A stretch of DNA of 62,267 nt from Anaerolineae bacterium (GTDB lineage: Bacteria > Chloroflexota > Anaerolineae > Aggregatilineales > J027). Every line of letters begins with the position of its first letter. Position 1 is the first letter of the stretch. Shown in pieces: positions 1 through 62,267 of this stretch. The translations under genes were made by a program, and so were the position numbers. The notes beneath the pieces are model-generated. The model made no database searches. It worked only from the letters and a program-made list of their open reading frames with translations, and was not told the origin of the DNA. The DNA is taken from NCBI GenBank assembly GCA_021463865.1, contig JAJTXY010000022.1, forward strand, positions 1-62,267, written 5' to 3'.

Positions 1-422
1 TAAAGGGTAGGTCTTAGCCCTACCCCTACGAAATGGGGTGGTAGGGGTCAGGCTCAGACTGACCCTGTTTTTCATCCATCAATCACCCGAATCTGGTATC
101 ACTTATCAATCGCATGGCGTATTGGTTTTCCATGTGGCTACTCCTCACCAAAAATGCTTTTGCAGCCCTAGCGGAAATAGGGGGTTTCAACTCCATTGAC
201 AAACGGTTAGGATTTTGTCCGCCTCTACCCCAATTCCCCACACCCAAACCAATTCATTTATTAAGTATCTAGTTGCAATACAAACTCATGCGTAACCGTG
301 GTTACGAATTCAAATTCGGCGCATATAACCCATACTTATAGAACATAAGTTCCACGCAAGGTACTCCTATGCTTTTGACTAAATTCAGCGCGGCGGATTT
401 ATCCCCGCGTCCTATTTCAAGG
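1..422. other. non-coding left edge with small hairpins
   Basis: No convincing gene is visible. It holds two stem-loops of the same design (7-bp stem, 7-nt loop): GGGTAGG/CCTACCC at 5-25 and GGGTCAG/CTGACCC at 45-65. A 7-bp palindrome CGTAACC/GGTTACG lies at 291-306, and a weak CGCGG/CCGCG hairpin near 389-410 could end the leftward ligase transcript, although no clear T-run follows it. The remaining sequence is AT-rich and unremarkable. Confidence 0.6.
41..67. repeat. dispersed GTAGGGG hairpin repeat, copy 1
   Basis: The 27-nt unit begins GTAGGGGTCAG and folds into GGGTCAG, loop GCTCAGA, CTGACCC. It recurs at 9889-9916 with only one extra G. It is followed by TGTTTTT, so it could also act as a rightward terminator for a gene left of the window. 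Confidence 0.75.
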
Positions 423-2165
423 TTACAATAACCCCTCTGCGGCCATTTCCTGCAAAAACTTCTCCCGATTAGCATTCCGCGCAATCTTGCCGCTGCTGGT
501 CTTAATCAACCATTTCGGGCCGACCAGATGCACAAACCGCGCATTCACATCCGTCGCCTGCACAATCCGCTGCCGGGCCTCGCGCTGAATCCGTCCCTGT
601 GTTTCCTCATCGTCCTGCGTAATCTCGGCAATCACCGCGATGTCTTCTGTGCCGAGTTTTTCATTAAACACCCCAAACGCCACCGTGCGCCCATCCTTGA
701 CCCCGTCAATCTGGCTGACAATGGCCTCAATATCTTGGGGATAGATGTTCTTGCCGCCGACGATAATCAAATCTTTCTTGCGCCCCGTGACATATAATTC
801 GCCTTCCGTCATATAGCCGAGGTCGCCTGTCAGATACCAGCCTTCATACAAGGCCTGCGCCGAAATTTCCGGTTGATGGTAATACCCCGTCAGCATCGAA
901 TCACTCCGCAGCGCGATTTCCCCAATCTGGCGTTCTGGCAACGGTTTTTTATCCCTGTCGCCATCTACCACCCGTACCTCGCAATTGGGGATCGGCTTGC
1001 CACACGACACCACCACCAATACCCCGTCAGTGTCGCTCCCATCGGCAGGCACAGCCCGATTCTGCTCCTGAAACGGCAGGCGTTGAATCCGGTCATATTT
1101 TTGTGGGCCATCCATGCCGCTTTGGGTCACAGCAAACGTATTTTCCGCCATCGCATATGAGACCGTCAGCGCATCGGGAGCTAATCCGTAGGGGGCATAT
1201 TTTTCTTGGAAGATTTGATGGCTATCGGCCCGCACAGGTTCGGAACAATTGATAAAGGCCCGCATACTGCTCAGATCAAGATTTTCCAGATGCACATCAC
1301 GGATACGGGTCGCCAGCAGGTTATAGGCAAAATTCGGCAGCCAGCATAGCGTCCCCCGATATTTTTGGATGGCGTGCAGCAGAATATGCGGCGCACGTAC
1401 CCAATGGAATGGCGACATCAGCACCAGCGGAATCCCCTGCATCAGCGGCATGATGAACCCCGCGATTAACCCCATATCGTGATAGAGGGGCAGCCAACTG
1501 CAAATCACATCATCCGCCTGCAACCGAATCGCGGCGCTGTATGCCGCCAATTGATTCAACACCGCCCGATGTGACAGCATGACCCCTTTTTGCAACCCCG
1601 TGCTGCCCGATGAGTGCTGCAAAAACGCGGTAGATTGAGCGGGGGGGGCATAGGCCAAAAACTCATCGGGATGACCGCCGGGGGTCAGCGCATCGGTGAC
1701 CAATATCGGCAGCATCCCTTCGACATCCGCCAGCACCGTATTTAAGCGGTCATACAGCGCTGGATAGGTGATAATCAGCCGCACCCCCGAACGCTCCACC
1801 AGCGCATGGAGGCTCTCAAAATAACGATCTGGGTCGAGTTTTTCCGTCAAAAATGGGAAGATGCTCGGCACCGCCCCCAGCAATATCGCCCCCCAAAAGC
1901 TATACAGCACATCTAGGCTGTGTTCCAACACCAGCACCACCAGATCGCCGGCCTGAATACCATTTTGTTTCAAGGCATGGGCAACTTCCGCCGCATGTTC
2001 AAAAAATGCACGGGTCGAAATTTTCTGCTCTCCATCGGGGGTTATAAAATAGAGCGCGGTGGCGTCCGGCTGTGTTTCCAGCAGATACCGGATTTGGGCA
2101 TTCAGCGTTTCGGGTAATGGATGGTCAAGGCGAATAGGGACTTGGGTGGTGCTTGGTGCGGTCAT
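423..2165 (-). CDS. fatty-acyl-AMP ligase-like adenylating enzyme (DltA-like role)
   Basis: ANL-superfamily adenylating enzyme of 580 residues, predicted cytoplasmic. It would activate a carboxylic acid with ATP and load it onto the carrier protein encoded just upstream. The P-loop HSSGSTGLQKGV lies near residue 185. WLPLYHDMGL, a motif strongly associated with fatty-acyl-AMP ligases, follows near 225. YAMAEN near 340, TGRKKDLIIVGGKNIYPQDI near 465 and the C-terminal KTSSGKIAR lysine complete the core motifs. The substrate is inferred: the motifs point to an acyl chain rather than D-alanine, but this is not proven. It is transcribed after the carrier gene with a 30-nt gap and forms the cytoplasmic half of an acylation locus whose membrane half is divergent. 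Another ANL specificity, such as an amino or aryl acid, remains possible. Confidence 0.88.
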   Translation of the reverse strand: MTAPSTTQVPIRLDHPLPETLNAQIRYLLETQPDATALYFITPDGEQKISTRAFFEHAAEVAHALKQNGIQAGDLVVLVLEHSLDVLYSFWGAILLGAVPSIFPFLTEKLDPDRYFESLHALVERSGVRLIITYPALYDRLNTVLADVEGMLPILVTDALTPGGHPDEFLAYAPPAQSTAFLQHSSGSTGLQKGVMLSHRAVLNQLAAYSAAIRLQADDVICSWLPLYHDMGLIAGFIMPLMQGIPLVLMSPFHWVRAPHILLHAIQKYRGTLCWLPNFAYNLLATRIRDVHLENLDLSSMRAFINCSEPVRADSHQIFQEKYAPYGLAPDALTVSYAMAENTFAVTQSGMDGPQKYDRIQRLPFQEQNRAVPADGSDTDGVLVVVSCGKPIPNCEVRVVDGDRDKKPLPERQIGEIALRSDSMLTGYYHQPEISAQALYEGWYLTGDLGYMTEGELYVTGRKKDLIIVGGKNIYPQDIEAIVSQIDGVKDGRTVAFGVFNEKLGTEDIAVIAEITQDDEETQGRIQREARQRIVQATDVNARFVHLVGPKWLIKTSSGKIARNANREKFLQEMAAEGLL

Positions 2166-2195
2166 GATACTCCAGAGGTGTGTTTTGTTGGCAGG

Positions 2196-2435
2196 TTATT
2201 GGCGAGCTTCAATCAATTTGGCAATGTCATCCACCGTGTTGCAGGTGGCGACGGTCATTTCCATGTCGTCAATCCACACGCCAAACTGCTTTTCGATATA
2301 TAACTGCACCTCGACCAGTGAGAACGAATCAATCAGGCCGCCGGAAATCAGCGGTTCGCCATCTTTCAGCGGATACTTGGGATTCCGCATAATTTCTTTG
2401 GTGATAAACGTCTTGAGTTCTTGTCGAATGTCCAT
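2196..2435 (-). CDS. acyl carrier protein (DltC-like role)
   Basis: Carrier protein of 79 residues with the motif GGLIDSFSLVE. Ser37 in the D-S-F context is the expected 4'-phosphopantetheine attachment site. The acidic four-helix pattern and the length are typical of ACP and DltC proteins. The start has GGAG five bases upstream, and an extended -10 element lies at 2468-2476. It is the first gene of a two-gene leftward operon with the AMP ligase, so it is very likely the acceptor of that enzyme. It would then present the acyl group to the divergently encoded MBOAT. I see no phosphopantetheinyl transferase in the window. Confidence 0.9.
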   Translation of the reverse strand: MDIRQELKTFITKEIMRNPKYPLKDGEPLISGGLIDSFSLVEVQLYIEKQFGVWIDDMEMTVATCNTVDDIAKLIEARQ

Positions 2436-2467
2436 GTCTGCTCCAATTTTGGGAAAATGACCCTGCC

Positions 2468-2476
2468 ATTATAACA
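2468..2476 (-). promoter_or_regulatory. extended -10 promoter for carrier protein/ligase operon
   Basis: The minus strand reads TGTTATAAT, a perfect -10 hexamer with the TGn extension, about 33 nt upstream of the carrier-protein start. No good -35 box is visible, as is usual for extended -10 promoters. Confidence 0.55.
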
Positions 2477-2538
2477 GGATTTCCATGTCAGAAAACGACC
2501 CGCCGTCGTGCGTGCGCTCCCCGTGCGACAATCGCCCG

Positions 2539-2567
2539 TTGGCAAGTTGCCACCCTATCTGTACAAT
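2539..2567 (+). promoter_or_regulatory. sigma70-type promoter for microprotein/MBOAT/SGNH operon
   Basis: TTGGCA (2539-2544), a 17-nt spacer and TACAAT (2562-2567) form a near-consensus housekeeping promoter. The expected transcription start near 2574 is only about 14 nt before the microprotein ATG. This supports that small gene as the true first gene of the operon. Confidence 0.6.
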
Positions 2568-2587
2568 GTGCCCGTCCATTGCTTTCG

Positions 2588-2752
2588 ATGGCTAGGAAAA
2601 ATACTGTGTTTAACCGTAACCTGCTCCAAAAATTAATACGCCTCATCTTCTCGCGGGAAAATATCTTCGCGGTGATGCTCTGCCTCATCATCATTTTGCT
2701 GATTATTGTCACGGCGGATACCGCGCCTCAGTGGATTTATCAGGGTTTCTAA
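2588..2752 (+). CDS. 54-residue single-span membrane microprotein (DltX-like acyl shuttle candidate)
   Basis: The reading frame runs from ATG 2588 to TAA 2750-2752. The product starts MARKNTVFNRNLLQKL, with six Arg/Lys before one hydrophobic span (about residues 26-42), then TADTAPQ and the C-terminal hexapeptide W-I-Y-Q-G-F. The positive N-terminus predicts N-in/C-out topology, which puts Tyr51 outside the membrane. In DltX-type microproteins a tyrosine in a C-terminal hexapeptide of similar aromatic pattern carries the acyl group from the MBOAT to the outer transferase. The ending also recalls the small DUF5989 family. The MBOAT gene starts nine bases after the stop, and a strong promoter lies just upstream. 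No Shine-Dalgarno is obvious, so translation may be near-leaderless. Being a real gene is likely; the shuttle role is inferred from motif and context. Confidence 0.75.
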   Translation: MARKNTVFNRNLLQKLIRLIFSRENIFAVMLCLIIILLIIVTADTAPQWIYQGF

Positions 2753-2761
2753 AGCGACGCT

Positions 2762-4189
2762 ATGACCCTTACCCACATTCTCGTTTTTGCGCTGGTGTCC
2801 CTGCCCTTCATGTGGCTAATTCCGACGCACTGGCGACCCCAAAGTCTGCTTTTCGCCAGCATTTTAGCATTGGCGTGGCTGTTGGCCGATGATGCCCTCA
2901 ATCATCTCGATTTTATGATCTTGATCGGCACACTCGCCCTCAGCATTGCCGTATGGTGGATTGTCCAGCCGCCCTCCGAAACCATGCCCACCCGCCGCGC
3001 CGATACCCAAACTTTCTTGATTATCGGCATCGGGATACTCTTTGCAGGCTTAATATTGGCCCTTTTTGACCGACCCTCCAACTTTCTGATGCCCATTTTT
3101 GGTATAGCAGTGGCGACAGTCGGTGCGTTGAATCTGCCCCAACTCCTGCTATCCACCAACACCGAAATCTATAAGCGCCTGAGTCTCTTATTCGTCGTTG
3201 GCCTGATCGTGATTTTGGTCATTCTCAAAATCCCCGCCAGCGCCCGTTTTTTCAGCCTTGCCCTTGACCACGACGAGGCCCTCCATCCAACAGGCATTAC
3301 CCCACTGGCGTGGCTCGGTTTTTCCTATATCGCCTTCCGCTTAATCGGGGTGTTGTTCGATTTCCGCGCCGGACGCCTCCCCAAAGATGGCATGGCCCTG
3401 CGTGATTTCCTGATCTATGTGATTTTCTTCCCCGCCATGACCGCTGGCCCGATTGACCGTGTACAGCGATTTATCCCCGAACTGAATCAGACCAAACCGC
3501 TCGATTCGGCCCGATTGATGGAAGGCACGATGCGAATCATGGTTGGGGCATTCAAAAAATTCGTAATTGCCGACAGTCTAGCCCTCGTCGCGCTAAATCC
3601 AACCCTTGTCAACCGCACCGGGGATACACTTGGCGCATGGCTGTTGCTGTATATCTACGCCTTCCGCATCTTCTTCGATTTCAGCGGCTATTCGGATGTC
3701 GCTATCGGTATCGGGCGTCTATATGGCATCACCTTGCCCGAAAATTTTGACCGTCCCTACACCCAGCCCAATTTGCAGCAGTTTTGGCAGCGTTGGCACA
3801 TTACCCTGAGTACATGGTTCCGCTTGTATTATTTCACCCCCATCAGCCGCGTGATGCTCCGCAGCGGGGTCAAAATGCCACAGTGGTTGATGGTCATGGT
3901 CGCCCAAATCAGCACGATGGTCTTGATTGGCCTCTGGCATGGGATAACACTCAATTTTGTCCTATGGGGATTGTGGCACGGCATCGGCTTGTTTATTCAC
4001 AAACTCATTTTGGATAACACCCGCGTCTGGTATCAAAACATTAGCCAACATCGCTGGCGACGGCGTTTTATTTTTGGCATTAGCTGGCTGACCACCTTTC
4101 ATTATGTCGCGCTGGGATGGGTCTTTTTTGCCCTGCCCACCCCCGCCGACAGTCTGGCGATGCTGGCCCGTTTGGTAGGAGGTCGTTAA
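2762..4189 (+). CDS. membrane-bound O-acyltransferase (MBOAT, DltB/AlgI family)
   Basis: Polytopic protein of 475 residues with about eleven hydrophobic segments. The family core is present: DFRAGRLPK near 205, FFPAMTAGPIDR near 228, FSGYSDVAIGIGRLYG near 310, FWQRWHITLSTWFRLY near 345, and the His-bearing pair GLWHG/GLWHG with His393 and His406. MBOATs of this type take an acyl group from a cytoplasmic thioester donor and pass it across the membrane to a partner. Here the likely donor is the carrier protein encoded divergently, and the likely acceptor is the microprotein nine bases upstream or the SGNH protein downstream. The next gene starts on the base after this stop. An alginate-type O-acetylase is the main alternative, but a dedicated ligase and carrier argue against acetyl-CoA as the donor. 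Confidence 0.93.
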   Translation: MTLTHILVFALVSLPFMWLIPTHWRPQSLLFASILALAWLLADDALNHLDFMILIGTLALSIAVWWIVQPPSETMPTRRADTQTFLIIGIGILFAGLILALFDRPSNFLMPIFGIAVATVGALNLPQLLLSTNTEIYKRLSLLFVVGLIVILVILKIPASARFFSLALDHDEALHPTGITPLAWLGFSYIAFRLIGVLFDFRAGRLPKDGMALRDFLIYVIFFPAMTAGPIDRVQRFIPELNQTKPLDSARLMEGTMRIMVGAFKKFVIADSLALVALNPTLVNRTGDTLGAWLLLYIYAFRIFFDFSGYSDVAIGIGRLYGITLPENFDRPYTQPNLQQFWQRWHITLSTWFRLYYFTPISRVMLRSGVKMPQWLMVMVAQISTMVLIGLWHGITLNFVLWGLWHGIGLFIHKLILDNTRVWYQNISQHRWRRRFIFGISWLTTFHYVALGWVFFALPTPADSLAMLARLVGGR

Positions 4190-5356
4190 ATGGCTGGCTG
4201 GGATTGGCTGACCAAACCTAAAACCCCCTATAGCCGCCGCTTTGTTCGCAATGTCGTGATGAAAGGCGTGCTGCTGTTTATCGCCCTCAATGCGTGTTAT
4301 GCCCTTACCAATCCCCTGCCAATCCTGAGCCGTATCACCCTTTATAATTCAGCCCTACCGGGGCGTGATCGTCTGCCCTATTCCGAAAATCCCGCCAGCG
4401 ATTACAACATCTCTGTCCAGCGACTAGAGGGCATGTTCGCCTCGATAAAACTCAGCCAAACGCCAAAGGCAGACGATGAATATCGTGTCTTTTTCTTGGG
4501 GGATTCTTCGGTGTGGGGTTGGCTGCTGGAAGAGGATGAAACCCTTAGCGCGTGCATCAATCGTGGCAATTATCGGATGCCGGATGGTCGGCGTGTGGTC
4601 GTCTATAATTTAGGCTACCCCGTGACTAACGTCCTCAAGGATTCTATGTTATTGGAGGAATCCCTACAATATGAGCCGGATTTGGTCGTCTGGTTTTTGA
4701 CGTTGGCCGGGTTTTATATCCAAGACCAACTCAAACATCAAGTTGTGCAGAATAATGCCGATCTTGCCCGTGATCTAATTGAACGCTACGACCTTGCGCT
4801 GGATGAAAACCGCCTCCCCGATGACCCTAATTTGTGGGAACGCAGCATCATCGGACAGCGCCGCGAATTAGCCGACCTGCTCCGTCATCAAGTTTATGGT
4901 GTGGCGTGGCTGGCGACGGGTTATGACCACCGCAACCCCAAATTTCATGAACAGCGTGTCGAAAATCTGCTCCCCGGCGACGACCTTTTAGGCAAGCCCC
5001 GCGTTGAGGGCGGCTGGACAGAAGATTTGTTGTCCTTTGACGTGATGCTGGCGGGTATGGACATCGCGCAAAAGGATAATTTGCCCGTGTTAGTCATCAA
5101 TGAACCCATTTTCCGTACCAGTGGCTTTAACAACGAAAATCGTTACAACGATTACTATCCCAAATGGGCCTATGACAGCTATCGAGAACTACTCACCAGC
5201 ATTGCCCAACGCGAAAACTGGCACTACACCGACCTATGGGACGCTGCACCGAACGACCAATTCACCAACACAGGCCTCCACCTCACCCCCGCCGCGACGT
5301 GCGAACTTGCCCACAAAATGGTGCCGTATATTATGGCGCTGGCGGAGCAACCGTGA
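4190..5356 (+). CDS. membrane-anchored SGNH-like acyltransferase (DltD/AlgJ-like role)
   Basis: Protein of 388 residues with one N-terminal membrane span (about 22-40) and an extracytoplasmic SGNH-type domain. FFLGDSSVWGW carries the candidate nucleophile Ser106 in the G-D-S block. YNLGYPVTN is the second block, and a C-terminal GLHLTP supplies the candidate His364. The usual Asp three residues before that His is Thr here, so the triad is atypical. The ATG follows the MBOAT stop directly, which implies translational coupling. In Dlt and alginate systems such a protein receives the acyl group outside the membrane and transfers it to the polymer. The acceptor here is unknown. The 3' end overlaps the convergent membrane-protein gene by 26 bp. 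Confidence 0.82.
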   Translation: MAGWDWLTKPKTPYSRRFVRNVVMKGVLLFIALNACYALTNPLPILSRITLYNSALPGRDRLPYSENPASDYNISVQRLEGMFASIKLSQTPKADDEYRVFFLGDSSVWGWLLEEDETLSACINRGNYRMPDGRRVVVYNLGYPVTNVLKDSMLLEESLQYEPDLVVWFLTLAGFYIQDQLKHQVVQNNADLARDLIERYDLALDENRLPDDPNLWERSIIGQRRELADLLRHQVYGVAWLATGYDHRNPKFHEQRVENLLPGDDLLGKPRVEGGWTEDLLSFDVMLAGMDIAQKDNLPVLVINEPIFRTSGFNNENRYNDYYPKWAYDSYRELLTSIAQRENWHYTDLWDAAPNDQFTNTGLHLTPAATCELAHKMVPYIMALAEQP

Positions 5357-7448
5357 TCTGCCCATCCGCCCCAATCGTCACATCCGCCAGCACGATATGA
5401 TCCCCCGATGCCCCTTGCAGCCGTTCAAATGTCTTGGAGTCATAGAACCCAACCCGAATTTGATACTCCCCCTCTGGCACATCTGCCATCGCCAGCACAC
5501 GAGTTTCGGCAATCACATCGCCTACCTGCCAGAATCGGGTCGGGTAGCGGCCACCCACCGGTGTTCCATCGGCCTGTCGCAGCGGTGCAGCTTCTCCCAT
5601 TGGCACAAAATGCAAGAAAATATCATAGTCCCGATTGAAGGATTCCTGCGCTCCCCACATCAGATTAACCGTAATTTGCCCCTCGATTGTTGAGAAATCG
5701 GCGGCATACAAAATCGCCGGGCCGAGTGTGCCGATTTGGGTTGTCGGTGGTGAAACCGCCGCGCCCTGCAAAAACACACTGCCAATCGTCGCCTGATTCA
5801 ACGTAGCGGCCTTGTAATCCAACGTCACCGAGATATTTAGCAAGCCGGGTTGTGCATCCTCTGGAATCAACAGCGCATGATAGGTGCTAATTTCCAGCGG
5901 TTTCCACGCCACAGGTTCAAAGCGCGGAAAGATAGATACAATCGGATTGCCTGTGATATCCAATAAACTGACATACACCCCCATTTGGGTCGTAGGAGGG
6001 CGGTCTAATTGCCAATCTAAACGTAATCGGAGTGTTTCACCGGGGCGCAGGCGAGTATTATCCACCGCATAGCCTATTAGCCTCACATCCGGGCTGTAAT
6101 CAATATCGAGGGTTTGTGTCTCCCCCCATTCGCCAATCACCGATTCGCGCACCCATAATTCATCGCCATTTCGCACAGGTGCATTTTCATTGATGGACTG
6201 TTGAGTGTAATTCAACCCTGCCACCCCTTGACTCTGCATATCCATATCCGCCAGCGGGCCATCCTCACGATTGAAATAGAGCACCTCCGGCGCAAGGGCC
6301 ACCAACAGCGATTCCCGATCCTCCCGCCGCAACAGCGCATCAATAAACGGGGAGCGCCGACCATCTAAGCGGTAAATCTCATCCTCATCCAATTTTACTG
6401 TCAGCGCATCACTGCGATCATGGGCATAGCTCTTGGCCTCGCTCAGATATTCCGCAAGGCGTTGGTCATCTTGCAGCGAATTTTCGGTTTCAGGGGGTGC
6501 AATCGCCAAAATTAAGCCCATTACCACAACCAACCCCACCAGTATGGGGACTTGGAAACTTTTCAGAGCAGACCCTCGGCTGAGATTGACCAAAATTAAG
6601 GCCACCACTAATCCCAATGAGGTGCTTTCGAGGGCACGGTTTGAGAAAATGAAATAAGCTACGATTTCGCCTAACCCCCATACAATCAAAATCAGCATCG
6701 GGCGCGATTCATCCGACCAAGCCAAGCGTGAAATGGTAAGCCCGCCTGCAATCAATAGCCCCAACCACAAGATCACTTGCCACGCCAAATTTGTATGGAG
6801 GTATAAATCCAGCGCCAGTCCTGCCAGCCCATCAAAGCCATAAACCACGATGGCGATACCTGTCCAAATTGCCCCCGGCAGCCACACCACTTGCCAGAAG
6901 CGCCGCCCTTGTTCATAGGTCAGGGCATACACACCAATCAACGCCGCCCCGATCAAACCCGTCGGTTGGGCTAAGACCGACAACCCCGCCACCCATCCGG
7001 CCCAACGCCATTTGGCATGGGTCGCCAATTCCAACCCGCCGAGGATAAACATCGCGGCTAGACCCGCCAATGAGCGTATCCCCGCCCAAACGACCCATGA
7101 GGCCAGCCATAGCATAAGGCACAGCACACTTTCAAGATCGCTGTAACCCCAGCGGCGCATGAATCGGAACAGACTCCCCCCCGCGACGGCATAGGCAACC
7201 GCCGACACCACCAACACCGTGTTTTCAAATAGCAGTGCAGCATTGATGACGACAGGTAAGGGGCTGGCCGTCAGCAGCGTCTTTTCGCCGGGAGTATAGA
7301 CCATGCCTCGTCCATCATGGAAATTTCGGGCCAATTGATACGCCAAAAAATCGGCTTCTCGGTGATAGTCTTTGAGGATGACCAAGCCGACAACACAGAG
7401 ATAGACAAAAATAATCAGGCTGATGAGATGGGATTTTTGGTTCGACAT
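5331..7448 (-). CDS. GT-C-like integral membrane protein with extracytoplasmic C-terminal domains
   Basis: Protein of 705 residues. The first 320 or so are strongly hydrophobic (about ten spans). After span 1 comes READFLAYQLARNFHDGRG, which resembles the first outer loop of arabinosyl/mannosyl GT-C enzymes (normally D-D-A-Y/F...ARNL..G.G), but the D-D pair is E-A-D here. The C-terminal half is predicted extracytoplasmic and contains two beta-sandwich-like segments (RLRPGETLRLRLDW; EGQITVNLMWG). A role in polymer or glycoprotein glycosylation is possible but unproven. It converges on the SGNH gene and overlaps its end, so it is not in that operon, although it might make the acceptor glycan. 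Confidence 0.6.
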   Translation of the reverse strand: MSNQKSHLISLIIFVYLCVVGLVILKDYHREADFLAYQLARNFHDGRGMVYTPGEKTLLTASPLPVVINAALLFENTVLVVSAVAYAVAGGSLFRFMRRWGYSDLESVLCLMLWLASWVVWAGIRSLAGLAAMFILGGLELATHAKWRWAGWVAGLSVLAQPTGLIGAALIGVYALTYEQGRRFWQVVWLPGAIWTGIAIVVYGFDGLAGLALDLYLHTNLAWQVILWLGLLIAGGLTISRLAWSDESRPMLILIVWGLGEIVAYFIFSNRALESTSLGLVVALILVNLSRGSALKSFQVPILVGLVVVMGLILAIAPPETENSLQDDQRLAEYLSEAKSYAHDRSDALTVKLDEDEIYRLDGRRSPFIDALLRREDRESLLVALAPEVLYFNREDGPLADMDMQSQGVAGLNYTQQSINENAPVRNGDELWVRESVIGEWGETQTLDIDYSPDVRLIGYAVDNTRLRPGETLRLRLDWQLDRPPTTQMGVYVSLLDITGNPIVSIFPRFEPVAWKPLEISTYHALLIPEDAQPGLLNISVTLDYKAATLNQATIGSVFLQGAAVSPPTTQIGTLGPAILYAADFSTIEGQITVNLMWGAQESFNRDYDIFLHFVPMGEAAPLRQADGTPVGGRYPTRFWQVGDVIAETRVLAMADVPEGEYQIRVGFYDSKTFERLQGASGDHIVLADVTIGADGQITVAPPAP

Positions 7449-7549
7449 GGGGCAGTAGTGTAGCCGAAATCCTCCCCAAACGCATAGGTGTATTCCCTAC
7501 GACCTTCAGGTAAGCTAGAGGGGTTCATCTTTTTACAAGAGGCGATGAA

Positions 7550-8191
7550 TTGATGATAGCTCTGATTGCGCGTGGCATCAGCATTGGATTTGCGGCAGGC
7601 ATGACCCCCGGCCCGTTGCAGATTTTTATGCTTATGCACACCCTCCGACACGGGGCGCGGTATGCCCTATGGCTGATCTTGGCCCCGCTGATTAGTGATG
7701 CTCCTGTTGTCACCATCGTTCTGCTGATTTTGGGGCAAGCCAGCGGCGATTTATTAGATGGCATTGGCCTATTGGGTGGATTATTTGTCCTGTATATTGC
7801 GTGGGGTTTGTGGCAGCAGCTTCGCAGCGGGGTGCATTTACCCTCAGCGGAGGCGGTTGAGACCGATGCGACTATCCGGCAACCTATCCCCGTCAATTTA
7901 CGTAAAGCCGTCATCATCAATGCGCTGGGGCCGGGGGCATGGCTGTTCTGGGGCACCGTCTTGGGGCCGCTGGTAATTGACGCATGGCGTGATACCCCGA
8001 CCCATGCCGTTTCATTTGTAGTGGGATTTTACGTGATGTTTTTGCTGACGATGGCTGGTTTGGTCATTCTGTTCCATCAAGCCCGCCGCTTGGGAGCGCA
8101 GGCCATCAATATCGGGTTATGGGTAGGCTTGGTGGTGCTGGTGGGTTTTGGGGCATCACTTATCTGGGAATCATTACACGGACTTCTTTAG
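7550..8191 (+). CDS. LysE/RhtB family translocator
   Basis: Integral membrane protein of 213 residues with six hydrophobic segments and the family signature GFAAGMTPGPLQIFML near the N-terminus. LysE-type proteins export amino acids or related small solutes by secondary transport; the substrate cannot be read from the sequence. AGAGG lies upstream of the ATG. The response-regulator gene begins six bases after the stop, so the two are probably cotranscribed, and the regulator may control export. Confidence 0.85.
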   Translation: MMIALIARGISIGFAAGMTPGPLQIFMLMHTLRHGARYALWLILAPLISDAPVVTIVLLILGQASGDLLDGIGLLGGLFVLYIAWGLWQQLRSGVHLPSAEAVETDATIRQPIPVNLRKAVIINALGPGAWLFWGTVLGPLVIDAWRDTPTHAVSFVVGFYVMFLLTMAGLVILFHQARRLGAQAINIGLWVGLVVLVGFGASLIWESLHGLL

Positions 8192-8197
8192 GCTGTT

Positions 8198-8845
8198 ATG
8201 TCAAATTCACCGATTGCGAACGATGATTTACGCCTTTTAATTGTCGCCGACAATCCATTGGCACGGACGGGATTGGTCGCACTGCTCAATGACCAACCGG
8301 GCTTCAATGTGGTTGGGCAGGTCGCCGCCGATGGGGATTTGCTGCACATGCTTGATATTTACCGCCCTGCCGTCACGGTATGGGACTTAGGCTGGGAGCC
8401 TAGCGCCACATTGGAACGATTGCGTGAAGTCCGCGAAAGCCACTATCGCGTGGTGGCCCTTTTGCCGGATGAAGATTTTGCGGCGAATGCGTGGCGGGCA
8501 GGTGCGAATGGCCTGCTGTTCCAAAATGTGCAAACCGAGCCAATGGTCGCGGCAATTCAAGCAGTTGCCAATGGACTGACCGTACTTGACCCCGCACTAA
8601 CCGCCCTAATCTTAGAATCGGATGCCTCCACGCCCGAATTACCCCCCGAAGCCTTGACCCCGCGTGAATTGGAAGTGCTGCAACTACTAGCGCAGGGACT
8701 CACCAACAAAGCCATCGCCCAACGTCTTGCCATCAGCGACCACACCGTAAAATTCCATGTCAACGCCATCATGACCAAACTGAATGCCCAAAGCCGTACC
8801 GAAGCAGTGGTGCGTGCCTCCCGTTTTGGCCTAATTCTCTTATAA
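8198..8845 (+). CDS. NarL/FixJ-type response regulator
   Basis: Protein of 215 residues. The receiver domain (about 10-125) has the phospho-acceptor Asp63 in VTVWDLGWE. Only one acidic residue (Asp18) remains of the usual N-terminal pair, and the conserved Lys is Gln in GLLFQN, so phosphorylation may be altered or absent. The C-terminal LuxR-type helix-turn-helix (about 148-213) is canonical: [33 protein letters not shown]. No histidine kinase is adjacent. Six bases separate it from the LysE-type gene. Confidence 0.88.
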
Positions 8846-8960
8846 CCACCTACCCATTTTTCTAGGTGCCACTCACCACAGGGTGGATGTATCATCCCGC
8901 CTCACTCGGCTATAACTAAATCATCTTGAGTGATGCAATTCAATTGGGGGAGGAACCCAC

Positions 8961-9854
8961 ATGACCGTATTAAATGAACTTTCGAATGCGATGGCGGCGG
9001 CGGTTGAAAATGTCGGCGCTTCACTGGTGCGTGTCGAAGGCCGCAAGCGTATGTCGGCAACCGGGGTGGTCTGGAACAGCGATGGTGTGATTGTCACTGC
9101 CAGCCACGTCGTCACCCGCGACGAGGAACTACATATCGGCCTACCCAATGGCGAAACCGTAGCAGCCACCCTAGTCGGGCGTGACCCCACTACCGATGTC
9201 GCCGTTCTGCGCACCGCAGCCAAAAATCTGAGTGTGCCACATTGGGCGGGGGGCGATGGCCTCAAAGTCGGTCATCTCGTGCTGGCATTGGGTCGTCCGG
9301 GCCAAAATGTGCTGGCGACGCTTGGTGTGGTCAGTTCGATTGCTGAAGAATGGCATACCCCGGCGGGTGGCAAGATAGATTATTACTTGCAAACCGATGT
9401 GACCATGTACCCCGGTTTTTCTGGTGGGCCATTGGTTGGCGTGGGGGGTGAGATTTATGGCATCAATAGCTCGACCTTGCTGCGTGGCGTCAGTGTCACC
9501 ATCCCGACCACAACCATCGCTCCGATTGTGGACACCCTTTTGAAACACGGCAAACTGCGTCGTGGGTATCTAGGGGTTGGTTCACAGCCCGTCCGTCTGC
9601 CCGCCGCGTTGGAGCAGCAGCTTGGGCAAGAGACGGGCCTGCTTTTGGTCGCTGTCGAACCCAACAGCCCCGCCGAAAAAGGTGGCCTGATGTTAGGCGA
9701 CGTGATTGTGGCCCTCGATGGTCATCCCGTGCGTGTGCCCGATGAGTTATTGGCAGGCTTGACCGGGGATAAGGTCGGTAAGGATGCCAAGGTTAAGCTG
9801 GTACGCGGCGGCCAAATCCATGAAGTGAATATCACCGTCGGCGAACGCCAGTAA
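8961..9854 (+). CDS. HtrA-like trypsin-type serine protease with PDZ domain
   Basis: Protein of 297 residues with an S1C protease domain followed by one PDZ domain (about 195-290; GYLGVGSQP and LLLVAVEPNSPAEKGGLMLGD). The triad is visible: His in VTASHVV, Asp in DPTTDVAVLR and Ser in PGFSGGPLV. The usual G-N-S-G-G is G-F-S-G-G here. No signal peptide or membrane span is apparent, so it may be cytoplasmic, which is unusual for HtrA. GGGAGG lies just upstream of the ATG. A related protease without PDZ follows in the same direction. Confidence 0.88.
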   Translation: MTVLNELSNAMAAAVENVGASLVRVEGRKRMSATGVVWNSDGVIVTASHVVTRDEELHIGLPNGETVAATLVGRDPTTDVAVLRTAAKNLSVPHWAGGDGLKVGHLVLALGRPGQNVLATLGVVSSIAEEWHTPAGGKIDYYLQTDVTMYPGFSGGPLVGVGGEIYGINSSTLLRGVSVTIPTTTIAPIVDTLLKHGKLRRGYLGVGSQPVRLPAALEQQLGQETGLLLVAVEPNSPAEKGGLMLGDVIVALDGHPVRVPDELLAGLTGDKVGKDAKVKLVRGGQIHEVNITVGERQ

Positions 9855-9888
9855 AGTTATTTTGAAATGATTGAGGCAATGGGTTTTT

Positions 9889-9916
9889 GTAGGGGGTCAG
9901 GCTCAGACTGACCCTG
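9889..9916. repeat. dispersed GTAGGGG hairpin repeat, copy 2
   Basis: Nearly identical to 41-67 (one extra G in the G-run). GGGTCAG (9894-9900), loop GCTCAGA, CTGACCC (9908-9914). It sits between the two protease genes, where it could slow or end transcription. Confidence 0.75.
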
Positions 9917-9981
9917 CTTGAAATAGGCAGTTTTGCAATCGAGTGGGTCAGCCCACGTTGCGAAAAAGGGGAATAGGGACT

Positions 9982-10620
9982 ATGGGTATCGCAGCAGCGG
10001 AGTTTGAAGCAGTCGGGGAAGTGGAAATCGGCGGGTCGGATCGCCTCCGTCAACTCAATGACGATATTTCCGACGCGATTGATCGGGCCTATCACGCCCT
10101 TGTGCAAATCACCAACGGCGAACGCAGCATCGGCGCGGGCACGATCTGGCATTCGGAAGGACTGATTTTGACCAATGCCCATGTCGTACATGATGAACAG
10201 CCTAATGTCACGTTAAACGATGGGCGCAAGTTTCCGGCGCGGGTGCTGTATTACAATGCCGAACTTGATCTTGCCGCCCTCAGCATTGAAGCCAGCGGCC
10301 TACCGACCATCGAACCCGGTGATTCCAAACACCTCAAGCCCGGTCAATGGGTCATGGCGTTGGGGCATCCTTGGGGCGTGCGAAATGCAGTATCGGGGGG
10401 CATCGTCATCGGCATGGGTGCGGAGATGCCCGATATTCCGTTTAGCAGTCGGGAATGGGTCGTGGTCAGCCTGCACATGCGTCCCGGTCATTCCGGCGGC
10501 CCATTAATTGACACCGCTGGTCGTCTCATTGGCATCAACACCATGATTAGTGGGCCGGATGTTGGGGTGGCCGTTCCCGTCCATGTGGTCAAAAAATTTC
10601 TCAAGGATTCGATGGCCTAA
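9982..10620 (+). CDS. trypsin-like serine protease without PDZ domain
   Basis: A single protease domain of 212 residues from ATG 9982. An in-frame GTG at 9943 would add 13 residues with no ribosome site, whereas the ATG has G-rich sequence (AAAAAGGGGAATAGGG) upstream. The triad is complete: His in LTNAHVVHDE, Asp in NAELDLAALS, Ser in RPGHSGGPLID. There is no PDZ domain, signal peptide or transmembrane segment. It resembles the protease domain of the preceding gene, so the pair probably arose by duplication with loss or gain of PDZ. The substrate is unknown. A good terminator follows the stop. Confidence 0.85.
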   Translation: MGIAAAEFEAVGEVEIGGSDRLRQLNDDISDAIDRAYHALVQITNGERSIGAGTIWHSEGLILTNAHVVHDEQPNVTLNDGRKFPARVLYYNAELDLAALSIEASGLPTIEPGDSKHLKPGQWVMALGHPWGVRNAVSGGIVIGMGAEMPDIPFSSREWVVVSLHMRPGHSGGPLIDTAGRLIGINTMISGPDVGVAVPVHVVKKFLKDSMA

Positions 10621-10641
10621 TGGGATAAACAGATAGGGAGG

Positions 10642-10685
10642 AACACGGCTTTGTCTATCGAATAGAATAGGCAGGCCGTGTTTTT
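10642..10685 (+). terminator. intrinsic terminator after PDZ-less protease
   Basis: AACACGGC (10642-10649) pairs with GCCGTGTT (10675-10682), followed by TTTG. The 25-nt loop is long. The next gene's alternative GTG (10678) falls in this stem, so the later ATG is preferred. Confidence 0.7.
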
Positions 10686-10737
10686 GTTGGGTAGAATTAA
10701 CACAAGTCACAATATCCAAAGGAAAATACCCCACCCT

Positions 10738-11583
10738 ATGGCGACCATCTACAAAAATGCGGACGGGCAACAGCAAATCATGGCTTGGATTGATGCTCAA
10801 TTGCAACAATTCAAATTGACAGCTAAAAAAGTTAGCACCTCTGAAGGTGATGTTCATTGGATTGAAGGGGGCAACCCCGATAAACCAGTGCTGCTTATGC
10901 TACCGGGAACGAACTTTTCAGCCCTTTCCTATCAAGCATACTTCGTGTTACTCGCTCAAGATTTTCGCCTAATCGCGCTCGATTTAATTGGGCAACCCGG
11001 CAAAAGCCACCCCATCCGGCCTAAATTTAAGGATACAGGTGCGGCAAAATGGGTTGTCGCGGCGATGGATGCCCTCAAAATAGACAAGGCGCATCTGGTA
11101 GGTCATTCATTAGGCGGCTTGATCGTGCTGCAAACGGCCCTCTATCAACCAAAGCGTGTCAGCAAACTGATCTTGTTAAATCCAGCAGGCATTATCGGTC
11201 TGAGTATCACGCCGAGCCTGATGCTGAAATCCGCTTCTTTTGTAATGCGACCCAATACCCATACCAGTCAACAATTACTCGAATTAATGTCCATCCACCC
11301 GATTGACGCCGCAATGATTGAATGGATGCGGCTCGTTGGCAAATACGTTAAATCTTCACTGGCCCCGCCTGCGCTACCTCAAACCGAATTGCAGAAAATA
11401 TCGCAGGAGGTCTTGATTATTTCTGGCGAAAAAGATGTGTTCTTGCCAGCCGCCAAACTGATCGAAAAAGCCAAACACGCCCTACCAAAAGTATCGGTCA
11501 AAATTGTGCCAGATGCAGGCCATCTGCTGCCACAAGAACAGCCGGAAACCGTCGCAGGTCATATGCGGGAATTTTTGGGTTAA
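10738..11583 (+). CDS. alpha/beta hydrolase
   Basis: Soluble alpha/beta-hydrolase-fold protein of 281 residues starting at ATG 10738 (MATIYKNADG), with AAAGGA upstream. Motifs in order: LMLPGTNFS (oxyanion region), the nucleophile elbow VGHSLGG with Ser, SGEKDVFLP with the acid, and DAGHLLPQEQP with the catalytic His. It looks like an intact esterase/lipase-type enzyme; the substrate cannot be inferred. The M16 protease gene follows 86 bases downstream in the same direction. Confidence 0.85.
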   Translation: MATIYKNADGQQQIMAWIDAQLQQFKLTAKKVSTSEGDVHWIEGGNPDKPVLLMLPGTNFSALSYQAYFVLLAQDFRLIALDLIGQPGKSHPIRPKFKDTGAAKWVVAAMDALKIDKAHLVGHSLGGLIVLQTALYQPKRVSKLILLNPAGIIGLSITPSLMLKSASFVMRPNTHTSQQLLELMSIHPIDAAMIEWMRLVGKYVKSSLAPPALPQTELQKISQEVLIISGEKDVFLPAAKLIEKAKHALPKVSVKIVPDAGHLLPQEQPETVAGHMREFLG

Positions 11584-11669
11584 CCCTATTTATAAGGTCA
11601 TTGAACAAAATTTCAATGGATAGGGTACTATTGATGGAGTACAGTCCACACAGGAGATGAAATACCCCT

Positions 11670-14576
11670 ATGGCTACACAACACGGTTTTGAACTCGTCA
11701 AAGATACGTTTATCCCCGAACTGAACAGCCAAGCACGGCTCTATCGGCATGTGCAGACCGGCGCGGAACTGCTTTCGATGGAAAACGACGACGAGAATAA
11801 ATGTTTTGGTATCACCTTCCGCACCCTGCCGGAAGACTCAACCGGCATTGCTCATATCTTGGAACACTCCGTCTTGGATGGATCACGCAAATATCCGGTC
11901 AAAAGCCCATTTGTGGAGTTACTTAAAGGGTCTCTACAAACCTTTGTCAACGCCATGACCTATCCCGACAAAACGGTTTATCCTTGTGCCAGCCAGAACC
12001 TCCGCGATTTTTACAATCTCGTGGATGTCTATATGGACACGGTGTTTTATCCACGTTTTGGCCCCCAAACCTTGCAGCAAGAGGGTTGGCATTTTGAATT
12101 GGAGAACCCCGACGACCCGCTCACCTATAAAGGCGTAGTGTTTAATGAAATGAAGGGGGCCTATTCCGACGCCGATGATTTGCTACGCCAGCGCATTCAG
12201 GCCTCCATGTTCCCCGATAACCTCTATCGCCTCGATTCCGGTGGCGACCCAGCGGTCATGCCTACTCTGACCTTTGCGCAGTTCAAAAAGTTCTATGACA
12301 CGCACTATCACCCATCCAACGCGATGATTTTCTTCTATGGCGATGACGACCCCGCCGAACGGTTGCGTTTTACCAATGACTACCTGAAAGATTTCCAGCG
12401 CCTAGAAATTGACTCGACTATTCCACTGCAAAAGCCATTTAATGCTCCCAAGCGCCTGACCTATCCCTATGACGCGGGGGAAGAAGCCAACAGCATGGTC
12501 ACGGTCAACTGGTTACTGCCCGAATCCGCCAATTCGGAAATCAACATGGCGATGCAGGTCTTGGCCCATATTTTGATTGGCACACCCGCCGCCCCCCTCC
12601 GTAAAATCCTGATTGAATCGGGCCTCGGTGAAGATTTGGCAGGCAGCGGATTGGTCAATGAACTGCGCCAGATGTATTTCTCAACGGGCTTGAAGGGTGT
12701 CCTGCCGGAAAATGTGAGTAAGGTCGAGGCTCTCATTTCTGAAACATTGGAAGCACTCGTTAAGGACGGCATTGACCCCGCAACCGTCGAAGCATCCTTG
12801 AACACGATTGAATTCCAACTACGTGAACTGAATACAGGCAGTTTTCCACGTGGCCTTGCACTGTTGATCGCCTCGTTAACCTCATGGGTCTATCATGGCG
12901 ACCCGCTTGGCCCATTAGCCTATGAAGGCCCATTAAACGCCATCAAAAATCACTTCGCCAGCAACCCGCGCTATTTTGAAGGGCTGATTCAACAATATCT
13001 GCTCAACAACAGCCATCGCGCCACCATCATCTTGGAACACGACGCCGAATACCGTCAGCGCTTGGAAGAGGATGAAGTCGCCCGCTTGGCAAAAATCAAA
13101 GCCGGGCTGAATGAGGCCGATCTCAAAGCCATTATCGAAAACACCCGTCAATTGAAACTGGCCCAAGAAACACCGGATACACCCGAAGCCCTTGCCAAGA
13201 TTCCCGTCCTCCAATTGAGCGACATTGACCGGCAGAACAAGATCGTGCCGCTGGAAATCTTGGAGGAACAGGGCAGCAAAATTTTCTATCACGACATTTT
13301 CACCAATGGCATCACTTATCTGGATGTCGGGTTTAATCTATACGCTCTGCCACAAGAGTATTTGCCCTATGTGAGCCTCTTTGGACGCGCCCTGTTTGAG
13401 ATGGGAACGGCCACCGAAGATTTTGTCAAACTCTCGCAGCGTATCGGTCGCAAAACAGGTGGGATTGACACCGCGACCTATACCTCCGTCGTACAGGAAA
13501 CCAATCGTTCAACGGCATGGCTGTTTTTGCGTGGCAAATCTACCGTCGCCCAAACCGATGACCTTTTGGCGATTCTGAGCGATGTCCTGCTGACAGTCAA
13601 TCTCGACAACCCCGAACGCTTCCTCCAGATGGTCTTGGAAGAAAAAGCGGGTCAGGAAGCACAGGTTGTCCCGGCGGGGCATATCGTCGTCAACACCCGT
13701 CTGCGTGCCCATTTTAATGAGGCGGCGTGGGCCAATGAACAAATGAGCGGTGTCAACTATCTGTTCTTCCTGCGTGACCTTGCCGAAAAGATTGAAAAAG
13801 ATTGGTCTGCCGTCCTGAAAACGTTGGAAGACATCCGCCGCCTGCTGGTCAATCGCAATGCGGTCATCTGCAATGTGACGTTGGACAGCGCGAATTGGAG
13901 CAAAATCCGACCCAGTCTCAATCATTTCCTATCCGGGTTGCCAGCGGTGCAGTTAAAAGCCCAACAATGGTTACGGCCTAAAGGCGGTTATCACGAGGGG
14001 CTGACTATTCCAGCGCAGGTCAATTACGTCGGTAAAGGCGCAAATCTCTATGATCTTGGCTACAAACTGCATAGCTCGGTAGATGTGATTAATCGTTTCC
14101 TCGGCACGACATGGCTGTGGGATAAAATCCGCGTACAGGGTGGGGCCTATGGCGGATTCAGCGTATTCGATTTCCGTTCCGGGGTGTTCACCTATATCTC
14201 CTACCGCGACCCCAACCTGATTGGCTCATTGGAAAATTACGATGCCACTGGCAATTTCCTGCGCCAACTCGATTTGCCGCAGGAAGAAGTAACCAAAGCC
14301 ATCATCGGCATCATCGGCGCGATGGACACTTATCAACTACCCGACGCTAAAGGCTACAACTCCATGCTGCGCTATCTGTCGGGCGATAGCGACGAAAAAC
14401 GCCAAATCCGCCGTGAACAAGTCCTGTCCACTACCGTCGCCGATTTCAAAGCCTTCGCCAACGTACTCGATAAAGTAGCCGAGGCGGGTGAGGTGGTTGT
14501 CTTGGGGTCGCAGGAATCCATCGAACAGGCCAACGAATCCCACGATGGCTTTTTGAAGGTCACACGGGTGCTGTAG
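11670..14576 (+). CDS. M16C (PreP-type) zinc metalloprotease
   Basis: Peptidase of 968 residues, the full length of the presequence-protease/insulinase C subfamily. The inverted zinc motif H-I-L-E-H is at residues 62-66, and the downstream Glu region is VFNEMKGAYSD near 160. The C-terminal half carries the substrate-closing motif region YGGFSVFDFRSG. PreP-type enzymes are clamshell oligopeptidases that degrade short unfolded peptides. No signal peptide is seen, so it is probably cytoplasmic peptide turnover. AGGAG lies upstream of the ATG. Two back-to-back terminators follow. Confidence 0.93.
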   Translation: MATQHGFELVKDTFIPELNSQARLYRHVQTGAELLSMENDDENKCFGITFRTLPEDSTGIAHILEHSVLDGSRKYPVKSPFVELLKGSLQTFVNAMTYPDKTVYPCASQNLRDFYNLVDVYMDTVFYPRFGPQTLQQEGWHFELENPDDPLTYKGVVFNEMKGAYSDADDLLRQRIQASMFPDNLYRLDSGGDPAVMPTLTFAQFKKFYDTHYHPSNAMIFFYGDDDPAERLRFTNDYLKDFQRLEIDSTIPLQKPFNAPKRLTYPYDAGEEANSMVTVNWLLPESANSEINMAMQVLAHILIGTPAAPLRKILIESGLGEDLAGSGLVNELRQMYFSTGLKGVLPENVSKVEALISETLEALVKDGIDPATVEASLNTIEFQLRELNTGSFPRGLALLIASLTSWVYHGDPLGPLAYEGPLNAIKNHFASNPRYFEGLIQQYLLNNSHRATIILEHDAEYRQRLEEDEVARLAKIKAGLNEADLKAIIENTRQLKLAQETPDTPEALAKIPVLQLSDIDRQNKIVPLEILEEQGSKIFYHDIFTNGITYLDVGFNLYALPQEYLPYVSLFGRALFEMGTATEDFVKLSQRIGRKTGGIDTATYTSVVQETNRSTAWLFLRGKSTVAQTDDLLAILSDVLLTVNLDNPERFLQMVLEEKAGQEAQVVPAGHIVVNTRLRAHFNEAAWANEQMSGVNYLFFLRDLAEKIEKDWSAVLKTLEDIRRLLVNRNAVICNVTLDSANWSKIRPSLNHFLSGLPAVQLKAQQWLRPKGGYHEGLTIPAQVNYVGKGANLYDLGYKLHSSVDVINRFLGTTWLWDKIRVQGGAYGGFSVFDFRSGVFTYISYRDPNLIGSLENYDATGNFLRQLDLPQEEVTKAIIGIIGAMDTYQLPDAKGYNSMLRYLSGDSDEKRQIRREQVLSTTVADFKAFANVLDKVAEAGEVVVLGSQESIEQANESHDGFLKVTRVL

Positions 14577-14594
14577 TTTTTAAGAAAAAGAAAA

Positions 14595-14627
14595 CGGGTA
14601 GATAGCCCACACAAGGCCATCTACCCG
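14595..14627 (-). terminator. terminator of ABC exporter operon
   Basis: CGGGTAGAT (14595-14603) pairs with ATCTACCCG (14619-14627). Read on the minus strand it is followed by TTTTCTTTTTCTTA, so it ends the leftward exporter transcript. It may act in both directions. Confidence 0.75.
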
Positions 14628-14636
14628 CTGTTTCGA

Positions 14637-14660
14637 GCCTCATTTGATGAGGCTTTTCTT
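14637..14660 (+). terminator. terminator of M16 protease gene
   Basis: GCCTCAT (14637-14643), loop TTG, ATGAGGC (14647-14653), then TTTTCTT. A compact rightward intrinsic terminator. Confidence 0.75.
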
Positions 14661-14698
14661 TGCCGGAGGGTTTGATCCTCTGGCCCATAAATATGCTC

Positions 14699-16570
14699 TT
14701 ACAACCCCACCGCATCCGGCAGCGATTCTTCGGCCCCTTCTTCAATACCCACGACTTTTTGCTCGCTAGTCTTGAAGATGTCGTATTTGACTTCCAAATC
14801 TTTGCGGAACTGGCGAGTATACAGATTGTAGTAATGCCCGCGCTGATGGATGAGTTCGGCGTGCGACCCCATCTCGATAATCTTACCCCCTTCGATCACC
14901 AAAATCCGATCTGCCTGCTTGATGGTCGAAAGACGATGCGCGATGACAAAACTCGTCCGATCCGACATCAACTCCTCCATCCCCTTCTGAATGAGATGTT
15001 CCGTCAGCGTGTCTACTGAACTGGTCGCCTCGTCCATGATGAAAATATCAGGTTGCGCCAAGACCGCCCTTGCCAAACTGATGAGTTGTTTCTGCCCTAC
15101 TGAAAGCAGATTCCCACCTTCACCGACTTCCTCTTCATAGCCCTTTTCCAGCGCGATGATAAATTCGTGCGCCCCAGCGAGTTTCGCGGCATCTTCGATT
15201 TCGGCATCTGTCGCCCCCAAGCGTCCATAGCGGATGTTTTCGCGGATGTTGCCGGAAAACAGATGGGGCGTTTGCAGCACAATCCCCAAACGCGAATGGA
15301 TGCTGTGCAGCGTAAAATCACGATAGTCCTGCCCATTGATGCGAATTTGCCCCGACTTCGGTTCATAGAAGCGGCACAACAAGTTCAGAATCGTGGACTT
15401 CCCACCCCCTGTCTCGCCAACCAGTGCAATCGTCTCCCCGCCCTTAATTTTGAGCGAGAAATTGTTCAGCACGGGTTTGTCCTCTTCATAGTAAAACGTC
15501 ACATCGTCAAATTCGATGTCGCCGCGTAGCGTACCGGGGTCAATCGCACCTTCCTTATCCGTAACATCCGGTGCAGCGTCAATTAATGAAAAGATACGTT
15601 CCCCTGAAGCAATGGCCCGCTGCAATTCGGCATAAACACGCGCCATTTCCTGAATAGGCCACATCATGAAGGTGATATAGGCCACAAATGCTTGGATACC
15701 GCCAATGGTCATGCCACCTGTCTTGGCCTGCAAGCCACCAAAATAGACCACACACCCGACGGCGATAGCACTAATCACCTGCACAGCGGGCAGGAACAAA
15801 GCTGAAAACCATGCGGCACGATAGCTGGCGTTATACATGCCATCCGTCAGCACTTCAAATTCTTTGAGGTTGGCTTCTTCACGGCGGTTGGATTTGGTCA
15901 CCCGCACCCCCGTGATGCTTTCGTTATATGACCCGGTGATCTCCGAGTTGAACTTGCGTACTTGCCGGAACTCGACCAAGATACGCTTCTTAAACCACAC
16001 CGAGGTTCGCATCAATACCGGGATCATTACCAACACCACAATCGCCAATTTCCAGTTAATCAGGAGCATGAAAACCGAGGCGGTAATGGTATTCACGATA
16101 CCCCATGTGGTATCCAACAACCCCCATGTCACCAACTGCGCCACACGCTCCGAGTCGGAGGTGACACGCGACATAATCCAGCCAACCGGGGTGCGGTCAA
16201 AGTAGGAAAAGGATAGTTGTTGAAGGTGTTCAAACATCTTTTTCCGCAGGTCATATTGCACCAAATGGCCCAAAATCCCTGCTAGATAGATGAACCCGAA
16301 CACCCCTGCCGAAAGCACCAACATAATCCCGATGTAGAGCGCCCCAATTTGTATAAGGGCGTCTTTATCGCCGGGGACAATGCCTTCGTCAATAATGCGC
16401 TTCCCCAGATAGGTCAGATATGAGTCGAACATGGCGACGCTCATAATCATGAACAGGAAGCCCGTCACCCACTTCCAATGCGGCCTGACCTGCTGCAAAA
16501 TGCGTATCAGCGTCTTGCCGTTAAACTGGGTATTAAACTCTTCTTCCTCGAAACGATAGTTATCAGACAC
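14699..16570 (-). CDS. ABC exporter half-transporter, subunit with catalytic Glu
   Basis: Protein of 623 residues: an N-terminal six-span type IV exporter domain (about 35-330) and an ATPase domain (about 365-600). Walker A is GETGGGKST and Walker B is IFIMDEATSS with the catalytic Glu. Its signature loop is altered: L-L-S-V-G-Q instead of L-S-G-G-Q. The partner gene directly upstream overlaps by 8 bp and has the complementary defect, as in TM287/TM288-type heterodimers. This subunit therefore supplies Walker A/B of the working ATP site and the weak signature loop of the degenerate site. The substrate (drug, lipid or peptide) is unknown. Confidence 0.93.
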   Translation of the reverse strand: MSDNYRFEEEEFNTQFNGKTLIRILQQVRPHWKWVTGFLFMIMSVAMFDSYLTYLGKRIIDEGIVPGDKDALIQIGALYIGIMLVLSAGVFGFIYLAGILGHLVQYDLRKKMFEHLQQLSFSYFDRTPVGWIMSRVTSDSERVAQLVTWGLLDTTWGIVNTITASVFMLLINWKLAIVVLVMIPVLMRTSVWFKKRILVEFRQVRKFNSEITGSYNESITGVRVTKSNRREEANLKEFEVLTDGMYNASYRAAWFSALFLPAVQVISAIAVGCVVYFGGLQAKTGGMTIGGIQAFVAYITFMMWPIQEMARVYAELQRAIASGERIFSLIDAAPDVTDKEGAIDPGTLRGDIEFDDVTFYYEEDKPVLNNFSLKIKGGETIALVGETGGGKSTILNLLCRFYEPKSGQIRINGQDYRDFTLHSIHSRLGIVLQTPHLFSGNIRENIRYGRLGATDAEIEDAAKLAGAHEFIIALEKGYEEEVGEGGNLLSVGQKQLISLARAVLAQPDIFIMDEATSSVDTLTEHLIQKGMEELMSDRTSFVIAHRLSTIKQADRILVIEGGKIIEMGSHAELIHQRGHYYNLYTRQFRKDLEVKYDIFKTSEQKVVGIEEGAEESLPDAVGL

Positions 16571-18377
16571 TCGCTATTTCCTTTTCGAGTTCAGTTTCAA
16601 TACGTGCCTGCATGTCATAAATCTGACGATAGATACCGTCTTGTTCAACTAATTCATCGTGGATACCCCGCTGGACAATACGCCCTTTGTCCAACACCAG
16701 AATGAGATCAGCGTTCATGACACTTTGAATGCGATGTGCGATGATAAATGTGGTGCGTGCCTCCATCAAGTTTTGCAGCGCTTCTCGAATCTCGCCTTCG
16801 GTTTCCGTATCCACCGACGACGTAGCATCATCTAAGAGCAAAAGGCGGGGGTTTTTCAGCAACGTGCGTGCAATGGCGACCCGTTGTTTTTGACCACCCG
16901 ACAGCGTAACCCCGCGCTCTCCCACCAGCGTTTGATAGCCTTTGGGGAAGGTCAAAATCACCTCATGGATGGCGGCGGCACGGGCAGCAGCTTCGACCTC
17001 TTCATCCGATACCTCCCGCGAGACGCCATAGGTGATGTTTTCGCGGATAGTACGGGAGAACAAAAAGGGTTGCTGTTCGACAATGCCAATCTGGTCACGC
17101 AGGAATTCTTTGGAATACTCTTTGAGTTCAATGCCGTCCAGCGTAATTTTGCCGCTGGTGTATTCATAGAAACGCGGCAGCAGATTGACCACTGTCGTCT
17201 TGCCCGACCCCGTTGGCCCCATCAAAGCGACGGATTGACCGGGCTTGACCGCAAAACTAATGTTATGCAGGACGGCCACATCTTTATCGTATTCAAAACT
17301 CACATCATCAAATACGATTTCGCCCTTAACCTCACCATGCGGGGGTTTGTTAATCCCCACAAGCGATTCACGGTCTTCTTTAATCATTTCCATCACACGT
17401 CCATACGACACGAGGCCGATGGACATCTGGGTAATCAAACGCCCCAGATTGCGGATGGGCCAAATCAGCCAGACCACCATGCCTGCATAAGCCAAGTATG
17501 TGCCGAGTGAGATTTCCCCCTCAATTGCTAAAGTAGCCCCATAAATAAACCCACCCAGCATCTGCAAGCTGCAAATGATGTCGGTGGTCGGCCAGAAATA
17601 GGCATGGTTGATGGTTAGCTTGCGTCCCCGCTTATACTTTTCAAAATTTTCCTTCTCAAACTTATCCATCTCCCACTGCTGACGCGCAAAGGCTTTCACC
17701 ACGCGCACCCCGGTGAGGTTTTCTTGCAGGATGGTTGAGAGTACCGACTCTTGTTCTTGGAACTTCTCATAGCTTTTTTCAATGCGGCGGAAGAAAAACA
17801 CCGAGACGACCAGAATTGGCGGGATGACAACGACAGAAGCGAGTGCCAACTTCCAATTCAGTAGGGCGATAGCGGTAAAATTGACCACAAACAGCAGCAT
17901 GATACGGCCTGCGCCAATCGCTTGGTCAGCAAGGAACAAGCGCACCGCATCCACATCCGAGGTGGAACGCTGCAACAGATCACCCGTCTGATGTTTGTCG
18001 TGATAGCTAAACGACAACCGCTGCACATGGTCAAACAAGAAATTACGCAGACGCCGTGTGACGCCCTCAGCAGTGCGGGCGGCCCATTTCCCACTGAGGA
18101 ATGTAAAACCGCCTTCCATCAGCGCCAATGCGACAAAACCCACCGCCACGAGGCCGATAAACTCAAAATTGCGCTTTTCGAGTACATCGTCAATGAAATA
18201 GGCCAGCAGTAAAAAAGTCAGCGTCTTAAAGATAGCGGCAAACCCCAATGCGAGGGTCGCACCACCATAGAGGAGACGGAAGCCGGTCATCATACGCCAC
18301 AATGCTTTGAGGCGATTATCCGACACAGTGGTTCTGAAATCAAAGGATGTAGACGAGGGTAACGCGGTTGTAGCCAT
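16563..18377 (-). CDS. ABC exporter half-transporter, subunit with Asp in place of catalytic Glu
   Basis: Protein of 604 residues with a six-span membrane domain (about 35-325) and an ATPase domain (about 350-595). Walker A is GPTGSGKTT, the signature is a proper LSGGQKQRVAI, and Walker B is RLLLLDDATSS, where Asp replaces the catalytic Glu. Its own ATP site should hydrolyse poorly, while its intact signature loop completes the good site of the 623-residue partner. It is first in a two-gene operon; the 8-bp overlap fits coupled translation at 1:1. Family knowledge suggests inward- to outward-facing export of hydrophobic compounds. Confidence 0.93.
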   Translation of the reverse strand: MATTALPSSTSFDFRTTVSDNRLKALWRMMTGFRLLYGGATLALGFAAIFKTLTFLLLAYFIDDVLEKRNFEFIGLVAVGFVALALMEGGFTFLSGKWAARTAEGVTRRLRNFLFDHVQRLSFSYHDKHQTGDLLQRSTSDVDAVRLFLADQAIGAGRIMLLFVVNFTAIALLNWKLALASVVVIPPILVVSVFFFRRIEKSYEKFQEQESVLSTILQENLTGVRVVKAFARQQWEMDKFEKENFEKYKRGRKLTINHAYFWPTTDIICSLQMLGGFIYGATLAIEGEISLGTYLAYAGMVVWLIWPIRNLGRLITQMSIGLVSYGRVMEMIKEDRESLVGINKPPHGEVKGEIVFDDVSFEYDKDVAVLHNISFAVKPGQSVALMGPTGSGKTTVVNLLPRFYEYTSGKITLDGIELKEYSKEFLRDQIGIVEQQPFLFSRTIRENITYGVSREVSDEEVEAAARAAAIHEVILTFPKGYQTLVGERGVTLSGGQKQRVAIARTLLKNPRLLLLDDATSSVDTETEGEIREALQNLMEARTTFIIAHRIQSVMNADLILVLDKGRIVQRGIHDELVEQDGIYRQIYDMQARIETELEKEIASV

Positions 18378-18649
18378 AGGGCGTGAACACTTTCCTGTTC
18401 AAGATTGAAAGACAGGGGAAACTCTACTCATTATACTCTAAAAAATTTCAAAGGATAGTCTGATAACAGTTTTTTCTCATTTTTAATCATTTTTAAAAGG
18501 TCACAAAAGGTCATTTTGGCGCATGACAACTTTTCAACCTACCACCTAAGCCACAATCCGTAAAATGGCTCTATAATTTGAGAGGACTAACAACCGATAT
18601 AGAACAAATATTTCTGATAATTGTACATTTGAGCAATGGATAAGGCAAC
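18378..18649. promoter_or_regulatory. divergent AT-rich intergenic region with direct repeat AAAAGGTCA
   Basis: This 272-bp gap separates the leftward exporter operon from the rightward SH3-domain gene and must hold both promoters. AAAAGGTCA occurs twice in direct orientation (18495-18503 and 18505-18513), a 10-bp period that fits a regulator binding on one helix face. T- and A-runs flank it. I could not assign clear -35/-10 pairs. Confidence 0.4.
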
Positions 18650-19711
18650 ATGGCAAACGAAACCTGTTTTGCAATCATCCGCCCCGCCGATACAACTGCC
18701 ACCAGTTTTAACGTCCGTAATGGCCCCGGCACTGGCTACGCAGTTTTATTTTCTGCCCCCGTCAATCAAACTGTCCTCACGATCTTGGATGTCAAAAAGG
18801 ATGAAGGGGGTACCGCCACCAATGGCAAAGTCCATCAGTGGTTTAAGCTGCGCTTCCCCGACAATCGCACCGGCTGGGTACGTGATGACGGCGTAGCGAT
18901 TTATGGCGATTGTGCTGCTTATGGCTATGGCCTTGTCGCGTTTAGTGCCTTCGCCCTGACGCGCAGTGAATCGGGCGAACCCGATAAACCCACCCCGCCT
19001 CCTAACAATCTTCAGCGTATCCAAAAAGCCGCCTATGCCATCACTGGGGCGTTCGAGGGTAGCGGGTATGCCGCCTTCAACAATTATGATGCTGGGATTG
19101 TCAGTTATGGCCTTTTCCAATTTACATTAGCCTCTAGCAGCCTCGAAACCGTGCTGCGGCGCTATTGGGCACTCTCCAATGGCCGGGTTGCCGATTCGTT
19201 GAAAGCCTATGAACAGGCCGTCGTCCGCAAAGATCAAGCCCTCCGCAATGATGAGCGATTCAAAAACCTGCTCATCAAGGCTGCCGAAGAAAAAGAGATG
19301 CGCGAAGCCCAAAACGCCGTCGCCACCGAAAAATATTGGGATGTGGTCTATGTGGGCTATGTCCAGCCGCGTGAATTGAAACTGCCCCTCACATTGGCCC
19401 TGTTGTTTGATATGGGCATCAACTTTGGCCCCAATCATTCCTTTGTGCGCCTTGCCGAACAGCAGTTGGGGGTGCCATCCCGTTCCAAGCCCGGTCAGAA
19501 CGGCATCACCGAGCAGCAGTTAACCACACGGGTCGCCGAACTCCGCCGCGATTCCCATTACAAGCAGGCCGCCGCCCAAAATTTGCCCGGTCTGCGTGTA
19601 CGTGGCGATTTCTGGTTAAGCCTTTGTACACGCGGCGATTGGAATTTGCAAGGCGATAACAACGGCAACGTCAATGTGAATGGACGGATTGTGCAGGTGC
19701 GAAACCCGTGA
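18650..19711 (+). CDS. SH3b domain protein with chitosanase/lysozyme-like domain
   Basis: Protein of 353 residues. The N-terminal domain (about 4-85) is a bacterial SH3 domain, with SFNVRNGPGTGYAVLF as its hallmark. After a Pro-rich linker, residues about 120-345 contain AITGAFEGSGY and DAGIVSYGLFQFTLASS, then LALLFDMGINFGPNHSF. The spacing of a Glu followed by an Asp-Gly-Ile block recalls GH46 chitosanases and other lysozyme-fold enzymes, but I cannot fix the family. No signal peptide is seen, which is odd for a wall-active enzyme. The next gene starts at GTG 19708 within this gene's end (4-nt overlap), implying coupling. Confidence 0.6.
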   Translation: MANETCFAIIRPADTTATSFNVRNGPGTGYAVLFSAPVNQTVLTILDVKKDEGGTATNGKVHQWFKLRFPDNRTGWVRDDGVAIYGDCAAYGYGLVAFSAFALTRSESGEPDKPTPPPNNLQRIQKAAYAITGAFEGSGYAAFNNYDAGIVSYGLFQFTLASSSLETVLRRYWALSNGRVADSLKAYEQAVVRKDQALRNDERFKNLLIKAAEEKEMREAQNAVATEKYWDVVYVGYVQPRELKLPLTLALLFDMGINFGPNHSFVRLAEQQLGVPSRSKPGQNGITEQQLTTRVAELRRDSHYKQAAAQNLPGLRVRGDFWLSLCTRGDWNLQGDNNGNVNVNGRIVQVRNP

Positions 19712-21168
19712 CCAACAAACAAATCATCGAAAAACTACTGGAAAGTCTAGAGGAAGTACGTCAACGTCCTAGACTTTTCTTTGGAGAGGACGCGCCGCCT
19801 GTTCTCAATTTTCTCTTGGGGTTTAACCTTGCCTGTGAAGCGGCAGAAATTGATAAAAGCTATCAAGATATGTATCTAAAAATCCAGATGGAGCGAAATT
19901 GGCAAATTAATAATGCGCTTCATCCGGTAGTTCTGATGGCACGTCAAGGGCTTGCAAAAGATGCGATTATTCAAGAAGCCCTTATCCTAGAAATCGAAAC
20001 CTGGAAACGCCTACTCGCAGAGTTGCCCATAATGAATAACCTAAAAAACCAATTCCTCCTCGACCCCACCGTGACCTTTCTCAATCATGGGTCATTTGGG
20101 GCGTGTCCAAAACCCGTTTTTGAAACCTATCAACGTTGGCAATTGGAACTTGAACGCCAACCTGTCGAATTTTTGGGACGGCGTTTCGACGATTTGATGG
20201 ATCAAGCCCGCGCCCGCCTCGCCGATTATCTCCATGCCCCCGCCGACAGCCTGATTTTTGTCCCCAATGCCACCGCCGGGGTCAACACCGTCGCCCGTTC
20301 GCTGAATTTACAGCCGGGGGATGAAATTTTGACCACCGACCACGAATACGGGGCCTGTGACCTGACATGGCAGTTTGTGTGCCGCCAAACCGGGGCGGTC
20401 TATCTGCGCCATCCCATCCCGCTGCCCGTCACCAACCATGCGGATTTCGTCGAATCCTTTTGGAGTGCCGTCACCCCGCGCACCCGTGTCATTTTTATCA
20501 GCCACATCACTTCCCCAACCGCCCTAATTTTCCCGGTAGCTGAAATCTGCCGCCGTGCCCGTGAAGCGGGTATCCTGACGATTGTGGATGGTGCTCATGC
20601 CCCCGGTCAAATACCGCTGGATTTAGACGCCATCGGCGCGGATGCCTATACCGGAAATTGCCACAAATGGCTGTGTGCGCCAAAGGGAGCGGCCTTTTTG
20701 GTGGTGCGCCCCGACCTACACAACCAGATTAATCCCCTCATCGTCAGTTGGGGCGATATGAACGAGACGCTGACCTTCGTCAATCGTAATCAATGGCAGG
20801 GCACCCGCGAACCTTCGGCGTTTTTATCTGTGCCCACCGCGATTGATTTTCAGCAGGAACATCATTGGGATAACGTGCGATTGCGCTGTCACCAAATGGC
20901 AAGTGAGATGCGCGGACGCCTAGCCGAATTATTTGGCCTCGCCCCTATCTGCCCCGATTCGCCAGAATGGTTCGGTCAAATGATTACCGTGCCGCTGCCC
21001 CCCTGCGACCCTACCATTTTGAAAACTCGCCTCTATGATGAATTTCGCGTGGAAGTGCCGATTGTGACGTGGGGGGGTAATCATTACGTCCGCGTTTCGT
21101 TTCAGGGCTACAACACTCCCACCGACGCCGATGCCCTTGTCCATGCCCTACAAAAAATCCTATGTTGA
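19708..21168 (+). CDS. class V aminotransferase with extra ~107-residue N-terminal domain
   Basis: Open frame of 486 codons from GTG 19708. Residues about 108-480 form a PLP-dependent class V enzyme (isopenicillin-N-epimerase-like): FLNHGSFGACPKPV, NATAGVNTVARSL, TTDHEYGACDLTW, VDGAHAPGQIPLDL and the Schiff-base Lys in GNCHKWLCAPKG. Relatives of this enzyme normally start about where this one has an internal Met (MNNLKNQF, ATG near 20031). The first 107 residues look like an independent small helical protein with RQRPRLFFGEDAPPV, which I cannot name. Either this is a natural fusion, or a stop between two coupled genes was lost by mutation or sequence error. It overlaps both neighbours (4 and 7 nt). 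Confidence 0.85.
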   Translation: MTNKQIIEKLLESLEEVRQRPRLFFGEDAPPVLNFLLGFNLACEAAEIDKSYQDMYLKIQMERNWQINNALHPVVLMARQGLAKDAIIQEALILEIETWKRLLAELPIMNNLKNQFLLDPTVTFLNHGSFGACPKPVFETYQRWQLELERQPVEFLGRRFDDLMDQARARLADYLHAPADSLIFVPNATAGVNTVARSLNLQPGDEILTTDHEYGACDLTWQFVCRQTGAVYLRHPIPLPVTNHADFVESFWSAVTPRTRVIFISHITSPTALIFPVAEICRRAREAGILTIVDGAHAPGQIPLDLDAIGADAYTGNCHKWLCAPKGAAFLVVRPDLHNQINPLIVSWGDMNETLTFVNRNQWQGTREPSAFLSVPTAIDFQQEHHWDNVRLRCHQMASEMRGRLAELFGLAPICPDSPEWFGQMITVPLPPCDPTILKTRLYDEFRVEVPIVTWGGNHYVRVSFQGYNTPTDADALVHALQKILC

Positions 21169-22064
21169 CAACAGAACCCTTTGAATGCCTCATCCAAAAA
21201 ATGGACTCCCACAGTCGCCTCGTGCGTGCATGGCCGTTGACGGGTGGGGTCTCGGCGCAAATCACCGCGCTGGAAATTGTCCGCCCCGATGGTCAAACCC
21301 AAAAAATGATCGTCCGGTTGCATGGGGAAGTGGATCGCCAGCAAAATCCCCAAGTCGCCGCCGATGAATTTAAATTGTTGCAGCATCTCAAATCAGCAGG
21401 ATTGGCTGTGCCTGCCCCCTATTTTTTGGACACCTCCTGTGAGATTTTCCCAATCCCCTACCTTGTGATCGAGTTTGCCGAGGGGACAACCGATTTTGTG
21501 CCGGAAAATCTGCCGGACTATCTGCGCCAATACGCCACCCATCTCGCCCAAATTCATCGCCTGCCCGCTGCCGATTTCGATTTCCTGCCCCGTCAAGCCG
21601 ACAATAAATTTAAGCAGCGCCCCGCCAAAGTGGATGATTCCATCGGTGAGGGCCAGATTCGAGATATTTTAGAATCCGTCTGGCCTTTGACACAACACAA
21701 CCCATCTGTCCTGCTGCACGGCGATTTTTGGCCCGGTAATCTGTTGTGGCGCGGGGGTCAATTGGTGGCAATTATTGATTGGGAAGATGCCCGCACTGGC
21801 GATCCATTAGCCGATCTTGCCAACAGCCGCCTCGAAATCTTATGGGCATTTGGCATGGAAGCGATGCAGGCGTTTACGAATATATATCAATCCCAAACAA
21901 GCCTCGATTATACCAATCTGCCCTATTGGGATTTGTGTGCCGCCCTCCGACCCGCTTTCAAAATTTCCGAATGGGCCGCCGATGCCATCGCCGAAAAACG
22001 AATGCGCGAACGGCATGGGTGGTTTGTCACCCAAGCCTTTGGAAAACTACCCGCGAGGGGTTAA
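21162..22064 (+). CDS. aminoglycoside-phosphotransferase-family kinase
   Basis: Protein of 300 residues with the APH/choline-kinase fold. The catalytic loop is LLHGDFWPGNLLW and the metal-binding motif IIDWEDARTGDPLADLA. The N-terminal GGVSAQITALEI is the nucleotide-binding region. Such enzymes phosphorylate small hydroxylated metabolites; antibiotic resistance should not be assumed. The 7-nt overlap with the aminotransferase gene indicates coupled expression, so the substrate may be related to that enzyme's product. A CCCCTCTCC hairpin follows the stop. Confidence 0.85.
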   Translation: MLTTEPFECLIQKMDSHSRLVRAWPLTGGVSAQITALEIVRPDGQTQKMIVRLHGEVDRQQNPQVAADEFKLLQHLKSAGLAVPAPYFLDTSCEIFPIPYLVIEFAEGTTDFVPENLPDYLRQYATHLAQIHRLPAADFDFLPRQADNKFKQRPAKVDDSIGEGQIRDILESVWPLTQHNPSVLLHGDFWPGNLLWRGGQLVAIIDWEDARTGDPLADLANSRLEILWAFGMEAMQAFTNIYQSQTSLDYTNLPYWDLCAALRPAFKISEWAADAIAEKRMRERHGWFVTQAFGKLPARG

Positions 22065-22081
22065 CGAACACGATATTCAAG

Positions 22082-22117
22082 CCCCTCTCCGTGTTTTGGA
22101 GAGGGGATGGGGTGAGG
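22082..22117. repeat. CCCCTCTCC/GGAGAGGGG hairpin repeat
   Basis: CCCCTCTCC (22082-22090), loop GTGTTTT, GGAGAGGGG (22098-22106), then ATGGGGTGAGG. It matches the design of a short palindromic repeat common in several bacterial phyla. It lies between convergent genes and probably acts as a bidirectional terminator. A degenerate copy is at 23966-24003. Confidence 0.7.
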
Positions 22118-22123
22118 TTGTTA

Positions 22124-23878
22124 CTATCTTGGTGGAGGCGGAGGAGTTGGCACAATTGGAATATTTTCCACACACCCCGGTGTCGCCTTGACATCGCCAC
22201 TGAACACCCATAGGCCCATTGCGTTAACATTTTGGATGGCACTTTCCGCCAACAGCCACCATCGCTGGCCCGTTGAGTCATTGGCTTGCCCTCGGACTGG
22301 ATAATCATGACCACTTTCTAAGAATGTGATCTGTGGCATCTCGAATCTCAAATCCTGACGCACAGGCACATCGTCGCGTTCCGTCGAAATGGTACAGTTA
22401 GCCAGCACAGGTGTCCCAACCAATATCGGTGTGGCAATCGGTGTGCGTGTCGCGCTCGGCGTTGCCGTTCGGGTGGGCCGCGGGGTCGAAGTAGAGGTAA
22501 AAGTCGCAGTGGCAGAAAGCGCCAATATCATCTGCGTTTCCTGCGCGATAGCCGCCATTTCAAAGCTGATAGTCGCTTCTTCATTCAGCGTTGCTTGGGC
22601 AAGCTGCGTCTCGGTCTGTTGGGCATCTAGGCGGGCCTGTGCGATTTCACGGGCCGTCAAGGTGTTGGTCGGTGAGGGGGTAACAGTTGACGTCTCAGTT
22701 GGGCTTGGGGTTACCGTTGGTGATGGTGGCATATCGGTAGGGGTCGAGCTTGCTGAAATATTTGACTCAGCGTTGCCCCCATTTTCATTATCTTGATTAG
22801 ATAAAAACCAAATCAACGCCACAAAAATCAGTAACATCGCTGCCACCCCCGCCCATGTAAGCTGTGCGGCTCGATGATGCGTAATACGGGCAACTTTGGT
22901 CACAGGCGCTTCCATTGGCGTCGTTGCCACCGGGCTTGCTGTCTGGGGTATGGCTGGCGGCGTAAAGGTGACAATCGGCATGGAGGATAGCGAGGAAATA
23001 TTGATAACAAAAAACCCCGACGCCTCCATCGGGGGCAGGCTCTGACTCGCTTCTTCCAATTTTCGCGCAAACTCCGAGACCGAGGTATAACGATCTGCTG
23101 GGTTTTTCTCCAATACCTTTGCCAATACATCCTGTACGGTCTTGGGTAAATCGGCACGCAGGTTGAGAATTGGCGGCGGTGGGGTATACAAATGCTCGTG
23201 CATCAGTTGAAACGGGGTGCCACCGCTAAACGGTGTTTGCCCTGTCAGCAGCGCATAGACAATTACCCCCAGTGCATATTGGTCAGCGGCTGGCCCAACT
23301 TTAGCGCTCTGCCATTGTTCGGGGGCCATATACATCGGCGTTCCAAGCAGGGTGTTTTGGGTGGTCAGGCCGACGCTCGCTTCACTCAGCCGTGCTAGGC
23401 CAAAATCTACTAGAAACGACATGCCATTTTCATTAAACATCACGTTATTGGGTTTGATGTCGCGGTGAATGACATTGCGTTGATGGGCATAATCGAGCGC
23501 GTCCGCCAATTCACGGGTGATTTGTGCCACTTCGGCAAGGGTGGGCAACGCGCCATTGTGTTCGACGCGATACGCCATGCGATCTGCCAACGAGCCACCC
23601 GTCAACAGGCGCATAACGACATAGCTAAGGCCGTTTTGTGTACCATAATCATAGATAGGCACGATATGGGGGTGTTCGAGGCTGGCGGCGGTCTGGGCCT
23701 CACGCACAAAACGCTCTAGTGCGCCGGGCTGCGAGATAATTTGGGGCAGCAAAACTTTAATGGCGACTTCGCGTTTTAGCGCCGCGTGATACCCTCGGTA
23801 GACCGTGCCCATGCCACCTTCGCCGAGGAGCGACTTGAGTTCATATTGACCCAGCGTCTGGCCCACCAGATGTTGCAT
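22124..23878 (-). CDS. membrane Ser/Thr protein kinase (PknB-like)
   Basis: Protein of 584 residues. The N-terminal Hanks-type kinase domain (about 12-275) is intact: GEGGMGTVYRG, catalytic Lys41 in VAIKVLL, HRDIKPNNVMF, DFGLAR, and the APEQW activation-segment end. One membrane span (about 345-365) leads to a Thr/Ser/Pro-rich stretch and a hydrophilic tail. The last 90 residues (from NCTISTERDDVPVR) look like a small SH3-like beta domain and may sense an outside ligand. It ends in a Pro run. No phosphatase is adjacent, but an FHA protein (a phospho-Thr reader) is encoded 0.9 kb upstream. Confidence 0.93.
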   Translation of the reverse strand: MQHLVGQTLGQYELKSLLGEGGMGTVYRGYHAALKREVAIKVLLPQIISQPGALERFVREAQTAASLEHPHIVPIYDYGTQNGLSYVVMRLLTGGSLADRMAYRVEHNGALPTLAEVAQITRELADALDYAHQRNVIHRDIKPNNVMFNENGMSFLVDFGLARLSEASVGLTTQNTLLGTPMYMAPEQWQSAKVGPAADQYALGVIVYALLTGQTPFSGGTPFQLMHEHLYTPPPPILNLRADLPKTVQDVLAKVLEKNPADRYTSVSEFARKLEEASQSLPPMEASGFFVINISSLSSMPIVTFTPPAIPQTASPVATTPMEAPVTKVARITHHRAAQLTWAGVAAMLLIFVALIWFLSNQDNENGGNAESNISASSTPTDMPPSPTVTPSPTETSTVTPSPTNTLTAREIAQARLDAQQTETQLAQATLNEEATISFEMAAIAQETQMILALSATATFTSTSTPRPTRTATPSATRTPIATPILVGTPVLANCTISTERDDVPVRQDLRFEMPQITFLESGHDYPVRGQANDSTGQRWWLLAESAIQNVNAMGLWVFSGDVKATPGCVENIPIVPTPPPPPR

Positions 23879-23965
23879 TCTATTGACTCCTGCGTGGTGT
23901 GATGATGATGAAATTATAGTGGTTCTGATGCCACGTGCAAGCGAGGAGGGAAAGGCTTTCTTAAA

Positions 23966-24003
23966 GCTCTTCCCTATGTTTGGGAGGGTTTGGGATGGGG
24001 TTC
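23966..24003. repeat. degenerate copy of CCCCTCTCC hairpin repeat
   Basis: CTCTTCCC (with TATGTT) and GGGAGGG followed by TTTGGGATGGGGTT repeat the layout of 22082-22117 with several changes. The two copies bracket the kinase gene. This copy lies in the 191-bp gap between the lipB stop and the kinase start, where no gene is seen. Confidence 0.45.
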
Positions 24004-24069
24004 TTCTTTACTGGATTAAATTGTTAAACGTCACTAGCCCCATATCATCATAGGCCAATCGCTGTAAGG

Positions 24070-24780
24070 TTAGGATTCGTTCATTTCTAGCGGGTCAACA
24101 GGCGCCACTTCATAGCCAAAGGTTTTGGCAAAAGCCTTTTCAACCGTATCCGTGACCTTCGAAAAATCTACCGGATACCCTAAAATTTTCGTCATGCTGG
24201 TCACAGGTTTATCGGGGATGCCACAGGGGATAATCCCGCGAAAATAATCGAGATCGGTGTTGATATTGAGCGCGAAACCATGTTGCGTGACACGGTGTGC
24301 GGTCACTTTGACCCCAATCGCGGCAATCTTGCTCAGAACACCTTCGACCTCTACCCAAACACCCGTATACCCGGCCAATCGCTCCCCTAGGATACCAAAT
24401 TCAGCCAATGCCTCAATCAGCATGGTTTCCAATTGACGAACATAGGCCACTACATCCAACGAGCGTTTTTGGCTAGGGTCGCTGTCTGGCAGGCGCACAA
24501 TCGGATAACCCACCAACTGCCCCGGCCCATGATAGGTAATGTCCCCGCCGCGATCTACATGATAAAGCGATACACCACGTCGGGTGCGCTCGGCCTCATC
24601 CATCAGCAGATGTTCCAATTTGCCGGATGAGCCAAGCGTATAGGTATGGGGGTGTTCAAGAAGCAACAAAGAGTCGGGTCGTTGTTGATGCGCCCGTTCT
24701 TGTGCCATTGATTTTTGCATGGCCCATGCGTCGGTGTATGCAAGCGTGCCGAGCCGGAAAACTTCAAGGACGTTGTTCAT
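24070..24780 (-). CDS. lipB: lipoyl(octanoyl) transferase
   Basis: Protein of 236 residues from ATG 24780 (a TTG codon precedes it). LipB moves octanoyl from ACP to the lipoyl domains of dehydrogenase complexes. Signatures: HPHTYTLGSSGKLEHLL, RGGDITYHGPGQLVGYPIV, the Lys in KIAAIGVKV, HGFALNI, and the catalytic Cys in IIPCGI. It starts four bases after the stop of the FHA gene, so the two are probably cotranscribed. The E2 protein of the pyruvate dehydrogenase encoded 6 kb away is an obvious client. Lipoate synthase is not in the window. Confidence 0.93.
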   Translation of the reverse strand: MNNVLEVFRLGTLAYTDAWAMQKSMAQERAHQQRPDSLLLLEHPHTYTLGSSGKLEHLLMDEAERTRRGVSLYHVDRGGDITYHGPGQLVGYPIVRLPDSDPSQKRSLDVVAYVRQLETMLIEALAEFGILGERLAGYTGVWVEVEGVLSKIAAIGVKVTAHRVTQHGFALNINTDLDYFRGIIPCGIPDKPVTSMTKILGYPVDFSKVTDTVEKAFAKTFGYEVAPVDPLEMNES

Positions 24781-24784
24781 CAAT

Positions 24785-25258
24785 CTATTTGTAGAACAGC
24801 TTCAAGACCAACTGCCCCAAGCGCAGTTCATCACCGTCTCGCACAACCAAAAAGTCGTTTTCCAAAACGCGCTGACCGTTCAAAAAGGTGTGGTTGGTAC
24901 TGCCGAGGTCAGTCAAATAGAGGCGCGAACCTTCGCGGGTAAGGCTGGCGTGACGGCGCGACACCCCCTTATTTTCAGCATCATAGGCGTCCAAATTGAG
25001 CAGGGAGAATTCGGAGGCTTCACCACCAGAGCGCCCAAACACAATTTTTTCATCTACCCGAATCGCCAATGGATCATCTACGCCGGGGAGGTGAATAATG
25101 ACAATATGTTCATCGCCCAGTTTTTCACTGCCCGAAGATAAATCATCGGTGCCAAGCTGTTTGGTTCCAACCGAAATTACCCCCAGCGCCACCCCACAGC
25201 GATCACAAAAGGTTTTCTCATCTGAATTTTGATACCCGCAATTGGTACAAATCATCAT
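24785..25258 (-). CDS. zinc-ribbon FHA domain protein
   Basis: Protein of 157 residues. The N-terminal C-T-N-C...C-D-R-C zinc ribbon (residues 4-21) is followed by an FHA domain (about 70-150) with the core FGRSG, SRRHASL, TDLGSTNHTFLNG. FHA domains bind phosphothreonine peptides, so this is a plausible reader for the membrane kinase encoded 0.9 kb downstream. It is cytoplasmic, with no membrane span. lipB follows within a few bases; the functional link there is unclear. Confidence 0.9.
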   Translation of the reverse strand: MMICTNCGYQNSDEKTFCDRCGVALGVISVGTKQLGTDDLSSGSEKLGDEHIVIIHLPGVDDPLAIRVDEKIVFGRSGGEASEFSLLNLDAYDAENKGVSRRHASLTREGSRLYLTDLGSTNHTFLNGQRVLENDFLVVRDGDELRLGQLVLKLFYK

Positions 25259-25324
25259 AGGCGACCCCCATTGAAAATATGCAAGCTGTTGCTATTTTAG
25301 CTTGTCAAAGCTCATTAGTACAAA

Positions 25325-26083
25325 TTAATATACGCGACCTGACCAAAAATTTTGCCCATTCATATCCGGGGCAGGTGGTTTGCCCTGATATGTTTCCAAA
25401 AAGGCTAAAACATTAAACCACGCATCTTCGGCGGCTTCGGGAACATAGGTGGGGGTCATATCGTTGAAAAATCCGTGCGGCGCACCGGGATACGTTAACA
25501 CCTGATGGGGTTTGTTATCTGCCGCCAGTTCAGCCCGCAGTTGGGCCTCGGTACGATGGGTAAGCTCATCCTCAGCCCCATTGATGACCATCACCGGACA
25601 GCTTAGGTGCGACAACTGCCCGAAGAAACTGGTCGGGTCGCCATAAAACGCGACGGCTGCCATAATATCACGCCGCTGTAGGGCCACTTGCAGTGCCAGT
25701 TCAGCCCCTAAATCCCAACCGACCACCGCCATTTTCCGATTGCATTTGCGGTGGGTCTCCAACGCTTGCAAGGCCGCCGTAACTTTGGGCAGCGCCAAAT
25801 CTTTAAAATAGATTTCAAGGGCATCGGCTTCCAATTGGGAGTTGGCCCGTTGGCCTTCAAACAAATCGGGGGTGATGACATAATAGCCAATTTCGGCAAA
25901 GCGGTGAACTCGCGCTCGCATATTGGCACCCATGCCCCAGTCGTCATGGATCAAAACCAAACCGGGAAATGGCCCACCATATTGGGGATGTGCCCAAAAC
26001 GCTGGAACATGGCTGGTCTCGTTGACTACCACCCAAACATGCCCGCTGGTGATGCTGTGTTGAAGGTGTTTGGTTTCCGGCAT
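25325..26083 (-). CDS. dienelactone-hydrolase-like protein with Asp at nucleophile position
   Basis: Alpha/beta-hydrolase of the dienelactone hydrolase family, 252 residues from ATG 26083 (GGAG nine bases upstream; an in-frame ATG at 26098 would add five). It has the family's LVLIHDDWGMGANMR oxyanion region, the acid in GAEDELTH and the His in YPGAPHGFFND. The elbow normally reads G-x-C-x-G but here is G-W-D-L-G, with Asp124 where the catalytic Cys should be (codon GAT). The enzyme may use another mechanism, act as an Asp-nucleophile hydrolase, or be inactive. Confidence 0.85.
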   Translation of the reverse strand: MPETKHLQHSITSGHVWVVVNETSHVPAFWAHPQYGGPFPGLVLIHDDWGMGANMRARVHRFAEIGYYVITPDLFEGQRANSQLEADALEIYFKDLALPKVTAALQALETHRKCNRKMAVVGWDLGAELALQVALQRRDIMAAVAFYGDPTSFFGQLSHLSCPVMVINGAEDELTHRTEAQLRAELAADNKPHQVLTYPGAPHGFFNDMTPTYVPEAAEDAWFNVLAFLETYQGKPPAPDMNGQNFWSGRVY

Positions 26084-26150
26084 TAGCGATGACTCCATAC
26101 CAAAACATTTTCATAGATTGTGCAGGATTATCGCCAACGGCGCAAGCAGG

Positions 26151-26972
26151 TTAGAGAATTGGAACGATAGACAGGCGTCCGACAGGTTGGCGACCTTCAA
26201 AACTGGTTACGCTATCAAATCCGGCCATCAATGCAGCTTCAAGCGCGAGGTTTGTTCCCGCTGCCACATCCGCAGGCCGATGGGCATCGCTGCCAATGGT
26301 CAAGATGTCGCCACCCATTTCCCGATACCAAGTGAGGGCTTCCACCGTCGGGTGTAGTTGATTGACATCATGGCGCAAACCTGCCGTATTGATTTCGATG
26401 CCGATGTTGTTTTCAATACAGGCCTGCCAGACCTCACGCACTTCGGTTTCAAACTCACGCAGGTCGAAACGGCCATACACTTTATAGGCGCGGCGTTTGG
26501 GGAAATCCAGATGGGCCAGCAGATCAAATCCACCTTTTCTGACCATCTCAACCATTTCGCCAAAGTAACGTTTCATGGCTTCTTGGAGGGGATATTTCTG
26601 GAAAAATGTGGCGTCCGACATGCTGAGGCCCTCGGCAAAATGCAGGCTGCCCAGCACCACATCATACGGAGATTGTTCTAATACGGGGCGAACAAGCTCA
26701 CTATGCAGATGCGGTTCACCAACCTCAACCCCGGCGCGAATGGTGATGCCCCCCGGCTCAAATTCGGCCCGACAAACATTTAGGGTTTCAAAATAGACCG
26801 CCGCGTTATATTTGGGCCGACGCAGGCTTTCATCAAATTGGTCAAAATGGTCGGTAAAGGCGATTTCTTTGAGACCAATATCCATTGCCGCGCGAATCAT
26901 TTCGGGCATGGGGATACGACAGTCCCAACTATGGTTGGTGTGGGTATGGTAATCAATCGGTGAATAAATCAT
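26151..26972 (-). CDS. PHP-family histidinol-phosphatase-like phosphoesterase
   Basis: Protein of 273 residues with the PHP fold: DYHTHTNHSWDC (metal-binding His pair), AFTDHFD, GVEVGEPHLHSE, GSLHF, LAHLDFPKRRA and the C-terminal IGSDAHRPADVA. The match is to the HisJ/HisK type, which removes phosphate from histidinol phosphate with two or three metals. No other histidine gene is nearby, so a different phosphoester is possible. Confidence 0.85.
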   Translation of the reverse strand: MIYSPIDYHTHTNHSWDCRIPMPEMIRAAMDIGLKEIAFTDHFDQFDESLRRPKYNAAVYFETLNVCRAEFEPGGITIRAGVEVGEPHLHSELVRPVLEQSPYDVVLGSLHFAEGLSMSDATFFQKYPLQEAMKRYFGEMVEMVRKGGFDLLAHLDFPKRRAYKVYGRFDLREFETEVREVWQACIENNIGIEINTAGLRHDVNQLHPTVEALTWYREMGGDILTIGSDAHRPADVAAGTNLALEAALMAGFDSVTSFEGRQPVGRLSIVPIL

Positions 26973-27006
26973 GATGTTTGAACTTTGCCTTATTACCTTA
27001 GTGCTG

Positions 27007-27429
27007 CTAATACTGTTGAACGATTACGGCACATTCATCATCTGAAAATGGTTGTTGTGGGTGAAAAATATAGAAACTGGTGTCGTCATGAAACTTACCT
27101 ACAGATTTTGGTATATCTATCTGCCCCACAAAAATCATCGGTTTGTCTTTATGAAAGGGCCACACCTCATTTTGTATCCAACGGGGGCGTTCTCCATAGG
27201 CGATAAACGATTTAGCCATTTCTTCATCCAAGTAGACAGTGAGACTCTCTTTATCGAGCGGGCCTTTGTACTCCGTCAGCAGATTGCGGAAGAAATCTTC
27301 TATACCGCCAATCCATTCAGGGTCGGCGATAGGTGGATAAACCTGATACCGACCACATATTTGAGCAATCAGATCAAATGTCTCCATATCTTCGAGTTTT
27401 AAAGAAATACTCAAAACTCCCCCTATCAC
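27007..27429 (-). CDS. hypothetical protein, 140 residues or slightly shorter
   Basis: I do not recognise this protein with confidence. It is acidic and soluble, with FVGQIDIPKS and FYIFHPQQPF near the C-terminus, which vaguely recalls the YwqG/DUF1963 group. The longest frame begins with GTG 27429. A TTG at 27414 has a better ribosome site (GGGGGA) just before it. It is a single gene between a phosphatase and an acetyltransferase, with 110 bp of gene-free DNA upstream. Confidence 0.5.
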   Translation of the reverse strand: MIGGVLSISLKLEDMETFDLIAQICGRYQVYPPIADPEWIGGIEDFFRNLLTEYKGPLDKESLTVYLDEEMAKSFIAYGERPRWIQNEVWPFHKDKPMIFVGQIDIPKSVGKFHDDTSFYIFHPQQPFSDDECAVIVQQY

Positions 27430-27539
27430 ATTTCCGCACGGCTAACGGTCAATTATGGCTATCCACCATAACCAATGACACCACTTGACAAGTGCATACC
27501 GTTTCATTGTCCGCGTTAATGACAATTTAGATGATGTTG

Positions 27540-28493
27540 TTATATATTGACGCGCCAAGCGAACACAATCTGACTATCGCGCAGATCGCTGGCTTCTGGC
27601 TCAACCAAGCCGATTGCCGTATCGTCCGCCAAAATCATCAATTCCTGATAACCCAATCGGGCCGCCCGATCCCGCACGGATGACACCAAATGCCCAGTCA
27701 GAGGCCGTTCTGACCACAGGGATACATGGGCCAATTCCGCATTAAATCGGTCTTGTTGCAGCATCAAAATCCCCTGCTGCCCGGTCAATGTAACATCAAA
27801 ACGGGCCACTTCCGGCTCAACCAATTCAGGCACGCTGTTCCAAAAACCGGGCCAAATATGCTCCCATTCATGCCGAGCATTTTGATAGCGCCCCAACGGC
27901 ATAGACCAGCCATTGATGCGATCAGGGTTAAAATCCGTCATCTCAGTGCCTTTATAAAATACGCGACCTTCTTTGGCGGGCATGATGGCGGTGCGGCGCG
28001 TAATCAGGGGGGTAAAACCCTGCTGGCGATAAAACTCCGGGGCATCTGGCGCGGAAACCAACACCTGCTGATACTTCATCACCTGCGCCATTTGTTTGAC
28101 ATAATCCAACAAGGCGATGGCTAATACCTCAAAATCCGCGTCAGCATGAATCCGCAGTGAGGCAATTTGCAGATGGCGATTATAGGGGGTGGGTTCATTG
28201 CCAATAGCGACTTCAGCCTCACCCAAGACAATGCCATCGGCCTGTACCACCAGTGGCATCTCATCGCCATAACGCAGCAGATGCGCCAGCCAGACCGCAC
28301 AGGTTTCGACAGACATCCACGCGCCGCCGTGCAAATAGCGTTCAAAAATGCTTAACGCTTCATAGGGAACAGGGGTGCGCGTCCCATCAGGATTACGCCG
28401 AGTAAAGACGCCTCCCTCGATTGTTGAACAATAAATATCCGTAATCGCGTGTGCATCAGCAAGCGTCGCCTGCCGGACAACGATTTCAGTCAC
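27540..28493 (-). CDS. GNAT-family N-acetyltransferase
   Basis: Protein of 317 residues. The N-terminal half starts VRQATLADAHAITDIYCSTI, typical of GNAT folds, and has GEAEVAIGNEP, LQIASLRIHADAD and FYRQQGFTPLI (strand 5-7 region). The C-terminal part (about 190-317) contains another alpha/beta segment with LGYQELMILADD, so it may be a tandem GNAT protein. The acceptor is unknown. No operon partner is evident. Confidence 0.7.
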   Translation of the reverse strand: MTEIVVRQATLADAHAITDIYCSTIEGGVFTRRNPDGTRTPVPYEALSIFERYLHGGAWMSVETCAVWLAHLLRYGDEMPLVVQADGIVLGEAEVAIGNEPTPYNRHLQIASLRIHADADFEVLAIALLDYVKQMAQVMKYQQVLVSAPDAPEFYRQQGFTPLITRRTAIMPAKEGRVFYKGTEMTDFNPDRINGWSMPLGRYQNARHEWEHIWPGFWNSVPELVEPEVARFDVTLTGQQGILMLQQDRFNAELAHVSLWSERPLTGHLVSSVRDRAARLGYQELMILADDTAIGLVEPEASDLRDSQIVFAWRVNI

Positions 28494-28552
28494 CGCTAAA
28501 CCCCTAATCGCTGGTTATGAGAAATAGCCGTTTTATTATACCAAGAACAGTC

Positions 28553-30079
28553 TCATTGTTGGTCAGCCAAAGTTGCGGTTGGTGGAATATTTCCAGCAGG
28601 CGGATTGCTGGCAGTGGTTGGGCTGGTTGACGATGACCCCGACCCCGGCTTGACCCCACTCCCCGTCGAACCCGATGTATCGGTCACCGGGGCAGGCGTC
28701 GTCGCGGCCACATTGGTCGTCACGTTCGTATTGGAACTGGGTGGCGCGGTGCTAACCCCACTGGCAGTATCGGCACAGCGGAAACCAACCCATGTGCTGG
28801 TCTGGCCGGGTGCCCACAAATCAATACGATGTACAGTGCGGGCAAATAGCGGCACGTTACTCCATGAACCGCCGCGCACCACTCGTTTATCACCCCCAAT
28901 TGGCCCAGTTGGGTTCACCGTCACCTGACCTGTGTTCGCTAATTGTTGGTAATAGTTGTTCTGATACCAATCGGCTGTCCATTCGGCAACATTCCCCGCC
29001 ATGTTATAAGCGCCAAACTCGCTTGTACCTAAACTTGTACCTGTCCCATACGAATCTACCGGCACTGTGCCATCTTCGGTTGGGCGATTCGTCTTTGCCC
29101 GATTGACATCCCACTGTGGCCCCCAAGGATAAATCGAGTTGGCAAGACCACGCGCCGCCCGCTCCCACTGTGCTTCGGTTGGCAAGGTACGCCCCAATGC
29201 TCGACAATAAGCATCCGCACCATGCCATGTCACTAAAGTAATTGGATAGTTGGAGCGGTCTACTACGGCGGCCCGTACCTCATAGCGTTTGTCCGTAGCA
29301 TTATAGGCAATATCGCTGCCCTCGCCGCCTGTGTCTTGTGTCGTCAAGACACATGGCCCATTGCAAGCCGTTAAATGGGGGCGAGCATTGTCAGGATTTT
29401 GCTGAATCAGGTAGTTTAGGAAGTTCACATATTGAATGACGCTGACTTCATATTGTTCAATCTGGAAATTATCAACCAAGACATCGTGGGCGGGTGTGGA
29501 ATCCATAATCATGGCAAGTTCACACGTCCCGCCGTCCCGCTGTACACACTCCGCGACGGCTGCCGTTCCTTCATCCACCGTTGTCCCCATACGGAATGTT
29601 CCGCCTGTAACAGGAACAAGGGTTGTGGCACCAATTGCCAATGCCGCCGAATTATCTTCGGTGGGTGGGCTTGGCAAAAAACCCGTCGGATTGGGAGTTC
29701 CTACGCTGCTAGTTGCCTCCGGCCCACCAGCACTGCCCCCTTCCGGCGTCATGCTTGCTACCCCCGGCAAATCCGTCGGGGTAAAGGTCGCAATGGGTTG
29801 ACTGGGTTGAACCGGTGTTTCAGGCGTCTGACCTTCATTCGTAGGAACATCAATAATGCTGGGTGTGGTTGGGGTTAGGCTTGCCTGCAATGGATCGGAA
29901 GTCGGAGTCACCACTTGGATTTCGCGCTCACCATCGGATGTATTGGAACTGAATTCGATCAGGCCAAACACATAACCCGCAAAGCCAACCGTAAATGAAC
30001 AGGCCATACCCAAGATGACCCCAATTACCAGCCACTGAACGCCTTCATTCCGGTTTCGGCGTCGCCCTATCTTCGTCAT
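28553..30079 (-). CDS. membrane-anchored SUMF1/FGE-like domain protein, non-FGE active site
   Basis: Protein of 508 residues: a basic N-terminus, one span (about 18-40), a Ser/Thr/Pro-rich linker to about 150, then a C-type-lectin-fold SUMF1 domain (about 155-440), and a Thr/Ser-rich tail. Domain marks are PVTGGTFRMGT, YEVSVIQYVNFLNY, PITLVTWHGADAYCRALG, LPTEAQWERAARG, MAGNVAEWTADWY and VVRGGSWSNVPLFAR. The cysteines that bind copper in true formylglycine-generating enzymes are absent after GGSW. A binding, scaffold or regulatory role outside the cell is therefore more likely than sulfatase maturation. Confidence 0.85.
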   Translation of the reverse strand: MTKIGRRRNRNEGVQWLVIGVILGMACSFTVGFAGYVFGLIEFSSNTSDGEREIQVVTPTSDPLQASLTPTTPSIIDVPTNEGQTPETPVQPSQPIATFTPTDLPGVASMTPEGGSAGGPEATSSVGTPNPTGFLPSPPTEDNSAALAIGATTLVPVTGGTFRMGTTVDEGTAAVAECVQRDGGTCELAMIMDSTPAHDVLVDNFQIEQYEVSVIQYVNFLNYLIQQNPDNARPHLTACNGPCVLTTQDTGGEGSDIAYNATDKRYEVRAAVVDRSNYPITLVTWHGADAYCRALGRTLPTEAQWERAARGLANSIYPWGPQWDVNRAKTNRPTEDGTVPVDSYGTGTSLGTSEFGAYNMAGNVAEWTADWYQNNYYQQLANTGQVTVNPTGPIGGDKRVVRGGSWSNVPLFARTVHRIDLWAPGQTSTWVGFRCADTASGVSTAPPSSNTNVTTNVAATTPAPVTDTSGSTGSGVKPGSGSSSTSPTTASNPPAGNIPPTATLADQQ

Positions 30080-30204
30080 AATCTCTTAGAACTCCTCAAG
30101 CCTAAATCTTTTATACAGGCGGCCTATAATCTTACCTATTGAAAACACGGATTTCCAGCATTTAGCTTACGCCAATCTGACGGAAAAGCGGCGTCTAGCT
30201 TGCC

Positions 30205-30240
30205 AAAAAAATCAAAAGGGCGATTTTTGGTAAACCGCCC
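30205..30240 (-). terminator. terminator of pyruvate dehydrogenase operon
   Basis: On the minus strand GGGCG (30236-30240) pairs with CGCCC (30218-30222), followed by TTTTGATTTTTT. It lies 31 bases after the E2 stop. Confidence 0.65.
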
Positions 30241-30270
30241 CTCCGAATTCTGTTGATTATCCAAACGCGG

Positions 30271-31557
30271 CTAAATAAGTAACCGCATTGGGTTTTCTAG
30301 CAGTTCCTTGACCCGCTGCAAATATTGAGCGCCCTCGGCTCCGTCGCTGACACGGTGGTCAACGCTGACGGTAGCTTTCATACGAACGCCAATCTTGATT
30401 TCGCCATTTTCCACAATCGGCACTTCTTGCGCTGACCCCACCGCCAAAATCGCGGCTTCGGGCGGATTGATGATGGCAAGGAAGTGTTCGACATCATAGG
30501 CACCGAGATTGCTGACGGTAAAGGTCGCGCCTTCGACATCATCCGGTTTGACCCTGCCTTCACGCGCCCCTGCAATCATCTCTTTGTTCTTGACCGACAT
30601 ATCCGTCAGGGTACGACGATCTGCATCTTTGCAAACGACATTGATGAGGCCGTTTTCTACCGCAACAGCAATCCCGACATTGATACGCTTGTGACGTACC
30701 AATTTATCACCATAAAAATGGGTGTTCAGGTTCGGGAACTCACGCAGAGCAAGGGCTGCGGCCTTCACTACAAGGTCATTGACGGTGATCTTCTGTTCAT
30801 CGGTCAAGCCCGCGTTTAATTGTTTCCGCAGCGCCAAAGCTGGCCCCATATCAATTTCGCTGGTGACAAAGAAATGCGGCACAAATTGGAAACTAGCCTG
30901 CGTCCGTTCGCCGACGATCTTCCGCATCCGGGTGAGCGGAATTTCTTCGATATCCGCACCGGTTGGGACTGTGCCAAAGGTGGGTGCAGGGGCCGGAGTA
31001 GGTGCAGATGCAGCCGCTACCGCTGGAGCAGCAGGCGCTTCGACACCGGGCACAAAACCTTCAATATCGCGTTTGACGACGCGGCCACCGGGGCCAGTGC
31101 CAGAAACTTGGGCCAGATTAATGCCCTTTTCCTCTGCCATCCGACGCGCTACCGGGCTGGCCTTGACGCCGCCGGGATAACCCTCATCACTGACCGGAGC
31201 AGAGGCAGTATGTCCGTTCGCAGCCTTCGGTGCAGCCGCTTGGGGAGTGGGTGTGGCTGGAGCAGCGGAAGCAGGAGCAGATGGAGTAGCAGGCGCAGAC
31301 CCACCCTCAATCGGTTCATCGGCTGTCCCGATAATCGCAATCGGCGCACCAACTTCAACAATGGTATTTTCGTTAACTAGCCACTTCCGCAGAATACCAC
31401 TCGCGTAGGCTTCGACTTCAACTGTCGCCTTATCGGTTTCAATTTCGGCAATCACATCCCCCACATTCACCGTGTCATTGACTTGCTTGACCCAGCGAAC
31501 AAGCGTGCCTTCTTTCATATCAAAGCCCAATTTGGGCATCATCACAGTATCAGCCAT
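30271..31557 (-). CDS. pdhC: pyruvate dehydrogenase E2, dihydrolipoyl acetyltransferase
   Basis: Protein of 428 residues starting at ATG 31557, which shares a base with the E1beta stop (TGATG). There is one lipoyl domain (about 3-78) with the lipoyl-Lys in ETDKATVEV, an Ala/Pro linker, the peripheral-subunit-binding domain (about 128-165; ASPVARRMAEEKGI, GTGPGGRVVKRDIE), a second Ala/Pro linker, and the catalytic core with the DHRVSDG His/Asp. It transfers acetyl from lipoate to CoA. The E3-binding domain is intact, although no E3 gene is nearby. A branched-chain 2-oxoacid substrate cannot be fully excluded. Confidence 0.93.
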   Translation of the reverse strand: MADTVMMPKLGFDMKEGTLVRWVKQVNDTVNVGDVIAEIETDKATVEVEAYASGILRKWLVNENTIVEVGAPIAIIGTADEPIEGGSAPATPSAPASAAPATPTPQAAAPKAANGHTASAPVSDEGYPGGVKASPVARRMAEEKGINLAQVSGTGPGGRVVKRDIEGFVPGVEAPAAPAVAAASAPTPAPAPTFGTVPTGADIEEIPLTRMRKIVGERTQASFQFVPHFFVTSEIDMGPALALRKQLNAGLTDEQKITVNDLVVKAAALALREFPNLNTHFYGDKLVRHKRINVGIAVAVENGLINVVCKDADRRTLTDMSVKNKEMIAGAREGRVKPDDVEGATFTVSNLGAYDVEHFLAIINPPEAAILAVGSAQEVPIVENGEIKIGVRMKATVSVDHRVSDGAEGAQYLQRVKELLENPMRLLI

Positions 31558-32567
31558 CACAAAATCTCCTTGACTGCGGCGATTACTTTATTAGCATCCG
31601 GCAGAGCCATCTGTTCAATTTCGCGGGCATAGGGCAGTGGGGCGTCAATGGTGGTGACACGCTTAATGGGGGCATCCATCCAATCGAAGGCTTTTTCGGT
31701 GACTTGGGCGGCAATTTCCGCACCGACACCAAACAGCGCATGGCCTTCTTCGACCACTACCATACGATTGGTTTTCTTGAAGCTCTCAATCAGCAGGTCG
31801 GTATCCAAAGGACGCAACCAGCGCAGGTCAACAACTTCAGCCTCGATACCCTCTTGGGCCAATTTTTCGGCGGCTTCTAGGCAGATATGTACCCCTTTGG
31901 AGAAGCTCACTAATGTGACATGTTTGCCCTCCCGTATCAGATTGCTTTTGCCGACAGGCAGGGTGTAATCGGGGTCATCGGCGGGAACTTCATCGCGTTT
32001 TTGATAGAGGGTACTGTGTTCGACAAACAAAACGGGGTTGTCGTTGCGGATGGCGGTCTTGAGCAGACCATAGGCATCGGAAGCTGTCGCAGGGCAGCAG
32101 ACATAGAGGCCGGGGAAATGGGCGAACACAATTTCAGGGCTGTGCGAATGGGTCGCCCCCAATTGACGCCCCCCACCTGTCGTGGTGCGCACCACGAGGG
32201 GGCAGGAAAACTGCCCGCCAAACATATAGTGTACTTTGGCGGCGTGGTTGACAATTGCATCCAACGCGAGGAAAGCAAAGTTTATGGTCATAATTTCCGC
32301 CACCGGACGCAGACCCGCCATTGCTGCGCCAGCCGCCGCCCCCGCGATGACCATTTCTGCGATGGGGGTATCGCGCACGCGGCGTTCACCAAATTCGTCA
32401 AAAAATCCGCGCGTGACAGCATAGGTACCACCCCATACACCGATTTCTTCGCCCATGAGGAAAACGCGGTCATCTCGGTTAAGTTCTTCGCGCAGGGCTT
32501 GGCTTAGGGCCTCGCGGATGGTCATGCGCTTCGTTGCTGTTGTTGTAATTGCTGGTGTTGCCATCAT
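31557..32567 (-). CDS. pdhB: pyruvate dehydrogenase E1 beta subunit
   Basis: Protein of 336 residues of the transketolase pyrimidine-binding family: MTIREALSQALREELNRD, FLMGEEIGVWGGTYAVTRGF, RVRDTPIAEMVIAGAAAGAA, and the C-terminal transketolase domain with EGHALFGVGAEIAA. It pairs with E1alpha, encoded 16 bases upstream, to form the thiamine-diphosphate alpha2beta2 heterotetramer that decarboxylates the 2-oxo acid. It overlaps the E2 gene start by one base. Confidence 0.93.
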   Translation of the reverse strand: MMATPAITTTATKRMTIREALSQALREELNRDDRVFLMGEEIGVWGGTYAVTRGFFDEFGERRVRDTPIAEMVIAGAAAGAAMAGLRPVAEIMTINFAFLALDAIVNHAAKVHYMFGGQFSCPLVVRTTTGGGRQLGATHSHSPEIVFAHFPGLYVCCPATASDAYGLLKTAIRNDNPVLFVEHSTLYQKRDEVPADDPDYTLPVGKSNLIREGKHVTLVSFSKGVHICLEAAEKLAQEGIEAEVVDLRWLRPLDTDLLIESFKKTNRMVVVEEGHALFGVGAEIAAQVTEKAFDWMDAPIKRVTTIDAPLPYAREIEQMALPDANKVIAAVKEIL

Positions 32568-32583
32568 CCATCGTCCTCACGAA

Positions 32584-33546
32584 CTAGACGTAAATATCGC
32601 GGAATAAGTCTTCATAGGTAGGTTCGGGGCTTTCTTCTGCAAAGCGCACCGCAGCCTCAACTTCTTCGGCGGCTTTCTTATCCAGCGCCACCAATTCCTC
32701 CTTCTTAGCTTTCCGTTTAGCGGTCAAAGATGCACCAAACTTGCCAATTGGGTCGCCCTCTTGATATTCGCGTACTTCATCTTTGGTACGGTAGCGTTCA
32801 GGGTCGCCCATGCTATGACCCACAAAGCGATAGGTCAGGGCTTCCATCAACACCGGGCCAGTTTTGCGGGCATATTCCATCGCTTCTTTGACGGCATCAT
32901 AGGTCGCCAAAACATCCATGCCGTCAGCGCGAGGGCCTTCTTTCATGCCATAGGCGGCGGCCTTCTTGACAATTTCGGTCACGCCGGAAGCACGTTCAAC
33001 GGCGGTACCCATGCCATACTGGTTGTTTTCGACCAGCCATACGACCGGTAAATCCCATACCGCACTGAGGTTGAGGCTTTCATGGAAATAGCCGATATTG
33101 GTGGCCCCGTCGCCCATCATGCACAGCACACCAAAATCTTCATTGTTATATCGGGCACGTAGCGCAACCCCAGCAGCAAGGGGTAAATGTCCACCCACGA
33201 TAGCATAGCCGCCCCAAAAGTTATGTTCGCGGCTGGCAAGGTGCATCGAGCCGCCTTTGCCTTTGCTGACCCCCGTAGCCTTGCCGAGCATCTCAGCCAT
33301 CAAACCTTTGATGTCAATGCCACGTGCAATCGCAACACCATGATCGCGGTAGGCGGTGAAAAAATGATCTTCGGGACGGAGCGCACGAATCGCACCGACA
33401 CCTGTGGCTTCTTGACCGATATACAGGTGCAAAAAGCCGCCGATTTTGCCTTGTTGGTACAGCTCTTCGCTTTTTTCTTCAAAGCGACGGATCAGCACCA
33501 TGTCATAATACATATCAAGGAGTTCATCTTTGCTGAGATCGGCCAT
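32584..33546 (-). CDS. pdhA: pyruvate dehydrogenase E1 alpha subunit
   Basis: Protein of 320 residues. The thiamine-diphosphate motif GDGATNIGYFHESLN ... VENNQYGMGT (GDG-x-NN) is intact. FFTAYRDHGVAIARG, KGKGGSMHL and GHSMGDPERYRTKDE (phosphorylation-loop region) are typical. It is first of the three-gene leftward operon E1alpha-E1beta-E2, and the 186 bp upstream must hold the promoter. Length and motifs fit pyruvate or branched-chain 2-oxoacid E1; pyruvate is preferred by overall appearance. Confidence 0.93.
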   Translation of the reverse strand: MADLSKDELLDMYYDMVLIRRFEEKSEELYQQGKIGGFLHLYIGQEATGVGAIRALRPEDHFFTAYRDHGVAIARGIDIKGLMAEMLGKATGVSKGKGGSMHLASREHNFWGGYAIVGGHLPLAAGVALRARYNNEDFGVLCMMGDGATNIGYFHESLNLSAVWDLPVVWLVENNQYGMGTAVERASGVTEIVKKAAAYGMKEGPRADGMDVLATYDAVKEAMEYARKTGPVLMEALTYRFVGHSMGDPERYRTKDEVREYQEGDPIGKFGASLTAKRKAKKEELVALDKKAAEEVEAAVRFAEESPEPTYEDLFRDIYV

Positions 33547-33732
33547 CCGACAATATCCCCTTTGCTTTGACTGCCGAATACATGAAAAGATAAGCTGCCG
33601 GATATCGCCGCTTATCCATTGCTACCAGAGGTTATAGATGCAGTTAGTTAAAACAGACTGCGCTAAAACGAAAGAATATTAGCACAAGAGGGGCTATTCT
33701 AACAAAATCTTTTGTGGCGTTTTAACCAAACT

Positions 33733-34827
33733 TTAAGGGCGCAGCATGACTTTACCGCTGTTGCCACCCGCAAAAGTTTCAAACGCAAGGTCAAAATCTT
33801 CCAATGCAAATTGGTGGGTCAGCATCGGCCCTAAATCCACGACCCCGCTGTGAATGAGGCTTTCCATCTGGAACCACGTTTCCCAGAGGCGTCGGCCCGC
33901 AATCCCGCGCACCGTTGCACCCTTAAACGTGATGTGGTTATTGATGTCAAAAGTCATAGGTTGGGCGGTCAATCCTAGCAAGGCCACTTCGCCACCCGGT
34001 TTGAGCGCGGCAAAACCTTGATCTATCGCGCTGGGGGCACCGGACATTTCCAGAATGACATCCACCCCTTCATCGTGGGTAGCTTCCATCAACGCTTCGA
34101 TGACGTTTTCTTCAAGGGGGTTAATAATGCGATCCGCCCCCATGCGACGGGCCAATTCGAGGCGATAGGGACTGATGTCGGTAGCAAAGACCGCCCGTGC
34201 GCCAGCCGCTTTTGCAACCGCTACCGCCATACAGCCGACTGGCCCACAGCCTGTCACCAGCACATACTTGGCGGCGCAGTTTTGAGCCATCGTGGTATGG
34301 ACACCGTTGCCGAAATTTTCCATCAGGACACTAATGGTAATCGGCATTTCAGGTGGATTGACCCACGCATTTTGTTCCGGCACGGCGATATATTCCGCAA
34401 ATCCGCCATCCCGATCTACGCCGATAATCCGAGTATTTTCGCAGATGTGTCCCTGACCCGTGCGGCAAAATCGGCACACATTACAAACGATATGGCTTTC
34501 CAACGAGACATGATCCCCTACTTTGACGCGCTTGACATCGGGGGCAACCTGCACAATCCGCCCCGTGATTTCATGTCCAATGACCAGCGGCGGATTGAGT
34601 CGGCTGGCGGCCCACTTGTCCCATTTGTAGATATGCAAATCTGTCCCACAGATGGACGCGCCTTCAACCTTGACCAGCACTTCGCCATTTTTGATGACCG
34701 GGGTGGGGTAATCATGCACCATTTGCAAGCCGGGGCCAGCGGTGGCTTTGAGTACCGCCCGCATGGTAGTGGGGATAGTGGTTTCATCTTTCACGGCGAT
34801 ATTTTCTTTTGCGAAGGCCCTAGTCAT
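33733..34827 (-). CDS. tdh: zinc alcohol dehydrogenase, L-threonine 3-dehydrogenase-like
   Basis: Medium-chain dehydrogenase of 364 residues. Catalytic zinc ligands lie in SICGTDLHIYKWDKWA and VIGHEITG. Structural zinc cysteines are in CNVCRFCRTGQGHIC. The Rossmann motif is VLVTGCGPVGCMAVAVAKAA, and FGNGVHTTM precedes it as in threonine dehydrogenases. Tdh oxidises L-threonine to 2-amino-3-ketobutyrate with NAD+. The N-terminal extension (about 20 residues) and the absence of an adjacent kbl ligase leave room for another polyol or alcohol substrate. Confidence 0.78.
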   Translation of the reverse strand: MTRAFAKENIAVKDETTIPTTMRAVLKATAGPGLQMVHDYPTPVIKNGEVLVKVEGASICGTDLHIYKWDKWAASRLNPPLVIGHEITGRIVQVAPDVKRVKVGDHVSLESHIVCNVCRFCRTGQGHICENTRIIGVDRDGGFAEYIAVPEQNAWVNPPEMPITISVLMENFGNGVHTTMAQNCAAKYVLVTGCGPVGCMAVAVAKAAGARAVFATDISPYRLELARRMGADRIINPLEENVIEALMEATHDEGVDVILEMSGAPSAIDQGFAALKPGGEVALLGLTAQPMTFDINNHITFKGATVRGIAGRRLWETWFQMESLIHSGVVDLGPMLTHQFALEDFDLAFETFAGGNSGKVMLRP

Positions 34828-34904
34828 GTTAATTTTCCTGAATCTATAGGGTAATCATTCTGTCAATATTTTACCGCATGGCCCGATTGACCTTCAAGTT
34901 TTTA

Positions 34905-34939
34905 AAGAAAAAAGCCATCTTTGTTAACAAAGGTGGCTT
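34905..34939 (-). terminator. terminator of 35-kb secreted protein gene
   Basis: AAGCCATCTTTG (34912-34923), loop TTAA, CAAAGGTGGCTT (34928-34939): a 12-bp stem with one wobble. On the minus strand it is followed by TTTTCTTTAAA. Confidence 0.8.
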
Positions 34940-34972
34940 AAATGAAAATATATCTTTGCCATGCAAAAAATC

Positions 34973-35980
34973 TTATGGCTTATATCGCCACGAAACCGCA
35001 TTAATTGGTCTCTTTGCCCAAGGCGATCCGAGTGGCAAATTCATACGAACGAACCGATAACCATCTGCTAGGCAAATTAGTTGAGTACAATAGTAAAATT
35101 CGTGATGGGTGAAATGTCTGTTCAGTCCATCCGACCCTAATTGATAGGTGAGAAAAAAATAATAAAATCCGAAACTGTCTATACCGTCATCATCCCAGTC
35201 ACCTGCTACAAAAACACCATACTCATACTCGTCATCATATGGAAGGCCAATTGCTTGGGCATCAGTAAAGATGGGATTCGGATCCGTTGGAGGCGTATTG
35301 GTGTAGGACACAAAACCTCCACGTCGGACAGCTAAGGTTTCAACACCGTCGCCATCCCAATCTCCGGCTACAAATTGTGGAAAACCTGAATATCCAGCAA
35401 GTTTAGGCAGTAATTCACCGAGAATTTGAAAGTGGACTTCTGGCGCGGTGGTAGCTAGATCACAGGTATACCACAATACAAATGTGGTGTGACCATCTTT
35501 TTGAAGCTGCTCAACGATACCAATACAATCATTGGCAACGTCTACTCTAAAGTGTCCTGCTACTGGTTGTCCCTGCGGGCCAATCCAAAGTCTCGACCAA
35601 TCTCGACATTGCCCAACTGTTTTTTGGAAATTAGTAAAAAAGAACGTACTGTAACCATAGCCGCCCAGTGATTCTCGACCATCCCCATCCCAATCGCCCA
35701 TCACCCATTGTCCGCCGGAACAATCGCCCAAAGCATAGGATTCAACATGCCAATCTGGTGGGTAGTCTTCGAGGGTACTAATTAAACTGGTCCATCCGTT
35801 ACCCCCATCAATTACAGCTAAAGAGTCTGTCTCACCGGGGTTCAAATATTCTGGCCGAGGTGTAGGAGTAGGGTATTCATATGGAAAAACTTTCGAGGTT
35901 TCTATATTGAAAAACATCAATGAAACTGTAACTGAAAATCCGATGATATACAAACTGTGCTTAGTGAATTTTTTATCCAT
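34973..35980 (-). CDS. secreted protein with FG-GAP/DWDGDG module
   Basis: Protein of 335 residues from ATG 35980 (GAGGTG upstream). A signal-peptide-like N-terminus (about 5-30) and a short Pro/Thr linker lead to one module of about 270 residues. Landmarks are QWVMGDWDGDG, NDCIGIVEQL, FVAGDWDGDGVETLAVRR, SYTNTPPT, GVFVAGDWDDDGIDSFGF and a closing A-V-S-W-R. The D-x-D-x-D-G loops look like calcium-binding sites of FG-GAP/VCBS-type repeats. The same module ends the next gene and sits inside the third. Function is unknown; extracellular binding or a structural role is inferred. Confidence 0.7.
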   Translation of the reverse strand: MDKKFTKHSLYIIGFSVTVSLMFFNIETSKVFPYEYPTPTPRPEYLNPGETDSLAVIDGGNGWTSLISTLEDYPPDWHVESYALGDCSGGQWVMGDWDGDGRESLGGYGYSTFFFTNFQKTVGQCRDWSRLWIGPQGQPVAGHFRVDVANDCIGIVEQLQKDGHTTFVLWYTCDLATTAPEVHFQILGELLPKLAGYSGFPQFVAGDWDGDGVETLAVRRGGFVSYTNTPPTDPNPIFTDAQAIGLPYDDEYEYGVFVAGDWDDDGIDSFGFYYFFLTYQLGSDGLNRHFTHHEFYYCTQLICLADGYRFVRMNLPLGSPWAKRPINAVSWRYKP

Positions 35981-36039
35981 AATGCACCTCAAAAAGTATG
36001 TTATTCATTAGATGGCAATCAAACTAAGGTTTATTGCGA

Positions 36040-38739
36040 TCAGCGCAAGCGCCAAGAAGCGGCCCGTACCGGAACGTCTCCATAAGTTTGAGCAAATTTC
36101 CTAACTGTTTGCAAAATATAGACTCCCGAATTCCAATCAAGGTCGTTACGGCGATAAAATCGTGCATTCAAACTACCGGGACTGCTCGGATCGTATTCGC
36201 AGTAAAGGCCAAATGAATCTAAGCCATTATTATCCCAATCGCCTGCCACAAATACCCCTGAATCCGTATCAACCTTACAAGGTGTACCAAAATATTGAGC
36301 GAGATTCATTTCTGAGAGGTAAGTAGTGGGTGGCGTATTAGTAAAGGCGATAAATTGTTCACGCCTTACCGCCATAGTTTCCACTCCGTCCGCATTCCAA
36401 TCCCCAGCCGCAAACTGATAAAAATTAACAGGCGCTGGAGGATCAGTAGGTAACGGTACACCTAGCCATTGAAAGGAGAGAGGCGGGGCAGTGCCATCAA
36501 CGAAATCACAAGTGAAATAGAGGGCCATGCCATAACCATAGGGTGGAAAATCTTTAATGTCGACTGCTCCAATACAATCGTTTGGCACCCCCCCCATAAA
36601 ATGACCCGCGACGGCTGGACCGGATAAACCAATCCAGATACCTGACCATATTGTGTTGTTGTCCACAATGAGATCGTTTGTGTAGAAAAATACTCCATTC
36701 GCAGAATATCCCGGGGTTTTTTGTCCATCCCCGTTCCAATCCCCCATGACCCAATAAGTATTGAGAGATGAAGTGGTAAAACTTGTATCCATTACAGTAT
36801 AAGCGCTCAAGGGGGGGTTATCTTGTAATGTGTCGATTAGTGAGATGCCGCCTGTAGCCGGGCCAAACAAAGCTATAGTATCAGCCCAACCATCGGGTGC
36901 TGGCACTACATATATATCAGCATTATTGAGATAATTATCTGTTACGAGTGAATATGTAGTTACAAATGTAACATAGCGCCCGTCTTGCGACATAACAGAG
37001 CCACCAACACCGCCGGGTATTTGCGTAGTGCCATTAGGGAAAACGGAAAGACGAGTTGTTTGTCCACTTTGCCGACTCTTCGCAAATACATCTGTTCCGT
37101 TGTTAGTGTCATAAATTGGCATGATTAAATCTGAGGCATCAGAGAGAAAAACAACGAGTCGACCATCTTGGGAAACAGAACTGGAGTATGGAGTTCCACC
37201 AAAAGATGGCTGAGAATCTGATCTGGTTGAAACAATAATTGTTTCATCCGGATTTGCCTGCAGATTTCGAACGAAAACGTCAGATGTATTATTCGGATCA
37301 TACGGAACAAGGTTAGTGGCCGCAGAAATAAAAGACACAAAATTCCCGTCAGCTGAAATTGATGGCGATGCACTATCTGGGCTATCAGGAAATGGAGCTT
37401 GTGCCTGAGTGCCTTGCCAAGTTAAGGATACCCTTATAGTTTGACTCGGTACTCGACTATGTACAAAAACATCAGATGCCCCGTTCGTATCGTTCGGAAC
37501 CAGATTATAAGCGTTTGAAGAAAAAGCAATAAAATTCCCATCAGAGGAAATAGCTGGTTCATAGGAACCACCCCCAAGCGCCTCGCCGCCTTGAGAATTA
37601 ATGGACACGCGAAATGTGGTGTTAGCCTCAAGATCATGGACAAAAATATCTGGAAGATTGTTATCATCATTTTGGACTAAATTATTTGCTACCGAAACAA
37701 AAGCAACATAACGCCCATCGCCCGATATTACAGGGTTTACTGAATATCCGTTGGATTGAATAGTTTGTATTGGCCCTCCGGGGGTAGTGCTATATCTTCC
37801 AACGGAAACGCGAGTCGTTTGTCCAGTTGCTATGTTACGTACAAAGATATCAATCTCGCCATTGTTGTCGCCAGTGACTAAATTACTGGCCGCTGATTGA
37901 AAAGCTACAAAATTTCCATTGGCGGAGATTGAAGGATAATCCGAATCGAACCCTAGTGCTTGGCCCGAAGTTGAATTGAGTGAGACACGGACTGTACTAC
38001 AACTATATCTATCACGCACAAAAATATCGGCACGATTATTGGTATCGCCCGATACCAAATTGGTCGCATAAGAGCTAAATGCTACATACCTTCCGTCATA
38101 TGAAATTGATGGATCATAGGAATTATCGTCCCCTGATGTACCAGGTGTACCAGTTGAACGAGAAACCAATACTGTTTGATTACCTGAATCACATAACAAA
38201 GCCAAACGAGGTTCATTATCAGATGATATTGCAGTTAAAGCAGTGTTCTCTTGCAAAGGAGGTTTATAACCCAAAGAAGTATTGGCATAAAACGCATCTA
38301 CCGCAACAACCCCCTGTGAGGCATACACCCGCAGTGTGTGGCCTTCGTCGGTCAGGTAATCAATTTTAGCGCGACTACTGAATTGAGTGGTTTCAGCAGT
38401 GGTAATGACCGAACGCAGCACTGTCCCGTCTACCTCAAGCGCCAAAATGCCGAGGGTCGTCCCTGCAACATAAACGACTTCAATGGTCGGCCCGGTAAAG
38501 TACAGTGTCAACACATCGTCTGGACTGCTGCTGTAAAGATAGCTGCCACCACTCGCCCTTGATGCCGCTTGCGCCGTCCAATTTCCTTGTCGCAGTACCA
38601 GTGGGTCGTCCGATTCAATTAGACTCGCAGGGTTGTCAGAGTAAACAACGGGGTTAGCAGAAAACAGTGAGGTAACAAAAACAATGACTGAGGCAAAAAT
38701 AACTGCCCTCAATATGGAGGGAGTGTATCTTTTTTTCAT
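36040..38739 (-). CDS. secreted seven-bladed propeller protein with flanking shared modules
   Basis: Protein of 899 residues from ATG 38739. Order: signal peptide (about 1-30); module A (about 38-165), opening SLIESDDPLV and closing GVVAVDAFYA; a propeller of seven PD40/WD40-like blades (S-x-D-G-R-Y-V-A-F type, about 195-610), most ending D-I/V-F-V-R/H; and module B (about 620-899) with the same landmarks as the 35-kb protein. Nothing catalytic is visible. It is probably a cell-surface or matrix protein. It lies between two relatives sharing its modules, with a 47-174 bp gap on either side, so an operon is possible. Confidence 0.75.
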   Translation of the reverse strand: MKKRYTPSILRAVIFASVIVFVTSLFSANPVVYSDNPASLIESDDPLVLRQGNWTAQAASRASGGSYLYSSSPDDVLTLYFTGPTIEVVYVAGTTLGILALEVDGTVLRSVITTAETTQFSSRAKIDYLTDEGHTLRVYASQGVVAVDAFYANTSLGYKPPLQENTALTAISSDNEPRLALLCDSGNQTVLVSRSTGTPGTSGDDNSYDPSISYDGRYVAFSSYATNLVSGDTNNRADIFVRDRYSCSTVRVSLNSTSGQALGFDSDYPSISANGNFVAFQSAASNLVTGDNNGEIDIFVRNIATGQTTRVSVGRYSTTPGGPIQTIQSNGYSVNPVISGDGRYVAFVSVANNLVQNDDNNLPDIFVHDLEANTTFRVSINSQGGEALGGGSYEPAISSDGNFIAFSSNAYNLVPNDTNGASDVFVHSRVPSQTIRVSLTWQGTQAQAPFPDSPDSASPSISADGNFVSFISAATNLVPYDPNNTSDVFVRNLQANPDETIIVSTRSDSQPSFGGTPYSSSVSQDGRLVVFLSDASDLIMPIYDTNNGTDVFAKSRQSGQTTRLSVFPNGTTQIPGGVGGSVMSQDGRYVTFVTTYSLVTDNYLNNADIYVVPAPDGWADTIALFGPATGGISLIDTLQDNPPLSAYTVMDTSFTTSSLNTYWVMGDWNGDGQKTPGYSANGVFFYTNDLIVDNNTIWSGIWIGLSGPAVAGHFMGGVPNDCIGAVDIKDFPPYGYGMALYFTCDFVDGTAPPLSFQWLGVPLPTDPPAPVNFYQFAAGDWNADGVETMAVRREQFIAFTNTPPTTYLSEMNLAQYFGTPCKVDTDSGVFVAGDWDNNGLDSFGLYCEYDPSSPGSLNARFYRRNDLDWNSGVYILQTVRKFAQTYGDVPVRAASWRLR

Positions 38740-38841
38740 GGCTCCCAAAGTCCTGTTTGCGAAATGAGTAGTATTTCTAGCGCATTATAACTCACTCCCC
38801 AAATAATGCCAATTAAACACATTTAACTTTTTATAACGGGC

Positions 38842-38888
38842 AATAAAATCAGCCACCCGTAGATGAATCGTAGACTACGGATGGCTGA
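38842..38888 (-). terminator. terminator of subtilase gene
   Basis: TCAGCCACCCGTAG (38849-38862) pairs with CTACGGATGGCTGA (38875-38888) over 14 positions with one wobble. On the minus strand TTTTATT follows. It suggests that the subtilase is transcribed separately from the propeller gene. Confidence 0.75.
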
Positions 38889-38912
38889 AATATTTACCAC
38901 GAGTGGCAGGGG

Positions 38913-41900
38913 TTAATCCGCGACAGTCACATCAAAAGCATCCACTGCAATGACACCCCGCACCGGAACAATTTGCAGGGTGTGTGACCCCGGCTCCAGA
39001 TAGTTGATGATACTACGAACATTAAAGGCTGGGTCGCTGCTGGTCGCAATGATAGTACGCACGGCCACGTCATCCACCACAATGGTGAATGTACCGAGGC
39101 TTGGCCCTTGTAGATAAATCACTTCCAGCGATGTGCCCTCAAATTCGAGGGTCAGTACATCGTCCAGACTGCCACTGCTGTAGAGATAACCACCGCCACT
39201 GGCAGATGGGGCCGATTGGAAATCCCATTGACCTGTCTGGGCAACCAATGGGTCGTCCGATTCAATCAAGCGACGCACGAGGTTGGCGGGTGTAGCCGGT
39301 GTTTCACCTGTTGCCTCACCTGCATTAAAGCCTGTTGCTGTGCCGTTACGCCACGACGCGACCTGAATGCTGCTGGTGCCAATGGGACTGCCTACCCGCT
39401 GCAACTGATGTACCCCCGTATTCCAAGAGACATCATTGCGGCGATAGAAATAGCCGTTTTGATAGAACAACCCAAAACTGTCTATGCCGTCCCGATTCCA
39501 GTCACCAGAGACGAAATAGCCATAATCATTGGTGCTGGGGGTGCCAATATATTGGGCAAGGTCAAAGGCTGACTCTAAGATAGTCGGTGGTGTGTTGGTA
39601 AACGCGATAAAAGCACTGCGCCGGATGGCAATGGTGTCCACCCCATCATTGTTAAAGTCACCCGCCGCGAATTGGGCCGTACCGGTGTGCCCCTGCGAAT
39701 CCGGTAGCAACACACTCAACCATTGGAAGGTTAACGGTGGAGCACCCCCCGCAAGACTACAGGTGAAATACATGGCATAGGCCGTGCCATAGGGCGGGAA
39801 GTTGCCGCTGTCCACGACGCCTAAACAGTCATTGGGGCTGCCTGAACTGAAGCGTCCCACGACTGCCGGACGCCCAAACAAGCCAAACCAAGTGCCTGTC
39901 CATGAAGCAAGGGGCGTCGTACTGAGTAGGTTGGTGGTATAGAACACGCCGTTGGAAGCATAAACGCCGGGGGTCTTGATACCGTCACCATTCCAGTCGC
40001 CCATCACCCACTGGCCGTTGATAGTTGGTGCAGGGCCACCGGAAGCAAACGTATTATAGGTGGTGTTGGCAGGCAAATCCTGGACGGTTTCCAGCAGGCT
40101 TACCTGACCGTTGGAGGTATTAAACAGGGCCAGTGTGTCGGTATCCTGTGTGCCATACAGGGTTAGCCGCCATGAGCCAAATGTCCCTGTATCGCCGGAC
40201 AGATTATCGCGCACGGTGATTGTCCAAGTCCCGTTCGGGTCTTCGTCCCAGAAATGCACACTCATGAACATCCAATTGACAAAGTTGTCGCCACTATCGG
40301 GAATGCCGCGAGACCTGATCAACTGGCTAACTGTGCCACGTGGTGATGTGAGCGTAACAGACAAATCCCCACGATAGGGATGGGTGGCATTAAAAACAAC
40401 TTCGACATGTTCAAGCCGGGAAATAGTCGAATTTGAGACATTAAAGGTACTCGATACGCCAGTCGGGTTATTGTCTGGAATCGCCACATTGACATTGATC
40501 GTCCCGGAGGTTTGGCTGACAGCAGGAGGCATATTTGTCCAACTGTACGCTGTCGAGACCGCTGCCGTCGCATCCACACGCCCAAACCCATAATAATGGC
40601 TATAGTACCGATTTGCGCCGTTCAACAGCCAACTGCTATTGGTGGGGTCATTACGCTCGGCGGTGTTAATCAAAATATGCTGTACATCCCGCCATGTTAG
40701 GTTGGGGTTGGCTTGCAGCATCAACGCCACAATGCCGGACACTAAGGGAGTCGCAGAAGAAGTCCCGCCAAAGGTGGAAGTGCAATTTGTAGCAGTATAA
40801 CCCGCACTCCCCTGTCGGTCAGTGGTGTAGATACCCAACGACCCGCCATCGCTGGGAGCATTCACCACAATGGCTGACCCCGGTTCGCTGTAACTGGATC
40901 GTACCCCAGTGTTGGTCGTGGCAGCTACCGCGATGGTGTAGCGGGAACTGGCATAGCCGTCCGCGCCAGCATCATCGGCATTGCCACCATTACCCCCTGC
41001 CCACACAAAAATCGTGCCACGTCCGCCGCGACCATTGGTGGTTTGATTTTGCAGCGACGCAATCGTCAAGGGGCCGGGAGCTTCCAAAACGGTGCCGCTG
41101 TCATTTGGACCCCAACTGTTGCTGGAAATTTGTACCACACCGGGGGTAGTGGCAAGGGCATCTGCCATCGCATTGGCTTCTTGGGCGTCCGTCGAGCCTG
41201 CGCTAATCAATCGCAAGCCAGCGACTTGGGCGTTATAGGCCGAACCGACCCCGCACGATCCTGCGCTGGAATCATCATTTGCCATTGCCACGCCTGCCGC
41301 TGATGTGCCATGTCCATCAGTTGAAAGGGTGTGGTTGGGGTCATGATCGTTGAAATTATAGTCGTAGCTGGCGTTGGCATTGTAATTGGGGGCGATGTCG
41401 GGATGGGTGGTATCAAGGCCATCATCCACCACCCCAATTAATACCCCACTGCCATCAAAACCTAAATTCCATGCCCCTGCTACATTTGCATCTTCACCAG
41501 CCGTGCCGCCGCCTTGACCTGTGTTAATCAAATGCCACTGATTGCCGAGGCCGGGGTCACTTGGCACGGGGCGTTTACTCTGCTGACGGGCGATCTGCTG
41601 CTCAAACCACACGACATTGGGCGAACGAGTCAGGGTGCCAAACGCCTGACCCGCTCGGTCAAGCCGAGTGTCGGTCTGGGGGATACGGAATAAGTACATA
41701 TTGGGTAGATTGGCGATTTGGCCGAGAAATTCATACCCATTGTCGCGGGCAAATTTATCGGGATTCACGCCTGCTTGCAATTCGACGGCCCATTGGTCGG
41801 TGGCCTGCTTGGGTGTTTCGGTTGCACCCTGCGAACCGCCCTTACCGCCGCCTTGTTGTGCTAAACCGCTGATATGGTCTGGGTCATGCGATAATGCCGG

Positions 41901-41978
41901 AGTTAATGGGCCTAAAACAATGGTCAGGACAATGAATAAGGCTGTCCAGTGACTAAAACGAACCCGTCCCTGTCTCAA
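38913..41978 (-). CDS. secreted subtilisin-like protease with P domain and shared modules
   Basis: Protein of 1021 residues; the start is TTG 41978 with AGGAGA upstream, and no ATG is near. Order: signal peptide (about 10-31); propeptide-like region (to about 145); S8 catalytic domain with Asp in GVVDDGLDTTHPD, His in DGHGTSAAGVA, and Ser in GGTSSATPLVSG; proprotein-convertase P domain (about 490-610; HPYRGDLSVTLTSPRG); module B (about 615-870); and C-terminal module A (about 900-1021; LIESDDPLV to GVIAVDAFDV). Modules A and B are the ones found in the two downstream genes, but in reversed order relative to the propeller protein. Confidence 0.88.
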   Translation of the reverse strand: MRQGRVRFSHWTALFIVLTIVLGPLTPALSHDPDHISGLAQQGGGKGGSQGATETPKQATDQWAVELQAGVNPDKFARDNGYEFLGQIANLPNMYLFRIPQTDTRLDRAGQAFGTLTRSPNVVWFEQQIARQQSKRPVPSDPGLGNQWHLINTGQGGGTAGEDANVAGAWNLGFDGSGVLIGVVDDGLDTTHPDIAPNYNANASYDYNFNDHDPNHTLSTDGHGTSAAGVAMANDDSSAGSCGVGSAYNAQVAGLRLISAGSTDAQEANAMADALATTPGVVQISSNSWGPNDSGTVLEAPGPLTIASLQNQTTNGRGGRGTIFVWAGGNGGNADDAGADGYASSRYTIAVAATTNTGVRSSYSEPGSAIVVNAPSDGGSLGIYTTDRQGSAGYTATNCTSTFGGTSSATPLVSGIVALMLQANPNLTWRDVQHILINTAERNDPTNSSWLLNGANRYYSHYYGFGRVDATAAVSTAYSWTNMPPAVSQTSGTINVNVAIPDNNPTGVSSTFNVSNSTISRLEHVEVVFNATHPYRGDLSVTLTSPRGTVSQLIRSRGIPDSGDNFVNWMFMSVHFWDEDPNGTWTITVRDNLSGDTGTFGSWRLTLYGTQDTDTLALFNTSNGQVSLLETVQDLPANTTYNTFASGGPAPTINGQWVMGDWNGDGIKTPGVYASNGVFYTTNLLSTTPLASWTGTWFGLFGRPAVVGRFSSGSPNDCLGVVDSGNFPPYGTAYAMYFTCSLAGGAPPLTFQWLSVLLPDSQGHTGTAQFAAGDFNNDGVDTIAIRRSAFIAFTNTPPTILESAFDLAQYIGTPSTNDYGYFVSGDWNRDGIDSFGLFYQNGYFYRRNDVSWNTGVHQLQRVGSPIGTSSIQVASWRNGTATGFNAGEATGETPATPANLVRRLIESDDPLVAQTGQWDFQSAPSASGGGYLYSSGSLDDVLTLEFEGTSLEVIYLQGPSLGTFTIVVDDVAVRTIIATSSDPAFNVRSIINYLEPGSHTLQIVPVRGVIAVDAFDVTVAD

Positions 41979-42049
41979 GATAGACTCTCCTAATAATTAC
42001 CCGAATTTTGGATCAGTCTTATTGTATAACAGATTTAGATTTTCGATAT

Positions 42050-42982
42050 TTAATCGCTGTAATACGCCATATGGGTCAATAGCTGTTCATGCGTTGGGGC
42101 CGCTGTTGCACCACCCACCCCCGTGACCGAACACCCCCCACAGATATTGCCATAACGGAGGCATTGATCTAAAGGAGCTTTTTCAATAAGGTAGCCATAG
42201 AGAAATCCTGCATTAAAACAATCGCCTGCACCCGTAGTATCCACGACGGTCCCTGTCTTAAACGCGGGCACATGAATAACCTCATCCGCATGACCCACCC
42301 ATGCGCCATTGGCACCATCTTTGACCACCGCAATTTTGACCCATTCCAGTAATCGCCGAATGGCATCACGGGCATCCTCTCGATGGGTAATCATCATGGT
42401 TTCCCGCATGTTGGGCATAAAGATGTCTACATAGTGCAGCAGTTCTCGCCATTCGCAGCTACTCCGATACAACTGGGGTACATCTTGGCAGTCGGTAGAC
42501 GTGGTTGCGCCGCGTTCTTTAGCGATTTTTAGCAAATCGGGCAACTGCTCAAGGGTATGCAACCCACCGACATGCAAATGATCGAAGGTGCATCTATCGA
42601 GACTGTGCAGCCGATGTGCATCGCGTTCTTCGGGTTCTTGATCTACATAGGTCACAAAGGCTCGTTCACCGTATAGGGGCAGCGAAGTTGTAATGCGCCG
42701 ATAGGGGCACGGGATTTCTTTGATAAGGCTGAGGTCAATCCCTTCCTGTTGAGCCAATTCTTTGACAAAATGACTGTAGGAGTCCGTCCCAAAAATGGCG
42801 GGCCACCCAACCTTAACCCCCAACCGACGCAGCGAGGTGGTAGTGATAAACATCGCGCCGCCCGTTGAGGTCACGTCTTGGCTGTAGATTTCACGGCCCA
42901 ACTCAGGAAATTCCGGCAGTCCGGTATAGATCAGGTCGAAGAAATAGTCGCCGATACAGACAATATCAAAATGGGGAAACAT
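42050..42982 (-). CDS. PfkB-family carbohydrate kinase
   Basis: Protein of 310 residues from ATG 42982 (MFPHFDIVCIGDYFFD). The longest frame (from 43027) would overlap the GH4 gene by 41 nt. The first signature lies around GGAMFITTTSLRRLG. The second, DTTGAGDCFNAGFLYG, carries the catalytic Asp. PfkB kinases phosphorylate sugars or nucleosides. It is last in the sugar operon, four bases after the GH4 stop, and probably phosphorylates the sugar released inside the cell. Confidence 0.88.
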   Translation of the reverse strand: MFPHFDIVCIGDYFFDLIYTGLPEFPELGREIYSQDVTSTGGAMFITTTSLRRLGVKVGWPAIFGTDSYSHFVKELAQQEGIDLSLIKEIPCPYRRITTSLPLYGERAFVTYVDQEPEERDAHRLHSLDRCTFDHLHVGGLHTLEQLPDLLKIAKERGATTSTDCQDVPQLYRSSCEWRELLHYVDIFMPNMRETMMITHREDARDAIRRLLEWVKIAVVKDGANGAWVGHADEVIHVPAFKTGTVVDTTGAGDCFNAGFLYGYLIEKAPLDQCLRYGNICGGCSVTGVGGATAAPTHEQLLTHMAYYSD

Positions 42983-42986
42983 TGCT

Positions 42987-44345
42987 TTAATGCCAACCCT
43001 CAAGTTTGTGTGCTGCGATGTATTCATTCACCAGTGTCTCAGCCAATGGATACGACCCGACCAACGGATGGGCCGCCATTGCTTCCACTGCTATCATCTT
43101 ATCACGTTTGAGGATTGCTTCTGCTGCTAAACATTCATAGTGTTTAACCGTCCGCATCAATAAATAATGAGATTCCGGGATGTCGCCAATATAAATTGGG
43201 TGAATCCCACTGCCATCTACCTCGCAGGTCACTTCCACCACATCATCAGGCCGCATTCCATGAATCGCAGTCCCATTGGGCACATTGAGGCCGATCCGCA
43301 AGGGACGATTTTGCGTCAGGGCCAAACCCGTCCGCAGTGCGACCCCGGCATAGCCCCCGACGGTTTGCTGTTGATGCACGGGCGTGACATCTTGAGTCGG
43401 ATTGGAACGGGCCTCACGCAGGGTCTCATCCGCTTCAGCAGCCGCCATATAACTAGCACTGCGGCGACGGTTATAAGCATCATACGTCGCAAATGCGTCT
43501 TTGGGAGATAACCCCCGCAGCGACTCAAACAACTGCTGGTTAAGCATCTGCACTTCTTCGCCGCGTGTAATTTCTTCGTCCTGCAAACGGCTGAGGGCGA
43601 CATCGCGCAGGTAATAATAAAAGAGGTATTCATTTAGGAACATGCCCATCCGCCGGACGAACGGCCCACCAAAAAATCGCAAATGGGTCGCTTGGACAAA
43701 GGCATCCTCGGCCAATACTTCCGGCAAAACGTCCCGTCCATTGACCATTGCCTGCCGCGCCCACGAAAGGTGATTGAGGCCAAACACTTCGGTTTTGACG
43801 GCATCGTTATCCACCTTTAGCCACGCCGCGACCTCATGCTGGGCAGTATTGGCACTGTCGCAAATGCCGACAATACGCCGATACCCTGCCATGTGCAGTG
43901 TTTGAGCCACCAACCCCGCCGGATTGGTAAAATTGAATGTCCATGCACTTGGGGCTAACACCTCGGCACGGGCGGCAACATCCATCAACGCAGGAACGCT
44001 CCGCATCGCCATTGCAAAGCCACCCGGCCCAGTCGTTTCTTGCCCAATGACGTTGTGTTTAAGCGCGATACGCTCATCCAGTACCCGCCCCTGTTCCAAT
44101 CCGGCGCGAATGGTGGTCACAATAATGGATGCGCCGCGCAGAGCCTCGTCCAAATTCTGAGTGGCGATGACCCGGAAATGGTCGCCAGCCACTTCTTGGC
44201 ATAAGGGGGCGATGATGTTCAGCCGTTCAGCTTGAATATCCATCAGCCACAGTTCTTGTAAATCCAAATCAGTGGCAAAGGCCAATGCCCCACGCACAAA
44301 TTCGGGCGCACGGACGCCACCACCACCAATCAAAGCCAATTTCAT
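42987..44345 (-). CDS. glycoside hydrolase family 4 enzyme (6-phospho-beta-glucosidase-like)
   Basis: Protein of 452 residues with an N-terminal NAD-binding fold (LALIGGGGVRAPEFVRGAL). Further marks are TTIRAGLEQGRVLDERIAL, QETTGPGGFAMAMRS, WTFNFTNPAGLV, the metal Cys in GICDSA and the His in GLNHLSW. GH4 enzymes cleave glycosides by an NAD+/Mn2+-dependent redox-elimination mechanism. Its ATG overlaps the upstream permease stop (ATGA). GH4 members usually work with PTS-imported phospho-sugars, but here the importer is an ABC system, so the substrate may be unphosphorylated. Confidence 0.9.
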   Translation of the reverse strand: MKLALIGGGGVRAPEFVRGALAFATDLDLQELWLMDIQAERLNIIAPLCQEVAGDHFRVIATQNLDEALRGASIIVTTIRAGLEQGRVLDERIALKHNVIGQETTGPGGFAMAMRSVPALMDVAARAEVLAPSAWTFNFTNPAGLVAQTLHMAGYRRIVGICDSANTAQHEVAAWLKVDNDAVKTEVFGLNHLSWARQAMVNGRDVLPEVLAEDAFVQATHLRFFGGPFVRRMGMFLNEYLFYYYLRDVALSRLQDEEITRGEEVQMLNQQLFESLRGLSPKDAFATYDAYNRRRSASYMAAAEADETLREARSNPTQDVTPVHQQQTVGGYAGVALRTGLALTQNRPLRIGLNVPNGTAIHGMRPDDVVEVTCEVDGSGIHPIYIGDIPESHYLLMRTVKHYECLAAEAILKRDKMIAVEAMAAHPLVGSYPLAETLVNEYIAAHKLEGWH

Positions 44346-45211
44346 CGCTTCACCCCTGACATCGAAATTCCTTCAATGAAATAGCGTTGCAGCAAAATAA
44401 ACAGAATCAACATCGGCAATGTGCCCAAAAACGACCCCATCATCAAAAGGTTAAAGGGGGTGTTGCGCTGTCCGATCAAAAAACTTAACCCGACGGGCAG
44501 TACGCGCGTTTCAGGAGAATAGGAGACAATCAACGGCCACAGGAAATCGTTCCATGCCGCCTGCACGGTAATCACCCCGAACGCCGCCAATGCTGGCACA
44601 GACAGCGGTAGGGTGATGTAAATCAGAATTTGCAGCGGATTGGCCCCATCAATCATAGCGGCTTCTTCAAGCTCAATGGGAATTTGCAGAAAGGCTTGAC
44701 GCAGCAGAAACAGGGCAAATGCGCTAAATGTCCCCGGTACAATTAAGGCATAGAAAGTATCACGCCAGCCCAAGTCGTTAATCAAAATAAACTCTTGAAT
44801 GATGAACGCCTGTAGGGGCACCATCAACAGGGCCAAACACAGCGCGAACAGGATATTTCGGCCCGGAAATTTAAATCGTGCAAACCCATAGGCCGCCAGT
44901 GAACACGTGACCAACTGACCGAGTGTGCGCCCGGCTGTTGTCAGCGCGGAATTGAGCAGGTAGCGGTTAAACAGTGGCACCCGATCATACAGTCCATCTA
45001 AGTTCGCCCGACAGACTTGATTTTCGGGAATAAAGGTCACGGGAATGCGCGTCAGTTCTTGGGGTGGTTTACAGGCCGTCGAGACCATCCACACAAACGG
45101 CAGCAGCATAATGACCGCCCCCAAGAACAAAAACACATAGCTTATCACCTGTAGAGGAATCGGAACCCACTCGTAGGAAGGGGGAATATCGCGGGTAGCT
45201 TTGGACATCAT
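44342..45211 (-). CDS. sugar ABC transporter permease, MalG-like
   Basis: Permease of 289 residues with six predicted spans. The EAA loop reads EEAAMIDGANPLQILIYITL, where it contacts the ATPase. The C-terminal IEGISMSGVKR is typical of MalG-type subunits. It overlaps the MalF-like gene by one base and the GH4 gene by four. No ATPase is encoded in this operon, so a shared MsiK/UgpC-type ATPase elsewhere is expected. Confidence 0.92.
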   Translation of the reverse strand: MMSKATRDIPPSYEWVPIPLQVISYVFLFLGAVIMLLPFVWMVSTACKPPQELTRIPVTFIPENQVCRANLDGLYDRVPLFNRYLLNSALTTAGRTLGQLVTCSLAAYGFARFKFPGRNILFALCLALLMVPLQAFIIQEFILINDLGWRDTFYALIVPGTFSAFALFLLRQAFLQIPIELEEAAMIDGANPLQILIYITLPLSVPALAAFGVITVQAAWNDFLWPLIVSYSPETRVLPVGLSFLIGQRNTPFNLLMMGSFLGTLPMLILFILLQRYFIEGISMSGVKR

Positions 45212-46143
45212 TATCCCGACTCCGTTTCGTAATACACCCAGCGGCGTTGGGCAATCAACTGCAAAACAGTGATACCCAAAATAATCATGAATAGGATAAA
45301 GGCAATCGCGGAGGCATAGCCATAATCAGAACTTTGCCCAAAACCGCTTTCATATAAATAGAGCGACAAGGTGCGGGCACTTCCTCCAACCCCTCCGCGA
45401 ATGGTGCGGGAAGTCATGATATAGACCTGATCGAAAATCTGGAAACTGCTAATTGTCGCCAATGTCAAAATCAGGAAGGTGGTCGGCGAAAGCATAGGCA
45501 AGGTGACATGCCTGAAACGTTGCCAGCGATTCGCCCCATCAATCATAGCAGCTTCATGCAGCACACGTGGCACATTTTGTAGACCCGCTAGGAACAACAC
45601 CATATCAAAACCGATGCGCTGCCAGACCGTGACAACTACGATTGGAAACAGCACTAAATCCGGGTCTACCAGCCAGTTTAAGTCGCCATACCCGAACGGC
45701 TCAAGCGCGGCTGCCATCAAACCATAGCGCCGCTGAAACACAAATGTCCATACAATCGAGGCGGCAACGGTGGAAGTCACGACAGGCAAAAAATAAATGG
45801 TGCGGAACAGGATACGTCCACGTAGCCGCTGATTCAGCAAAAGCGCAATTCCCAGCGACAGCCCCATCTCCAACGGCACAACAAAGCCAACCAACTTGAG
45901 TGTGTTGGTCAGTGCTTTACGGAACATGGGGTCGTCATAGAGCCGCTGGAAATTTTCAATATCCACAAAACGGGGGGTATTGAAGGCGTTCCACTCATAA
46001 AAGGAAATACGGAAGGATTGCAGAATCGGCCAGCCAAAAAATAGAAAGAGGCCGATGGTATTAGGCGCAATCAGCAGCAGACCCCACAGCGCACGGCGGC
46101 GGGTCAGCGGGGTCTTACCAAAAAGATTGAGAAATGATGACAT
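45211..46143 (-). CDS. sugar ABC transporter permease, MalF-like
   Basis: Permease of 310 residues, N-terminal RRRALWGLLLIAPNTIGLFL, six spans, and EAA loop HEAAMIDGANRWQRFRHVTL. It forms the membrane channel with the MalG-like subunit, whose start overlaps its stop. It follows the binding-protein gene after a 71-bp gap that contains a stem-loop. Confidence 0.92.
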   Translation of the reverse strand: MSSFLNLFGKTPLTRRRALWGLLLIAPNTIGLFLFFGWPILQSFRISFYEWNAFNTPRFVDIENFQRLYDDPMFRKALTNTLKLVGFVVPLEMGLSLGIALLLNQRLRGRILFRTIYFLPVVTSTVAASIVWTFVFQRRYGLMAAALEPFGYGDLNWLVDPDLVLFPIVVVTVWQRIGFDMVLFLAGLQNVPRVLHEAAMIDGANRWQRFRHVTLPMLSPTTFLILTLATISSFQIFDQVYIMTSRTIRGGVGGSARTLSLYLYESGFGQSSDYGYASAIAFILFMIILGITVLQLIAQRRWVYYETESG

Positions 46144-46161
46144 AGGTTGATAGGATGATAA

Positions 46162-46190
46162 AGGGGACGGTGTAATAACAACTGTCCCCT
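46162..46190 (-). terminator. intra-operon stem-loop after binding-protein gene
   Basis: AGGGGAC (46162-46168) pairs with GTCCCCT (46184-46190). It sits between the binding protein and the permeases, with only a weak T-run on the minus strand. Such hairpins often protect the binding-protein message or partly terminate, giving more binding protein than permease. Confidence 0.5.
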
Positions 46191-46214
46191 CGCTAATGGC
46201 TGCGTTACGAAAGG

Positions 46215-47543
46215 TTATTCAGGTAACTGCGTGTCAATAAATTCGCACGCCAGTTGGGTGGCCTCTTCAACGCTTAGGCCCAAATCAAAAATATTGAGCA
46301 CGATTTCGGTGTTGATCGCGTCCCAGATTTCACCAAATACGGTGACACCCTGCGAATCAATGGTGGCATCCACAAAGGTTTGGACATTGACATCGGTCTC
46401 ACCAAACGAGTCAATCCACATCTGCTGCAATTCAGGGCTAGGATTGGCTGGTGCAACGCCGCCTGCTTCGGCAAAGAATTTCTGACCTTCATCACTAACC
46501 AGATATAGAATCAAATTAGCTGCTAGATCGGCATTCTCGGTCTGGCGATTGGCGACATACCCAACCGCGTGCAGAATGGAACGGCTGCGGCCTGTTTCGG
46601 GGTGCTTGGGCAGTTGTACCACGTCCCAACCAAAGTCTTCAATCTTCAGTGCATCTGGCAGTTTCCACGAGCCACCAGTAATCATGGCAACGCGACCCGA
46701 AGCCCAATAATTGAAAACATCATCCGCCGAGCTACCACCGACAATGGAAACACTTGGCATCACGCCTTCATCATAGAGGCCCTTGAGGAAATTGAGCGCC
46801 TCAACACTGCCCTCATCTTGCAAGGTGCAGCGCGTCTGACCTGCTTCAACATCGGGGGTTGTCCCCGTTGCGGCGATCCAATTGGGATAACCCGCTTGAT
46901 ATTCCATATAAACCGCAGCGCCATAAACATCTTCATCGGGGTTGGTCAAAGCACGGGCGGCTTCAGCAAAATCATCCCATGTCCACTCGGCAGTGGGCAG
47001 TTCCAGACCAGCGGCCTCAAACATATCTTTGTTGTAGAAGACGGCAACGGTGTCCCAGTTAACCGGGCCAGCATACAAATCACCATTTTCACCCCAGCGA
47101 TAGGGATCAACCAAACCCGTGCCCCATACCGTTGTATCTACACCTGCCGCGTCCCAATAGGGTTGCAGATTGAGTAATACATCATTCTTGGCGTAAAAAT
47201 AGAAGCGGTCTTGGGCCATATTAAATACGTCGGGCAGTTCACCAGTAGGGGCATTGGCGGTTAGCACGTCCCAATATTCACCCCAAGGCACCACCTGTAG
47301 GTCAACTTCTGCGCCGGGGCAATAGGTTTCTTCCCATGCGTTGATTGAATCGCCGATGATGTTGCCCCAGTTTTCATCCCACACCCACATAGTGAGTTCG
47401 CCGGGTTCAGCACAGGCGACAGGGGTAATAACCGCTTCGCCGCTATCTTGGGCTATGGCTGGGGTAGAAATGGAAGAAAGCGAAACGCCAGAAATCACTA
47501 GTGTGCCCAACAGCAGGACTACTAGGGTTTTAGATTTTGACAT
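46215..47543 (-). CDS. sugar ABC transporter substrate-binding protein
   Basis: Family-1 solute-binding protein of 442 residues from ATG 47543 (GAGGAG upstream). The signal peptide is about 1-32 (VVLLLGTLVISGVSLSS; cleavage probably after AIA), with no lipobox Cys. Motifs typical of the family are GELTMWVWDENW, LPDVFNMAQDRFYFYAKN, PTAEWTWDDFAEAARAL, ASGRVAMITGGSWKLPD and SDEGQKFFAEAGGVAPAN. It captures a sugar outside the cell for the two permeases downstream. It is first in the five-gene operon. Confidence 0.92.
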   Translation of the reverse strand: MSKSKTLVVLLLGTLVISGVSLSSISTPAIAQDSGEAVITPVACAEPGELTMWVWDENWGNIIGDSINAWEETYCPGAEVDLQVVPWGEYWDVLTANAPTGELPDVFNMAQDRFYFYAKNDVLLNLQPYWDAAGVDTTVWGTGLVDPYRWGENGDLYAGPVNWDTVAVFYNKDMFEAAGLELPTAEWTWDDFAEAARALTNPDEDVYGAAVYMEYQAGYPNWIAATGTTPDVEAGQTRCTLQDEGSVEALNFLKGLYDEGVMPSVSIVGGSSADDVFNYWASGRVAMITGGSWKLPDALKIEDFGWDVVQLPKHPETGRSRSILHAVGYVANRQTENADLAANLILYLVSDEGQKFFAEAGGVAPANPSPELQQMWIDSFGETDVNVQTFVDATIDSQGVTVFGEIWDAINTEIVLNIFDLGLSVEEATQLACEFIDTQLPE

Positions 47544-47650
47544 CAAATCATCTCCTCAAATCCGAATTGAATATTTGAAAACTTCCACAAATCAGCCGAC
47601 TCTTTTCTTTTCTAACGCGACTACCCTGCTTTTGCAAGTTATAGAAGTCA

Positions 47651-47687
47651 TCAAAAAGAGTCAACCTTGCTCGGTAGATTGACTCTT
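47651..47687 (-). terminator. terminator of methyltransferase-like gene
   Basis: AAGAGTCAA (47656-47664) pairs with TTGACTCTT (47679-47687). On the minus strand the stem is followed by TTTGA. It separates this gene from the sugar operon. Confidence 0.7.
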
Positions 47688-47710
47688 GAAGTGCCTTCAT
47701 TTAATTTGGT

Positions 47711-48526
47711 TTAGGGCAATAGGCTGGCCTGTATGCCCATGTATCCCCGCCGCAAAATCCGTCGTCGAATATCAACGGGATACCCGAATCGCTGGTGTAA
47801 AAAATGCGCGGCTAACTGCCACTGTTGGCGCTGTCCGGTTTGGCCCATACCTTTTGCCAAGCGTAGGGCTTGCTGCCACGCCTCAAAAAACGCGGCGGGG
47901 CCTTCATCTTGCATATGGTGAATCAGGCGCTTGGGCAATATAGCCTGAAAATGCACAGGGGTGACCAACTGGCGGAAATTGGTTCCGAATACCAATTCTC
48001 GATGCACGAGTGCGTCATTGGTCACTTTTTCATAGACATCAAACGCGACGATATTGCCACTGGGGGTGGAGGTGCCTTCAATCAATATCCCCCTGATGAC
48101 TAATGCCTGTCCCATTTTGTAAAGGGCATCGGTGACGGCCTCTTCCTCATATTGGCGCAGCACATTATAGGCTCGGATGATGGTTGCCTTTTCGCCACCC
48201 AACACATCGGTCAGGTTAAAGCCGCCCAGACGAAAACCCAGCACGCCGGGTTGGGCATAGGGTTGCGCCGCTGCCACCCGTTCGGGGTCAATCTCAAGCC
48301 CTAACAGGCGTAAATTGGGATTAAAAGGCAACCAGCGCTCCCACATTTCAATGGCTGTCCATGCCTGTGCCCCATAGCCAACATCTACTACCAGCGGTGA
48401 TATGCCAATCAAGCAGGCCGAACGGGTTAGGGCGATATAAATATCCACTTGGCGCAGGCGATTGAGAGCGGTTTTGCCACGAGTGGGCTGTCCAATAGGG
48501 CGAATAATACGTTTTGAGGGCGACAT
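47711..48526 (-). CDS. class I SAM-dependent methyltransferase-like protein
   Basis: Protein of 271 residues from ATG 48526 (MSPSKRIIRPIGQPTRGK); a longer frame to 48568 has no support. The Rossmann-type motif I is VVDVGYGAQAWTAIEMW, acidic strand 2 is LLGLEIDPERVAAA, and IIRAYNVLRQYEEE follows where motif IV sits. The C-terminal third is unique. The substrate is unknown. It is downstream of a small membrane-protein gene, 44 bp apart. Confidence 0.65.
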   Translation of the reverse strand: MSPSKRIIRPIGQPTRGKTALNRLRQVDIYIALTRSACLIGISPLVVDVGYGAQAWTAIEMWERWLPFNPNLRLLGLEIDPERVAAAQPYAQPGVLGFRLGGFNLTDVLGGEKATIIRAYNVLRQYEEEAVTDALYKMGQALVIRGILIEGTSTPSGNIVAFDVYEKVTNDALVHRELVFGTNFRQLVTPVHFQAILPKRLIHHMQDEGPAAFFEAWQQALRLAKGMGQTGQRQQWQLAAHFLHQRFGYPVDIRRRILRRGYMGIQASLLP

Positions 48527-48570
48527 AGGCCATATTGTACAGAGTTTTCCCTGCGCGAGACAGCCCATTT

Positions 48571-49254
48571 TTAGGATTCAAGTAACTCCTGAAGTGCTTT
48601 AAAAATATCGGCATAGACATTGCCACCCAAAGGCTTAATAATCATAAAATCCGCATCCCGGTAACCCATAAATGGACTAAGGGTCCAAGCCATTTGACTG
48701 CCGACAAAGCCATAGACCAATACCCATAGATAAAAGATCATACGGCGTGTTTGGATGCCATCGTCGCCTTCCAACTCGGTGACAACGTGCATTCCCTGTC
48801 GGAGAAAGACTGCGCCCAATGAACCCGCGATCACAAAAAACACCACATTGAGTAGTTTATAGAACTGATAACCGCTGTTGGTCAGCAGGAAAAACAGCGT
48901 AATGGGGGCAAGGCTAAACAGCAGCACGGAGGAAGTAGAAATGGCCGTCAGAATTAGAGCGATGGTCTGCAAAATGGTCTGTTTGGAGCCAAAGAGGATA
49001 TTGAAAAAATGAAGCGATGGGGCACAAATGGCTAAGGTGAGTAAAAACAGGATAGGAAGTTTTAACATCGCCGAGAGGGCTTGCGGAATGCTGTGTGAAG
49101 CTCCCATCACCAAGCCATAAGCGGCCAAAAACACAAAACACGACAGCAGCATCGCCTGAATTTTCCCAGAGATACTTCTCCCCTCGCGGATTTCAGCGAA
49201 AAACTGTCCGCGATCACGCAGAATGGTCTCGACAATCATCAAATTATTACTCAT
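48571..49254 (-). CDS. five- or six-span membrane protein, Yip1-like
   Basis: Protein of 227 residues. A short soluble N-terminus (ETILRDRGQFFAEIREG) precedes about six hydrophobic segments. The layout and conserved P-I-x-F-L-L region recall bacterial Yip1-domain proteins. No catalytic motif. Function is unknown. It probably shares a transcript with the methyltransferase-like gene. Confidence 0.55.
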   Translation of the reverse strand: MSNNLMIVETILRDRGQFFAEIREGRSISGKIQAMLLSCFVFLAAYGLVMGASHSIPQALSAMLKLPILFLLTLAICAPSLHFFNILFGSKQTILQTIALILTAISTSSVLLFSLAPITLFFLLTNSGYQFYKLLNVVFFVIAGSLGAVFLRQGMHVVTELEGDDGIQTRRMIFYLWVLVYGFVGSQMAWTLSPFMGYRDADFMIIKPLGGNVYADIFKALQELLES

Positions 49255-49351
49255 GAGTCACCACGCTCCTTTTTCCTGACAATAACACCTCTGGAAAATG
49301 GAACGCGATGACTCAAGTACGGCAGTTTAAGCACTCAAGTGCGAGATGGGG

Positions 49352-50185
49352 TTAGTGTTCGGCCTCACGGGTCATACGATAGGCCAGCAAAATCGGGATA
49401 AACGTGACAGTAATCACAAAAACTGCTGCTACGTTGGTGATAGGGCGATCACGTGGACGGAATAACTGGGTATAAATCCAGATTGGTAGGGTCGTTTGGT
49501 CGTCGCCAGCCGTGAAGTTCGTGACCACAATTTCGTCAAACGACAGGGCAAACGCCAACATTCCACCCGCCAACAGCGCACTGGCGATGTGTGGCAAAAC
49601 GACAAATCGAAACGTTTGGAACACCGATGCTCCCAAATCCATTGAGGCTTCGATTTGCGAATGGGCGGTGCGGCGAAATCGGGCGATGACATTGTTATAG
49701 ACAATCACGATACAGAACGTGGCGTGACCGATGATGATGGTCAAAAAGCCGTATTCCAGATTAATGGTACGCATGGCAGAGCGCAGCGCGATGGCCGTCA
49801 CAATGCCGGGCAGTGCAATCGGCAGCACCACCAACAACGAAATGACATCTTTGCCAAAAAACTTGCTGCGATAGACCCCCGCCGCACACAACGTCCCCAA
49901 AACCAACGCGATACCCGCCGAAGCCGCCGCCACCTTGACCGACAGGGTTAACGCATCCCAAAAATCTTGGCGTTCATAGGCCACCTTGAACCATTCAGTG
50001 GTGAGTCCCGGTGGGGGAAATTTATAGGTACGTTCTTCCGTCGTAAAGGCATACAGGACGATAATCCAGATGGGGAAATGCAAAAACAGCAGAGCGGCAA
50101 AGGTGGCAACTTTCAGGAAAAGCGGTGAGCGCCCTGTTTTTTGTGCAAATGGATTGCGTAAAAAGGCTAATGTATTAGAGCGCAT
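49352..50185 (-). CDS. potC: polyamine-type ABC transporter permease, PotC-like
   Basis: Permease of 277 residues with six spans and EAA loop [20 protein letters not shown]. It resembles PotC, with [18 protein letters not shown] and [16 protein letters not shown]. It pairs with the PotB-like subunit, whose stop overlaps its start by 11 nt. It is last in the importer operon. Confidence 0.9.
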
Positions 50186-51149
50186 CGAACGCTCCTAATC
50201 TCTTGGCTACGGACAGATAGACCATCATAATAACTACTGGCACAAGGGTCAGCACCGCCGCGAGAGGCCAATTCCCAACCGTGCCGCGCTGCGTAAAGAC
50301 CAACGCGCCGAGGAAATAACTGGATGTGCCAATGACGCTGGGAATGATATAGTCACCAAGCGTCAAGGAGAAGGTAAAGATTGACCCAGCAACCACCCCC
50401 GGAAATGACAATGGCAGAATCACCCGCAGAAATGTATACCAAGGGCGTGCCCCCAGATCACTGGACGCCTCGGTCAAAGATTTCGGCACCCGTTCCAGTG
50501 CGGCATTGATAGGTAGTACCATGTAGGGCATCCAGACATAGAGGAAAACCAGAAACACCCCGATATACGAGGTAGAAAGCGAATTTCCACCAATGCCTTC
50601 AATGTCCAGCAGCCACTCCAAGACGGGCATCAGGCCCAATTTTTCGAGGAACCATGTCATCACGCCATCTTTGGCGAGGATGAGTTTCCACGCATAGACT
50701 CGCACCAGATAGCTTGACCATAGCGGCAGCATGACGCCTAAATACAACGCACCTTTCATCTTGGGGCCAGCATACCGCGCCATATAATAGGCCAATGGAA
50801 ACGCAAGGATGGCAGCAGCGATAGTCACGGCGGCGGCCATGCGAACGGTACGTTTAATCACATCTTTATTGGGTGGGGATAGATCAGGATCGGTAAAGGC
50901 TTCTTTGTAGGCATCCAATGAAAATTCTTCAATGATCTGCCCGGTATAACGATTATAAGTATAAAAACTTTGGATCAACATTGTACCCAACGAGCCTAAA
51001 TAGATCACCACCAACCACAGCAGCGGCAGGAGAAGGAGAAGGCCCGTCGCAAGGCAAGAGTGACGATAGAGGAAATTGGAAATCAGCCGAATTGGAGAGT
51101 TCGATTGCAAGGACGGGTTTGTCGTCGGGACGGCAGGATCAGTTGACAT
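50175..51149 (-). CDS. potB: polyamine-type ABC transporter permease, PotB-like
   Basis: Permease of 324 residues from ATG 51149 ([11 protein letters not shown]). This start lies four bases after the ATPase stop with GGAGGAG just before it; the longer frame to 51227 overlaps the ATPase gene and is rejected. Six spans follow a hydrophilic N-terminus. The EAA loop is [20 protein letters not shown] and [14 protein letters not shown] is typical of PotB. Confidence 0.9.
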
Positions 51150-51153
51150 GGCC

Positions 51154-52197
51154 CTACTCCTCCACAACCCGATTATGTGCTTTTTGCCAGAGAATCTTGA
51201 CCGGGCGTTTCCGCGCGGCGAACACATCCGATGAGGTAGATTCCAAATTCTGTACTACCACCGTCAAATCTATGCCCGCTTCAGTATCAACTAGATAACG
51301 GGTATACATCCCCAAATAGATCACATCCCGGATTGTGCCGTTCAGCCCATAACAATCGGCAGGTGTCGAACTGTCGGGTGTGGTCAGGCGGATTTTTTCG
51401 GGTCGGAGGGTAAAAGATTTACTCTCCCCTGTAATCTTAAAGGCTTGGTCCGACTCGACAAAATTCGACACCCCGACGAAACTGGCGACAAAACTGGTGG
51501 CAGGGCGCTCATAGACCTCGGCAGGCGTGCCCACTTGTTCGATCTTGCCATGATTAAACACCGCCAAACGATCACTCATGGTCAGGGCTTCTTCTTGGTC
51601 GTGGGTCACATATATAAATGTGATACCGACCCGCTGTTGAATGGCCTTGAGTTCAATTTGCATCTGCTGGCGCAATTTGAGGTCAAGCGCCCCTAAGGGT
51701 TCATCGAGCAGCAGTACACGGGGATGATTGACCAATGCCCGTGCTAACGCCACCCGCTGACGCTGACCGCCGGAAAGCTGTGAGGGTTTGCGCTTGCCTA
51801 GTGTGGTTAGCTGCACCATATCCAAAATTTCGCTGACACGCCGTTCCCGTTCCTTGCGCGGCACTCGTTTGACCATCAACCCATAGGCGATATTTTTTTG
51901 GACACTCATATGCGGGAATAGGGCATAATCTTGGAAAACCGTGTTGACATCGCGCTCATAGGGCGGCATCTTGGAGACTTCTTCACCGTAGAGTTGGATA
52001 CTGCCAGATGATGGGGATTCAAAACCCGCAATCATCCGCAGGCAAGTCGTTTTCCCTGACCCGGACGGGCCGAGCAGGGAAAAGAATTCACCATCATATA
52101 TATCCAGCGAGACATGATCTACCGCTTTTACATTCCCAAAATGGCGGGCCACGTCGGTAAATCGAATGGCAACCTGCCGGGGATCACTGACTGTCAT
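51154..52197 (-). CDS. potA: polyamine-type ABC transporter ATPase, PotA-like
   Basis: ATPase of 347 residues. Walker A is GPSGSGKTTCLRMIAG, the signature is LSGGQRQRVALARAL, Walker B is RVLLLDEPLGALD, and the switch His is in VTHDQEEALTMSD. The C-terminal regulatory TOBE-like domain (about 240-340) contains FTLRPEKIRL. It energises the PotB/PotC channel. It starts 18 bases after the aldehyde dehydrogenase gene in the same transcript. Confidence 0.93.
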   Translation of the reverse strand: MTVSDPRQVAIRFTDVARHFGNVKAVDHVSLDIYDGEFFSLLGPSGSGKTTCLRMIAGFESPSSGSIQLYGEEVSKMPPYERDVNTVFQDYALFPHMSVQKNIAYGLMVKRVPRKERERRVSEILDMVQLTTLGKRKPSQLSGGQRQRVALARALVNHPRVLLLDEPLGALDLKLRQQMQIELKAIQQRVGITFIYVTHDQEEALTMSDRLAVFNHGKIEQVGTPAEVYERPATSFVASFVGVSNFVESDQAFKITGESKSFTLRPEKIRLTTPDSSTPADCYGLNGTIRDVIYLGMYTRYLVDTEAGIDLTVVVQNLESTSSDVFAARKRPVKILWQKAHNRVVEE

Positions 52198-52215
52198 ATG
52201 TCACTCTCGCTCTGG

Positions 52216-53661
52216 TTAGGCGTTCTTAATCATGACATGCTTGGTGATCTGATAGTCGCCCACTGCTTCAGCCGAGAGGTCTTTGCCAAAACCAGACTGC
52301 TTGAAACCGCCATGTGGGGTTTCAGACGTTAACGGAATATGGTCGTTAATCCAGACCGTGCCAAACTCCAAATCGCGGGATAGGCGCATAGCCCGACCAA
52401 TATCGCGTGTCCAAACCGAGGCCGCCAAGCCATACAGCACATCATTACCCAAATAGAGCGCTTCTTCTTCCGTCCTAAAAGTATTGATGGTCAGCACCGG
52501 CCCAAACACTTCACTTTGGATGATTTCGGATTTTTGATCGGCATCAGCGATGACGGTTGGTGCATAATAATAGCCACCCCCCGGCGTGTCTTTCGGAACA
52601 GCCCCACCCAACAACACTTTGGCACCACTGGCCCGCGCTCGATCCACATAACCCATGACCCGTTCGCGCTGCGCACCCGAAATGAGCGGCCCCATCTGCA
52701 CACCGTCCTCAAAGGGCAGACCCACTTTGACCCCCCGCATCGCTTCGACCACCGCTTCCTTCACCTGCTCAACTTGGCTTGATTCGACATAGAGGCGGGT
52801 GGCAGCGGTGCAATCTTGCCCGGTGTTGATTGTGGCGGTCATAGAGGCAATGGCTGCGACGGTTTCTACATCGGCGTCATCAAACACGATAAACGGGGCT
52901 TTACCTCCCAGTTCCAAATGCACACGCTTAAGGGTATCGGCGGCGGTTCGCATAATTTTCTTGCCCGTTGCGGTTGACCCGGTGAGGCTGACCATGCGAA
53001 TATCGGGATGCTCGACAATCGCCTGCCCGGTATCATTGCCACCCGACACGATATTGACCACGCCATCCGGGATACCCGCTTCGGCAATCAATTCACCCAA
53101 CATGAGGGTCGTCAGGGGAGTACCGGGGGCGGGTTTTAGGACAATCGTGCAGCCAGCCGCCAGTGCCGGGCCAATCTTCCACACCGCCATCATGACCGGA
53201 TAATTCCAAGGGGCAATTTGGCCGACCACGCCGACAGGTTCGCGCCGGAAAATGGATGTCAGGCCGCTCATATATTCGCCCGCATGATTGCCGTGTGTAT
53301 CGCGGGCAGCGGCGGCAAAAAAGCGCAGATTATCAATCGCAAAAGGCAAATCACCACCCAAACTTACCATCGCATAGGGCTTACCCGTGTTTTCGGATTC
53401 GACCCGTGCAAATTCTTCGATATGGTCTTGCAATAAATCAGCCAGTTTCCATAGGGCAAAGGAACGTTCGGCGGGGGTCTTCTTTGACCAGCGCCCATCG
53501 TAAAAGGCTTGATGGGCCGCTTTGACCGCGCGATCTACATCGGCGCGATTGGCATCTACCACCTCAGCAATTTTGTTGCCCGTTGCCGGGTCTTCAATGA
53601 GCATCGTCCCGCCGCTGCCCTCGACCCATTGACCATTTATCCAGAGTTTATGTTTTTGCAT
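52216..53661 (-). CDS. NAD-dependent aldehyde dehydrogenase, probably aminobutyraldehyde/betaine aldehyde type
   Basis: Protein of 481 residues. The catalytic Glu lies in HLELGGKAPFIVFDDAD and the Cys in NTGQDCTAATRLYVE. IAPWNYPVMMAVWKIGPALAAG and VSLTGSTATGKKIM bind NAD. The active-site and C-terminal sequence (PHGGFKQSGFGKDLSAEAVG) resembles 4-aminobutyraldehyde and betaine aldehyde dehydrogenases. Its position between the binding-protein gene and the importer genes suggests that it oxidises aminoaldehyde derived from the imported polyamine. No polyamine aminotransferase is nearby. Confidence 0.9.
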   Translation of the reverse strand: MQKHKLWINGQWVEGSGGTMLIEDPATGNKIAEVVDANRADVDRAVKAAHQAFYDGRWSKKTPAERSFALWKLADLLQDHIEEFARVESENTGKPYAMVSLGGDLPFAIDNLRFFAAAARDTHGNHAGEYMSGLTSIFRREPVGVVGQIAPWNYPVMMAVWKIGPALAAGCTIVLKPAPGTPLTTLMLGELIAEAGIPDGVVNIVSGGNDTGQAIVEHPDIRMVSLTGSTATGKKIMRTAADTLKRVHLELGGKAPFIVFDDADVETVAAIASMTATINTGQDCTAATRLYVESSQVEQVKEAVVEAMRGVKVGLPFEDGVQMGPLISGAQRERVMGYVDRARASGAKVLLGGAVPKDTPGGGYYYAPTVIADADQKSEIIQSEVFGPVLTINTFRTEEEALYLGNDVLYGLAASVWTRDIGRAMRLSRDLEFGTVWINDHIPLTSETPHGGFKQSGFGKDLSAEAVGDYQITKHVMIKNA

Positions 53662-53688
53662 CTCAAAAATCCTTTAAAGGTATCCACT

Positions 53689-53732
53689 TAAAAATAGGGA
53701 CACCATGCGATGATTTTGCAGGCGTCCCTATT
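53689..53732 (-). terminator. terminator or attenuating hairpin after potD-like gene
   Basis: AATAGGGAC (53693-53701) pairs with GTCCCTATT (53724-53732). On the minus strand TTTTTAAG follows. It lies between the binding-protein and aldehyde-dehydrogenase genes and may reduce read-through into the rest of the operon. Confidence 0.65.
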
Positions 53733-53756
53733 AACTAAATTCAGACGATGGAGGGT

Positions 53757-54938
53757 TTAACGACCACCCAATACCCCGATATAATTGGTGACCCATTCAT
53801 AGTAGGGAACACAGACCTCACCGCGATCATCACCGCAGTCTTCGGTGGGGGTGCGCCAGAAATAAATCTTGTCGAAGTTTTCGAAACCGTTGATAGTGCA
53901 GCCTTCTTCGCCCAATAGTTCATTGCCTTCACAGGCAGCGGGTACGGCGGGTACTGAACCAAACCATGCAGCCAAATCGCCTTGCAATTTGGGATTGAGT
54001 GAGTGCTCCAACCACAGGTAGGCGCAATTGGGATGTGGGGCATCACTCGCCATCATGGTTGTGTCCGCCCAGCCCGTCGCCCCTTCTTCGGGAACAACAC
54101 TGTCAATCGGTGCGCCACCCGCCTTGAGCAAGTTCACTTGGAACGGCCAAGAACTAGAAGCGACTACCCCTTCATTGGTAAAGTCGTCCATTTGAATCAC
54201 CACATCATGCCAATAACGGAAGACGAGTTCGTGTTGTTGACGCAGCAAATCTAGCGCGGCATTAAATTGGTCACGATCTAGCGAATAGGGGTCGGTAATT
54301 CCCAAATCAGGATTATGGGCCATTAAGTAGAGGGCGGCGTCGGCAATATAGATTGGGCCGTCGTAGGCTTCGATGCGCCCCGCATTCGATTCACCATCGG
54401 GGAGTTCCATTTCTTCAAAAACGACATTCCAACTGGTGGGGGGTTCTGGGAAAACGTCGGTGTTGTACATCAGGACATTGGCACCCCATTGATAGGGCAC
54501 ACCGTAGTGCTTGCCATCTACAAAATGCCAAGGAGCTTCCTTGAGACGTTCGTCAATGGTATCCCAGCTTGGGATGCGCGTGATGTCCACTTCCTGAACA
54601 CGATTGCCCGCCACCAGACGCAGACTGGCATCACCAGAGGCGGTCACGAGATCAAAGCCCCCTTCATTCATCAAGGCAACCATTTCGTCAGAGGTCGCAG
54701 CCACTTTGACTTTGACACTGCAACCAGTGGCGGCTTCAAATTCTGTCACCCAGTCATAGGCAGGATCAGTTTCACCACGTTCAATGTAACCTGCCCATGC
54801 CACAATGGAGACTTCGCCTTCAGCATCTTGGCGGTTGGGGAATTGATTGGAGGGGACTTTATTACCGCTGTAAACGGTTCCTAATGGCAACGATGCCAGC
54901 AAAACTATTACTAAAAGCCAAAAAAATCTTTTTTTCAT
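53757..54938 (-). CDS. potD: polyamine-type ABC transporter substrate-binding protein, PotD-like
   Basis: Solute-binding protein of 393 residues with a signal peptide (about 1-24; RFFWLLVIVLLASLPLG), no lipobox. EVSIVAWAGYIERG starts the mature fold, as in PotD/PotF. Further marks are YGVPYQWGANVLMYNTDVF and GATGWADTTMMASDAPHPNCAYLWLEH (split here for length only at positions about 285-315). Substrate specificity between putrescine, spermidine and other amines is unclear. A hairpin separates its ribosome site from the ATG. Confidence 0.9.
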   Translation of the reverse strand: MKKRFFWLLVIVLLASLPLGTVYSGNKVPSNQFPNRQDAEGEVSIVAWAGYIERGETDPAYDWVTEFEAATGCSVKVKVAATSDEMVALMNEGGFDLVTASGDASLRLVAGNRVQEVDITRIPSWDTIDERLKEAPWHFVDGKHYGVPYQWGANVLMYNTDVFPEPPTSWNVVFEEMELPDGESNAGRIEAYDGPIYIADAALYLMAHNPDLGITDPYSLDRDQFNAALDLLRQQHELVFRYWHDVVIQMDDFTNEGVVASSSWPFQVNLLKAGGAPIDSVVPEEGATGWADTTMMASDAPHPNCAYLWLEHSLNPKLQGDLAAWFGSVPAVPAACEGNELLGEEGCTINGFENFDKIYFWRTPTEDCGDDRGEVCVPYYEWVTNYIGVLGGR

Positions 54939-54945
54939 ATATTTT

Positions 54946-54974
54946 GACGCAACAAATGTCGCGTCTTGCTCCTT
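54946..54974 (-). promoter_or_regulatory. hairpin between Shine-Dalgarno and start of potD-like gene
   Basis: On the minus strand AAGGAG (54969-54974) is followed by CAA, then a 20-nt perfect hairpin (54946-54965; stem GACGCGAC/GTTGCGTC, loop ATTT), then AAAATAT and the ATG. With the stem folded, the effective spacing is about ten bases; unfolded, it is about thirty. Folding may thus control translation. Confidence 0.5.
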
Positions 54975-55049
54975 TCACGTAGCGCCTTAAGATAATGGGT
55001 AATGGATATTTAAACAAATCCTACAAAAAATGCAAATCCTATTTCCTTT

Positions 55050-55088
55050 GTAGGGGCATGAGACAGGAGATTTAGCCTGCCCCATGCC
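55050..55088. repeat. GTAGGGG-type hairpin, variant
   Basis: It begins GTAGGGGCATG and folds through GGGGCA (55053-55058) with TGCCCC (55078-55083). The opening matches the repeats at 41 and 9889, but the stem differs. It lies in the gap after the amidohydrolase gene and may also terminate that leftward transcript. Confidence 0.4.
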
Positions 55089-55102
55089 AATGAAATGCCA
55101 CG

Positions 55103-56341
55103 CTAGTTTTTGGATTGGATCCACTTCATCGTCTTGGTCGCCAAACGATCTAACGCCTCGACGCACAAGACCAAATGTTCCTCTTTAGTATCCTCCTCTT
55201 TGGCGTGCGACAAACCGCGCAAGCTTTGCACAAACAGCATAATGGTTGGAACCCCGGCCCGTGCCACCTCCGCCGCGTCATGCAGAGGGCCGCTGGGCAG
55301 ACGATGTACCACCCCGCACGTTTCACGGATAGATTCGTCGCACAGTTCAATCAGGTCGGGGTTAAACAAAATCGGGTGAATTTGCCAGATACGATTCCAT
55401 TCGACACTGACATTTTCCTCTTTGGCAAAACGTTCGCTGGCGTCTTTGGCTTCTTGCAACATCCGGGCCAGCGCCGCCGCTTCCATATGGCGCTGATCGA
55501 GTGTGATGTCACACTGACCCACAACGGCGGTTACGATGCCGGGTTTGGTAACGACGCTACCAACGGTACACACCCCACCATTCCGTTTAGCGATCTCGCG
55601 GATTTCGAGGCCGAGTTTGGCGGCGGCCCCAAATGCGTCCCGCCGTTGATTCATAGGGGTTGAACCCGCGTGGGCCGATTGTCCGGTAAAGCGAATGGCA
55701 TGACGCTCAACGCCAAATGTCCCCAAGACCACCCCCAATGGCAAATTCTTACTTTCCAAAACCGGGCCTTGTTCAATATGCAGTTCAAGATAGGCCGCCG
55801 CATTTTTCAATTGTTTATGGGACTGCTTGGCGGTATCCAGATTGACGCCAAACTTGGCGATAGCATCCACTAACTTGATGCCCTGTTTATCCACGAGGCC
55901 GCGCAAATCATCAGGGTTCATTGTGCCGGAACAGGCGCTAGAACCAAATAGACTACGACCAAAACGTGCGCCTTCTTCATCGGCCCAATCTACCAAACGG
56001 ACGGTGACAGGCGGTATACCTTCGGAGGCGATACGGCGCAGCACTTCCAAACCTGCCATCACATTTAAGCACCCATCGAGCCAGCCACCATTGGGGACAG
56101 AATCGATATGTCCGCCGATCAGCATTTCACGATCCGATTTGCCGCGTAGTGTCACCCAGACATTCCCGGCCTCGTCTGTTTCGTATTCAACTGGTAAACC
56201 CGCCAATTTTTCTTTCATCCATGCACGGGCCGTCGCCCATGTATCCGTCCACGCAACCCGTTGCGCCCCATCAGCATTGCCGGTAAGCGCCCGAAGTTCT
56301 TTAAGTTCATCAATCGTGCGTTGTGGTTGTAAAGATGACAT
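55103..56341 (-). CDS. M20-family amidohydrolase (N-carbamoyl amino acid / allantoate hydrolase-like)
   Basis: Metal-dependent amidohydrolase of 412 residues. Ligands lie in GGHIDSVPNGGWLDG (His, Asp), DEEGARFGRSLFGS (Glu pair), ELHIEQGPVLE (His) and a C-terminal GPLHDAAEVARAGVP (His). The RHAIRFTGQSAHAGSTPMNQ lid-domain motif is typical of carbamoylases and ureidoglycolate or allantoate hydrolases. Products would be an amino acid plus ammonia and CO2. It is upstream of the polyamine operon by 164 bp in the same direction; a shared nitrogen-scavenging role is possible. Confidence 0.88.
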   Translation of the reverse strand: MSSLQPQRTIDELKELRALTGNADGAQRVAWTDTWATARAWMKEKLAGLPVEYETDEAGNVWVTLRGKSDREMLIGGHIDSVPNGGWLDGCLNVMAGLEVLRRIASEGIPPVTVRLVDWADEEGARFGRSLFGSSACSGTMNPDDLRGLVDKQGIKLVDAIAKFGVNLDTAKQSHKQLKNAAAYLELHIEQGPVLESKNLPLGVVLGTFGVERHAIRFTGQSAHAGSTPMNQRRDAFGAAAKLGLEIREIAKRNGGVCTVGSVVTKPGIVTAVVGQCDITLDQRHMEAAALARMLQEAKDASERFAKEENVSVEWNRIWQIHPILFNPDLIELCDESIRETCGVVHRLPSGPLHDAAEVARAGVPTIMLFVQSLRGLSHAKEEDTKEEHLVLCVEALDRLATKTMKWIQSKN

Positions 56342-56411
56342 AAGCCCATCCTCCTTAGAAAAATTTCAAAAATACTATCTAGGATTTTCAGTATAGCGCA
56401 GATAGGGCCAT

Positions 56412-57305
56412 CTAATATAACAGGCGTGCTCCGATGCTTTTTAGGTAGCGTACCGTCTCACAGCGAATCGGTTTGCGTTCTTGGTGCAGTAATTTACGCT
56501 CGCGCCATAGCTCTCGCCACACGCTCCAAACGATGCCGGGTTGCTTGGTTTTATAGAGGGTACGGAAGCTCCACGCTACCATTGTAGTGAGGGGATAGGG
56601 CATGGGCAGCAAACGCCATGCTACCCGTGACTTATTGAGGGTATTGACCCGCCAAAAATGATCACCCTGTACAGGCCGCCCCAGATTCGATCTGTGGTGA
56701 TAGACTGCCAATTGAGGATCATACACAATCGTATAACCCGCCTCAATGATACGCAGGCTTAAATCCAATTCCTCGGCATAAATCCCAAAACGTTCAGGAT
56801 AACCGCCTGTAATTCTCAGCACATCGGCCCGTAACGCATTACCATAGGCATAAAAATAAGGGATTTCCGTCGGAACCGTGACACCAAGCAGGTATTGCTT
56901 ATTGGGATGTGGAAATTCGGTCATGATAGGTTGATGGGTTTCTGGATGTAGGCTGTGCATGGCAACTACCCCACATTTGGGGTTGGCGTCCATTAAGGAC
57001 AGTATGCGGCTGACATCCTCGGTTCGATGCCATACCGCGTCATCATCTATAAATATGAGAATCTCGCCTGTCGCCAATGCCATGCCATAATTCCGCCCGC
57101 CTGCCGCCCCTAGATTACTGGGCATCCGTTCAAGACGAATTTGAATGGAGGAATCAGCGGGAGGGATAATTGCCGCATCACCCGCATTGTCTACAATTAC
57201 GATTTCATAAGGGTGGGGCAAATTTTCCTGCTGATAAATGGAGTCTAGGCATTTTTGCAGCAGGTCGCCGCGCTGGTAGGTCACGATTACAAATGAGAGT
57301 TTCAT
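56412..57305 (-). CDS. family 2 glycosyltransferase
   Basis: Protein of 297 residues with a GT-A fold: LSFVIVTYQRGDLLQKCL (N-terminal nucleotide-sugar strand), EIVIVDNAGDAA, NLGAAGGRNYGMALATGEIL, and the D-D-D metal motif in FIDDDAVW. ERFGIYAEELDLSLRIIEAGY follows as in rhamnosyl/galactosyl transferases. The donor and acceptor are unknown. It may belong with the exopolysaccharide-type sugar transferase at the right edge, although 5 kb of unrelated genes intervene. Confidence 0.88.
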   Translation of the reverse strand: MKLSFVIVTYQRGDLLQKCLDSIYQQENLPHPYEIVIVDNAGDAAIIPPADSSIQIRLERMPSNLGAAGGRNYGMALATGEILIFIDDDAVWHRTEDVSRILSLMDANPKCGVVAMHSLHPETHQPIMTEFPHPNKQYLLGVTVPTEIPYFYAYGNALRADVLRITGGYPERFGIYAEELDLSLRIIEAGYTIVYDPQLAVYHHRSNLGRPVQGDHFWRVNTLNKSRVAWRLLPMPYPLTTMVAWSFRTLYKTKQPGIVWSVWRELWRERKLLHQERKPIRCETVRYLKSIGARLLY

Positions 57306-57504
57306 TTTTCACTATCTTGGCTGTTCATCAACGAGAACCATGCCACCCCCATATCATCATGATTATGAACCCTCTACGGAATAACGCAAAATAGTACCCT
57401 ATCTTGATGACACCCTACACTGTCCCACAGTCCCCTTTCATGTCATGCTACCTTCTAGCGCCGCTCCTTAATCCAATCTGGGGCAATTTCAGGAGTAGAT
57501 AAGA
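57306..57504. promoter_or_regulatory. divergent intergenic region upstream of nifJ
   Basis: The 199-bp gap separates the leftward glycosyltransferase from the rightward oxidoreductase and must hold both promoters. AGGAG lies nine bases before the nifJ ATG. I could not assign a convincing promoter pair, repeat or RNA. Confidence 0.3.
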
Positions 57505-60500
57505 ATGACAGAACGACAAGTCAGCACTTTAGATGCAAATGAGGCAGTTGCTCGCGTAGCCTATGCGTTAAGCGAAGTAATTGCAATTTATCCCATCACC
57601 CCCTCCTCGGCAATGGGTGAATGGGTAGATGAATGGGCTGCTCATCAACAGCCAAATCTGTGGTGTACGATTCCACAGGTTGTAGAGATGCAAAGCGAAG
57701 GGGGCGCAGCCGGAGCTATTCACGGGGCGTTACAAGCCGGGGCGCTGGCAACAACCTTTACCGCCTCGCAAGGCCTCCTTCTGATGATTCCGAATATGTA
57801 CAAAATCGCGGGGGAATTAACAGCAACGGTGTTCCATATCGCAGCACGTTCGCTGGCGGCGCAGGCCCTTTCGATTTTTGGCGATCATAGCGACGTGATG
57901 GCGGTACGGCAGACTGGGTGGGCACTGCTGAACTCCGCATCGGTGCAAGAAGCGCATGACATGGCACTGATCGCCCACGCCTCAACACTCACCGCCCATA
58001 TTCCGTTCCTCCACTTTTTTGACGGTTTCCGCACTTCACACGAAATCGCCAAGATTGAACTGCTGGGTGATGACGATTTGAAGGCGATGATTAACGAAGA
58101 ACTGATTACCCAGCACCGGGATCGCGCCCTCACCCCCGACAAACCAGTAGTACGTGGTACGGCCCACAACCCGGATGTCTATTTTCAGGGGCGTGAAACG
58201 GTCAATAGCTTCTATGATAACTGCCCAGACATCGTGCAAGATGCGATGGACAAGTTTGCCAAACTGACCGGACGCCAATATCACCTATTTGATTATCATG
58301 GTGCACCAGATGCCGAACGAGTGATTGTGTTGATGGGGTCGGGTGCTGAAGCTACTCACGAAACGGTGGATTATCTAGTAGCCAAGGGCGAAAAAGTTGG
58401 CGTTTTGAAAGTGCGCCTCTACCGCCCGTTTGATATGCAACGCTTTGTGGCGGCCCTGCCCAAGACCGTTAAATTTATTGCGGTGTTGGATCGTACCAAA
58501 GAACCGGGCAGCGGCGGCGAACCGCTCTATCTAGACTGTGTAAACGCCCTGCATGAAGAATGGGTCAATGGCCCAATGCCAAAAATCGTCGGTGGGCGTT
58601 ACGGCTTATCCTCGAAAGAGTTCACCCCAGCGATGGTCAAGGCCGTTTTTGATAATCTCAAACAGGCCAAGCCCAAAAATCATTTCACCGTGGGTATCAA
58701 TGACGATGTGACCTTCACCAGCCTTGATTACGACAAAGAATTCTCGATTGAACCCGATTCGGTTGTACGAGCATTGTTTTATGGCTTGGGGTCAGACGGT
58801 ACGGTTGGCGCGAACAAAAACTCCATCAAAATTATCGGCGAAAATACCGATTTTTATGCGCAGGGGTATTTTGTACTCGACTCCAAGAAATCTGGTTCGA
58901 CGACCACCTCCCATCTGCGGTTTGGGCCGAATCCAATTCGCTCCACCTACCTTATCAGCAAAGCCAACTTTATCGGCTGCCATCACCCTAATTTCTTGGA
59001 ACAGTATGACATCCTAACTGACATGCTGCCCGGCGGGACATTCCTGCTGAATACCTATTGGGGGCCAGACGAAATTTGGGATCATCTGCCCATGATGGTG
59101 CAAACCCAACTGATCGAGAAGCATGTCAAACTGTATGTGATTGACGCCAACAAGGTCGCCAAAGAAGCAGGCTTACCGGGACGTATCAACACGGTCATGC
59201 AGGTCTGTTTCTTCGCGCTGGCGGGTGTGCTCCCCCGTGATGAATCTATCGCAGCCATCAAACACGCCATCGAAAAGACCTATGCCAAGAAGGGCGAATA
59301 CGTGGTCGAAGTGAACCTCGCCGCGGTGGATCGCACGCTCGAAAATCTGTTTGAAGTGCAAATCCCGAACAAAATCACCAGTGACATCGGCCTACGGAGC
59401 AACGTCGCTGTCGGAGCGCCAGAGTTCGTTCAAAACGTCATCGGGGCGATGATTGCCCGGCGTGGTGACGATATTCCTGTCAGCGCGATGCCGATTGACG
59501 GGACGTTCCCCAGTGGCACGAGCCAATTTGAAAAACGGAATCTGGCCCAAGAAATTCCGGTGTGGGACCCAGAAGTCTGCATTCAATGCGGTAAATGCGC
59601 CATGGTCTGCCCACATGCGGTCATTCGTATCAAAGTATTCGACCCCGCGACGGCTGGTGCTGCACCAGAAACGTTTAAGGCCGTTCCTGCACGTGACAAC
59701 GAATTTGCGGGTATGAGCTATAACATTCAGGTCTCCCCCGAAGACTGCACAGGTTGTAAGATTTGTGTGGATGTCTGCCCAGCCAAGAACAAGTCGGCGG
59801 CAGGTCTCAAAGCGCTGAATATGGGGGCACAACCGCCCATTCTTGAACAAGAACGCAAGAATTGGGACTACTTCCTGACCATTCCTGAGCTGGATCGGCG
59901 GCTTATCAAGGTCTCCAGCATCCGCCAACAGCAAATTCAACAGCCCTTGTTTGAATTCTCCGGTGCTTGCTCTGGCTGCGGCGAAACCCCCTATCTCAAA
60001 CTGATTAGTCAGTTGTTTGGGGATCGCACCGTAGTTGCCAACGCGACGGGCTGCTCCTCCATCTATGGTGGCAATCTCCCCACGACGCCTTGGGCACACA
60101 ATAGTGAGGGCCGGGGGCCCGCGTGGTCTAACTCCTTGTTTGAAGATAACGCCGAATTCGGTCTTGGTATGCGCGTGGCTCTGGACAAACAAACCGAATA
60201 TGCCCGCGAATTGGTGGCAAAGATGGGCGCAGAAGTTGGTGATGAACTGGTCAGTGCCATTCTGCAAAACCCACAACGCGACGAAGCGGCGATTTATGAA
60301 CAACGCCAGAATGTAGCTCTGCTGAAAGAGCGGTTGCAAAATGCGAGAAATCCTGAAGCGCCTCGCTTGTTGGATCTCGCCGATATGCTGGTTCGCAAAG
60401 ACGTGTGGATTGTCGGCGGCGATGGTTGGGCCTATGACATCGGGTTCGGTGGCCTCGACCATGTTCTCGCCAGTGGACGCAACGTCAATATCTTGGTCTT

Positions 60501-61068
60501 AGATACCGAAGTATACTCCAACACGGGTGGTCAGATGTCCAAATCCACCCCGCGCGGTGCTGTTGCAAAATTTGCATCCGGTGGTAAGCCGGGAGCCAAG
60601 AAAGACCTCGGCATGATTGCGATGAGCTATGGCAGTGTTTACGTCGCCCGCGTCGCCCTCGGCGCAAAGGATGAACAAACACTCAAAGCCTTCCTTGAGG
60701 CCGAAGCCTATGATGGCCCATCGTTGATTATCGCCTACAGCCACTGTATCGCGCATGGCATCGAAATGAGTACAGCCCTCAAGAATCAAAAGGCGGCGGT
60801 GGACACAGGTCAATGGCTGCTGTATCGCTATAACCCCGAACGCGCCCTAAACAACGAGAACCCACTGGTACTCGATTCTCGCGCACCCAAAGTGCCCGTC
60901 AAAGAATATCTGCGCATGGAAAATCGCTTCCGTATGTTGGAATTGAGCAATCCAGAAGTCGCGCGGCAGCTATTCGAACTGGCACAAGAAGATGTGCATC
61001 AACGCTGGGCCTTGTACGAATATCTGGCCTCACGCGACTACAGTCAAAATGGAAACGGGAGTCACTAA
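57505..61068 (+). CDS. nifJ: pyruvate:ferredoxin (flavodoxin) oxidoreductase, single chain
   Basis: Full-length single-chain enzyme of 1187 residues that oxidises pyruvate with CoA to acetyl-CoA and CO2, reducing ferredoxin or flavodoxin. Domains in order: pyrimidine-binding domain I (YPITPSSAMGEWVDEWA), CoA/transketolase-like domain II, the gamma-like domain III, and a two-cluster ferredoxin domain with CIQCGKCAMVCP and CTGCKICVDVCP. Then comes the thiamine-diphosphate domain with the third cluster (CSGCGETPYLKL, GCSS), and GGDGWAYDIGFGGLDHVL. All cluster cysteines are present. It is oxygen-sensitive in most organisms, yet the window also encodes a pyruvate dehydrogenase complex. The next gene starts three bases after its stop. 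Confidence 0.96.
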   Translation: MTERQVSTLDANEAVARVAYALSEVIAIYPITPSSAMGEWVDEWAAHQQPNLWCTIPQVVEMQSEGGAAGAIHGALQAGALATTFTASQGLLLMIPNMYKIAGELTATVFHIAARSLAAQALSIFGDHSDVMAVRQTGWALLNSASVQEAHDMALIAHASTLTAHIPFLHFFDGFRTSHEIAKIELLGDDDLKAMINEELITQHRDRALTPDKPVVRGTAHNPDVYFQGRETVNSFYDNCPDIVQDAMDKFAKLTGRQYHLFDYHGAPDAERVIVLMGSGAEATHETVDYLVAKGEKVGVLKVRLYRPFDMQRFVAALPKTVKFIAVLDRTKEPGSGGEPLYLDCVNALHEEWVNGPMPKIVGGRYGLSSKEFTPAMVKAVFDNLKQAKPKNHFTVGINDDVTFTSLDYDKEFSIEPDSVVRALFYGLGSDGTVGANKNSIKIIGENTDFYAQGYFVLDSKKSGSTTTSHLRFGPNPIRSTYLISKANFIGCHHPNFLEQYDILTDMLPGGTFLLNTYWGPDEIWDHLPMMVQTQLIEKHVKLYVIDANKVAKEAGLPGRINTVMQVCFFALAGVLPRDESIAAIKHAIEKTYAKKGEYVVEVNLAAVDRTLENLFEVQIPNKITSDIGLRSNVAVGAPEFVQNVIGAMIARRGDDIPVSAMPIDGTFPSGTSQFEKRNLAQEIPVWDPEVCIQCGKCAMVCPHAVIRIKVFDPATAGAAPETFKAVPARDNEFAGMSYNIQVSPEDCTGCKICVDVCPAKNKSAAGLKALNMGAQPPILEQERKNWDYFLTIPELDRRLIKVSSIRQQQIQQPLFEFSGACSGCGETPYLKLISQLFGDRTVVANATGCSSIYGGNLPTTPWAHNSEGRGPAWSNSLFEDNAEFGLGMRVALDKQTEYARELVAKMGAEVGDELVSAILQNPQRDEAAIYEQRQNVALLKERLQNARNPEAPRLLDLADMLVRKDVWIVGGDGWAYDIGFGGLDHVLASGRNVNILVLDTEVYSNTGGQMSKSTPRGAVAKFASGGKPGAKKDLGMIAMSYGSVYVARVALGAKDEQTLKAFLEAEAYDGPSLIIAYSHCIAHGIEMSTALKNQKAAVDTGQWLLYRYNPERALNNENPLVLDSRAPKVPVKEYLRMENRFRMLELSNPEVARQLFELAQEDVHQRWALYEYLASRDYSQNGNGSH

Positions 61069-61071
61069 ATC

Positions 61072-62073
61072 ATGGTCGAACTGAAAACCACCTACTTGGG
61101 GCTTGATCTGCGTTCGCCGCTGGTCGCCTCAGCTTCGCCGCTGTCGGAAAAGATTGACAACATCAAGAAATTGGAGGCTGCTGGAGCCAGCGCGGTTGTG
61201 ATGTACTCCCTGTTTGAAGAACAACTCCGCATGGAACAGTTCGCACTGGAACATCACCTGACCTATGGGGCGGAGAGCTTTTCCGAAGCCCTTTCCTATT
61301 TTCCACGCCCTGCGGAGTATTACGTCGGCCCGGATGGATATTTGGAACATATCCGCAAAGCCAAAGCCGCTGTGAATATTCCGGTGATTGCCAGTCTAAA
61401 CGGGATCACCGTCGGGAAATGGGTGAAATATGCTAAACAAATTCAGGAAGCCGGGGCCGATGCCCTTGAACTGAATATGTATTACATCCCCACCGACCCC
61501 TACATGACGGGGGCACAGGTGGAAGAGCAGGTCATCGAAACGGTGAAAGCGGTCAAATCGGCGCTCAATATTCCGATTGCCATCAAACTTAGCCCGTTCT
61601 ATAGCAACATGGCGTACATGGCGCGGCGCTTGAGCGAATATGCCGATGGGTTGGTGCTGTTTAACCGCTTCTATCAACCTGATATTGATCTCGAAAATCT
61701 TGAGGTCAAACCCCATGTGTTGTTAAGCACCCCACAGGCACTTCGGTTGCCCCTACGCTGGATTGCCATCCTATACGGACGAGTGGATGCCGACCTTGCC
61801 GCAACGGGCGGTGTTCATGAAGCCGAAGATGTATTGAAGATGGTTATGGCTGGCGCGAAGGTCACCATGATGGCTTCGGCCCTCTTGAAAAACGGCATTA
61901 ACCACCTGCAAAAGATCGAAACGGATTTGGTGCATTGGATGGAAGTCCATGAATATAAATCCATTCAGCAAATGCGCGGCAGTATGAGCCAACAAAACAC
62001 GGCCAATCCGGAAGCCTTTGAACGCGCCCAATACATGCAGGCAATTACCCACTATCGTCACCCCGTTGGATAG
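61072..62073 (+). CDS. dihydroorotate-dehydrogenase-like flavoprotein, non-canonical active site
   Basis: TIM-barrel protein of 333 residues related to dihydroorotate dehydrogenase: [49 protein letters not shown] and [19 protein letters not shown]. The catalytic block, normally N-x-S-C-P-N, reads [11 protein letters not shown], so the base (Cys or Ser) is missing and pyrimidine synthesis is unlikely. Pairing with nifJ (three-base gap) suggests a role linked to ferredoxin or pyruvate metabolism, perhaps a redox partner. The exact function is not known to me. Confidence 0.85.
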
Positions 62074-62081
62074 TTCATCAT

Positions 62082-62108
62082 GCAAGGGTGGGTCAAAACT
62101 ACCCTTGC
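62082..62108 (+). terminator. stem-loop after nifJ operon
   Basis: GCAAGGG (62082-62088) pairs with CCCTTGC (62102-62108). The T-run is weak on the plus strand. It is the probable end of the nifJ transcript, sitting nine bases after the last stop. Confidence 0.5.
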
Positions 62109-62120
62109 TCCCCTAAAAAC

Positions 62121-62153
62121 AAAAAAGAGAGGGCAGGTCTCGGTGGCCTGCCC
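62121..62153 (-). terminator. terminator of sugar transferase gene
   Basis: GGGCAGG (62131-62137), loop TCTCGGTGG, CCTGCCC (62147-62153). On the minus strand the stem is followed by TCTCTTTTTT. It ends the leftward gene that enters from the right edge. Confidence 0.75.
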
Positions 62154-62192
62154 CCTTGCAAGGTTTGAAAGGTAATTGAAAGGGTAGAGGAA

Positions 62193-62267
62193 TCAGAACC
62201 CCCCGCGTCCGAAGATCATCACCAGTGGGGTCTTCAGAATCAGCTTAATATCAGTCATCAACGACTG
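62193..62267 (-). CDS. C-terminal end of a polyprenyl-phosphate sugar-1-phosphate transferase (partial)
   Basis: Only 24 codons and the TGA stop (62193-62195) are in the window. The visible end reads ...TDIKLILKTPLVMIFGRGGF, which matches the last helix and tail of bacterial sugar transferases of the WbaP/exopolysaccharide-initiating type. These load the first sugar phosphate onto undecaprenyl phosphate at the membrane. The gene continues beyond the right edge. The identification rests on the short tail only. Confidence 0.65.
   Translation of the reverse strand, partial: QSLMTDIKLILKTPLVMIFGRGGF

Follow-up and report, generated by a model that had tools for sequence, protein, structure and literature searches.

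Five adjacent genes at positions 423-5356 of the window (the whole 62,267-nucleotide stretch of Anaerolineae DNA analysed here) probably encode the five parts of a Dlt-like system that acylates the cell envelope with a fatty-acid-type cargo. They form two divergent groups, A and C on the minus strand and X, B and D on the plus strand (Table 1). The preliminary description had seen in them all five Dlt-like roles, present and adjacent, and this stands, as does its Chloroflexota host. Its Dlt-like reading is strengthened: B is nearest to DltB by sequence and fold, X carries a shuttle motif, and the five genes tend to occur all or none. Its guarded proposals for the cargo and the acceptor polymer stand as candidates. 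The parts are present, conserved and co-inherited, and are placed by family or fold.

From these parts we infer the chemistry, the cargo and the acceptor. A would adenylate a carboxylic acid and load the acyl group onto the Ser37-phosphopantetheine of C; a fatty acid is its likeliest substrate. B would accept the acyl group from C at the inner membrane face and deliver it across the membrane to Tyr51, part of the WIYQGF motif of X at the outer face. X would hand it to Ser106 of membrane-anchored D, which would then esterify a hydroxyl of an extracytoplasmic polymer.

Table 1. Genes of the acylation locus and the region between its two groups (window positions)
Feature	Positions	Strand	Details
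A, stand-alone FAAL-type adenylating enzyme	423..2165	-	580 aa; WLPLYHDMGL; YAMAENT vs usual YGxAE
C, acyl carrier protein	2196..2435	-	79 aa; phosphopantetheine Ser37 in LIDSFSL
Divergent intergenic region	2436..2587		152 bp
X, single-span microprotein	2588..2752	+	54 aa; C-terminal WIYQGF, Tyr51 = proposed acyl shuttle
B, DltB-type MBOAT	2762..4189	+	475 aa; His346 + His393; without fused C-terminal motif
D, SGNH-fold protein	4190..5356	+	388 aa; N-terminal hydrophobic helix; Ser106, His364

Gene order and co-inheritance

The divergent layout is kept in 5/5 genomes of the genus, judged by coordinates and strands. Where all five genes form a locus, the most frequent arrangement is X-B-D-C-A in one direction; it accounts for 26 loci out of 160, a set that includes duplicates and has 146 unique members. 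Within the intergenic region there is one sigma-70-like match on the plus strand (2539-2567), with 0.7 expected from shuffles of 2150-2800. The ATG start was used for X; an upstream TTG at 2579 is a possible alternative.

Across 61 genomes, the host's own included, all five genes occur in 38, none in 12 and a mixture in 11. The genomes without any of the five are spread over six families. B is found without A in four genomes and A without B in two. Presence was set by hand thresholds. Counted as absent were a ligase at 32% identity in a 3237-aa frame (genome G039), carriers below 39% identity (G008, G013, G020 and G021), the X of G053 (E 0.004) and the D of G039 (E 5e-4). In G051 the D (E 4.9e-7) was counted as present and the A as absent; a contig end there (locus L080) later proved to carry a ligase fragment.

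A sample of 400 Chloroflexota genomes gave the ligase in 33, the MBOAT in 34 and both in 32, all in the host's class. Two to four candidates were scored per genome. MBOAT matches above 400 bits were kept (34 of 70 matching genomes), as were ligases above 490 bits (33 of 43). Lower matches were taken as other MBOATs and as PKS-borne or distant ligases. The two genes lie within 10 kb of each other in 23 of the 32 genomes that have both. X and B also occur in a cultured strain, Leptolinea tardivitalis YMTK-2 (locus L175), where the stretch examined showed none of the other three genes.

The preliminary description had expected the two operons to stay together among close homologues, and this holds in part. 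In 31/46 genomes with both groups, at least one of A and C is found no more than 10 kb from X, B or D; the weakest and the partial gene matches were excluded from this count. In the remaining 15/46 the groups are apart, to which contig ends contribute, since these are draft genomes. In family f8 they are within 10 kb in only 1/11 genomes, though 10/11 hold all five genes. In one genome of about 5 contigs (G016), A and C lie about 300 kb from X, B and D. At closer range, A and X are within 500 bp in 15/42 genomes. The MBOAT and SGNH genes, adjacent at the locus, are within 500 bp in 27 of the 39 genomes that have both (weakest D matches left out).

The ligase and its carrier

By sequence, A is nearest to the fatty acyl-AMP ligases (FAALs) and is a putative member of this class. 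It matches Pfam AMP-binding at 199 bits. Its top NCBIfam model is PRK07768, 'long-chain-fatty-acid--CoA ligase' (383 bits), followed by PRK09192, 'fatty acyl-AMP ligase' (362 bits), and other FAAL models at 190-286, all under cut-off. The best PDB matches are 3kxw/3lnv, 7r7e-g and 3pbk. The 18 best align in a single stretch that spans the site of the insertion specific to FAALs, and the acyl-CoA ligases that follow align mostly in two. We read the gap near residues 325-385 as that insertion. Eleven of the 18 are named as fatty-acid or acyl-CoA enzymes and three as other adenylation domains (4r0m, 6ulx and 6ulw; McyG or amino acid adenylation domain protein). Two names do not reflect the class: 3kxw is called Saframycin Mx1 synthetase B and 7r7e-g polyketide synthase, and we take both to be FAALs. 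The FAAL character proposed earlier is thus upheld by PDB matches that are mostly FAALs and by the FAAL models, yet the top NCBIfam model is named as a CoA ligase.

One residue departs from the usual pattern. The Gly of the FAAL motif YGxAE is replaced by Ala in 51/54 ligases. The position of this Gly sets pocket depth in acyl-activating enzymes; a search of open-licence PMC papers found no paper on the point. The change may give a narrower acyl pocket.

C matches Pfam PP-binding at 21.6 bits (cut-off 20.8), and its Ser37 is invariant in 17/17 carriers. It scores 22 and 18.3 bits with two DltC models (cut-offs 68 and 52.35), short of what marks a DltC. Among NCBIfam models it scores highest with one for an ornithine-lipid carrier (45 bits, cut-off 130). 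The host genome has one ACPS-type transferase, which could arm the carrier.

The membrane relay proteins

X ends in ...APQWIYQGF and has no match in Pfam. Its profile finds 97 matches, 96 of which carry a WIYQGF-type motif at the stop codon. The matches comprise 89 distinct sequences, positive on the N-side and negative on the C-side. Within the genus, dN/dS is 0.16-0.28 for X versus 0.02-0.09 for the other four genes. Because of the motif position and this ratio, X is not a chance open reading frame. As a separate microprotein with a C-terminal shuttle motif it fits the Dlt pattern FXYXXF given in passages of PMC12148441, with Trp replacing the first Phe; the same passages describe tyrosine-shuttle chemistry for DltX and PatA.

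B matches Pfam MBOAT at 55.9 bits and is nearest to DltB in sequence (E 6e-68), at 228 bits with the DltB model TIGR04091, under the equivalog cut-off of 375. The TIGR04091, FAAL and DltC models show kinship and not identity, since all scores lie below curated cut-offs. In a fold search with its AlphaFold model (pLDDT 87.2), DltB leads at Z 30.7 (rmsd 3.1, 383 residues) and PORCN follows at Z 24.3. The catalytic His pair is conserved, His346/His393 of B corresponding to His289/His336 of DltB, so that B has both the fold and the His pair of a DltB-type MBOAT. DltB docks DltC through Met302, Val305, Ile306 and Met309, according to the portion of PMC11035591 consulted. B has Thr, Ser, Arg and Leu at these positions. 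Docking residues were considered as support for a carrier donor and rejected, as those for DltC are not conserved in B.

Eight loci have a sister MBOAT, with the shuttle motif fused to its C-terminus, close to a carrier gene of the same kind as C. Four of them also have the ligase nearby, in two as a fragment at a contig end. Such loci look like hybrids, combining the fused motif with a carrier and, in four, a ligase. In the gene family adjoining the fused MBOAT (6 loci), a GDS-type motif was found in 0/6 and DxxH in 5/6; one of three members checked gave a weak GDSL match (18.8 bits).

The SGNH assignment of D rests on its AlphaFold model (SGNH fold, pLDDT 90.5). D scores 26.9 bits with Pfam Lipase_GDSL_2, under the cut-off of 32.9, and its profile found no SGNH protein among PDB sequences. 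Ser106 and His364 are invariant in the family (76 sequences), and an Asp at His-3 is absent from 76/76. DltD is among the best full-length fold matches (Z 14.4-14.7, rmsd 5.0-5.5, 281-297 residues). It is not singled out by the fold, because its Z is tied with TesA and other SGNH enzymes and CgnD is highest (Z 15.9).

Cargo, acceptor and relation to known systems

The loading enzyme is of the fatty-acid-activating kind, so the cargo is probably a different, greasy acyl group. A fatty-acyl-type chain is the best candidate for it. Co-inheritance, the published shuttle chemistry, the fused-MBOAT loci near a carrier, the proximity of A and X, the likeness of B to DltB, the FAAL-like PDB alignment of A and the ACPS-type transferase speak for a Dlt-like route with such a cargo. 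Against it stand the CoA-ligase name of A's top model, the three non-fatty-acid PDB names, the Ala in YGxAE, the altered docking residues, a D without the Asp, the split groups and the genomes with B or A only. An alternative is a ligase whose substrate is now a carboxylic acid of short chain or of another non-fatty kind, with a small group exported by the same route. The YGxAE replacement and the three adenylation domains fit this, as do the C4 that the consulted part of PMC11837247 gives as a hypothesis for one FAAL and the acetyl or D-Ala carried by the MBOAT/SGNH systems in the PMC12148441 passages. Ala for Gly is, however, a minor change, and A's closest sequence relatives are mostly fatty-acid enzymes. 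We consider a small cargo unlikely, if a serious contender.

The locus could instead house two pathways, A and C supplying acyl-ACP elsewhere (for example to an aminolipid) and X-B-D acetylating with acetyl-CoA. C's ornithine-lipid model, the 15/46 genomes with separated groups, the non-conserved DltC-docking residues of B and the acyl-CoA said in the PMC12148441 passages to serve MBOAT/SGNH systems other than Dlt all lean this way. Near all-or-none co-inheritance, common neighbourhoods in several layouts and carrier genes near fused MBOATs make it quite improbable. A true Dlt system carrying D-alanine draws on the DltB score of B and on DltD among the fold matches of D. It is nonetheless highly implausible: with the DltA model TIGR01734, A scores no more than 36 bits (cut-off 559.85), short of a DltA-type D-Ala ligase, and C fails both DltC models. 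In the host genome, the DltA model gives 13 matches with none over cut-off (2/14 control genomes pass), and Glyphos_transf, a teichoic acid polymerase family, has no match (3/14 controls have one). The outer-membrane marker Omp85 has none over cut-off there (7/14 controls do). Each of these markers stands for a single family, sought in a single genome that is 97% complete.

The acceptor was sought in gene neighbourhoods (neighbour clustering over 146 unique loci, Pfam on ten neighbours, clusters partly annotated), which held no recurrent polymer-synthesis gene. Neighbour cluster 2 was rejected as one family; single linkage had joined unlike lipoproteins, and it was split with two profiles.

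If the fatty-acyl reading is true, bacteria can esterify outer polymers with fatty acids via the same tyrosine relay, carrier-fed and with a FAAL-type ligase. A bolder version is possible but doubtful: in Anaerolineae, a tyrosine relay of the Dlt type would export medium or long fatty-acyl chains, whose esterification to an outer glycopolymer would build a hydrophobic layer held by covalent bonds, and the hybrid branch, with its shuttle fused to an MBOAT near a carrier gene, would bridge the Dlt and Pat types. Such a layer could contribute to the multilayered envelope that passages of PMC13319060 describe for some Chloroflexota. It would not explain multilayered envelopes outside the host's class, since the 400-genome sample has no ligase-MBOAT pair there. 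The locus is a testable gene set for the poorly understood Chloroflexota envelope.

The open-licence PMC literature searched contained no paper with both 'fatty acyl-AMP ligase' and 'MBOAT' and no description of a Dlt-like system with a FAAL-type ligase. The known MBOAT-SGNH systems in the portions examined move acetyl or D-Ala, and those other than Dlt are stated in the PMC12148441 passages to be without a carrier protein. The present loci, including MBOATs with a fused shuttle, are candidate exceptions. Like DltXABCD, which D-alanylates teichoic acids, the locus has a ligase, a carrier, a microprotein with an aromatic-x-Tyr-x-x-Phe C-terminus, a DltB-fold MBOAT and an SGNH protein of DltD-like extent. 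Unlike DltXABCD, its ligase is FAAL-type, its carrier is not DltC, its shuttle motif is WIYQGF, B has different carrier-docking residues, D lacks the Asp at His-3 and the host lacks a Glyphos_transf match. With PatA/PatB and other MBOAT-SGNH acetylation pairs, as passages of PMC12148441 present them, it shares the MBOAT, the SGNH protein and the tyrosine shuttle motif; that type has the motif fused to the MBOAT and acetyl-CoA as donor, whereas the locus has a separate microprotein, a carrier and a ligase. Finally, in the family of its ligase and in pairing that ligase with a stand-alone carrier, the locus resembles the stand-alone FAAL and ACP pairs of PKS/NRPS pathways (PMC11837247, in part), but here gene context would direct the acyl group to a membrane exporter and not to an assembly line.

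Anatomy of the locus

Five genes are packed into the window's first 5.4 kb. They encode an AMP-forming ligase of the fatty acyl-AMP ligase (FAAL) type (A), an acyl carrier (C), a single-span microprotein (X), an MBOAT (B) and an SGNH-like protein (D). The preliminary description had proposed a five-part locus resembling Dlt, the D-alanylation of teichoic acids. This anatomy and type proved correct. The system, conserved in Anaerolineae, is a Dlt-like acyl relay whose loading module is FAAL-type; no description of such a relay was found in the open-licence papers searched.

The host genome contains one ACPS-type transferase and a single MBOAT, and no match to Omp85 or Glyphos_transf. Of 573 relatives, the 80 best named ones bear titles of Chloroflexota or of lineages belonging to it, with the exception of two given simply as 'uncultured bacterium'. 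Convergent with D lies a gene for a 705-aa protein (5331-7448, minus strand) whose first half is hydrophobic by eye, with no confident match in Pfam or NCBIfam. It is kept beside D in the genus and more weakly in three other loci. An ordinary PreP-like M16C metallopeptidase of 968 aa (by Pfam) is encoded at 11670-14576 (plus strand).

Features of the locus in the window and in loci of relatives (L-numbers)
Feature	Position	Strand	Pfam	Remarks
A, AMP-forming ligase	423-2165	-	above cut-off	580 aa
C, carrier	2196-2435	-	above cut-off	79 aa
Divergent gap, C to X				152 bp
X, single-span microprotein	2588-2752	+	no support	54 aa; C-terminal WIYQGF
B, MBOAT	2762-4189	+	above cut-off	475 aa
D	4190-5356	+	match below cut-off	388 aa
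Fused-motif MBOAT	L070:2718-4172			
Fused-motif MBOAT	L071:1684-3153			
Fused-motif MBOAT	L080:2107-3534			
Fused-motif MBOAT	L081:1051-2781			
Fused-motif MBOAT	L082:4448-6178			
Fused-motif MBOAT	L083:9175-10608			
Fused-motif MBOAT	L084:2093-3679			C-terminal FVYGGF
Fused-motif MBOAT	L092:2155-3651			C-terminal FMYVLF
Lipoprotein-like protein, example	L127:7481-7864			~130 aa
Secreted SGNH-like protein, example	L127:10591-11574			
Secreted SGNH-like protein, example	L119:10567-11652			

Loading module and cargo

The top NCBIfam models for A are PRK07768 (named long-chain-fatty-acid--CoA ligase, 383 bits) and PRK09192 (fatty acyl-AMP ligase, 362 bits); like all NCBIfam scores of A, both fall below cut-off. 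Eleven of its 18 best PDB matches bear fatty-acid or acyl-CoA enzyme names (FadD32, FadD28, FadD23, 3pbk and others), and three are other adenylation domains (McyG and two amino acid adenylation domain entries). Also among the 18 are 3kxw/3lnv and 7r7e-g, which we take to be FAALs. A aligns with all 18 in a single stretch. Against the next-ranked acyl-CoA ligases it aligns mostly in two stretches, the best ending near residue 325 or beginning near 385. We read this break as the FAAL-specific insertion described in PMC11837247. Of 61 distinct ligase sequences, some of them fragments, 55 contain WLPLYHDMGL or WLPFYHDMGL. Among the 54 in which the FAAL YGxAE motif can be seen, 51 have YAMAE. The DSF serine of C is invariant (17/17). 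For A, identity with DltA was ruled out by a score of 36 bits where the cut-off is 560, and C scores below the cut-offs of the DltC models.

Because A is of the FAAL type, the cargo would most simply be a fatty acid. PORCN and HHAT, the nearest folds to B after DltB, were solved with palmitoleoyl- or palmitoyl-CoA according to their PDB titles, so the MBOAT fold is no obstacle to fatty-acyl cargo. Given the alanine in YAMAE, the acid may also be shorter or of another kind. The nature of the cargo decides how surprising the system is.

Transfer proteins and the proposed relay

By profile, B has just two clear relatives in the PDB, both of them DltB sequences (E 6e-68 and 3e-66); one further match, at E 2.3, is chance. 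The AlphaFold model of B (pLDDT 87.2) matches DltB with Z 30.7 (rmsd 3.1, 383 residues), followed by PORCN at Z 24.3. DltB His289, His336 and Trp285 correspond to His346, His393 and Trp342 of B, which are invariant (20/20). The DltC-docking residues of DltB that are named in PMC11035591 are not conserved in B.

The AlphaFold model of D (pLDDT 90.5) has an SGNH fold. DltD ranks with its top matches over the full length (Z 14.4-14.7, rmsd 5.0-5.5, 281-297 residues), level with other SGNH enzymes. All 76 sequences compared retain Ser106 and His364. Three positions before the histidine, every one of them has Ser or Thr; four positions before it, 43 have Asp, 32 Asn and 1 Glu.

X is a real gene, as seen from its profile matches, charge pattern and dN/dS. 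A profile search of 160 loci (duplicates included) gave 97 matches, 96 with [WF][IM]Y[QAT][GN]F exactly at the stop codon; the other, inside an MBOAT, is false. Across 89 distinct sequences, mean net charge is +1.3 before the span and -0.8 after it, as expected for a C-terminus outside. Within the genus, dN/dS is 0.16-0.28. A shuttle role of the FXYXXF motif has been published for DltX and PatA (PMC12148441).

These parts are present and inherited together, and we infer the chemistry of the relay by analogy with Dlt. A would adenylate an acid and load C. B would then acylate Tyr51 of X, X would hand the acyl group on to Ser106 of D, and D would esterify an outer hydroxyl.

Co-inheritance, neighbours and a fused shuttle motif

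Across 61 genomes (own included), A occurs in 45, C in 45, X in 44, B in 47 and D in 42; all five occur in 38, none in 12 and a mixture in 11. Pairwise Fisher tests of presence gave 2e-6 to 4e-12, in genomes that are related and partly incomplete, and are not independent trials. Genomes without any of the five fall in six families (f1, f2, f3, f5, f6 and f7), five of which hold full ones too. In a sample of 400 genomes from the phylum, 34 have a B of the window's type, 33 an A orthologue and 32 both, all in the window's taxonomic class. For the 55 genomes of that taxonomic class the A/B table is 32/1/2/20 (p 9e-12).

A and B lie at most 10 kb apart in 23 of the 32 genomes with both. The commonest layout among loci with all five is co-directional X-B-D-C-A (26 of 160 loci examined), and the divergent layout is seen in the window's genus. 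All five lie within the examined stretch in 24 of 80 named loci. A and C are not within 10 kb of X, B or D in 15 of 46 genomes, a count to which contig ends contribute; in family f8 this applies to 10 of 11. In one genome of about 5 contigs (G016), the ligase is ~300 kb from the MBOAT. A and X are at most 500 bp apart in 15 of 42 genomes, and in six loci (L086, L090, L093, L094, L102 and L105) A adjoins X with no MBOAT within the examined stretch.

Many relatives have a secreted-looking lipoprotein of ~130 aa beside the system; of the 51 that lie within 1.5 kb, 44 have X as their closest core gene. Secreted SGNH-like proteins lie at most 1.5 kb from the system in 59 loci, with partly weak Pfam support for the SGNH assignment. 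Some have GDC in place of the usual GDS, possibly providing a Cys nucleophile. Neither kind of protein had a match in the window. At a guess, their role may be to recognise the modification or to take it off.

In what looks like a hybrid branch, some relatives encode a second kind of MBOAT, 32-39% identical to B, with its own C-terminal F[IV]YQGF or variant (8 loci). A carrier gene of C's family lies ~1 kb or less away in all eight. The FAAL-type ligase is likewise near in L070, L071, L080 and L092, as a contig-end fragment in the latter two. The L070 and L071 genomes, drafts of 80% and 89% completeness, yielded no X and no D. A gene family adjoining this MBOAT in six loci has DxxH in five members and a GDS-type motif in none. 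Here the shuttle motif is part of the MBOAT itself, and gene context still points to a carrier as the donor. These loci differ in their nearby carrier gene from MBOAT/SGNH pathways other than Dlt, which lack a carrier according to PMC12148441.
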